From: an uncultured Verrucomicrobiota bacterium
GTDB lineage: Bacteria; Verrucomicrobiota; Verrucomicrobiia; Limisphaerales; UBA9464
DNA: 36,931 nucleotides
Assembly (NCBI GenBank): GCA_903896505.1
Contig: CAITXU010000056.1
Span: 1 to 36,931, forward strand
Reading direction: 5' to 3'
The notes under the pieces are model-generated. The model did no database searches. It had not been told where the DNA came from and was given only the letters and a program-made list of their open reading frames with translations. Position 1 is the stretch's first letter; every line of letters starts with the position of its first letter. A program made the translations under genes and the position numbers. This document shows, piece by piece, positions 1-36,931 of the stretch.

Positions 1-23
1 CCACGTTCCAAATATTCGACCGC

Positions 24-90
24 CTCGCGCCTCGCCCTGGGGCATTTTAGGCGCAACAAACTGCAAGCTATTTGGGATACACGACACTAG
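24..90 (+). repeat. Dispersed intergenic repeat, copy A
   Basis: Bases 24-75 match the reverse complement of 2143-2195 at about 45 of 53 aligned positions (one gap). The part at 57-90, ending in GGATACACGACACTAG, recurs at 34984-35017 with 2 mismatches in 34. The three copies are all intergenic. It lies just upstream of the TPR-like gene and could carry its promoter, although no clear -35/-10 pair is seen. The nature of the element is unknown. Confidence 0.75.
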
Positions 91-121
91 AGTGAAAAAT
101 CCCACTGAATAAGGTGAAATA

Positions 122-2122
122 ATGGACCAGCGCCGAAAATTTGTTCCGACATCTTCGCCCGTTCGGCCCAAGGCGATGGTTCGGTCGAACCCCAAGCCTG
201 TCGCCGAGGGGGACCTGGATGTCCCTGAACCTCCTGCGGCAGATCCGGGGGAAGCCCCTTCAAAGTCGAAACGCGAACACCGCTCCCGGCGAAGGAACTG
301 GCTGTCCCGTCGGGCTCAGACCAACTATCTCGTTCACCTGTTGGTGAAGGATGGCCGACTGCGATGGTCTCTCCTCGGGGTCTTCCTTTTTGTGATGCTC
401 TACGTCGGTCTCTTTGCGCGGATATGGACGATCGCTCCAAAGGAGGTTCCGCAGGAGCTTCGGCTGAGGACTACCGACCTCATTCAGGTCTGGTCGCTGA
501 AACGAACGGGCATTCGGGCTGCCGCTGCCGATCGAACCTTGGATGCCGTTCATGCCTTTCAGGGCGCTGTCTCAATCAACCGATACGATTTGGAGGCAAA
601 CCGTGGGATGATCCGGGAGGTCACCCGTTCGCCCCGATTTCAACCGAGCTGGGTTCTCATGTCGGCCTTCCAGTTGGAAACCGTACTGGCAATTTCCCAT
701 ACCAATGAAGCCGACCTTCAAATGGCGGCTGCGTTTTATTCCCGGTACGAACTCTACGACTGGGCTATCTCCAAATTTCACAATGAATCACTGGTGAAGA
801 CCCCCGAAGCGGCGCTGCTCGTGCTCAAGTTCTTTTTCTCTGCTGAACAATGGCGCGGATTGCAATCTTTCTGGGACCGTCACAGCTCCCTGCTCAAACA
901 ACTTCCTGAGGCCCAATTTGTTTACTGGGCAGCCGCGGCCATGTCCGGTGAGGCCGAACCCAACCGGAAGGCCCTCGATTCGTTGCGGGAATCTGCCCAC
1001 AACCCAGCGAATACCGAGCGTTTCACGGCCCTTCATCTCCTGGCTCGGGTCGAAGCTCAACATTTGGAATTGGGACGGGTCCAGAAGGCAGTCGCCATCC
1101 TCGAAGACCTTCATGCGGATCGCTTGGAAGACCATCTCTACCTGGCGTTGGCATTGGATGGGGGGGGCTTGAAGGATGAGGCCCGGAAGGTGGTTCGTGA
1201 TGTGACCCACCGACCCGAATCAGTGAACGCGGCCGAACTTCAACTGAAGGTCTGGGGGCAATTGGGCCTGGAGGATCAAGTGGTGGAGTTTGTCCGTAAA
1301 CGGCTTCCGGAGTTCAACTTCCACCACCGATTGTTGTTGGCGTCCACCCCTTTGCTGGTCAAGACCAAGAAGTGGGATGAACTTCGAGGACTCGCCGTCC
1401 TTATCCATCGGCTTCCACATACCGGGGAATTGCTGGGGGCTTATGATAACTATTTGGAGGGCTTGGCCGAGTTGGGCATCGGTAATTCCACGAAAGCTGA
1501 TCAGTTGTTCCAGCGATTGATCACCCGACCGCTCCGGTTTCTGCCAGGACTTCTTCAGGTGACTACCGACCTGACGACCTCCGGTTTTGCGGTCACGGCT
1601 GCAAAGATGCTGGAGGCGGCGAATGCAGACTTTGGCGATTCGCCTCAGGCATGGGGGCAGGTGCAAGCCGTCGCCGTTGCGGCCCATGATTTGCCCCTGA
1701 TATTAAAGTCGGCCGCTCGGATGCACCAACTCAGTCCGAGCGATCCTGTTGTTCAGAACAACTATGCAGCCGTCCTCCTTTTGACCCGGAATCGAGCTGA
1801 CCAGGCCATCCGCCTCACCCACCCGTTGATCACTGAATATCCCAACCTTTTGGGACCGCGCGTCAACCACGTCATTGCCCTCGTCCAGTTGGGCCGGGTG
1901 GAGGAGGCTGAAAAATTAATCAATCAGGTGGACCCTAACTTACTGCCCGGCAACGAGCGAACCGCTTGCTTTTTTGCCTGGACCCTTTGTCAGGCCCTGT
2001 TGGGTAAAGCCGATAATGCCCGGTTGGGGAATAAGCAGATTGACCGCGCCCGACTCTTCCCCGAACAAGTCATCTGGCTGGAGGAAGTTCTGGCCAAGCT
2101 TCCTCCGGAATCCCCCCGTTAG
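122..2122 (+). CDS. Membrane-anchored TPR-like protein
   Basis: A 666-residue protein. The first ~80 residues are charged and proline-rich (SKSKREHRSRRR) and look cytoplasmic. One hydrophobic segment follows at about residues 83-102 (LLGVFLFVMLYVGLFARIW). The remaining ~560 residues are alpha-helical, with loosely repeated Ala/Leu-rich helix pairs of tetratricopeptide/SEL1-like character, for example near the C terminus (NNYAAVLLLTRNRADQAIRL). This predicts an inner-membrane protein with a large periplasmic scaffold. The start is supported by AAGGTG 6 bases before the ATG, one of the few Shine-Dalgarno-like sites in the window. No enzyme motif is seen. A role in assembly or export of surface material, such as the downstream giant protein, is possible but is inference from position only. 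An inverted repeat brackets the gene. Confidence 0.85.
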   Translation: MDQRRKFVPTSSPVRPKAMVRSNPKPVAEGDLDVPEPPAADPGEAPSKSKREHRSRRRNWLSRRAQTNYLVHLLVKDGRLRWSLLGVFLFVMLYVGLFARIWTIAPKEVPQELRLRTTDLIQVWSLKRTGIRAAAADRTLDAVHAFQGAVSINRYDLEANRGMIREVTRSPRFQPSWVLMSAFQLETVLAISHTNEADLQMAAAFYSRYELYDWAISKFHNESLVKTPEAALLVLKFFFSAEQWRGLQSFWDRHSSLLKQLPEAQFVYWAAAAMSGEAEPNRKALDSLRESAHNPANTERFTALHLLARVEAQHLELGRVQKAVAILEDLHADRLEDHLYLALALDGGGLKDEARKVVRDVTHRPESVNAAELQLKVWGQLGLEDQVVEFVRKRLPEFNFHHRLLLASTPLLVKTKKWDELRGLAVLIHRLPHTGELLGAYDNYLEGLAELGIGNSTKADQLFQRLITRPLRFLPGLLQVTTDLTTSGFAVTAAKMLEAANADFGDSPQAWGQVQAVAVAAHDLPLILKSAARMHQLSPSDPVVQNNYAAVLLLTRNRADQAIRLTHPLITEYPNLLGPRVNHVIALVQLGRVEEAEKLINQVDPNLLPGNERTACFFAWTLCQALLGKADNARLGNKQIDRARLFPEQVIWLEEVLAKLPPESPR

Positions 2123-2130
2123 CGGGGGAT
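2110..2130 (+). terminator. Probable terminator hairpin of the TPR gene
   Basis: A G+C stem (ATCCCCC with GGGGAT) overlaps the TAG stop codon and is followed by a weak T-rich stretch (TTTGTTGGTGT). The stem is clear but the T-tract is poor, so termination efficiency is uncertain. Confidence 0.45.
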
Positions 2131-2142
2131 TTGTTGGTGTCG

Positions 2143-2195
2143 CCAAATAGCGAGCAGTTCGTTGCGCCTATACTGCTCCCGGGGCGAGGCGTGAG
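2143..2195 (-). repeat. Dispersed intergenic repeat, copy B (inverted)
   Basis: The reverse complement aligns with bases 24-75: both share CGCCTCGCC, TAGGCGCAAC, AACTGC and GCTATTTGG in the same order and near-identical spacing. Copies A and B therefore face each other across the TPR gene. This could be a mobile-cassette boundary or two insertions of a small non-coding element. Confidence 0.7.
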
Positions 2196-2332
2196 GAGGT
2201 GGGTTTCCCTCCTGAAAGCCCGACATAAAAAGTCTTGACTCACTGCCAGGCAAAAATGTTCGTCGCTGAGTTCCAGTGGCTTACATCAAGCCGACGTATC
2301 AACATAATTGTTTTTCCGCAGAAACACATTTG

Positions 2333-2365
2333 TCACTTGTCAGGTGATGATTTTCCAGATATTAA
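2333..2365 (+). promoter_or_regulatory. Candidate promoter and palindromic operator of the giant gene
   Basis: TTGTCA (2337-2342) and TATTAA (2360-2365) are separated by 17 bases, which fits a sigma70-type promoter. The -35 hexamer sits inside TCACTTGTCAGGTGA (2333-2347), a 15-base palindrome with a single mismatched pair. This would place the transcription start only about 9 bases before the ATG at 2381, in line with the absence of a Shine-Dalgarno site there. The region 2200-2332 shows no other clear signal. Confidence 0.4.
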
Positions 2366-2380
2366 ATTCTAATAAATTTT

Positions 2381-5300
2381 ATGGTCATGCTTTCACCAAA
2401 GCGCATCCTTCATAAACTCCCGCGCCTGGGTGCGCTGGTCGGATTGGTCGGAGGTGCTTTGCTTCCCCTCGACTCTTGGGCGTCGGGAACTCCGGTTTAC
2501 CAAACTGATTTTGAAAGCACAGTCGGGTCGGAGTGGTCCACCGGAACCTCAGACAACTCGTATCCGTCGACGTTCACCAGGTTTCTGGGCCGCTTCGGCA
2601 ATCAATCGACATCGTTGACCCTTCAAAACCTCCAGGTCGGTGCCTCTTACACCCTCTTTTTTGACCTGTACATCATCGATTCCTGGGATGGTGACAACTA
2701 CGGTCCCGACACCTTCCGGGTGTTTGCCGATAGTGTCAGCTTGTTCGATCACACGATTTCCCAATTCAATGGTTCGCAGTCGTTTACGGTTCCTGCGGAC
2801 GTCAAAGGTCAATTGGGCTTCTCGGGTTGGGAGGATTCGATCTTTCGCCAGGTCGCACTCACCTTCACGCCAAGCACTTCGACGTCAACTCTCCGCTTCG
2901 AGGGGGCCAATCTTGAATCGTTGGACAATGAATCCTGGGGTATTGATAACGTCAACGTATGGAAATCCGACGAACTGGCTGCCGTCGATATCGTCTCTAC
3001 CACTCTCCCCGACGACGGTGCCTCTCGTGCCGTTGCTATTGACCGCTTCAGCATTACCGCGCGTCGTCCCTTGGGAGCAGCCAGTGCAGCCGATCCCGCC
3101 AGCTATGAACTTCGGCAGGCGGGTGCCAACGGCATCTTTGGAGATTCAGACGACTTCATCCTTTCCGTATCACCAACTCTGAGTGTCGGAGGTAAAACGG
3201 TTTTCTTCCGCTTGGCGGTGAATCCCCTCCAACCGGGAAAATGGAGGTTCAAAACCCGCCCACAATTGGCGGATGACGCGGGGAATTCAGTGGCAGAATT
3301 CGTGAGATCGTTCGAGATTCGTGATCCAGACTTTGGACGGATTGAGAACCTGGAAAACGATAGTCTGCCGGGCGCCACCGCGCTCCCCATGTTCGGGAGC
3401 TCACCAGGGCTGGGATTCTTTAATGGATTTGGGATCGGTACCTTTGATCATTCGGGTGACGCCGATTTCTGGCGCTTTGACGCTGAGGCTGGAGATCATA
3501 TCAGTGCGACGGTCGTGGCCAGGGACCAGTATGGCGTTTATCCCAGCATCTATTTGTATACTGCAGCCAGTACTCCTCTGGCTTCGGTGGGAGGCGGATA
3601 TTATGAAGGGTATGTGCGGCTTCAGGATTATGTCATTGGAGCTCCGGGCACTTACTACCTGCGTCTCGCGGGCGATAATGCGACCTCCCAGTACCAATTT
3701 CGCGTCGAGCAATCCCGGGGCACACAACTCGAAGTCGAAAACAATGACGTCCCCAGTGTCGCCAACCGCTTGGGGTTTCAGCGGCAGGGGGAAAAGGTGC
3801 TCGGCCTTGTGGCGGGCACGCTGGATACGGGAGATGCCGCAGATTACTTTGGAGTGGGAACTCTCAACGCCGGAAACTCCATTCGGGTCTCACTCACCTA
3901 TCCAGGCGGAAGTACTTTGCAGGTTTCAGGAGCCAATCTGGCCCTCCAGCGATTGGGCGACACGGACCCGGTGGCGACCAGTGGGTCCGGCGTTCTGAAT
4001 CAGACGGTGGCGTTGGACGGGGCGTATGTCCTTCGGGTGACGAGCGACGCCGGGAGCCCGAGGGCCGAATACATCCTCAAGGTCGAAATCCAGGATGCCG
4101 TTCCTCCCCAAGTTGTTTCCGTTGATCTGCCGGATGAAGGAAGCTCCACGACTTCCATCGTTAATGGATTTTCCGTCACCTTTAATGAGGACCTGTTGGT
4201 CTCATCCGTAATCGATCCCGCCGTCTACGAACTTCGTTGGTCGTCGAACGGTGTTTTCGGTGGCCCGGGTGATGTGGTCTATCCGCTGGTTCCCTCGGCC
4301 TATTCTTCGGGTGTGGTCGAATCCTTCACCATTGGAGGTGGTCCATTGCAACCAGGTCACTACCGACTGACCGTGGGAACCGGAATTCAAGACCGGAGCG
4401 GAAACCACACCTCCAACCCCTATTTGAGGGAATTCTCCATCATCGACGTTACCGGCTTTCATTTGGAAAACCGATCCAATGACACCCCGGGAGGTGCGAC
4501 GCCGCTGGGTATCGAAGGAGGACCAGACGGTACCATCGGTTTTGGCGGATATTTTGGCGCAGGGAGCATTCCTTTCGATGTGGCCCAAGGCGATTTCAAC
4601 GGAGATGGCCACGCCGATTTGGTGACGGCCAATATCAGCAGTGGAAATGTCAGCATTCTGCTGGGCAATGGAGACGGAACCTTTCGATCTGCGGTCAATC
4701 TTGAGGCGGGAAATGGTCCCATCGGTGTGACCGTTGGTGACCTGAACGGGGATGGCAGAGCGGATATCGCCGTTGCCGATCATTATGGATCGAGCGTCAG
4801 CATTCTGCTGGGCAATGGCGACGGCTCATTCGCGCCTGCGGCCACCTTCGCCTCAGGAGCCAACCCCAGAAACATTCGCGTCGGGGACCTCGACGGCGAC
4901 GGGGTTCCAGAGATCGTGACGCCCAATTCCGGCGCAAGTTCGATCTCCATCTTCAAACGTAATCCGGATGGCAGTTACTCCCGAACCGATGTCGAGGCAG
5001 GAAGCGGACCATGGTCCGTGGCGTTGGCCGACCTGAATGGGGACGGTCGTCTCGACATCTCGGTGGTGGATTATAATTCCAGTCAATTGAGTGTGCTCCT
5101 GAATGCCGGTTCCGGCAATTGGGCGGCACCGGTGTCTTATCCGGTCGGTCCCAATCCGGTCGACGTGGCCGTGGCCGATGTGGACGACGACGGAAAACGG
5201 GATGTGGTGACCTTGAACCAAGGGTCACTCAGCGTGCTCCATGGCCTGGGCGATGGGACATTGGGTTTGGTGGATACGGTGGGTGGAATTGGCAATTCCC

Positions 5301-8300
5301 CTTATCACCTGGCATTGAGCGATCTCAATGGGGATGGCAAACCGGATGTGGCAGTGGCAGTTCACGGGAATAGCCAATTAACCCGCTTCCTCAATCGGGG
5401 TGACGGAACGTTCGAGACCCCGTTGGTCTATTCTGTGGGATACAATCCCATTGGTGTCGTAGCCGGAGATTGGAACGAAGACGGTGTGGCCGATTTGGCG
5501 ACGGCGAACTACTACGGTTCCAACGTGGCCGTCTGGCTCGGGACTCGCTCAACCCTTCTCGCGGAAGACCCGCCGGGACTCTTCACGGGGTTGGTCCGGG
5601 GAAGCCTTAGTAGCACCAGTGACTACGACTACTATCGTTTTAGTGGCAAGGCGGGCGACGTGCTCAGCGTGGCGGTCGAAACCGTCGGTAACCCTCCAGC
5701 CAGCCAGTTGTACTACCGTGTGGACGGTCCCAATGGAGCCTACACTACCGACTTTTATGCCAATTCCTATTATGGCTGGGGGCAGTCCACTCCGGTCGTG
5801 CTTCCAAATGATGGAACTTACACCGTCTTCGCCCGGTACAATTATGACTACCGGGGCGAATACCGCATCCGGGTTTCGCTCGCGCGGGCAGGCCTGCAAA
5901 TGGAGGTGGAGAACTCGGGCAACGATTCTCTTTCAGGGGCCAATGCTCTGGGCTTTCAACTCCAAGGTCATCAACGATCCGCCAGGGTTGCCGGTTATAT
6001 CGGGGTGGGCGACTCCATCGACACCTTCCGCCTCGGATATCTGAGTGCTGGAACGACGGCGCACATCGGAAGAACCTATCCGACTTCCAGTTCGCTGAAA
6101 TCCCGTCTGGCCATTGTCCGAAACGATGGAACAGTTTTGGCCCAGGGTGGTCCGGACGATGCCTCGATCAACTTCGTAGTTCCTTCGGATGACGTTTATT
6201 TTGCCCAAATCCAAGCGGTCGATGGGGCGGGCCTTCGCTCCCAGTATCTCTTGAATATTGAGCTCTCGGATATCCAAGCTCCCATCGTCAGCTCTGTCGA
6301 TCTCCCCGCCGAGGGATCAAGCACAACAGAGATTATCCAGCGGTTCCACGTGGTTTTTAATAAAGACCTCGATCCAGGAAGCGTACAAAGTACTTCGAGT
6401 GCTGAGCTCCGGTTTTCGGTCAACGATGTCTTCGGAGATTCAGACGATACCGTTTATTCGATTTCATCCCCTGGCTACAGCGGCGGGCTGATCGTGAACT
6501 ACCAAATCAATGACGGACCGCTTCAGCCGGGGCATTATCAATTCACCTTGCGATCCCCGTTAAGTGATCTTTTTGGAAACACCATCGCGGTGCCGTTTGT
6601 TCGGCGTTTTGAGGTAAAGGCGTTGCCGGGATTCACCGTCGAAAACCGATCGAATGACACCCAGGGAGGTGCGACGGCGCTGGGTATCGAAGGGGGACCA
6701 GACGGTACCATCGGTTTTGGCGGGTATTTGGGAGTGGGAAGCAATCCCTACGACGTGGCCCAAGGCGATTTCAACGGAGATGGCCACGCCGATTTGGTGA
6801 CCGCCAATATCAGCAGTGGAAATGTCAGCGTGCTTCTGGGCAACGGGGACGGAACCTTTCGATCCGCGGTCAATCTTGAAGCAGGGAACGGACCCATCGG
6901 CGTGACCGTGGGTGACCTGAATGGGGATGGCAGAGCCGACATCGCCGTCGCTGACTACTACGGTTCCACTGTTAGCATCCTGTTGGGTAATGGCGACGGA
7001 TCGTTCGCACCGGCGACCACGTTCGCCTCCGGAGCCAACCCGCGAAATCTTCGCATGGGGGACCTCGACGGCGACGGAGTCCCGGAGATTGTAACGGCGA
7101 ATTCCGGCGCAAGTTCCATCTCTATTTTTAAACGCAACTCCGATGGCAGTTACTCCCGAACCGATGTGGAGGCCGGAAGCGGACCCTGGTCCGTGGCGTT
7201 GGCCGACCTGAATGGGGACGGACGTCTTGACATCTCGGTGGCGAATTATAATTCCAGCCAATTGAACGTGCTGCTGAACGGCGGCTCAGGGAGTTGGTCC
7301 ACCCCAGTCGCCTACTCAGTGGGGCCCAACCCGGTGGATGTCGCCGTGGCCGATGTGGACGGAGACGGAAAACGGGATGTGGTGACCTTGAACCAAGGTT
7401 CACTCAGCGTCCTGCATGGCTTGGGCGACGGAACATTGGGTTCGGTGGATACGGTCGGTGGAATTGGCAGTTCCCCTTATCACCTGGCATTGAGCGATCT
7501 CAATGGGGATGGGAAACCGGACGTGGCGGTGGCGGTTTATGGAAGCAGCCAGTTGACCCGCTTCCTCAATCGGGGTGACGGAACCTTCGAGACTCCGTTG
7601 GTCTATTCTGTGGGATACAATCCCATTGGTGTCGTTGCCGGAGATTGGAACGAAGACGGTGTGGTCGACTTGGCCACCGCCGACCAAACGGGTAGCAGTG
7701 TGGCCGTCTGGCTCGGGACTCGCTCAACCCTTCTCGCGGAAGACCCGCCAGGACTCTTCACGGGGTTGGCCCGTGGAAGCCTAAGCAGCACGAGTGACTA
7801 CGACTACTATCGTTTTAGTGGCAAGGCGGGCGACGTGCTCAGTGTGGCGGTCGAAACCGTCGGAAACCCACCGGCCAGCCAGTTGTATTATCGCGTGGAC
7901 GGCCCCAATGGAGCCTATCTCACCGATTTTTATGCCAATTCCTATTACGGCTGGGGGCAGTCCACACCGGTCGTTCTTCCAAATGATGGAACCTATACCG
8001 TCTTCGCCCGCTATAATTATGACTACCGAGGAGAATACCGCATCCGGGTCTCTCTTGCCCGCAATGGATTGCAGGTCGAGCGAGAAGATAATAACAGCCT
8101 CGGCCAAGCCAACACCGTTCGACTTTCAGCCGACGACGGCAAATCGAAGGGCCGAATCACCGGTTACTTCAGTGTGGGGGACCTTGGCGTTGGCGACTAT
8201 TTCGATTTGGGCACTCTTTCCTCTGGAAATATCATCCACCTGGGTTTGACCAAACCGTCGACGAGTCGTGCCAGCGGCGCCATTTCGGTTTTCGGACCCG

Positions 8301-11300
8301 ACGGAACCCAGGTAGCAACCCAGTTCAACGGTTCTGAAACGACGGTCAATGTTGGAGACGGTCAGCAGGGCGACTACACGGTCAGAGTCTCGCCGTCCCC
8401 TGGACGACGTTCCGCTCGTGATCGTTCCAACATCCTCTTTTCCAACGGGGCTTACGGCGATGTTCCCGTCGATATTCCGGAAAACGCCATGACGGTCAGC
8501 TTCTGGTTTTTCTCTTGGTATCCATCCGCCGGCTTATTCGAGGCAGTGTCTGGACCGTTGGGCAGCGGTGGACACGATCGACATCTCTACCTCAACAATG
8601 GGAATATCTACGCGCGCCTCTGGAGCAATGAGGTCATCGGTTCTTCGGACCGCAACTTTGCCGACGGACAATGGCACCATGTTGCCTATGAGTTTGGAGC
8701 CGCCATCTCCGGACAAAGGATTTATGTGGATGGCGTTTTGGTCGCATCGGGTGTGAAGTCCTATTCAGATTTCAATTGGCAGCAGCGGATATCGATTGGC
8801 CACTCATCCGATCTGGGTTTCCTCAACGGCTCGATGGAGGACCTTTCGATTTGGGATAGCCCCCTATCGGAATCGGATATCGCCGGTCTCATCGCCAATT
8901 CGCCAGCGGGAAGTGAGGCCGGGTTGGTTGGCTACTGGAAGCTGGATGAGGGAAGTGGCGACGTGCTTCGGGACTCCAGTCCGAATGCTCATGACGGGAC
9001 CCTGCAAAATAGACCGGGTTGGGCTTACTTTGGGACAGAACAAGGCCTCACCTCGGGTCTTCTGACGCAATACATTCTCAATGTCTCGATTGAGGACTCC
9101 GTGCCGCCGACGGTCACGGCACTGGATGTGGCCGATGAAGGAGGATCAACCAGCGCCCTGGTCAACCGCCTCACGGTTCAGTTTAGCGAAAAGATGAGCC
9201 CGTCCTCGGTCGCCACGCCTGGAAATTACGAGCTTCGCTGGTCGGCCAACGACGTCTTTGGCGACGCCGATGATATCGTGTATGACCTAAATCCCGACAG
9301 CTATGATGAAGGATTGTCGGAAGGGTTGACCGTGGCGCAGGGGCCTCTTCAGCCTGGAAATTATCAGTTCCTCGCCCGGCAGGGCCTGAAAGACCGTGCC
9401 GGAAATCCGCTGGCAGCACCGTTTATTCGGCATTTCTCGGTCGTAAATCCTGACGGTTTTGTCATCGAGAATCGTTCGAACGACAGCCCCCTGACCGCGA
9501 CTCCCTTCGGGCCACCATCGTCGACTGGGGCCTCTCCTTTGGCAGTCGGTAATTTTCCGGTGGGGAGTAACCCGTATGATATTGCCGCCGGAGACTTGGA
9601 CGGGGATGGCATTCTGGACTTGGTGGTCCCCAACATTAGCAGCACCGACGTCAGTGTCCTCATCGGTCGGGGTGACGGGACCTTTAATCCGGTTCGAAAT
9701 CTTCCGGGGCTTCGGCGTGGGATAGGAGTGACGATAGGCGATCTCAACGGTGATGGTCGTCCAGATATCGTCATCGCCAATTACTACGACGCCGGGGTCA
9801 GCGTGTTTTATAACCTCGGCGGCGGAAACTTTTCGCCTGTGGAGCGCGTCGCTACAGGTAACTATCCAATCAACCTGCGGTTAGCAGATACGGACGGGGA
9901 TGGTCGCCCTGAGATTCTCGTGAGCAATCTCGGTGAGAACTTTGTGACGGTCCTTAAACGGGCTGTCGATGGAAGCTTTGGTCGCCTGGATGTCCCGACC
10001 GGCAGCGGTCCGTGGGCCATTGGGGCTGGGGATTTTGATGGGGACGGAAAGCCAGACTTGGCGGTCGGGAATTCCAACGAAGGCACGGTGACCGTGCTTC
10101 GAAACGACGGTACAGGAGCATTTACGTCGCCTATCAACTATTCGGTGGGAAATGGGCCCCGCGACCTGAGTGTTGGTGACGTGGACGGTGACGGAAAATT
10201 GGACATCGTCGTTGTCAATGGTGGCAGCGAGGACATCAGTGTACTTCGCGGTAACGGGGATGGCACCTTCAGGTCAGCACTCCGCTACCCCGGCACTGGA
10301 AATCAACCCTATCATTTGGTTCTGGCGGACCTGAATCAGGACGGGCATTTGGATGTCGCGGTGGCGGACTACGGGAGCAGTCTGTTGACCCAATTCCTCA
10401 ATCAGGGCGACGGCACCTTTGGTTTGCCCGTTCCACAATCCATTCCAGGAAACCCCATTGGCGTTGTCGCAGGGGATTGGAACCGGGATGGCGTGATCGA
10501 CCTGGCCACCGCAAATCATACCGCAAACACTGTCACCATCCTACTGGGAACTCGCGGGACGGAATGGGTGGAAGACCCCCCAAATCTGTTGACTGCCTCC
10601 GTGCGGGGAAGTCTCTCAAGCTATGGAGACCGGGACTTTTATCGATTTAGCGCGCGCGCCGGAGATATTGCCACCATCGCAGTGGAAAACCCGGGCAATC
10701 CCGGGGCGAGTCAGTTGTATTTTGAGTTGGATGGCCCGACCGGTACCCGGGTGACCTACTTTTACCCGAACTACTACGGGTCCGGACAGTCCTCCCCCAT
10801 CTCGCTGCCCTACGATGGCACCTATACCGTCTATGTGGCTCCCAATTATGATTTCCGCGGAGAATATCGAATCCGGGTCACCCTGTTACGTGGAGATATT
10901 CAGGCGGAATACGATCCCAGTAACGGGGATGGCATCTCTTATGCCGATAGCCCCAGTTTTGTCCTTGTTTCCGGGCTCCGGAAGGCATCCATAGCAGGCT
11001 ACATCAGTACGCAGGACACGGGTGATGTTCATTTCCTGGGCAACTTGGGGGCCGGAACCCTGGTCAAGTTGTCCCTTCGGAAGCCGGTGAATTATCCTTG
11101 GGATTCAGGAATTGAACTCCTCCGGGCGGATGGCTCTGTTGCCGCCGCCAGCACTTCCATTTCTCCCGAAATTGAGTTTACAGTTCCCGACGGCAATGCA
11201 GTCGCCTATTACGCTCGGGTTCGCTCGGACTCCGGCGCGGGACTCTTGGCCCAATACATCCTGGATATTGAGTTAACGGATATCCTCCCTCCGACCATCG

Positions 11301-14300
11301 CCAGTGTAGATCTGCCACCGCAGGGAGCCACGTCCACCGCATTGGTGGACGGTCTCACGCTTTTCTTCTCGGAGGATATGGATCCCGCCACCGTTAACGA
11401 CACCGGAAACCTGGAATTGCGGGGCTCCATCAATGACACCTTCGGCGATGCCGATGACACGGTATACCAACTCCGATCCGGTTCCTATTCCGTTGGTCTC
11501 GGCACGTCCTACGTGATCATCAATGGTCCGCTTCAGCCCGGAAATTATCGCTTCACGGTCGGGACTGGTTTCAAAGACAAAAGCGGCAATTCCCTGGCAA
11601 CGCCTTTCGTCCGAACCTTCCGGCTGGAAACGAGGCCTGGGTTTATTCACGAGGGGCAAAACAACCAAAGCTTCTCTGGAGCAACATCGCTCAGCACCCT
11701 GCCCCCGGGTGATTTTGACCGTTCATTCACTCAGCAGGCGACTCTTGACACTGGATCGAGACCCTATGACCTGGTGAGTCGCGACCTGAACGGTGACGGA
11801 CATCTCGACTTGGTTGTCGCCTACTACGGCTCGTCTCAGTTTGCCGTGTTTCTCGGCAACGGCGATGGAACATTCCGCTCACCTGTGACCTATGCCACCG
11901 GTTCAAATCCCTATTCCCTCGTCGCGGCCGATTTGAATGGCGATGGAATCATTGATATCGCCTCCGCGGATTACAGTAGCAATGACGTCACTCTCTGGTT
12001 TGGAGCTGGCGACGGCACCTTTGCCACACCAGCCCAAATTCAAGAGTCGGGCAATCCCATCGGTTTGACCAGTGGCGACTTCAATCAGGATGGGATCAGC
12101 GATCTCGCCGTCACCCGATATAGTGAAAATCGAGTGGATGTATTTCTTGGCACGGGCCATGGAAGTTTCGGTGATAGAATCAGTTTCCCCACTGGCGATG
12201 GTCCAGCGAAGGTGGCCTCGGCGGATGTGAATCACGACGGATTCCTCGATTTGGTCGTCGGTAATAATCGGGCGGCAACAGTAAGTGTCTTCTTGGGCGA
12301 TGGGGCGGGCGGTTTTTCGACCGGTACGCCTTTTGGCACCGGCAATGGACCCTACACCCTTGCTGTGAACGACGTCACAGGCGATGGGATTCCAGATATC
12401 ATCGTCGCCAACGAGCAAAATGCATCGATCAGCCTGCTCAGAGGGGACGGGACGGGTGGCTTTGCTGCAAAAATTGACATCGATTCAGGTGGAAACAGTC
12501 CCTATCTGGCCGTCGCAGACCTCAATAAGGATGGCTTGCCTGATTTGGTGGTTGGAAACTATAGAGGCCAAAATATTGGTATTTGGTACAACCAGGGAGA
12601 TGGGCATTTTTCAGACCCGTCGTTCATTCGGTTGGGATTCAATCCGACCACGGTGACTGTAGGAGATTGGAACCAGGACGGAGCGCCCGACCTTGCCAGC
12701 GCCAACTATGATAACAACAATATTACTCTGTTTTTCGGTAATCGTTATCACCCGATGGCCCTGAATACGGTCGGACACGGCATCCGATCGGCAATGGCTT
12801 ACGGGAAGCTATTGGACGGCAACGATGCCGATTACTGGAGCTTTAGTGCCAAAAAGGGAGACCAGGTCACCGTCGGACTCGAGACCCCCGGCCATCCCGG
12901 CGCGTCGCAACTCTACTATCGCCTTACGGATTTCAACGGTCAGGTTCTGTTGGGATTCTACCCCGATTATTACGGTGTCGGGCAATCGGCACCCTTTACC
13001 ATACCGTCGGACGGCACCTACGGAATTCTCGTGACGCAGAATTACGGATACTATCAGGAGTATCAGATGCGAATCGTCGAAACTCCGCCCGATGTTTCCC
13101 CGGAAACGGAAGGGAACGATTCGCCCGCTTCGGCTTCAGCTTTAAAACTGGTGGCTCAAGGCGATTCCTGGGTCGGCACGGGCGTGGGATACATCCGGGG
13201 TGCGGGGGATTTGGACTATTTTGACTTGGGTGAAGTCGAAGCCGGAAGGTCCATTTTCCTCAACACTCGGCTCATGGATGGGGCCACGTTTAGCCCGGTG
13301 GCCAGCGTCTATGACTCCGGGAACGGATATCGGGTTGAAGCGTCGGGTGGACGCCCCTTTGACGCAGTCGCTGAAATCACGGTCACTCAAACGGGTCGTT
13401 ACTTTGCCGCAGTGCGCAGCAGCGGAACTCAGGGGGGCCTCCGGGAGGGCTACGTCCTGGAAGTGCAGACCGTTCCGACCGTGAACGTCCAATTCCCGAA
13501 TCTCCAAGTAACGAGCTTGACCCCGCCGTCCGGCAATGCTCTCCGGAGCGGTGATTTGGTCACGGTCGAGTTCACCGTTCAAAATGTCGGACGACTCTCA
13601 ACGGGGGTGGGCTCGTGGAGTGACCGTCTGGTGTTGTCCCAGAACCAAATCTATGGAGATCTGGACGACGTTGAGTTGACGGTCATTCCCCATACCGGCG
13701 CATTGGACCCCGGTGCCTTTTACCATGTCAGCCAGTCGGTTAGGCTACCCGATGGCATCGACGGAGCCTTCTACCTGATCGCCCAAACCGACTCCGCCAA
13801 CGCGGTCTCTGAGTTCGTCCTTGAAGGTGATAATACGACGATCAGTGACGCTCCCATTCAAATTCGGCGGGCCGATTATCCGGATTTGCGGCCTGAGAAT
13901 CTTGTTTCCATCGTCAATGGGGGCAATCTGGACATGACCTGGACGCTGGCCAACCGTGGCGCGGGAGCCGTCGGCCAAACCTTCAAAGAAACCTTGGCGG
14001 TTCGGAATGTGGCCACCGGATTGATTGCCTACCGGGCCGAGCGGACCTTTTCAGGGGGCCTTGATAGTCAGGCGACTGTTTCCCGGCAGGAGTCCATTGC
14101 CCTTCCGGATGTCGGTCGGTACCAGGTGGAGATCACCGAGGATTCCGGCTCGGATATCTATGAATTTGACGCCACCAGCCATGCCAGCGCGGAAGGCAAT
14201 AACATCGCATTGTCGTTCTTTGACGTTTTCGCCGATTTGACCGTCGACAATCTTCGCTTGGAGCCCTCCGGGACGGTTCATTCCGGGGACACGGTTGTAG

Positions 14301-17300
14301 TCCGATGGAACGACCTTCTCGCGGGAAATCATTCTGTCTCCGGTTCCTGGAATGACCGGATTGTGATCGTGAACCGTTCGACCAGCGCGACCCTGCTGGA
14401 TACAACCTTGCCGCACCCTATGGACGTCTTGGGCGGCCTTATTCCTGGTCAGTCACATGCCCGCGAACTCACCTTTGTAATCCCCGACCTGAATCTAGGA
14501 GTTGGAAATCTCAATATAACCGTGACGGTCGATTCCAATGGCCAGATTGCGGAAAACAACCCGGACGGCACCGCCGAGTCGAACAATTTAACGGCCATCC
14601 AAAAAACCTCCCTCCTCTCAGCGTATCCTGACCTCGTCACCGTGCTGCCGGCAATCCCGGAGCTTGCCGATGCTGGTCAGCCTTTCAGTCTTGATTGGAC
14701 AGACCGAAACGATGGTACCGCTTCCACCCGTGCCGGATGGCTCGACCAGGTTTTCCTCGTGTCCAGTCCCGATGGCTCCGATGCCCGGTTCCTTGGTTCA
14801 TTGCCCTCGGACCGCGGTCTTGCTCCACATGAGTCCAGCGACCGACATCTCACGGTAACCCTTCCATCCGACCTTGGTGGTCGCCGGTTTATTGTCGTTT
14901 TATCGGATGTCAACAATCAGGTGCTCGAAATCAACAAGGCGAATAATCGGGCCGTTAGCCCGAATTCAGTTCTCGTCCGCCGCCCCAATCTGATCCCGAC
15001 GGGAGTGGCCGGACCCAGTGTTATCGACGCTGGGCAGACAATCACCGTCAACTGGACGGATAAGAACGATGGGGATGGTCGGGCTTTTCCTGACTGGAAA
15101 GATGCTGTTTACCTGAGTCCAAACCCCGACGGTTCGGCGGGCATGTTGCTCGGAGTGTTCTCCGCTTCGGGTGGATTGGATGCCGGGACCACGGTGGCCC
15201 GGAGCGCTTCATTTGCCGTGCCCTATGGAATCAATGGGATTCGATACCTCGTGGTTGTCGCCGACTCCGAGGGTACGGTCACTGAATCCAACGAATCGGA
15301 TAATCGGGTGTTGGCCAATGCCTCAGTCCGAGTTCGTGCACCCGATCTGGCGGTATTCGACGGCGCGGCTCAAACAACGGCGGCTTTTGGCGACACCATT
15401 CCGGTTCGCTTTACTTTGACCGACCTGGGTGGCGGAGCGGCCACTGGAGCGTGGTTGGATAACGTCTATTTGTCGCGCGATGCCGTCTTTGGCGGCGATA
15501 CGCTGCTCTATTCGCGACCCGCTGGAGACGTCTCGCCGTTGTCGTCCGGTGCTTTGGCTCCGATCACGGTGAACGTCCAGCTGCCAAGAATTGGCGCGCC
15601 CGGTCGTTATTATCTCTTCGTCCAGACGGATTCGACCGGCGTCGTTCCCGAGGCCAATGAAAACAACAACCTGAGCGCGCCCATTCCCATCGCTTTGGTT
15701 TTGCCGCCTCTTCCTGACTTGATTGTCGACGAGATTTCGGCACCCACCACCGTTTTGCCTGGCCAGTCTTTTGACATTCATTGGCTTTCAAAAAATGTTG
15801 GAAATGCCGCCACCCAGAGTTCATGGAGCGAATCCGTCTCCTTATCAACCGACGATCAGGTGGGCAACGACATTCTACTGCAAAGCCTCATCGTGAAAGC
15901 GTCCCTTGGGGCAGGATCACAGTTGGACCGGGTGACCACCGTCACCCTGTCGCCGGACGGACCCAGTGGGGTTTTCCGCCTGCTCGTTTCAACCGATATG
16001 GGTGATACTGTCCTGGAATCCAACGAAGGCAACAACGTATCGGTTTCCACCGGTTCGATCACCGTTCCCCTGACCTTGACCCTCAGCGACGGTCCGACAT
16101 CGGTCGCCGAAAATGAGGGGCCTATTTCGTTTACGGTCACTCGAAACGGGCCACGCTCGTCAGCTCTGGTGGTGAATCTTTCGTCGAGCGACATCACTGG
16201 GTTGACCGTCCCCGCGAGTGTCACCATTCCTGCCGGAGCTTCTTCGGCAATTTTCCAGGCTACACCTGTCGATGATGGGGTCGTCACCGACAACAAATCG
16301 GTCCAAATCACCCTGACCGCAGCTGGCTTTCCTTCCATTTCTCGGTCGGTGGAAGTTCGGAATGTGGATTTACCTCGCCTCACCTTGCTGTTGGACTCGG
16401 ATACGGTCCTGGAAGGCCTGACGGTCGGGGCAACGGTAACACGCGAAGGAAGTCTCGACCAACCCCTTACGGTAACGCTCAGCTCCAGTGATTCAGTGCA
16501 CGTCATCGTGCCTCCCTCCTTGACCATTCCCTCCGGAGCTGTGTCCGCCAGTGTCATCCTCATCGCCTTTGATGACACGGAGATTGGCAATTCAGCAAAC
16601 TACACGGTGTCTGCTACAGCATCTGGCCTTCAAGGTGACGCCAAAATGCTCGCGGTCCGCGACAATGATAGTGTGACCTTAACTTTTACCGTCGCTCCAG
16701 CCACGGTCAGCGAGGGTGCTGGCGCGGGTGCAGCTACCGGAACCATCACACGAAATCCGGCCAGCAGTCGCGCGCTCGCCCTACGGTTGGCTGGTTCTGA
16801 CGATCGTTCGGCAATTGTCCCTGGGTCTTTGGTGATCCCGGCCAATCAAGCGACCGTTACTTTCCCGATTGCAGTCATCGACAACGCCGTCGTGGATGGA
16901 GCCCGAACGGTGACCTTCACTCCTACCATCCTGGTCAACGGCTCACCCTATGCCACCGGTCCTTCCGCAACGTTGACAGTGACGGACAACGATGGGCCAA
17001 CTCTTGCACTGGCTTTTGCAACCAAGGTCGCTCGGGAAGGTCTTAACCCGGCCAGCAGCGTGACCGTTTCCCGGAACACGGACGTCTCATCCGCCCTGGA
17101 GGTGCATCTTTCCACCGATGTGGCTGGAAAACTGTCGATTCCAAACTCGGTCACGATCCCCGCCGGATTGTCCAGTGTCACTTTTGATGTTGCCTCCGTG
17201 GATGACGGAATCACCGGAGGAAACCGTGTGGTGGTCCTGACCGCCTCTGCCGACGGTTTTGTCGCCGGATCGGATTCCATCACGATCACCGACGTTGACC

Positions 17301-20300
17301 TTCCGGATTTGGTGGTGACCGGGTTCCAATTACCAGAAGTCGGAGGTACGGAAACTCAGGTGTCCGCCACCTATACCGTGAAGAATCAAGGCGTGGCTCC
17401 TGCCCGGGGGGCCTTCGTCCAGCGCCTTTATTTGTCAGCCGACCCATTCTTGGGTAACGACACCTTCCTGAGTCAGTACGTTTGGCCGGGTCCGAGCCTC
17501 CCGCCCGGTTCCTCGTTTGATGTCAGTCATTCCTTCTATCTGCCCCGCGTTCCCGGAAATTACTATCTGATTGCTGTGACGGACGCAGGAGGTTCCGTTT
17601 CGGAACTCAACGAGGACAATAACTCCCGGGTGAGTGTGACCCCGATTCAGGTGGATACGACCTACACGGCCAATGTTCAAACGGATTTGGAAGTGGCGCT
17701 GGCAGGTACTCCTGTACCGCTGCACGGACGTATCTTTAAGCGGGGCTCCGGCGATCCCGTTCCCTTTGGATTGGCCAATGTCTACATTCGGGTCCGTGGC
17801 ACGTCTCGGGTCATTGCAGTGCTGGCAGACGCCGATGGACGCTTCGAGGCTACATTCACGCCGCTGCCTCGGGAGGCCGGAGTCTACGAGATCGGTGCCG
17901 ATCACCCTGGATTGTCGACAGCTGCAACCCAGGACACCTTCACGCTATTGGGTTTGAAAGCGACTCCCGAAACGGCATCCATTCGAGTCATCGAGGGTTC
18001 CCGGGCGACGGGGGCGGTCCAGGTTGAAAACTTGAGCAACATTCCTCTGCACGGTGCCTCGGTTCGTGTTTCGGGAAATCTACCGAATGTTTCCACCACC
18101 GCCTCGCTGACCCAGTCCACGGTCCCAGGACTCGGGTCGATTGAGCTCGATTATACCGTGAGTGCTTCGGACGCCTCCTACATCGCGGGCACGGTCATTT
18201 TGACGGTTACTACGTCGGAAGGTGTCGAGCTGCAAGTACCGGTGTATGTCGGCGTGGATGCCTTGCGTGCCGTTCTTGTCGCCTCACCTTCGAGCGTTGG
18301 TGGCGGGATGAAGCGCGGTGAACAGAGATCGGTAGAAGTGACGATCAGCAACCAAGGGGGACTCAGCAGTGGGCCCCTATCGGTGTCATTACCTCCAGGC
18401 GCAGACTGGTTAAGGACCTCCACTCCCACCCTTGCGGCACTTGCCCCTGGCGAAAGTGCCAAGGTCAGTCTGCTCCTCTCCCCGGCTATCGATCTCGCAT
18501 TGGGCGACTTCAGCGGTGCCTTTGGCGTGGTGGGAACTGCTGCTTCCATCAACATCCCCTTCAATTTCCGGTGTGTCTCCGACGCCAAGGGCGACTTGCG
18601 TGTCCGCGTTGAAGATGAATTCACCTTTTACGCGGCGGGTGCTCCCCGAGTGGCCGGTGCCTCGGTGGATGTTGCCGATGCCATTTCAGGGGAAACGGTC
18701 GCCAACGGGATCACCAATGATCAAGGCGAACTGGTCGTGACCGATCTCGCCGAGGGCTACTACAACGTCACGGTTCAGGCCGAGAAGCACACCTCATTCC
18801 GGGGCGCTTTCCTAGTTCGTCCGGGAACGGTGTCGGACGCCGTTGCGTTCCTTTCCCGTCAGACCGTGTCCTATAGCTGGACCGTCACCCCGATTGAAAT
18901 TGAAGACAGGTATCAGGTCACTATCGAAACGACTTTCGAGACCTTTGTGCCGACGCCTGTGATCACCCTCGACCCGCCTTCCATCGATCTCAACGATTAC
19001 CCACTTCCGGAACAGCAGATTCTTTTGACGGTCAACAACAGTGGCTTAATCGCAGCGCAAGGGGGAAAACTCACCTTTGGGAAACATCCCTACTATGAAA
19101 TCATACCGTTGGTGGAAGACGTCGGGCTGATCCCGGCGATGGGTAGTGTCACCATCCCGGTCACCATCAGGAACCATTCGCCGGGCACCGCATCAGCCGC
19201 CGCGAGGCACGGTCGGCGCGTTGGCCTTCAGGGTGCGTCACCCAGTGTTCCTTGCTCCATTACCGCTGGCTTTGAGTGGTTCCTGGTCTGTGGCCTGGAT
19301 AACAAATATTACTGGGTTCCCCTTCCTGTGTTCGGGGTCAAGGGCGATTGTTTCTCCACTCCGAGTTCGGGTGGTGGCTTCTATGGAGGCGGATATGGCG
19401 GACCTGCGGGCGGAGGGGGCGGAGGGGGCGGAGGGGGCGGAGGGGGCGGAGCGGTTGCTGGCGGTGGAGGTGGTAATGGTGGTGGGGGAACTTGGTTCAC
19501 CCCTCCGGTGGATATCGCCCCTTCTCCATCTTGTCAGGCCTGTGACCCCAAAACGTTCGTCAAGGAATGCTATCGGACCGATCTTGGGAATTATATTCGT
19601 CCCTTGGCATCCGGACTTCTGGGTACCATCAAATCACTTCCGGTCATCAAGAACCTGAAGGCACCCGATATCAAAGCCGAAGCACAGCTCTGTACCTGCT
19701 GCCTCGACGGCGGACGCTCCCTCGAGGGCAAAGGCTCCGCCAGTGTTGAAATCAAACAGATTGAGCTCACCCTCCCCATCGCAGGGACCTTCTTTGAAAT
19801 CAAGGACACAGTTGGCAATGAGGATGTCAAATTGACGGTTTCCCTCGGAAGTATCCGGGGTGAATTGACCGCTGGTGGTGCCGTCGGTGGCGAAGCAGAA
19901 GCCAAGTGCCGCCTTTCTCAGGTCAAGGCCAAGGCATTTGCCCGCGTCCAGGCAGAACCCAAACTGGTCGCCGATGCGGGTATTAAGTACTCCTTTACAG
20001 ATAAGACGACTGGATTAAAGACATTCTCCGGTGAGGACCGGGTTTATCTGGAGGTGGGCACCAAGTTGTATGGGGAGCTGTTCGCCGACACGGACGCCGG
20101 CGTTGGCGGTCAAGCCTGCGTTGACCCGGTTAAAGTCACAGGTGGTGTTTCCATCACGGACCCTGTTTCCGGACAGATTCATCGCTTTGAACTGGTGAAG
20201 GAGCTGACGAAGAAAGTGTGTGTCCCCAACATGGCCACGGTGACCAGTGTGGCGATGGTGGCCGCCGATGGAGTCACGTTCGGAGAGGAGATGCTCGCTG

Positions 20301-22879
20301 CCAATCGGGCCTCTGATGCTGCTCTCAGGGTAGCCCAGGAGGAAATGAAGGCCATCCAGATGCGGGTTGCCAATCAGGCCTTGACTGCTGCACCTGTTTC
20401 TTTCGGCCCGACACCTACGACGGTGACGACCACCCATACCACCGGACCCCAGGCTTCGAGCTCGAGTCGGAAGGGACTGCGTCAGTCGGACGCTTCCGGG
20501 GTCTGCGCTCGGGTCAAACTTCGTCTGGAACAGTCGGCGGTGCTCACCCGCAACGCGTTTGATGCCCGCCTGGAACTCGTCAACAGCGATGAGTCACTCG
20601 CCTTGACCGATATCAACGTCCAGCTGACGGTTTTGGATGGTCAAGGCAATCCGGTCAGCGAACTGTTCGCCATCAAAGATCCAACACTGTCTGGAATGAC
20701 CGGTGTGGATGGAACCGGTGTCCTGGGAACAAAATCCACCGGCACCGCGTCTTGGATTCTCATACCGACCCGCGACGCCGCTCCGACGGTCGCAACGGTT
20801 TACCGTGTCGGCGCATTGCTTCAGTATTCGGTCGATGGACGGAATGTGACGGTTCCGCTGGACCCGGTCGCCATCACCGTTTATCCCGATCCCTTGCTCA
20901 CTCTCCAATACTTCCATCAGCGGGATGTCTATTCGGACGACCCATTCACGCCCGAAAAGGAACCTGCCATTCCATACTCGCTGGCGGTGTTGGTGAAGAA
21001 TTCGGGATATGGCGATGCCAGGCACTTTAAAATCACCAGTGCCCAGCCTCAAATCATCGACAATGAAAAGGGGTTGCTAATCGACTTCCAACTGATTGCT
21101 ACTCAGGTGGGTAACGACAACCTCCAGCCGTCGCTGACGGTCGACTTTGGCGATATACCCTCCCGGACCAGCAAGACGGGGCGTTGGCTCTTCACCTCCA
21201 CCTTGCAGGGCCTTTTTGTGGATTACTCGGCCACGTTTGAGCACCTGGATGCCATCGTCGGCAAGAAGACCTCTTTGATTGATGCGGTCTCCATTCATGA
21301 AATGATTCACCTGGTGGAGGCGGGTGGCGGGCTTTCGGACGGCCAACCCGACTTCCTCGTGAACGATGATGGAGACGACAATCATCTCCCCGACACCTTG
21401 TACCTCAGTAACGGAAGCACCAACGATGTCCAGGTGGTCACGTCCGCCATCCACGATGGGCCTCCGTCCAATGCTTCTGAGTCAGTCCACGTCGTGGCCT
21501 CCATGCCATCGGGTTGGGGCTACCTGCAAATTCCGGACCCGGCGGACGGTAAATTCCGGTTGCGCCGCGTGCTGCGGAGTGACGGTTCCGAACTCCCTGT
21601 CGGATTGGTGAAGGGCAATGCCTGGGTGACCGATCGGACATTTATCGGCAACGGCCATCGACCGATTGTCGAGAACGTCCTGCACCTCCTGGATAAGGAT
21701 GGTTCCGGTAACTACACCCTCGAGTATGAGGAAATCCCGCTGCCGGATACCATCGCCCCTGTCAGCCGCGCGAACCCGCTTCCGGAACGTAGTCCGCGCG
21801 ATATCGTGGTCACGTGGGATGGAACCGATTCCGGTGGTTCCGGCCTGGCTGGATTCGACGTTTATGTGTCGACAGACGGCGGTGGATTTACCCGGTGGTT
21901 GCAGCAATCGTCGGCCCGTGCGGCCACCTATACGGGAATCGTCGGTCACCGGTATTCCTTCTTTACCCGTGCTTCGGACGGTGCTGGAAACATGGAATTA
22001 GGCCCGGATGCTCCCGATGCCGAAACTATCGTGGCGTTTGAGAGCTCCGCGCCGAGTTTGTCCACGGTGCCGCCGCAGACAACCCCCGAAGACGTCGACA
22101 TCACTGGAGTTCCCTTGACCGTTCTGGACGCCGATACGCCCCAGAACCAGTTGCAATTCACGGTTTTGTCCAGCAATCCGACCTTGGTCGACCCGGCCAG
22201 TGTCTTCATCGGAGGCTCCACCTCGGACCGCACCATTCGAATTCAACCGGCTTCTGGCCGATTTGGCCAAACAACCCTTACGGTTCGCGTTTCGGACGGC
22301 GTCTTCAGCGCTGAAACCCAATTCCTGGTCACGGTCGAGTTTAGAAATCATCCGCCAGTTCCCGGACCGGATTCGATTACCCGCAAGCCTGGCAAGCCGA
22401 TTCGAGTCGCGGTTACCCAGCTCCTGGCCAACGATACCGACCCAGAATTTGATCCGCTATCCGTCACGGGCGTATCCGCAGTGAGCGCCAACAACGGCGC
22501 CGTATCGCTCAGGGAGGGCCAGATCGTTTACATTCCACCGACAGGTTCGAATTCCGACTCGGATGATGCCTTTACCTATACGGTGTCGGATGGCACGGCT
22601 TCCGCCACGGGGACTGTGACGGTTCGTGTCGCCTCGGGATCGGTCGCTCCGACGCAGAATCTTCTCTCCGCCCAGCCTGCCACCGATGGACTCCATCTGT
22701 ACTTCATTGGGGTCATCGGAAAGCGTTACAGCATTCAACGGGCCACAGACCTCTCCTCACCGGTATGGGTCACTATTGGCACCTCGATTCCTGACTCCAA
22801 CGGTCGATTTGAATTTGTGGACAGTTCCGCACCTGTAGGAACCGCCTTTTACAGGGCCGTGGAGAGTTCCAGCCCCTAA
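2381..22879 (+). CDS. Giant secreted multidomain FG-GAP/PPC/CARDB/Calx-beta protein
   Basis: One open frame of 6832 codons. Residues 1-35 form a signal peptide (LGALVGLVGGALLPL, cleavage near SWA/S), so the product is exported. Domain order by approximate residue: N-terminal beta-rich domain 36-200; SbsA-like Ig 202-313; two PPC-like domains to 575; then four super-units of Ig, seven-bladed FG-GAP/VCBS propeller and two PPC domains. The propellers lie at about 720-1055, 1447-1780, 2387-2724 and 3119-3457, each blade with a DxNxDG calcium loop. A LamG domain sits at 2012-2217. CARDB 1-7 span 3704-4560, Calx-beta 1-4 4564-4970, CARDB 8 4974-5090. Carboxypeptidase-regulatory-like and Ig-like regions reach 5604, a Gly tract lies at 5662-5706 and a Cys-containing region follows. 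FN3 is at 6458-6556, then two cadherin-like domains and the tail 6757-6832 (KRYSIQRATDL). The family style suggests a Ca-dependent adhesin or cell-surface binding protein. No catalytic domain is certain. No sorting signal is seen on this protein itself. Confidence 0.93.
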   Translation: MVMLSPKRILHKLPRLGALVGLVGGALLPLDSWASGTPVYQTDFESTVGSEWSTGTSDNSYPSTFTRFLGRFGNQSTSLTLQNLQVGASYTLFFDLYIIDSWDGDNYGPDTFRVFADSVSLFDHTISQFNGSQSFTVPADVKGQLGFSGWEDSIFRQVALTFTPSTSTSTLRFEGANLESLDNESWGIDNVNVWKSDELAAVDIVSTTLPDDGASRAVAIDRFSITARRPLGAASAADPASYELRQAGANGIFGDSDDFILSVSPTLSVGGKTVFFRLAVNPLQPGKWRFKTRPQLADDAGNSVAEFVRSFEIRDPDFGRIENLENDSLPGATALPMFGSSPGLGFFNGFGIGTFDHSGDADFWRFDAEAGDHISATVVARDQYGVYPSIYLYTAASTPLASVGGGYYEGYVRLQDYVIGAPGTYYLRLAGDNATSQYQFRVEQSRGTQLEVENNDVPSVANRLGFQRQGEKVLGLVAGTLDTGDAADYFGVGTLNAGNSIRVSLTYPGGSTLQVSGANLALQRLGDTDPVATSGSGVLNQTVALDGAYVLRVTSDAGSPRAEYILKVEIQDAVPPQVVSVDLPDEGSSTTSIVNGFSVTFNEDLLVSSVIDPAVYELRWSSNGVFGGPGDVVYPLVPSAYSSGVVESFTIGGGPLQPGHYRLTVGTGIQDRSGNHTSNPYLREFSIIDVTGFHLENRSNDTPGGATPLGIEGGPDGTIGFGGYFGAGSIPFDVAQGDFNGDGHADLVTANISSGNVSILLGNGDGTFRSAVNLEAGNGPIGVTVGDLNGDGRADIAVADHYGSSVSILLGNGDGSFAPAATFASGANPRNIRVGDLDGDGVPEIVTPNSGASSISIFKRNPDGSYSRTDVEAGSGPWSVALADLNGDGRLDISVVDYNSSQLSVLLNAGSGNWAAPVSYPVGPNPVDVAVADVDDDGKRDVVTLNQGSLSVLHGLGDGTLGLVDTVGGIGNSPYHLALSDLNGDGKPDVAVAVHGNSQLTRFLNRGDGTFETPLVYSVGYNPIGVVAGDWNEDGVADLATANYYGSNVAVWLGTRSTLLAEDPPGLFTGLVRGSLSSTSDYDYYRFSGKAGDVLSVAVETVGNPPASQLYYRVDGPNGAYTTDFYANSYYGWGQSTPVVLPNDGTYTVFARYNYDYRGEYRIRVSLARAGLQMEVENSGNDSLSGANALGFQLQGHQRSARVAGYIGVGDSIDTFRLGYLSAGTTAHIGRTYPTSSSLKSRLAIVRNDGTVLAQGGPDDASINFVVPSDDVYFAQIQAVDGAGLRSQYLLNIELSDIQAPIVSSVDLPAEGSSTTEIIQRFHVVFNKDLDPGSVQSTSSAELRFSVNDVFGDSDDTVYSISSPGYSGGLIVNYQINDGPLQPGHYQFTLRSPLSDLFGNTIAVPFVRRFEVKALPGFTVENRSNDTQGGATALGIEGGPDGTIGFGGYLGVGSNPYDVAQGDFNGDGHADLVTANISSGNVSVLLGNGDGTFRSAVNLEAGNGPIGVTVGDLNGDGRADIAVADYYGSTVSILLGNGDGSFAPATTFASGANPRNLRMGDLDGDGVPEIVTANSGASSISIFKRNSDGSYSRTDVEAGSGPWSVALADLNGDGRLDISVANYNSSQLNVLLNGGSGSWSTPVAYSVGPNPVDVAVADVDGDGKRDVVTLNQGSLSVLHGLGDGTLGSVDTVGGIGSSPYHLALSDLNGDGKPDVAVAVYGSSQLTRFLNRGDGTFETPLVYSVGYNPIGVVAGDWNEDGVVDLATADQTGSSVAVWLGTRSTLLAEDPPGLFTGLARGSLSSTSDYDYYRFSGKAGDVLSVAVETVGNPPASQLYYRVDGPNGAYLTDFYANSYYGWGQSTPVVLPNDGTYTVFARYNYDYRGEYRIRVSLARNGLQVEREDNNSLGQANTVRLSADDGKSKGRITGYFSVGDLGVGDYFDLGTLSSGNIIHLGLTKPSTSRASGAISVFGPDGTQVATQFNGSETTVNVGDGQQGDYTVRVSPSPGRRSARDRSNILFSNGAYGDVPVDIPENAMTVSFWFFSWYPSAGLFEAVSGPLGSGGHDRHLYLNNGNIYARLWSNEVIGSSDRNFADGQWHHVAYEFGAAISGQRIYVDGVLVASGVKSYSDFNWQQRISIGHSSDLGFLNGSMEDLSIWDSPLSESDIAGLIANSPAGSEAGLVGYWKLDEGSGDVLRDSSPNAHDGTLQNRPGWAYFGTEQGLTSGLLTQYILNVSIEDSVPPTVTALDVADEGGSTSALVNRLTVQFSEKMSPSSVATPGNYELRWSANDVFGDADDIVYDLNPDSYDEGLSEGLTVAQGPLQPGNYQFLARQGLKDRAGNPLAAPFIRHFSVVNPDGFVIENRSNDSPLTATPFGPPSSTGASPLAVGNFPVGSNPYDIAAGDLDGDGILDLVVPNISSTDVSVLIGRGDGTFNPVRNLPGLRRGIGVTIGDLNGDGRPDIVIANYYDAGVSVFYNLGGGNFSPVERVATGNYPINLRLADTDGDGRPEILVSNLGENFVTVLKRAVDGSFGRLDVPTGSGPWAIGAGDFDGDGKPDLAVGNSNEGTVTVLRNDGTGAFTSPINYSVGNGPRDLSVGDVDGDGKLDIVVVNGGSEDISVLRGNGDGTFRSALRYPGTGNQPYHLVLADLNQDGHLDVAVADYGSSLLTQFLNQGDGTFGLPVPQSIPGNPIGVVAGDWNRDGVIDLATANHTANTVTILLGTRGTEWVEDPPNLLTASVRGSLSSYGDRDFYRFSARAGDIATIAVENPGNPGASQLYFELDGPTGTRVTYFYPNYYGSGQSSPISLPYDGTYTVYVAPNYDFRGEYRIRVTLLRGDIQAEYDPSNGDGISYADSPSFVLVSGLRKASIAGYISTQDTGDVHFLGNLGAGTLVKLSLRKPVNYPWDSGIELLRADGSVAAASTSISPEIEFTVPDGNAVAYYARVRSDSGAGLLAQYILDIELTDILPPTIASVDLPPQGATSTALVDGLTLFFSEDMDPATVNDTGNLELRGSINDTFGDADDTVYQLRSGSYSVGLGTSYVIINGPLQPGNYRFTVGTGFKDKSGNSLATPFVRTFRLETRPGFIHEGQNNQSFSGATSLSTLPPGDFDRSFTQQATLDTGSRPYDLVSRDLNGDGHLDLVVAYYGSSQFAVFLGNGDGTFRSPVTYATGSNPYSLVAADLNGDGIIDIASADYSSNDVTLWFGAGDGTFATPAQIQESGNPIGLTSGDFNQDGISDLAVTRYSENRVDVFLGTGHGSFGDRISFPTGDGPAKVASADVNHDGFLDLVVGNNRAATVSVFLGDGAGGFSTGTPFGTGNGPYTLAVNDVTGDGIPDIIVANEQNASISLLRGDGTGGFAAKIDIDSGGNSPYLAVADLNKDGLPDLVVGNYRGQNIGIWYNQGDGHFSDPSFIRLGFNPTTVTVGDWNQDGAPDLASANYDNNNITLFFGNRYHPMALNTVGHGIRSAMAYGKLLDGNDADYWSFSAKKGDQVTVGLETPGHPGASQLYYRLTDFNGQVLLGFYPDYYGVGQSAPFTIPSDGTYGILVTQNYGYYQEYQMRIVETPPDVSPETEGNDSPASASALKLVAQGDSWVGTGVGYIRGAGDLDYFDLGEVEAGRSIFLNTRLMDGATFSPVASVYDSGNGYRVEASGGRPFDAVAEITVTQTGRYFAAVRSSGTQGGLREGYVLEVQTVPTVNVQFPNLQVTSLTPPSGNALRSGDLVTVEFTVQNVGRLSTGVGSWSDRLVLSQNQIYGDLDDVELTVIPHTGALDPGAFYHVSQSVRLPDGIDGAFYLIAQTDSANAVSEFVLEGDNTTISDAPIQIRRADYPDLRPENLVSIVNGGNLDMTWTLANRGAGAVGQTFKETLAVRNVATGLIAYRAERTFSGGLDSQATVSRQESIALPDVGRYQVEITEDSGSDIYEFDATSHASAEGNNIALSFFDVFADLTVDNLRLEPSGTVHSGDTVVVRWNDLLAGNHSVSGSWNDRIVIVNRSTSATLLDTTLPHPMDVLGGLIPGQSHARELTFVIPDLNLGVGNLNITVTVDSNGQIAENNPDGTAESNNLTAIQKTSLLSAYPDLVTVLPAIPELADAGQPFSLDWTDRNDGTASTRAGWLDQVFLVSSPDGSDARFLGSLPSDRGLAPHESSDRHLTVTLPSDLGGRRFIVVLSDVNNQVLEINKANNRAVSPNSVLVRRPNLIPTGVAGPSVIDAGQTITVNWTDKNDGDGRAFPDWKDAVYLSPNPDGSAGMLLGVFSASGGLDAGTTVARSASFAVPYGINGIRYLVVVADSEGTVTESNESDNRVLANASVRVRAPDLAVFDGAAQTTAAFGDTIPVRFTLTDLGGGAATGAWLDNVYLSRDAVFGGDTLLYSRPAGDVSPLSSGALAPITVNVQLPRIGAPGRYYLFVQTDSTGVVPEANENNNLSAPIPIALVLPPLPDLIVDEISAPTTVLPGQSFDIHWLSKNVGNAATQSSWSESVSLSTDDQVGNDILLQSLIVKASLGAGSQLDRVTTVTLSPDGPSGVFRLLVSTDMGDTVLESNEGNNVSVSTGSITVPLTLTLSDGPTSVAENEGPISFTVTRNGPRSSALVVNLSSSDITGLTVPASVTIPAGASSAIFQATPVDDGVVTDNKSVQITLTAAGFPSISRSVEVRNVDLPRLTLLLDSDTVLEGLTVGATVTREGSLDQPLTVTLSSSDSVHVIVPPSLTIPSGAVSASVILIAFDDTEIGNSANYTVSATASGLQGDAKMLAVRDNDSVTLTFTVAPATVSEGAGAGAATGTITRNPASSRALALRLAGSDDRSAIVPGSLVIPANQATVTFPIAVIDNAVVDGARTVTFTPTILVNGSPYATGPSATLTVTDNDGPTLALAFATKVAREGLNPASSVTVSRNTDVSSALEVHLSTDVAGKLSIPNSVTIPAGLSSVTFDVASVDDGITGGNRVVVLTASADGFVAGSDSITITDVDLPDLVVTGFQLPEVGGTETQVSATYTVKNQGVAPARGAFVQRLYLSADPFLGNDTFLSQYVWPGPSLPPGSSFDVSHSFYLPRVPGNYYLIAVTDAGGSVSELNEDNNSRVSVTPIQVDTTYTANVQTDLEVALAGTPVPLHGRIFKRGSGDPVPFGLANVYIRVRGTSRVIAVLADADGRFEATFTPLPREAGVYEIGADHPGLSTAATQDTFTLLGLKATPETASIRVIEGSRATGAVQVENLSNIPLHGASVRVSGNLPNVSTTASLTQSTVPGLGSIELDYTVSASDASYIAGTVILTVTTSEGVELQVPVYVGVDALRAVLVASPSSVGGGMKRGEQRSVEVTISNQGGLSSGPLSVSLPPGADWLRTSTPTLAALAPGESAKVSLLLSPAIDLALGDFSGAFGVVGTAASINIPFNFRCVSDAKGDLRVRVEDEFTFYAAGAPRVAGASVDVADAISGETVANGITNDQGELVVTDLAEGYYNVTVQAEKHTSFRGAFLVRPGTVSDAVAFLSRQTVSYSWTVTPIEIEDRYQVTIETTFETFVPTPVITLDPPSIDLNDYPLPEQQILLTVNNSGLIAAQGGKLTFGKHPYYEIIPLVEDVGLIPAMGSVTIPVTIRNHSPGTASAAARHGRRVGLQGASPSVPCSITAGFEWFLVCGLDNKYYWVPLPVFGVKGDCFSTPSSGGGFYGGGYGGPAGGGGGGGGGGGGGGAVAGGGGGNGGGGTWFTPPVDIAPSPSCQACDPKTFVKECYRTDLGNYIRPLASGLLGTIKSLPVIKNLKAPDIKAEAQLCTCCLDGGRSLEGKGSASVEIKQIELTLPIAGTFFEIKDTVGNEDVKLTVSLGSIRGELTAGGAVGGEAEAKCRLSQVKAKAFARVQAEPKLVADAGIKYSFTDKTTGLKTFSGEDRVYLEVGTKLYGELFADTDAGVGGQACVDPVKVTGGVSITDPVSGQIHRFELVKELTKKVCVPNMATVTSVAMVAADGVTFGEEMLAANRASDAALRVAQEEMKAIQMRVANQALTAAPVSFGPTPTTVTTTHTTGPQASSSSRKGLRQSDASGVCARVKLRLEQSAVLTRNAFDARLELVNSDESLALTDINVQLTVLDGQGNPVSELFAIKDPTLSGMTGVDGTGVLGTKSTGTASWILIPTRDAAPTVATVYRVGALLQYSVDGRNVTVPLDPVAITVYPDPLLTLQYFHQRDVYSDDPFTPEKEPAIPYSLAVLVKNSGYGDARHFKITSAQPQIIDNEKGLLIDFQLIATQVGNDNLQPSLTVDFGDIPSRTSKTGRWLFTSTLQGLFVDYSATFEHLDAIVGKKTSLIDAVSIHEMIHLVEAGGGLSDGQPDFLVNDDGDDNHLPDTLYLSNGSTNDVQVVTSAIHDGPPSNASESVHVVASMPSGWGYLQIPDPADGKFRLRRVLRSDGSELPVGLVKGNAWVTDRTFIGNGHRPIVENVLHLLDKDGSGNYTLEYEEIPLPDTIAPVSRANPLPERSPRDIVVTWDGTDSGGSGLAGFDVYVSTDGGGFTRWLQQSSARAATYTGIVGHRYSFFTRASDGAGNMELGPDAPDAETIVAFESSAPSLSTVPPQTTPEDVDITGVPLTVLDADTPQNQLQFTVLSSNPTLVDPASVFIGGSTSDRTIRIQPASGRFGQTTLTVRVSDGVFSAETQFLVTVEFRNHPPVPGPDSITRKPGKPIRVAVTQLLANDTDPEFDPLSVTGVSAVSANNGAVSLREGQIVYIPPTGSNSDSDDAFTYTVSDGTASATGTVTVRVASGSVAPTQNLLSAQPATDGLHLYFIGVIGKRYSIQRATDLSSPVWVTIGTSIPDSNGRFEFVDSSAPVGTAFYRAVESSSP
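4470..5895 (+). repeat. Near-identical propeller repeat, copy 1
   Basis: DNA for propeller 1 plus the first following PPC domain is nearly identical to 6645-8070, with an offset of exactly 2175 bases at both ends (for example GACGGTACC at 4526 and 6701; ATTATGACTA at 5841 and 8016). The adjoining Ig and second PPC modules are much more diverged. Confidence 0.85.
6645..8070 (+). repeat. Near-identical propeller repeat, copy 2
   Basis: Second copy of the 4470-5895 block. Reading frame and length are preserved and the differences are mostly single-base and often synonymous. Propellers 3 (9540-10550) and 4 (11735-12750) encode the same fold but are clearly diverged. Confidence 0.85.
8415..9032 (+). 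other. LamG-like domain inserted inside a PPC domain
   Basis: The encoded segment reads as a laminin-G/concanavalin-like lectin domain: NAMTVSFWF, DGQWHHVAYEF, IYVDGVLVASG, GSMEDLSIWDSPLSESDI and GYWKLDEGSG are typical motifs. In the other super-units the PPC strand 'YxARVRS..G' runs directly into 'GLxxQYILxIEL'. Here the lectin domain sits between 'YTVRVSPS' and 'GLLTQYILNVSI', so it is nested within the PPC fold. Confidence 0.8.
19412..19454 (+). repeat. 9-bp tandem repeat encoding poly-glycine
   Basis: GGAGGGGGC is repeated four times perfectly and then partly, giving an uninterrupted glycine run within a longer Gly tract (19365-19495). Each unit is three codons, so copy-number change keeps the frame. 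The regularly spaced G5 runs could also form a G-quadruplex. Confidence 0.85.
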
Positions 22880-22891
22880 CACCTGATCAAC

Positions 22892-23635
22892 ATGAAAATG
22901 AACAATTGCCGGTCCTCTTTAGCCTGGGTTTCGATCTGCTGGCTCACCGGGTCCCTTGCGGCGCGAGCACAGGTCTATTCGGTGGCGGCGGGTCTTTCCA
23001 TCCCGGATGGCGATGCGGCAGGTGTCGCCTCCTCCCTCACGGTTGCCTCTTCAGTGACTTCCCTCACATCGCTGCGGGTGAATTTGGATATTTCGGGAAA
23101 AGGGGGGCGCATGAACAACGGCGATTTGTTTGTCACGCTTTCCCACGAATCTGCTCCCAATGTCGTCGACGCCTATGTGGTATTGCTCAATCGTCCCGGC
23201 AAGACCAGTTTGGACATCTGGGGATACTACGATAACGGTCTCAACGTCGCCTTTGACTCGCGGGCAACGGGTTACGATATCCATAACTATCGAAGACATG
23301 TCCCGTCCCTCAGTGCGGGGAGCGATTCCATCTCTCTTTCTGGGCCTCTCACCGGGACATGGCAGCCCGACGGTCGTAATGTGTCTCCCGACTTGGTGCT
23401 CGATACCACCGCGCGTTCGACATCCTTCAATTCGTTTCAAGGCATTAATCCCAGCGGCAAATGGGTCTTGTTCGCGGCGGACCTCTATCCCGACGCCATG
23501 GGCTACGCCCAACTCAATTCCTGGTCGATTGAAGTAAATCCCTATGTCCAGGTACCCGAAGCCAGCCAGTTTTCAATTGTTTTGGGACTGACCGCCTTTG
23601 GATTTACAGCTTGGAAACGGTGTCAGCGACGCTGA
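22892..23635 (+). CDS. P-domain protein with PEP-CTERM-like anchor
   Basis: A 247-residue protein starting 12 bases after the giant gene, so probably co-transcribed with it. Residues 1-27 are a signal peptide (WVSICWLTGSLAARA). The body resembles the beta-sandwich P domain of proprotein convertases: 'SIPDGDAAGVASSLTV' at the start and 'GKWVLFAADLYPDAMGYAQLNSWSIEV' (split around 190-215) match the conserved ends of that family. The C terminus has VPEAS, then a hydrophobic helix (FSIVLGLTAFGFTAW), then KRCQRR. That is the exosortase sorting layout, with PEA in place of the usual PEP. No protease domain accompanies the P domain. The likely fate is export, processing by an exosortase and display at the surface. 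A second ATG two codons in is an alternative start. Confidence 0.82.
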   Translation: MKMNNCRSSLAWVSICWLTGSLAARAQVYSVAAGLSIPDGDAAGVASSLTVASSVTSLTSLRVNLDISGKGGRMNNGDLFVTLSHESAPNVVDAYVVLLNRPGKTSLDIWGYYDNGLNVAFDSRATGYDIHNYRRHVPSLSAGSDSISLSGPLTGTWQPDGRNVSPDLVLDTTARSTSFNSFQGINPSGKWVLFAADLYPDAMGYAQLNSWSIEVNPYVQVPEASQFSIVLGLTAFGFTAWKRCQRR

Positions 23636-23642
23636 GGTGAAT

Positions 23643-24242
23643 TCAGGGGAGGAGGGGTACCAACCACTCCGGCTGTGGAGGAAAAAGTGCCACAGCCTTT
23701 CCGTTGTTGAAGACGGCAACTTTTCGAAAGGGATGGCCGAGGTCGGTGTTGTCAAAGATCCAGACCAAGGGTAGGTCCCGAATCGCGTTTCTGAGGTTGA
23801 TGAGTGTTCGCGGAAATCGCGCCTCCAGCTTTTCCGTTGGGACATCGTGCCCTCCCTGTGTAACACGCATCGCCACTCGTTCTTCAGACAATGTTACGGA
23901 TGAGATTCCGATGAAACATAGAATCACAGTGTACCCGGCGGATGCTGCGTCCTTGAGAAAGTTGAGTTTCGCTCCTACGGGATCGGAAAACACCGTTTCA
24001 AAAACAAAGCTTTCCCGGGCTTCTACAAGGACCTTGCGGACGGTGTCGGCGTACTGGGCGGCCTGATACGCAGAGATTCCCATCGATTTGGCGATTGTGT
24101 CGGAATTGACAAACCTCAATCCAGCGGGACGGAGATGGGCGGAATAGAAGGTGGATTTACCGGCTCCATTGGGGCCTGCTAGAGCCAGAACCAAGGGCCT
24201 TCGGTCTAGAAAAGCTGCCAATGGGTGCTCTGCAAAATTCAT
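23643..24242 (-). CDS. Zeta-type P-loop toxin (kinase-like)
   Basis: A 199-residue protein with a Walker A motif at residues 23-31 (GPNGAGKST). It also has a central 'ESFVFETVFSDP' strand and a C-terminal 'RVTQGGHDVPTEKLEARF' segment. Both occur in zeta-toxin-like ATPases, whose best-known members phosphorylate UDP-N-acetylglucosamine precursors of the cell wall. The target of this one is not evident. Its ATG overlaps the stop of the upstream antitoxin-like gene as ATGA, which indicates translational coupling. It converges on the P-domain gene with a 7-base gap. The length is near that of short zeta-like proteins and no frameshift is seen. Confidence 0.85.
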   Translation of the reverse strand: MNFAEHPLAAFLDRRPLVLALAGPNGAGKSTFYSAHLRPAGLRFVNSDTIAKSMGISAYQAAQYADTVRKVLVEARESFVFETVFSDPVGAKLNFLKDAASAGYTVILCFIGISSVTLSEERVAMRVTQGGHDVPTEKLEARFPRTLINLRNAIRDLPLVWIFDNTDLGHPFRKVAVFNNGKAVALFPPQPEWLVPLLP

Positions 24243-24604
24243 TCAGCTTGAAATTGACGGTTGATAAACCTTCCCGCTACTCGCCCCCCGTCTGCGTCAA
24301 TTCGGATAAGCAGGCCGGGCCTCTCTGGATGTGCTTGGTAATGAGGAAACGGCTGTTGCTGAAGTGCATCGGCCAAGCGCAATCGTCCTTCGGCGGTATC
24401 GACCGTTTCAAGGCAGGACGACAAGGGCAACGCCTGTGCCGTCTGGCACAAGGTCAGCACTTGGGTTCCGTCCAACATCGGTTCCATCGCCTGGCCCAGC
24501 CGTGCCCAAAATTCAACCTGCCCAGCGATCGACCGCTCCATCAGTTTTCCTACAATGCGTGCATCCGATACCAAGGTATCCGAAAGCTTTACCGGTTGTC
24601 CCAT
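24239..24604 (-). CDS. ParD-like antitoxin
   Basis: A 121-residue protein beginning 'MGQPVKLSDTLVSDARIVGK' and continuing 'MERSIAGQVEFWARLGQAM'. This is the pattern of the ParD-like (ribbon-helix-helix) antitoxin family: an N-terminal DNA-binding strand-helix-helix and a C-terminal toxin-binding part. It is the first gene of a two-gene minus-strand operon with the zeta-type toxin. The start is supported by the N-terminal RHH motif and by a palindrome lying 8 bases upstream. Expected role: neutralise the toxin and repress the operon. The C-terminal half (LLIRIDADGGRVAGRFINRQ) is less familiar. Confidence 0.82.
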   Translation of the reverse strand: MGQPVKLSDTLVSDARIVGKLMERSIAGQVEFWARLGQAMEPMLDGTQVLTLCQTAQALPLSSCLETVDTAEGRLRLADALQQQPFPHYQAHPERPGLLIRIDADGGRVAGRFINRQFQAE

Positions 24605-24612
24605 ATCGAATT

Positions 24613-24629
24613 GGTAGCAAAATGCTACC
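24613..24629 (-). promoter_or_regulatory. Palindromic operator of the toxin-antitoxin operon
   Basis: GGTAGCAAAATGCTACC is a perfect 7-bp inverted repeat with a 3-base centre, ending 8 bases before the antitoxin ATG. Symmetric sites at this position are the usual binding targets of RHH antitoxins for autoregulation. No confident -35/-10 pair was assigned. Confidence 0.6.
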
Positions 24630-24735
24630 TCTTTTCAAGTCCAGAGCTACTTATCAGGGCGGAATTCTAAAGCAATCGATCCTTCGCGGTACAAGCTGGA
24701 ACGCCACACCTGTTTCGGTGCACTCTCTCCCGAGA

Positions 24736-26157
24736 ATGAAGCCCCTTTTCCGACCCTTGGTTTTGGTCTGGATGCTGATGGCGTCCGCCGAGGCTGCAAC
24801 CATCCCAGCCCGGCCTGGGTCTCCGGCCACCGCTCTCGATCGATACGTGGCCGCGCCCGATCCTTCCTTTCATTGGGAGGCAGTCAGTTCGACTCCTTTT
24901 CCGGGTGGCAAAATCCATACCATCGATCTCCTCTCCCAACACTGGAAAACCACCAACGAGGTGGACCATCCCGAGTGGCGGCATTGGCTCGTCGTCGTTG
25001 TACCCGATACCGTGGATACCGGCAGTGCTCTCCTCTTCATCACCGGCGGCTCCATCGGCAAGGAGGCACCAAAACCAACCCGGGAACTGGTCGAGGTCGC
25101 ACGGGCCAGTCATTCAGTGGTGGCCGAATTACACCAGGTTCCAGCCCAGCCCCTGGTGCTGGGAGGGGACGGCCAACCTCGCTCCGAGGACGATTTCATT
25201 GCCTATACCTGGGACAAATTCCTTCGCACCGGCGACGAGACCTGGCCCGCCCGGTTGCCCATGACCAAAGCCGCCGTCCGGGCCATGGACGCTATCACCG
25301 CCTTTTGTGCGACACCCGCCGGCGGCTCCAAAACGGTCGATTCCTTTGTCGTGGCCGGCGGTTCCAAGCGCGGTTGGACAACCTGGACCACCGCCGCTGT
25401 CGACCCGCGTGTCGTCGGCATCTGCCCAATCGTCATCGATGTTCTGAATTTTGGTCGCTCCATGGAGCATCATTATCGGGCTTATGGCGAGTTTGCCCCA
25501 TCGGTGGGCGATTATACCCGCCACCAAATCATGGACTGGATGGGGACTTCTGAAATGGAGGCCCTCTGTGCCATCGAGGACCCATACAGCTATCGCGCCC
25601 GGATGACCCTTCCGAAGCTCATCATGAATGCCACGGGCGACCAGTATTTCCTTCCCGATTCCTCCCAATTCTATTTTGACGAGTTGCCCGGCCCCAAATA
25701 CCTCCGGTATGTCCCCAACGCTGACCATTCCCTATCGGGAAGTGATGCTTATCTGTCGGTTCTGGCCTGGCACGACGCGGTGATCCATCACCGAGCGCTT
25801 CCGAAATTCAGTTGGAGCTACGATTCGTCGGGTGGACTGAAGGTGTCCGCCCAGGACAAACCGGTTCAAGTGTTGTTGTGGCAGGCCACGAATCCGAAGG
25901 AACGGGATTTCCGTCTCGAGAAAGTGGGGCCGATCTGGAAGTCCTCTCCTGTCGAGGATACCGGCTCCGGTGTCTTTGTTTACACGGCAGCAGCCCCGCA
26001 CCCCACCGAGGGTTGGTCCGCCTACTTCATGGAATTGACCTTCAATCTGGGTGGACCCGTCCCTTTGAAACTAACCACCCCGGTTCGGGTGGTCCCCGAC
26101 ACCCTGCCGCATTCGGCTCCCAAGCCGACTCCTCCCAAAGGTTACCTTCATCGGTAA
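24736..26157 (+). CDS. PqaA-family secreted alpha/beta hydrolase
   Basis: A 473-residue protein of the PhoPQ-activated pathogenicity-related (PqaA) family. The chosen ATG gives a clear signal peptide (FRPLVLVWMLMASAEA). The open frame runs 135 codons further upstream, but that part is antisense to the antitoxin gene and looks non-coding. An alpha/beta-hydrolase triad is visible: Ser about residue 210 in GGSKRGWTTW, Asp about 302 in NATGDQYF, His about 331 in NADHSLSG. Family signatures DPRVVGICPIVIDVLN and YEDPYSYR-like 'IEDPYSYRARM' are present. The substrate is unknown. It is probably periplasmic. It is divergent from the toxin-antitoxin operon and followed 21 bases later by the zinc-ribbon gene. 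Confidence 0.88.
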   Translation: MKPLFRPLVLVWMLMASAEAATIPARPGSPATALDRYVAAPDPSFHWEAVSSTPFPGGKIHTIDLLSQHWKTTNEVDHPEWRHWLVVVVPDTVDTGSALLFITGGSIGKEAPKPTRELVEVARASHSVVAELHQVPAQPLVLGGDGQPRSEDDFIAYTWDKFLRTGDETWPARLPMTKAAVRAMDAITAFCATPAGGSKTVDSFVVAGGSKRGWTTWTTAAVDPRVVGICPIVIDVLNFGRSMEHHYRAYGEFAPSVGDYTRHQIMDWMGTSEMEALCAIEDPYSYRARMTLPKLIMNATGDQYFLPDSSQFYFDELPGPKYLRYVPNADHSLSGSDAYLSVLAWHDAVIHHRALPKFSWSYDSSGGLKVSAQDKPVQVLLWQATNPKERDFRLEKVGPIWKSSPVEDTGSGVFVYTAAAPHPTEGWSAYFMELTFNLGGPVPLKLTTPVRVVPDTLPHSAPKPTPPKGYLHR

Positions 26158-26178
26158 GTCCTTGGACTCATTCTGGCC

Positions 26179-26451
26179 ATGACCCCGGAGGAATGTCCCA
26201 ATTGCGGTGCCGATGTTCCTCCGCGGGCACGGTCCTGTCCGGAGTGCGGAGCCGATGAAACCACGGGGTGGAACGACGACGCGATCGCCCAGCGCCTGGG
26301 TATTCCTACGGAAGGTTTTGATTACGAAGCATTTGTTGAAGAGGAGTTTGGGAAACCCCGGCGCACCGGGCTTGCTTGGTATTGGAAAGTCACCGGCGCG
26401 GTCCTCCTGCTCACCCTCCTCCTCGGATTTATGCGCTGGGGATGGCGCTAA
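26179..26451 (+). CDS. Small zinc-ribbon protein with C-terminal membrane helix
   Basis: A 90-residue protein. Two CxxC pairs (CPNCGAD at 6-12 and CPECGAD at 20-26) form an N-terminal zinc ribbon. A linker with acidic residues (YEAFVEEEFG) leads to one hydrophobic helix near the C terminus (VTGAVLLLTLLLGFM). This is a tail-anchored layout with the zinc ribbon in the cytoplasm. It lies between the PqaA-like gene and pgi. The function is not known; similar small proteins occur widely in PVC bacteria. Confidence 0.75.
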   Translation: MTPEECPNCGADVPPRARSCPECGADETTGWNDDAIAQRLGIPTEGFDYEAFVEEEFGKPRRTGLAWYWKVTGAVLLLTLLLGFMRWGWR

Positions 26452-26514
26452 AAATCCTCCGGAAGGCACCAAAAATTGACTTTGCCTCTGAATGCTCCCG
26501 ACTAAGGTCCGCTC

Positions 26515-28104
26515 ATGAGCAATCCCAATACGTCCTGGTCGCGATTCCAAAAGTACTACACGGAGTTCCCTTCCCTGGGGCTGGGAATCGATATCAGCCG
26601 GGTGGATTTTCCCGAGGAGTACCTCGGATCGATGGAGGAGCGGATCAAGGCCGCCTGGGCTGCGATGGAGGACCTGGAGAAAGGGGCCATCGCCAACCCG
26701 GACGAAAACCGAATGGTTGGGCACTACTGGCTCAGGAGTCCGGATTTGGCCCCATCTGCCGACCTGACGAAGGCCATCAGCGAGACCATTACGGATATCC
26801 AGAAGTTCACCGCCGAAGTCCACGAAGGAAAACGGGTGGGGCAGGGGGGCCCCTTCAAGAACCTGTTGATCATCGGCATTGGAGGCTCGGCCCTTGGCCC
26901 TCAATTTGTCGCCCGCGCCCTCGGGCATCCCTCCACCGACCGACTCCGCCCCTATTTCTTCGACAACACCGATCCCGACGGAATGGACAAGGTTCTCGCG
27001 GAATTGGATACCGAATTGGGACAAACTCTCTGCCTGGTGATTTCCAAGAGTGGTGGTACGCCCGAGACCCGGAACGGGATGCTGGAAGCCCGAGCTGCCT
27101 ATGAGAAGGCCGGATTGAAGTTTGGTGCGCATGCGGTGGCTGTCACGGGGACGGGCAGTAAACTCGATCTGTACGCGCTCGCGGAAGGATGGCTGCACCG
27201 ATTTCCGATGTGGGATTGGGTCGGGGGGCGCACCAGTGAAACCAGTGCCGTGGGGCTGCTGCCCGCTGCGCTCCAAGGATTGGACATCGTCAGTTTCCTG
27301 GCTGGAGCAGCCGCCTGCGACCAAGTCACGCGAAGCAAGGACGTGGCCCACAATCCTGCCGCGCAGTTGGCCTTGATGTGGTATTTCGTGGGCGATGGTC
27401 GCGGCACCAAGGACATGGTCGTTCTGCCGTACAAGGACCGTTTGGAATTGTTTTCCCGATACCTCCAGCAACTCGTCATGGAATCCCTCGGCAAGGAACG
27501 GGATCTGGACGGAGTGGTGGTCCATCAGGGAATCGCGGTGTATGGCAACAAGGGCTCGACCGATCAACACGCCTACGTCCAACAGCTCCGGGAAGGCATT
27601 GCCAACTTCTTCGCGGTATTCATCGAGGTTCAAAAAGACCGGGAGGGCCAAAGCCTCGAGGTGGAACCCGGTGTAACCAGCGGGGATTTCTTGACCGGAT
27701 TCTTTCTGGGAACACGGACCGCTCTGCACGAAAATGGCCGTCAAAGCATCACCCTCACCATCCATGATACTTCGGCTTTCTCGGTGGGTGTCCTGATCGC
27801 TTTGTTTGAACGGGCGGTCGGATTGTATGCCCAATTGATTCATATCAATGCCTACCACCAGCCCGGTGTTGAGGCCGGTAAGAAGGCCGCAGCTACGGTG
27901 CTGGCGGTTCAGGCTGCCGCTGTCGCTTACCTGGCAGCCCATCCCGACCAATCTTTCTCCGCGCCGGAGATTGCGTCGGCCATTCAACAGCCCGATTCCG
28001 CCGAGACCGTCTTCAAGATATTGAAACATCTCTCCGCCAATCAGCGACGCGTGCGCACGACAAGCGGCACTGGGATTTCGGCCCGCTTTCAGAGCCTTCC
28101 CTGA
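26515..28104 (+). CDS. pgi: Glucose-6-phosphate isomerase
   Basis: A 529-residue enzyme interconverting glucose 6-phosphate and fructose 6-phosphate in the cytoplasm, for glycolysis and gluconeogenesis. Family motifs are in order: the sugar-phosphate fold '[12 protein letters not shown]' (119-130), '[14 protein letters not shown]' (175-188), the active-site signature '[18 protein letters not shown]' (from about 344), and the C-terminal signature region '[20 protein letters not shown]'. The length matches the long bacterial form. AAGGT about 7 bases before ATG supports the start. An antisense frame of 680 codons across this gene is a shadow. No neighbour is obviously linked metabolically. Confidence 0.96.
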
Positions 28105-28149
28105 TAAAGGCATCTCTTCGCAGTTCCTGCACCCGAATCACTTTCTGGT

Positions 28150-28419
28150 ATGACCATCGAGAAGGCACGGAAGGACGCCTTTGTCGTGGCTATATTTAAC
28201 CTCGTCTTCGGGATAGTACTGCTACTAACCGTCCTCGTGGGTCGGATAAAGTACGGTCGATACCTTGATGGCATCGCACAGCAAGCCGGGCAGGAATCGA
28301 CGAGTGCTCAATTAGTCAGAATGGTAAAAGCATTGGCCTTTAAGATGGTTCCTGCTTTGGCGGTGCTTTTATCATATGGAGGCTTTAGCGCTCTCACTTA
28401 CCTAAGAAAAGAGAGATAA
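28150..28419 (+). CDS. Small two-helix membrane protein
   Basis: An 89-residue protein with two hydrophobic segments: about 12-30 (VVAIFNLVFGIVLLLTVLVG) and about 65-83 (FKMVPALAVLLSYGGFSAL). The ends are charged (MTIEKARKD and LRKER). No family was recognised. The base composition is slightly more A+T-rich than the flanking genes. The stop codon shares one base with the ATG of the next ORF (TAATG), which suggests coupling if that ORF is real. Confidence 0.6.
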   Translation: MTIEKARKDAFVVAIFNLVFGIVLLLTVLVGRIKYGRYLDGIAQQAGQESTSAQLVRMVKALAFKMVPALAVLLSYGGFSALTYLRKER

Positions 28420-28694
28420 TGAAAAGGGATGACCAGACGCGCTCCTGTGAGGCCTGCGGACGGCCAATTGGCTTATCAAGCGCGAAATGGGGAACCGAAG
28501 TGGAAGCGGCATCCTGCCGCTTTGGATTTGTGGCTGCGGATTGGGTGTGGTCCGAACCGCTGAACATGGCGCCTAAATTCCGGGCCTTCAGCCCTAAAGC
28601 CTCCAACCCGACTTTCCTGGGCCGTCGGCCCAGGCTGGGATGGATGCGGGCCGTTGGCCCTCGAAACCCAGTCGGAATTAAGCCGATTCAGTAA
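28419..28694 (+). CDS. Doubtful ORF ending in a palindromic repeat cluster
   Basis: A 91-residue frame with one CxxC (CEACG) near its start. From about residue 27 the protein is simply the translation of palindromic intergenic repeats (AASCRFGFVA, SPKASNPTFLG). A genuine short zinc-ribbon fragment of about 25 residues may have been extended by insertion of a repeat, or the whole frame may be non-coding. The TAATG junction with the upstream membrane gene is the only sign in its favour. It also overlaps the 3' end of the convergent porin gene. Confidence 0.3.
   Translation: MKRDDQTRSCEACGRPIGLSSAKWGTEVEAASCRFGFVAADWVWSEPLNMAPKFRAFSPKASNPTFLGRRPRLGWMRAVGPRNPVGIKPIQ
28500..28664 (+). repeat. REP-like palindromic repeat cluster
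   Basis: Four hairpins lie in 165 bases: AAGCGGCA-TCC-TGCCGCTT (28504-28522), GGGCCTTCAGCCC (28582-28594), TGGGCCGTCGGCCCA (28618-28632) and GGGCCGTTGGCCC (28648-28660). From general familiarity, similar 'GGGCCnnnGGCCC' strings recur in Verrucomicrobiota and other environmental genomes; this was not searched. They may also help end transcription between the converging genes. Confidence 0.65.
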
Positions 28695-30010
28695 ATCCAC
28701 TGCAAGCGCGCCAGAAAGCTATCGGTGATTCCCTGGGTTCCAAACCGGTCCAGCCAGGTGTGGCTCCACCCAATGCCCGCCTTCCAACGGCGGGTGGCCC
28801 ACCAGTTGAGACCGACATAGGTCTTGTCGAAGCTTCCCCCGCTGATTAGGCCCCCATTCAAATCCTCATGGGCAAACCGGAAGACCAGTTCCGGTGCCCC
28901 CCACCGGTGGGTTGGCATCACCCGACGGGCATATCCAACCGTCCGATCGTACGGTCGGGTCTCGCCGGTCAGTATCCAACTGCCCGTAAAGTAGTAGCCG
29001 TAAAACTCAGGGCTCCCGGATGTGGGAGCCTCGACCCATGCATGGTTGTATTCCGAAAGAATGGAAATCGGACCCTGATTCCAGAGGGCCTCCAGCCCCA
29101 CGTTCCAGGCGTGGTCGGAAGTGAAGCTGCCGGTATCCAGATAATATTCACTGACGTTGGATTCCGGTCGGGCACGATACCGAGCTGTGTTGTTGTCGGC
29201 ACCGGCATAGCGCCCGGATATTCCCAGATGGAGGAAGTTCTTGCCATCGGGTTGGTCCCAGACCAGGCCGGTCACGCGCGCGGAGGCGTCGGTGCCGCTC
29301 CGGTCTAGTGAGTCGACGGTCACCCACCAATCGTTGAACACCCCGGCGGAGGCGGTCATCCGGTGGTCGTCCCCGATCACTTGAACCACTTTCACACCGA
29401 TGTTCCGGGAGAGAAAAAACGGATTCAGGATGCGCTCCTGATGCGGAAGGTTGGCGGCGTCGCCCACCATCTCGTAATCAAAGGTCTCCTTGGTTTTGCC
29501 GACGACGAGTTTGGTGGCCGGTCCGAAAATCGGGAAGGTGAATGACAGGTCGGTCAGCTCCCAAAGGTTCTTCGGATTGGTGTCAAAACCGTTGTACTCA
29601 CCCGCCACGAGGTAACTGATCTTGTATGCCCGACCAAGGGTGCCGCGAAACATGGCCCGAAATCCGCGGAATTCTGTCTGATTATTCTGGCGCCCAACTT
29701 GGGCGACGCTGGTCGTGTCCTGGGCAAATGCGGTGTAGTCCGCAAGGATGACCAGACCCGGTTTCAGGGTGAACCACTTGGAATCAACGCTGGCTTCCTT
29801 CAGGATCGAGTCAGGAATGTCTGGGGCCACAAAAGGCCCGTTCGGTTCAGGGGCCGTCCCTGGTTCAAACTGACCTTGAGCCGGAATGTATTCGGATTCT
29901 GGCGATTGACCCAAGACCGCAATTGTTGCCAACAGCGACGGCAGGGCCAGCAGCGAACAAGAGCAACGATTGGTCCGATAAGAGGGGCGCGCAAACACAG
30001 TGGGTTTCAT
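28688..30010 (-). CDS. OprO/OprP-like outer-membrane porin
   Basis: A 440-residue protein with a signal peptide (CSLLALPSLLATIAVLG, cleavage near residue 35). A beta-barrel-like body has alternating aromatic and polar residues and ends in an aromatic C terminus (LARLQWIY), the usual outer-membrane insertion signal. Family features of phosphate-selective porins O and P are visible: 'FRGFRAMFRGTLG', 'VGKTKETFDYEMVG', 'FFLSRNIGVKV' and 'DTGSFTSDHAWNVGLEALW'. The ligand cannot be read; this family passes phosphate, pyrophosphate or other anions. It lies 73 bases downstream of the ThuA-DUF1080 gene on the same strand, so it may bring in what that cluster handles. Confidence 0.85.
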   Translation of the reverse strand: MKPTVFARPSYRTNRCSCSLLALPSLLATIAVLGQSPESEYIPAQGQFEPGTAPEPNGPFVAPDIPDSILKEASVDSKWFTLKPGLVILADYTAFAQDTTSVAQVGRQNNQTEFRGFRAMFRGTLGRAYKISYLVAGEYNGFDTNPKNLWELTDLSFTFPIFGPATKLVVGKTKETFDYEMVGDAANLPHQERILNPFFLSRNIGVKVVQVIGDDHRMTASAGVFNDWWVTVDSLDRSGTDASARVTGLVWDQPDGKNFLHLGISGRYAGADNNTARYRARPESNVSEYYLDTGSFTSDHAWNVGLEALWNQGPISILSEYNHAWVEAPTSGSPEFYGYYFTGSWILTGETRPYDRTVGYARRVMPTHRWGAPELVFRFAHEDLNGGLISGGSFDKTYVGLNWWATRRWKAGIGWSHTWLDRFGTQGITDSFLARLQWIY

Positions 30011-30083
30011 GGTGGACCTGCCGGGAATGGCCTCCAGTAAGGTCCTCGACCAAGATGTTCGCCTATGGTGCCCCTCTCAATCC

Positions 30084-31424
30084 CTAATTGAGCGCTTTGA
30101 TGCGAACATTGCGGAACCCGACCTGACCGTGGTCTCCCTGAAGGAGGATGGGGCCGGGTTGGTTGGTGTTGTCATCCAATTCACCACCGGTTCCATGCTC
30201 CACGAGCACACCGTCGTGCACCTTGATGCCATTCAGGATGACCGTGACTTTTTGACCAACGATGCGTGCCTCGACCGTCTGCCATTGACCCGGCTTGCGG
30301 GCGGCAACCAGTGAGCAGGAGGCCACGTTGTAAATATCGCCATTCTTGCCTTTGTCATGGCCATCACCGGCATCATCGAAGATTTGGATTTCGTAGCGTC
30401 CCCGGAGATAAACACCGGAATTGGACTTGGGCGGAATTTGGTACTCGTAGCGCAGGATGAAGTCCTTGTACTTGGCTTCGGTCATCAAATCGGTGCCATG
30501 ACCGCCATTCTCAAAATTGTTGCACAGCATGCCGTTTTGGACGTTCCAGGATTTCGGGCCATCCGCTGAGCGGAAGGTCCATCCGGAGAGGTCCTTGCCA
30601 TTGAAAAGCAGCTTGAAGCCATCCTCGGCTTCGGACGGGCTCAAGTGATTGGCCGTGTCCAGGGGCTTGCCATCACCCGGGGCCAGGCCCAGAGCCCATT
30701 CGATACCACCGAGGATGTGCTTTTGGTAGGCAGCGCTGGACCAGACGTCTTCCCGATGACCAAGAGAGGTATAGAAGACCTTGCCGGTGCCGACGTCCTT
30801 GCACCAACTGACCGCGTGGTCGCCCGGGACATGGGTTTGGGGATGCTTGTCGAGGGTCAACAGGCCGTGGACTTTTGAGCGGTCGAATGACTTGAATTCA
30901 TAGATTTCGTCAAAAACCGTGTAGATGGGGCCCAGATTCCGGGTGGCCGGATGGGCCGGGTCCTGGTTGTACGCGTCCACCTGCACCTGGGCACCGTGGG
31001 TCTTGAACTCACCACCCAGCAATTCGATGAAGCCGGGAAATCCGTGGAAGGTATCGCTGGCCGAGTGCATGCCGACGAAGCCGTGCCCCGACTTAATCCA
31101 TTGGATGAATCCCTCCCGGTCGGGTATGGCCAGGTCGCCCGTGGTGTTGGCGAAAATCACCGCGTCAATTCCCTGAAGGTGACTGAGAGAAAGCTTTTCT
31201 TTGACGTCGGTGTCATCCGTTCCGTTGGGCCCCCCGCGAACATAGTCGACCACGGTGAATTCGCCCGACGTCTCGCCCAAGGTGGCGATGACATTTTCAG
31301 CGGTCGCGATCGAGCTATGGCGGAAGCCCTTGGTGGCCGTGACGACAATGACCTTCTTGGGGGCGGCTTCGACGGCCATCCATCCGGTCAAGGCAAGGGC
31401 GAGGGGCAGGTACGGGAATTTCAT
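30084..31424 (-). CDS. Secreted ThuA-DUF1080 fusion protein
   Basis: A 446-residue protein from the ATG that gives a signal peptide (MKFPYLPLALALTGWMAVEA); the frame is open for 24 more codons upstream. Residues about 24-250 are a ThuA-like, glutamine-amidotransferase-fold domain (KKVIVVTATKGFRHSS, GFVGMHSASDTF, YTSLGHREDVW). Residues about 265-446 are a DUF1080 (3-keto-disaccharide hydrolase, lectin-like) domain (FKLLFNGKDLSGWTF, NSGVYLRGRYEIQIFDD, GQVGFRNVRIKAL). ThuA relatives act on disaccharides such as trehalose through 3-keto intermediates, and this fusion is common in Verrucomicrobiota and Planctomycetes. It probably acts on sugars in the periplasm. The gap of 108 bases from the epimerase gene leaves its membership of the same operon open. 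Confidence 0.88.
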   Translation of the reverse strand: MKFPYLPLALALTGWMAVEAAPKKVIVVTATKGFRHSSIATAENVIATLGETSGEFTVVDYVRGGPNGTDDTDVKEKLSLSHLQGIDAVIFANTTGDLAIPDREGFIQWIKSGHGFVGMHSASDTFHGFPGFIELLGGEFKTHGAQVQVDAYNQDPAHPATRNLGPIYTVFDEIYEFKSFDRSKVHGLLTLDKHPQTHVPGDHAVSWCKDVGTGKVFYTSLGHREDVWSSAAYQKHILGGIEWALGLAPGDGKPLDTANHLSPSEAEDGFKLLFNGKDLSGWTFRSADGPKSWNVQNGMLCNNFENGGHGTDLMTEAKYKDFILRYEYQIPPKSNSGVYLRGRYEIQIFDDAGDGHDKGKNGDIYNVASCSLVAARKPGQWQTVEARIVGQKVTVILNGIKVHDGVLVEHGTGGELDDNTNQPGPILLQGDHGQVGFRNVRIKALN

Positions 31425-31532
31425 GAATGCAATGGGTGCGTGGCAGAGATTATCGAGAGTCGCCAGAAAGACGGCGGTGACGTGGAACACATTCATTTGG
31501 CCGACTCAGGCCTTCCGGAGCAAGCGGCGAAT

Positions 31533-32483
31533 TTACGCAGACCCGGGATGGATGCCCTCCCCAAACGGGTCCGAGGGGTCCATCCAAAGCCGACTTTCGC
31601 CCGTGAGGTATGCCGTTCCGGTGATGGTCGGTTCGATGATTCCGCGGGACTCGTCCATCCACCGATAGCGACCGATGAACCGGCTTCCCAAAATGCTTTC
31701 CTGAATCCACGGCTCCATGGGTGCCAGTTTTCCATCCGCGGCGAGGCAGGCCAGCTTGGCACTGGTGCCCGTTCCGCAAGGAGACCGGTCGTAGGCCTTT
31801 CCAGGACAGAGGACAAAATTTCTGGAATTGGCGTCGCCCGACGGAGGAGTGCCAAAGAGCTCAACATGGTCAACCAACGGATACCCCTGGGCGTTGATCG
31901 CTCGTCGGATTTCCCAGCTTAGTCCAGTCAATGCCTCCACATCATGCAGTTCCAGGCTTCTGCCGTGATCGGACACCAGATAGAACCAGTTTCCACCCCA
32001 AGCCACATCTCCCGTGAACTCTTTTCCATCCGCGCACACCACCCGAACTCCGGTTGCGTGGCGATAACTCGGAACATTGGTGACGGAAACGGAGCCGTCC
32101 GTGTGAAGTTCGGCTGTCACCACCCCCACCGGTGTTTCCAGGCGATGAATGCCCTGCTGAATGCGCCCCAGATGGGCCAGCGTGATCATCACACCGATGG
32201 TGCCGTGGCCGCACATTCCCAGGTACCCGACGTTGTTAAAAAACAGGATTCCGGCGGTGTTGGCTGGATCGTTTGCCGGTCGAAGGACAGCTCCCACAAG
32301 AACATCCGATCCGCGGGGCTCCAGCATGATGGACCGCCGAAAGGCATCGTGGTCCCGTTGAAACCTTTTTAATTGGTCCTCCATGGGACCATGCCCCAGG
32401 TCGGGGCCGCCCTCGATGACCACCCGCGTCGGCTCGCCGCCGGTATGGGAATCAATGACCGTCGCCAAAGCCTGTAGATTCAT
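31533..32483 (-). CDS. 4-hydroxyproline 2-epimerase (proline racemase family)
   Basis: A 316-residue cytoplasmic enzyme of the proline racemase superfamily. Both catalytic cysteines are present: C91 in 'GMCGHGTIG' and C236 in 'SPCGTGTSAKLA'. This excludes the Cys/Thr trans-3-hydroxyproline dehydratases. Motifs 'DSHTGGEPTRVV' and 'NVPSY' point to 4-hydroxyproline 2-epimerase, which converts trans-4-hydroxy-L-proline to cis-4-hydroxy-D-proline, rather than proline racemase proper. The ATG at 32483 starts at the conserved N terminus; a start 12 codons earlier (32519) is possible. The preceding DapA-family gene ends 41 bases upstream. That neighbour strengthens the hydroxyproline reading. Confidence 0.87.
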   Translation of the reverse strand: MNLQALATVIDSHTGGEPTRVVIEGGPDLGHGPMEDQLKRFQRDHDAFRRSIMLEPRGSDVLVGAVLRPANDPANTAGILFFNNVGYLGMCGHGTIGVMITLAHLGRIQQGIHRLETPVGVVTAELHTDGSVSVTNVPSYRHATGVRVVCADGKEFTGDVAWGGNWFYLVSDHGRSLELHDVEALTGLSWEIRRAINAQGYPLVDHVELFGTPPSGDANSRNFVLCPGKAYDRSPCGTGTSAKLACLAADGKLAPMEPWIQESILGSRFIGRYRWMDESRGIIEPTITGTAYLTGESRLWMDPSDPFGEGIHPGSA

Positions 32484-32524
32484 GGAGTGGACCGGAGGTT
32501 CTGCGGAGAATGGACCCAAAACGA

Positions 32525-33502
32525 CTACGCCACTTCCGACGCTTTACGCTTTTTGGAGGGCGGGGATGCTGCAGCGGATGCAGAGGGGGGCGGTTTTGCG
32601 GACCGGAGTTTGGGGCGATGAGCGATACCTGCGTCGATGATGGACAGGATCTTTTTGCGTTCCTCCCCACCCAGGATCAGGCGAGGTGCCCGAACCCATT
32701 CATTCCCCAGGCCCACCTCCTGGACCGCCAGCTTGATGTACTGAACAAACTTGGGATGGACATCGAGGTGCAGCAAGGGACTGAACCAGCGATACATTTG
32801 GCGTGCCTCTTCCCAGGCGCCTTGCCGCGTCAGCTCCCAGAAATATTGGTTCTCCTTTGGGAAGGCAATGCCGAGCCCGGCCACCCAGCCGTCGATCCCG
32901 AGGATGGCACTTTCCAAAACCAAGTCGTCCACGCCGGTAAACCAGGAGAACCGGTTCCCCAGAAGATTGTGCAGGTCGGTGATGCGGCGTGGATTACCAC
33001 TGCTCTCTTTAACCGCGATGAAGTTGGGAACCTCGGCCAAATCCGCCAGCAGTTCAGGCGTCAAGTCATTGCCGTAACTGATCGGATTGTTGTAAATCAT
33101 GATCGGCAGCCCGGTGGCCTTGGCCGCACCTCGAAAATGGGCCAGGATTTCCCGGGTATCTGGCGAGCGATAGCTCATGGGAGGCATCAGCATGAAGCCA
33201 TCCGCACCCAGTTGTTCGCCCTCGCGCATGTATCGTCCGGCTTCCGCGGTGCTGGTTTCGGCCACCCCGCTGAGAACTGGAATCCGCCCGCGCACGGCCT
33301 CCACCATCGCTCTGAGGACCTCACGCTTCTCTTCCGGAGTCAGGGCCTGATTCTCTCCCAGCGATCCGAGCACGATCAGTCCGCGAATACCCGAGTCGAT
33401 CAACACTTCCGCATGTCGTGCTGTGGCATCAAGGTCGATGCCGCCATTGCGCTTCATCTGGGTGGTGATGGCGGGAAATACGCCGTGCCAATGGGATTTC
33501 AT
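32525..33502 (-). CDS. DapA-family enzyme, probable pyrroline-hydroxycarboxylate deaminase
   Basis: A 325-residue (beta/alpha)8 Schiff-base lyase of the dihydrodipicolinate synthase family. The lysine is at about K165 (FIAVKESSG), the tyrosine at Y137 (IMIYNNP), and the GxxGE loop at 46-50 (GSLGE). Next to a hydroxyproline epimerase, the best guess is delta1-pyrroline-4-hydroxy-2-carboxylate deaminase, which makes alpha-ketoglutarate semialdehyde. Other members of this family (KDG aldolase, DapA, NAL) cannot be excluded. The frame is open for 66 more codons upstream, but those overlap the divergent regulator and do not resemble the family, so the ATG at 33502 is used. The last ~30 residues are a Pro/Ser/Lys-rich tail (SAAASPPSKKRKASEVA), unusual for this enzyme. 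Confidence 0.85.
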   Translation of the reverse strand: MKSHWHGVFPAITTQMKRNGGIDLDATARHAEVLIDSGIRGLIVLGSLGENQALTPEEKREVLRAMVEAVRGRIPVLSGVAETSTAEAGRYMREGEQLGADGFMLMPPMSYRSPDTREILAHFRGAAKATGLPIMIYNNPISYGNDLTPELLADLAEVPNFIAVKESSGNPRRITDLHNLLGNRFSWFTGVDDLVLESAILGIDGWVAGLGIAFPKENQYFWELTRQGAWEEARQMYRWFSPLLHLDVHPKFVQYIKLAVQEVGLGNEWVRAPRLILGGEERKKILSIIDAGIAHRPKLRSAKPPPSASAAASPPSKKRKASEVA

Positions 33503-33542
33503 TCGTCGCAAGTTCGTTGGTGCAGTTCGGGTCTCTACGGAT

Positions 33543-33574
33543 GGAACAATCACGTCTCTGAGGTGCGTTGTTCC
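33543..33574. promoter_or_regulatory. Inverted repeat in the divergent promoter region
   Basis: GGAACAA (33543-33549) and TTGTTCC (33568-33574) are perfect 7-bp inverted arms 18 bases apart. They lie 41-72 bases upstream of the DapA-family start and about 140 bases before the regulator start. They are a candidate operator for the PAS-AraC protein. AraC proteins often use direct repeats, so this assignment is tentative. Confidence 0.4.
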
Positions 33575-33713
33575 CTTGGCTGCCATTCTTGCAGCACGCT
33601 TCAATTGAACCAAGCCGATCGAGATAATTTTTTTCGCGAAAGGCGACAAGTTCGGGCAGGTTGGTCGCGTGGGTATAGGAGACCGGCAGGCAAACCGCAA
33701 GGACGTCAGCTCA

Positions 33714-34475
33714 ATGACCGGTGGATTGGGATTGATGCCCGTTCACTCCACTTTGGTTGACCTGTACGACCACCTGCCCGACGTCGTCTTTTTCATGAAG
33801 GACATCGATGGCCGATACCTGGCCGTGAATCAATCCTTGGTGGATCGGGTGGGATTGCGACAAAAGTCCGACCTCATCGGTCGCTCAGCGCGCGAAATTT
33901 TTCCAAGCCCTTATGGAGACCGCTATTCGACTCAGGACGATTGGGTCATGCATACGGGAAACCGGATCGAGGACCGGTTGGAACTTCATTGGTATGCCCG
34001 CGGTCGGGCCGGATGGTGCCTGACGACCAAAATTCCGCTGCGCGACGACGATGGCCGGGTGGTCGGATTGGTGGGAATCTCCCGGGACCTGGGGGCACCG
34101 GGTGAGGCGGGCAAGATTCCAGCCGCCCTGGGAGAGGCACTCGATTATTTGGAGTCCAACTTTGGTGAAGCTCTAACGCCCACCCATCTTGCCGCCCGGG
34201 CAAAGCTTTCACCCGTTCGTTTTGCCCGGCTGATCAAGCGCATTTTCCGTCTGACTCCGAGTCACCTCATCACCCAGACGCGACTGGCGGCGGCGTCGCG
34301 GTTGCTGCGGGAAACCGACCGCCAGGTGGCCGAAATTGCCGTGGAATGCGGATTTTACGATCACAGCGCCTTCACCCGGGCGTTCCGGTCCGCCATGGGG
34401 GCGACTCCGACGGAATTCAGGAAGGCGGAGCATCGAGCGTTCCCCGCAACCGGGTTTGCATCCCGTCGTCCCTAA
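33714..34475 (+). CDS. PAS-domain AraC-family regulator
   Basis: A 253-residue cytoplasmic protein. Residues about 10-125 form a PAS domain ('LYDHLPDVVFFMKDIDGRYL', 'VNQSLVDRVG', 'LTTKIPLRDDDGRVVGLVGISRDL'). Residues about 145-245 form an AraC double helix-turn-helix (LAARAKLSPVRFARLIKRIF; 'EIAVECGFYDHSAFTRAFRS' with 'GATPTEFRK'). PAS fused to AraC as the sensing part is less usual than a cupin. It is divergent from the hydroxyproline-type genes and probably controls them. Possible starts are GTG 33669, ATG 33714 (chosen; AGGA about 10 bases upstream) and ATG 33735. Confidence 0.87.
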   Translation: MTGGLGLMPVHSTLVDLYDHLPDVVFFMKDIDGRYLAVNQSLVDRVGLRQKSDLIGRSAREIFPSPYGDRYSTQDDWVMHTGNRIEDRLELHWYARGRAGWCLTTKIPLRDDDGRVVGLVGISRDLGAPGEAGKIPAALGEALDYLESNFGEALTPTHLAARAKLSPVRFARLIKRIFRLTPSHLITQTRLAAASRLLRETDRQVAEIAVECGFYDHSAFTRAFRSAMGATPTEFRKAEHRAFPATGFASRRP

Positions 34476-34516
34476 TTTCCGACCATGAACCGGACAGGCA
34501 GACCATGCCATTGGAT

Positions 34517-34560
34517 GTAGCGCAGACATTCCTGTCTACCAAATAACAGCGTTTCGCTAC
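34517..34560 (+). repeat. Palindromic intergenic repeat (GACATTCCTGTC type)
   Basis: Outer arms GTAGCG (34517-34522) and CGCTAC (34555-34560) enclose an inner hairpin AGACA-TTCC-TGTCT (34524-34537). A related hairpin, CCGAC-GTTCCT-GTCGG, is at 34859-34874. This is a short repeat family, not a gene. Confidence 0.6.
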
Positions 34561-34614
34561 CTCCGAACGAACGGGCGAGGTGGTACGCGGGCGATGGTGG
34601 TCGAAATCGATATT

Positions 34615-34698
34615 GGGACTTGCAGGAGCGCATCCCTCCGGACGTAAGTCCCTCCGAAGGAGGGGCATCCAACGGAGGGACGCGCTCCCGCAAGTCCC
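34615..34698 (+). repeat. 84-bp inverted repeat with nested hairpin
   Basis: A 25-base left arm (34615-34639) and right arm (34674-34698) are inverted copies with 23 of 25 positions matching; the arms start GGGACTTGC and end GCAAGTCCC. The 34-base centre holds a second hairpin CCCTCC-GAA-GGAGGG (34650-34664). It has the size and symmetry of a REP/BIME or small MITE. No obvious target-site duplication was seen. Confidence 0.8.
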
Positions 34699-34858
34699 CA
34701 ATTACTGCCGGGATCATCCCCACTCCCAATCTAAAGGCACCTTTGTAGCGCGACTCCACCCCAGCCGTAGGCGGTCCAAATCACGCCGACCGCGTAATTC
34801 GGCTCAAGTTATATCCGGCCTGACTCCGGAGCGCCACAAGTGGAATGCTGCCGTTTCG

Positions 34859-34939
34859 CCGACGTTCCTGTCGGTTGAGGCAGGCCACGTCCCGACGCAC
34901 CCGGATTCACACAGCGGCCCGGCAGGTTTGGAAACCTGC
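34859..34939 (+). repeat. Two further palindromic repeats
   Basis: CCGAC-GTTCCT-GTCGG (34859-34874) and GCAGGTTT-GG-AAACCTGC (34922-34939, perfect 8-bp arms). With 34517-34560, 34615-34698 and 34984-35017 they fill the gene-free stretch between the regulator and ilvC. Nothing coding is seen in 34476-35064. Confidence 0.65.
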
Positions 34940-34983
34940 GCTTCGTCGCTTGTCGCCTCGCGGGAGCCGAAAGTCCCTTGCGG

Positions 34984-35017
34984 CAAACTGTAAGCTATTT
35001 CGGATACACGACACTAG
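34984..35017 (+). repeat. Dispersed intergenic repeat, copy C
   Basis: It matches bases 57-90 with 2 mismatches in 34 (shared AAGCTATTT and GGATACACGACACTAG). The upstream flank CGCCTCGC also recalls copies A and B. It ends at the ilvC terminator hairpin. Confidence 0.75.
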
Positions 35018-35047
35018 GTGCTGACCGGTTCCAGGCCGGTCAGCACC
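35017..35047 (-). terminator. Hairpin downstream of ilvC
   Basis: A perfect 12-bp stem (GGTGCTGACCGG with CCGGTCAGCACC) around a 7-base loop, 17 bases past the ilvC stop codon. There is no T-run on either side, so it may be a Rho-independent-like stop without a U-tract or an mRNA-stabilising hairpin. Confidence 0.55.
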
Positions 35048-35064
35048 ACAACCTGGACCAATCC

Positions 35065-36087
35065 TTAGTACGAAGCCTGTGCTCCCTTGGTCTGACGCTT
35101 CTGCATCCAGGGCATCATGGAGCGGAGCTTGGAACCGACCTTTTCAATAGGGTGGTTCTCGCCCTCTTTCAACAGAGCGTTGTATTGGGGATAGCCGCTC
35201 TGATACTCCTTCACCCATTGCTTGGCGAATTTGCCGGACTGGATGTTGGTCAAGGCCGCCTTCATCCGCTTCTTCACGGAGGCATCGATGATCTTTGGCC
35301 CCACGGACACATCGCCCCATTTTGCCGTCTCGGAAATCGAGAAGCGCATGCCGCTGATGCCGGCCTCATTCATCAGGTCCACGATGAGCTTGAGCTCGTG
35401 CAAGCACTCGAAGTAGGCCATTTCCGGGGAATATCCGGCTTCAACCAACACTTCGAATCCGGCCTGCACCAACGCGCTGGCACCGCCGCAGAGAACGGTC
35501 TGCTCACCAAACAGGTCGGTTTCCGTTTCTTCCTTGAAGGTGGTTTCCAGAACGCCGGCGCGAGTGCCGCCGATGCCCTTGGCCCAGGCAAGTGCCACTT
35601 TTTTCGCCTTCTTGCTCGGGTTTTGATACACGGCGATCAGGCTGGGAACGCCCTTCCCCTCGGTGTACATGCGCCGGACAATGTGTCCGGGACCTTTCGG
35701 CGCCACCAGAATGACATCGACCTCGGGCGGAGGAACGATGGTCTTGAAATGAATCGAGAATCCATGGCTGAAAATCAGGGTCTTCCCTTTTTTCAGGTTC
35801 GGGGCGATGTCCTTCTCATAGGCCGCCGGTTGTTTGGTATCCGGAAGGGCCACCAGAATCACGTCCGCCTTTTGAACGGCTTCCGCCGTCGAGTACACCT
35901 CGAAGCCCTTTTCCCTGGCTACGGCGATGGATTTGGAGCCTTCGTACAATCCAATGATGACGTGCGCGCCGCTTTCCTTGAGGTTGAGGGCGTGGGCGTG
36001 TCCTTGGGAGCCAAAGCCAAGCACGGCGAGGGTTTTGCCTTGAAATACGCCGAGATCAGCGTCCTTGTCGGTATAGATTTTTGCCAT
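35065..36087 (-). CDS. ilvC: Ketol-acid reductoisomerase
   Basis: A 340-residue class I enzyme. It converts 2-acetolactate or 2-aceto-2-hydroxybutyrate to the dihydroxy acids of valine, leucine and isoleucine synthesis, using NAD(P)H and Mg2+. The N-terminal Rossmann motif is G24-F-G-S-Q-G29, with 'GLYEGSKS' as the cofactor-specificity loop. His108 (FSHGF) and the metal ligands D191 and E195 (TDLFGEQ) are present. The knotted C-terminal domain is complete ([18 protein letters not shown]; 'SETAKWGD'). It follows ilvN by 59 bases on the same strand, so both are read from the attenuator-controlled leader. No Shine-Dalgarno site is evident. Confidence 0.97.
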
Positions 36088-36146
36088 AAAAACTGCGTTT
36101 CTGCCAGAGTGTGGAGGAAGGTTGCGTTCGGTCGGGTTTCTGAGGG

Positions 36147-36620
36147 TCAGTCGCGCGGAAGAGCCACCTGGCCGGTTCGAGTAAGATCGAGGAGACCAAA
36201 ATCCTTCATCAGCAGGAGGAACTTCTCAATTTTCGATTCACTCCCGGTCAATTCGATGGTCACCGATTTGGGCTGAACATCGACGATCTTACCACGAAAG
36301 AGTTCGGTGAGTTGTGCGACTTCAGCCCGGTTGTCCGAGTCGGCCTGCACCTTGAGCAAGACCAATTCCCGATCAATGTAATCGCCCCGGCGGTAGTTGG
36401 TCACCTTGACCACGTCGATCAATTTGGCCAGTTGTTTGCAAATCTGCTCGACGGTGGGGTCATCGCCCCGGGTCACGATGGTCATCCTTGAAAGGCTTGA
36501 ATCATGAGTGGGGGCGACATTGAGCGAGTCAATGTTGTAGCCGCGTCCGCTGAACAGGCCGGTGACCCGGGTCAGGACGCCGAATTTGTTTTCGACAAGG
36601 ACGGAGATGGTATGGCGCAT
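36147..36620 (-). CDS. ilvN: Acetolactate synthase regulatory subunit
   Basis: A 157-residue small subunit of acetohydroxyacid synthase. It binds the catalytic IlvB subunit and confers feedback inhibition by valine. An N-terminal ACT domain (residues 1-75: '[20 protein letters not shown]', '[13 protein letters not shown]') is followed by the typical C-terminal domain ([10 protein letters not shown]; '[14 protein letters not shown]'). The ATG at 36620 is at the conserved MRHTISV start; a start 19 codons earlier (36677) adds unrelated residues and would crowd the terminator. The catalytic partner ilvB, usually just upstream, is absent: the leader and attenuator are there instead, so ilvB must be elsewhere. 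Confidence 0.95.
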
Positions 36621-36695
36621 GATAACAGTTGGTGATTCGGGCGATGAGTCTTTTCCTGCTCCCGGAGGCGGACGCATCGCCCTGGCCAGCCCCCG

Positions 36696-36730
36696 AAAAT
36701 CAAAAACCCGCGTTCATTGAGAACCGCGGG
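36696..36730 (-). terminator. Intrinsic terminator (attenuator) of ilvNC
   Basis: Minus strand: CCCGCGGTTC, loop, GAACGCGGG (36730-36707), a 9-bp stem with one bulged G, then TTTTTG and TTTTC. It lies 34 bases after the leader stop codon and about 80 bases before ilvN. The 5' arm contains CCGCG, which can pair with CGCGG (36760-36764) directly after the leader stop codon, giving a possible antiterminator. Confidence 0.8.
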
Positions 36731-36764
36731 CGACTCGGAAGCCGGTGCAAAGCCGTCTGCCGCG

Positions 36765-36818
36765 TCAGCCCCCGAGGAGCCGTACTACGCTGCCAGTCAG
36801 CTTTCGCGCCGAATTCAT
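36765..36818 (-). CDS. ilv leader peptide (attenuation)
   Basis: A 17-codon ORF, MNSARKLTGSVVRLLGG, ending in TGA. It carries two adjacent valine codons (GTA GTA) and two adjacent leucine codons (CTC CTC), the regulatory amino acids of branched-chain synthesis. Stalling at these codons when Val- or Leu-tRNA is short would leave the segment after the stop codon free to pair with the 5' arm of the terminator and let transcription enter ilvN. A ribosome that reaches the stop would cover that segment and allow termination. There is no good Shine-Dalgarno site before the ATG. The peptide itself probably has no further role. Confidence 0.75.
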   Translation of the reverse strand: MNSARKLTGSVVRLLGG

Positions 36819-36827
36819 TTTTCTGGA

Positions 36828-36856
36828 ACTTAACGATTTGGGACAACCAGGGTCAA
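36828..36856 (-). promoter_or_regulatory. Candidate promoter of the ilv leader
   Basis: Minus strand: TTGACC (36856-36851), a 17-base spacer, then TTAAGT (36833-36828). The -35 is 5 of 6 to consensus and the -10 is weak. The start would fall about 3 bases before the leader ATG, a nearly leaderless leader peptide. It is the only plausible site found within the 113 bases available upstream. Confidence 0.3.
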
Positions 36857-36931
36857 CCGGATTCTGATGGCGATGCCATCGAGACCAATGGTTTTTTGAA
36901 TCCGGACGGGGCCAAAATCGTTGTCTGGAAG
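36830..36931 (-). CDS. Possible 3' end of an upstream gene (partial)
   Basis: The minus strand is open from the window edge to a TAA at 36830 and reads ...GPVRIQKTIGLDGIAIRIRL..., 33 residues. Codon choice looks acceptable, but the frame is too short to judge and no family is recognised. The plus strand is open too. It does not look like the C terminus of IlvB. Confidence 0.25.
   Translation of the reverse strand, partial: LPDNDFGPVRIQKTIGLDGIAIRIRLTLVVPNR
36857..36905. repeat. Nested inverted repeats upstream of the ilv leader
   Basis: Outer arms CCGGATTC (36857-36864) and GAATCCGG (36898-36905) enclose GATGGC-GAT-GCCATC (36866-36880) and ACC-AAT-GGT (36883-36891). Folded, this gives a short three-way junction next to the candidate -35. 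The meaning is unknown. Confidence 0.4.

Follow-up and report, generated by a model that had tools for sequence, protein, structure and literature searches.

Amino-acid-responsive leader-peptide attenuation is known from Proteobacteria and Actinobacteria, and examples exist in Firmicutes as well. The ilv, trp, his and leu attenuators of Escherichia coli share their logic of stall codons, antiterminator and terminator with the element described here; their leaders have a 5′ untranslated region with a Shine-Dalgarno sequence, whereas the promoter geometry of the present element points to a probably leaderless leader. Attenuation of ilv genes by leader peptides is established in E. coli, Corynebacterium glutamicum and, recently, Mycobacterium tuberculosis (PMC10272879, PMC13236596, PMC11857589). 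The Corynebacterium ilvBNC leader (IlvL, ilvB-II motif) has a short open reading frame (ORF) of mostly 15–17 codons with the Val run MTIIRLVVVTARRLP, which lacks a ribosome binding site and whose start codon is one nucleotide away from where transcription begins, together with a terminator and an antiterminator (PMC11857589, PMC10272879). These features have counterparts here, a probable one in the case of the transcript start; however, the Corynebacterium leader controls ilvB-ilvN-ilvC from ilvB, whereas the present element lies before ilvN(C) alone, ilvB having a leader of its own, and phylum and sequence both differ. The M. tuberculosis ilvB1NC attenuator, which is backed by reporter evidence, likewise combines a branched-chain amino acid-rich upstream ORF, a GUA regulatory codon and competition between terminator and antiterminator (PMC13236596), but it precedes ilvB1, its leader is long (166 nt) and the phylum is a different one. 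The ilvB-OMG and Leptospira ilvB motifs also carry candidate upstream ORFs rich in branched-chain amino acids (PMC10272879, PMC8632094); these precede ilvB and have other structures, whereas the present element precedes ilvN and matches no Rfam family. A preliminary description of this locus had supposed that such leaders are little described in the lineage, and a search for papers on attenuation or leader peptides in Verrucomicrobiota found no relevant title in the open-access literature, to which it was confined, so that an earlier report is possible. Judged by comparison of genomes, the ilvN leader very probably represents a known mechanism in a new family and, as far as could be checked, a new phylum, distinguished by a probably leaderless leader, split control of ilvB and ilvNC, and an outer stem spanning the U-tract. 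It would extend leader-peptide attenuation to the Verrucomicrobiota through a compact system with clean covariation.

The stretch of DNA analysed, here called the window, is a contig of 36,931 nt from a 5.36-Mb draft genome, and the leader lies near the contig end on the minus strand. Sequence reading and corresponding leaders in relatives place the leader ORF, MNSARKLTGSVVRLLGG, at 36765..36818, with its ATG at 36818-36816, 17 codons, and a TGA at 36767-36765. The putative regulatory codons GTA GTA CGG CTC CTC (36774..36788) comprise a Val pair at 36788-36783 and a Leu pair at 36779-36774, an assignment drawn from the sequence together with the in-frame-only Val excess and strong GTA bias of relatives. 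Downstream of the TGA on this strand follow CGCGGCAGACGGC, a hairpin at 36730-36707, UUUUUGAUUUU, CGGGGGCUG, ilvN and ilvC, with CGCGG at 36764-36760 directly 3′ of the stop. The acetolactate synthase regulatory subunit gene ilvN (36147..36620, minus strand; Pfam PF10369, 5.6e-28, and PF22629, 4.4e-25) begins at an ATG at 36620, about 200 nt from the leader start, and is followed by the ketol-acid reductoisomerase gene ilvC (35065..36087, minus strand; PF07991, 2.1e-72, and PF01450, 1.9e-64), both being valine-pathway genes on the same strand as the leader. The parts listed in the preliminary description, namely a 17-codon ORF with GTA GTA and CTC CTC, a stop, CGCGG, and a hairpin with a T-run on the ilvN strand, are all present. 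A generic consensus scan of the window called neither a promoter nor a terminator at the leader, a probable consequence of the TTAAGT sequence of the -10 box and the bulge in the terminator stem. Compared with 200 shuffled sequences, the 155-nt region has the better fold in 196 cases (z -2.3), a modest result taken alone. The closest named relatives of the ilvN product come from Verrucomicrobiota genomes assembled from metagenomes, several of which bear the label Pedosphaera, Limisphaera or Verrucomicrobiales.

Alignment of the sequence upstream of ilvN in relatives, the check named in advance, found the leader ORF, stop and hairpin to be conserved. An ilvN gene is present in 44 of 50 genomes of the window's family, one of them a fragment at a contig start, and the array of short ORF, stop and hairpin lies upstream in 43 of the 43 usable loci. 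A covariance model trained on this family alone, with a structure limited to the leader-end hairpin and the inner terminator, was used to search the order and located the element in 105 of 320 genomes and 45 of 118 genera, at a single place in each genome except one, which has two partial contigs; strict filters were applied, and the count in the remaining genomes is therefore a lower bound. All 60 matches outside the family were retrieved, and in each of them ilvN follows the element; since the model knows nothing of the downstream gene, this position is independent support. Corresponding leader ORFs were found at the 43 family loci and at more than 50 loci elsewhere, while a class-wide sample of 384 genomes gave 26 matches, all within the same order. 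The element in front of ilvN is confirmed as real and conserved by this comparative evidence, which we regard as decisive, and with the array upstream of ilvN in 43 family loci and 60 others, the best reading of the locus is still the one proposed at the outset, a leader-peptide attenuator before an ilvNC unit that lacks ilvB. The covariance model also locates ilvN leaders in genomes whose annotation omits ORFs of this size.

The composition of the predicted peptides points to valine. The ORF is 16 or 17 codons long in 65 of 86 distinct leaders. In its frame 30.6% of residues are Val, compared with 2.7% and 1.8% for the two alternative frames; for Val, Leu and Ile together the values are 45% against 12% and 11%. 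The ORF finder used for loci outside the family favoured Val/Ile/Leu-rich frames when several were possible, so that the in-frame Val figure is slightly inflated, and in nearly all of these loci the leader start position after the promoter and the stop position are concordant. The dipeptide VV occurs in 74 of the 86 leaders and VVV in 43, and typical C-termini before the stop are RVVVVD, VVVVVVD and VGVVGND, the ending VVVVD being frequent. Codon choice is also distinctive: GTA accounts for 149 of 414 leader Val codons (36%) versus 4 of 146 in six ORFs of the window, whereas GTG accounts for 40 of 414 versus 59 of 146. The window's genus has a short Val run, GTA GTA, followed by the Leu pair CTC CTC. 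From these codon patterns, the regulatory amino acid across the lineage is taken to be valine and the Leu pair to be a trait of the window's genus, which amends the joint Val/Leu control first proposed. It is hardly credible that the product of the ORF is instead a small protein with a function in trans, for which the leader peptide peTrpL of Sinorhizobium meliloti provides a precedent (PMC7298713), as the leader sequences are widely divergent apart from their Val runs and this divergence indicates no conserved peptide under selection. At one locus (L013, the same place as L048), the promoter, the ORF MIPTGKAGRFRPKG and the hairpin are kept and all Val codons are gone, possibly through decay of the attenuator; this locus was left out of the family alignment of 38 distinct loci.

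Upstream of the window's leader, a -35 box TTGACC (36851..36856, minus strand) and a -10 box TTAAGT (36828..36833, minus strand) separated by a 17-nt spacer were assigned by sequence reading. The -10 box lies 9 nt from the leader start codon, and a transcription start 6–8 nt past it would leave a 5′ untranslated region of 1–3 nt. A TTGACC-like box, a spacer of mostly 17–18 nt and a -10 hexamer were found in 80 of the 86 distinct leaders, the -35 box being exactly TTGACC in 62 of these 80 and the -10 box in relatives being TAGCGT or another TAnnnT sequence. Since the start codon follows the -10 hexamer by 6–11 nt and a Shine-Dalgarno-like motif occurs in only five of the 86 leaders, the leader mRNA is probably leaderless or nearly so. 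A direct precedent exists in C. glutamicum, where transcription of ilvBNC begins a single nucleotide away from the leader-peptide start codon (PMC11857589), and some Verrucomicrobiota are reported to be scarce in Shine-Dalgarno sequences (PMC10783764).

Helices were examined by comparing the pairing of cognate and non-cognate arms, with permutation over 31 family or genus groups, an approach that avoids indel alignment artefacts and whose p-values are indicative only because the groups share ancestry. Four helices are supported by covariation in this comparison: the leader-end hairpin, the antiterminator 2:3a, the inner terminator and the outer stem 3a:4b. The leader-end hairpin H1 (GCUCC/GGGGGC; 36768..36780, minus strand) ends at the stop codon; three of its four pairs have changed on both sides within the family, and its cognate arms pair better than non-cognate ones (p 0.0002). 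Segment 2, CGCGGCAGACGGC (36752..36764, minus strand), follows directly after the stop, with GCG(G/A) at a nearly fixed distance from it in most relatives and a beginning 0–1 nt past it in most distinct leaders. Its predicted partner is segment 3a (36731..36744, minus strand), assigned by the permutation tests as a partner of both segment 2 and segment 4b. The resulting antiterminator, in which post-stop GCGRCCUG pairs with CAGGUCGC just upstream of the terminator, gave p 0.0016 with 24 of 31 groups in a refined test; a first version, in which the segments were long and the terminator was misplaced at a few loci, had given p 0.07, and the later value calls for corresponding caution. Compensatory changes include GCGACCUG:CAGGUCGC to GCGAUCUG:CAGAUCGC in group f6 and CCUGG:CCAGG to UCCGG:CCGGA in genus g3. 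A G-to-A change inside 3a in the window's sister locus L003 counts against the model. Fixed-column covariation of 2:3a in the family alignment alone was no better than in shuffles, probably because the segment carries indels, and plain RNAalifold on the same alignment gave an uninformative structure.

The antiterminator originally suggested, in which the post-stop CGCGG pairs with the 5′ arm of the terminator, is not conserved (permutation p 0.79, 11 of 31 groups) and was rejected; the 2:3a pairing is the stronger of the two in 75 of 86 leaders. The inner terminator hairpin 3b:4a, CCCGC(G)GUUC...GAACGCGGG (36707..36730, minus strand), has five nearly invariant lower pairs and a covarying upper stem (p 0.0002), and is followed by the U-tract UUUUUGAUUUU (36696..36706, minus strand). 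In relatives an interrupting GA is common in this tract, a mean of 7.4 T is found in the 10 nt after the hairpin, and a large clade, g7, has the weak U-tract CUUCGGUUCUG. Segment 4b (36687..36697, minus strand), which lies past the U-tract and forms the 3′ side of the outer stem, was assigned by its covariation with 3a; in the window the outer stem has 11 bp and -17.0 kcal/mol, and in the groups it shows the largest covariation effect of the element (p 0.0002, z -6.4). A conserved structured RNA ahead of an amino acid biosynthesis gene could also be a ligand-binding riboswitch or a T-box with which a short ORF happens to overlap, and ppGpp riboswitches control some ilv leaders elsewhere (discussed in PMC10272879). 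However, Rfam gave no match in the window at gathering score, nor any near the leader with E values as high as 5, the Val codons are confined to one frame, and no large conserved core extends beyond the ORF end and the hairpins, which makes such an RNA an extremely improbable explanation.

It is highly likely that ilvNC is governed by ribosome-mediated transcription attenuation, chiefly through charged valyl-tRNA. At the level of sequence, the leader ORF, the frame-specific Val codons, the spacing from stop to segment 2, the promoter and the covarying helices are shown to be conserved, and loci across the lineage combine Val codons, an intrinsic terminator, an antiterminator with an arm that a terminating ribosome would mask, and genes of the same pathway; from these we infer the transcription start, the ribosome stalling, the termination and the response to valine. 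Transcription would begin a few nucleotides upstream of the leader AUG, and ribosome loading would probably need no Shine-Dalgarno sequence. With plentiful valyl-tRNA the ribosome would reach the stop and cover segment 2, allowing the inner terminator to form and halt transcription before ilvN. When valine is short, it would stall upstream on the Val codons, leaving segment 2 free to pair with 3a, which would open the base of the terminator and permit read-through into ilvN-ilvC, after which 3a could pair with 4b beyond the U-tract.

This sequence of events was represented by an equilibrium calculation in which the ribosome covers about 14 nt downstream of the decoded codon and the stall is set at the first Val pair. 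The probability of the terminator base was 0.58 with a stalled ribosome, 0.95 with a ribosome at the stop and 0.87 without a ribosome, and a shift of more than 0.2 in the expected direction occurred in 56 of 85 leaders, with none as large in the opposite direction. Shuffling of segment 2 raised the stalled value to 0.79 (Wilcoxon p 9e-10). The 2:3a helix often overlaps the terminator stem by only 1–2 bp, and exclusion of the terminator is consequently partial in a static model. The window's own copy (L002), with its single Val pair, shows no switch (0.97 stalled versus 0.96 at the stop), whereas its congener L004 shows a full one (0.02 versus 0.99) and a strong one is also predicted for L010; the mechanism is therefore well supported for the lineage and weakly for the window copy, at least at equilibrium. 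A constitutive terminator or insulator with a chance ORF, and thus no regulation, would agree with the missing thermodynamic switch in the window and a hairpin stable in all states, but it is very unlikely in view of the frame-specific Val enrichment, the nearly fixed distance from stop to segment 2 and an antiterminator that covaries over 31 groups.

The position of the hairpin relative to ilvN bears on whether translation is also controlled. In groups f45, f49, f10, f38 and f25 the hairpin ends only 7–19 nt before the ilvN AUG (7–11 nt in f45 and f49), where it would hinder initiation, making an added effect on translation plausible in these clades, and the outer stem, although possible only in RNA that extends past the U-tract, has the strongest covariation of the element. 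Purely translational attenuation, or a combination with transcriptional attenuation in which the ribosome-controlled hairpin also hides the ilvN start in unterminated RNAs, nevertheless seems rather unlikely, as a long distance separates the hairpin end from the ilvN start in the window and in most relatives (median 78.5 nt) and a U-tract follows the hairpin nearly everywhere, as for a terminator. With similar reserve, and as a doubtful extension of transcription attenuation, a two-stage device can be imagined in which 3a is common to the antiterminator and the outer helix and, once the transcriptional choice has been made, translation or stability of the read-through mRNA is set by the outer helix or, where the clade is compact, by the terminator next to the ilvN AUG. 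If this were true, then together with a separate ilvB attenuator it would adjust how much regulatory subunit of acetolactate synthase is made relative to the catalytic one. At seven loci of f45 and f49 (L179, L185, L163, L169, L188, L191 and L204) the U-tract runs directly into the ilvN start codon, as in GCGGGCUUUUUUAUG.

In the window's genome ilvB is on another contig, unlinked to ilvNC, and among 80 ilvN loci from named genomes, with or without a leader, none has ilvB and 69 have ilvC downstream. This ilvB has its own upstream leader, MNAARVKLLLVVGGTATGGACRV ending at a stop, with a strong terminator (L045, about 1264-1390; G000:C80). In most family members the ilvB leader follows the pattern VVGGxAAxGTCRA before the stop and is succeeded by CCCACGGC...GCCGTGGG-U6. 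ACAAG, immediately ahead of the terminator, is a possible pairing partner for the codons of the shared GTCR-like C-terminus (ACUUGU), and the antiterminator arm of the ilvB leader therefore seems to lie inside the ORF. Rfam searches around ilvB gave weak matches only, far below gathering scores. As ilvB carries its own, different branched-chain amino acid leader and terminator, both units appear to be attenuated, by unrelated elements; with the acetolactate synthase subunits encoded apart, each with its own leader, the balance of catalytic and regulatory subunits becomes a testable question.

Some further features of these loci were observed. At L050, L053, L062, L072, L096 and L108 the ilvN leader is present, yet there is no ilvC within about 2.9 kb after ilvN. 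Where the ilvN leader is missing (L099, L103, L106 and similar), ilvN has a nearby promoter, and its AUG is immediately preceded by a very small hairpin, CCGUU..AACGG, with a U-run. In the window, a near-palindromic intergenic stretch, gggacttgcaggagcgcatccctccg...cggagggacgcgctcccgcaagtccc, lies 3′ of ilvC at 34615-34705.
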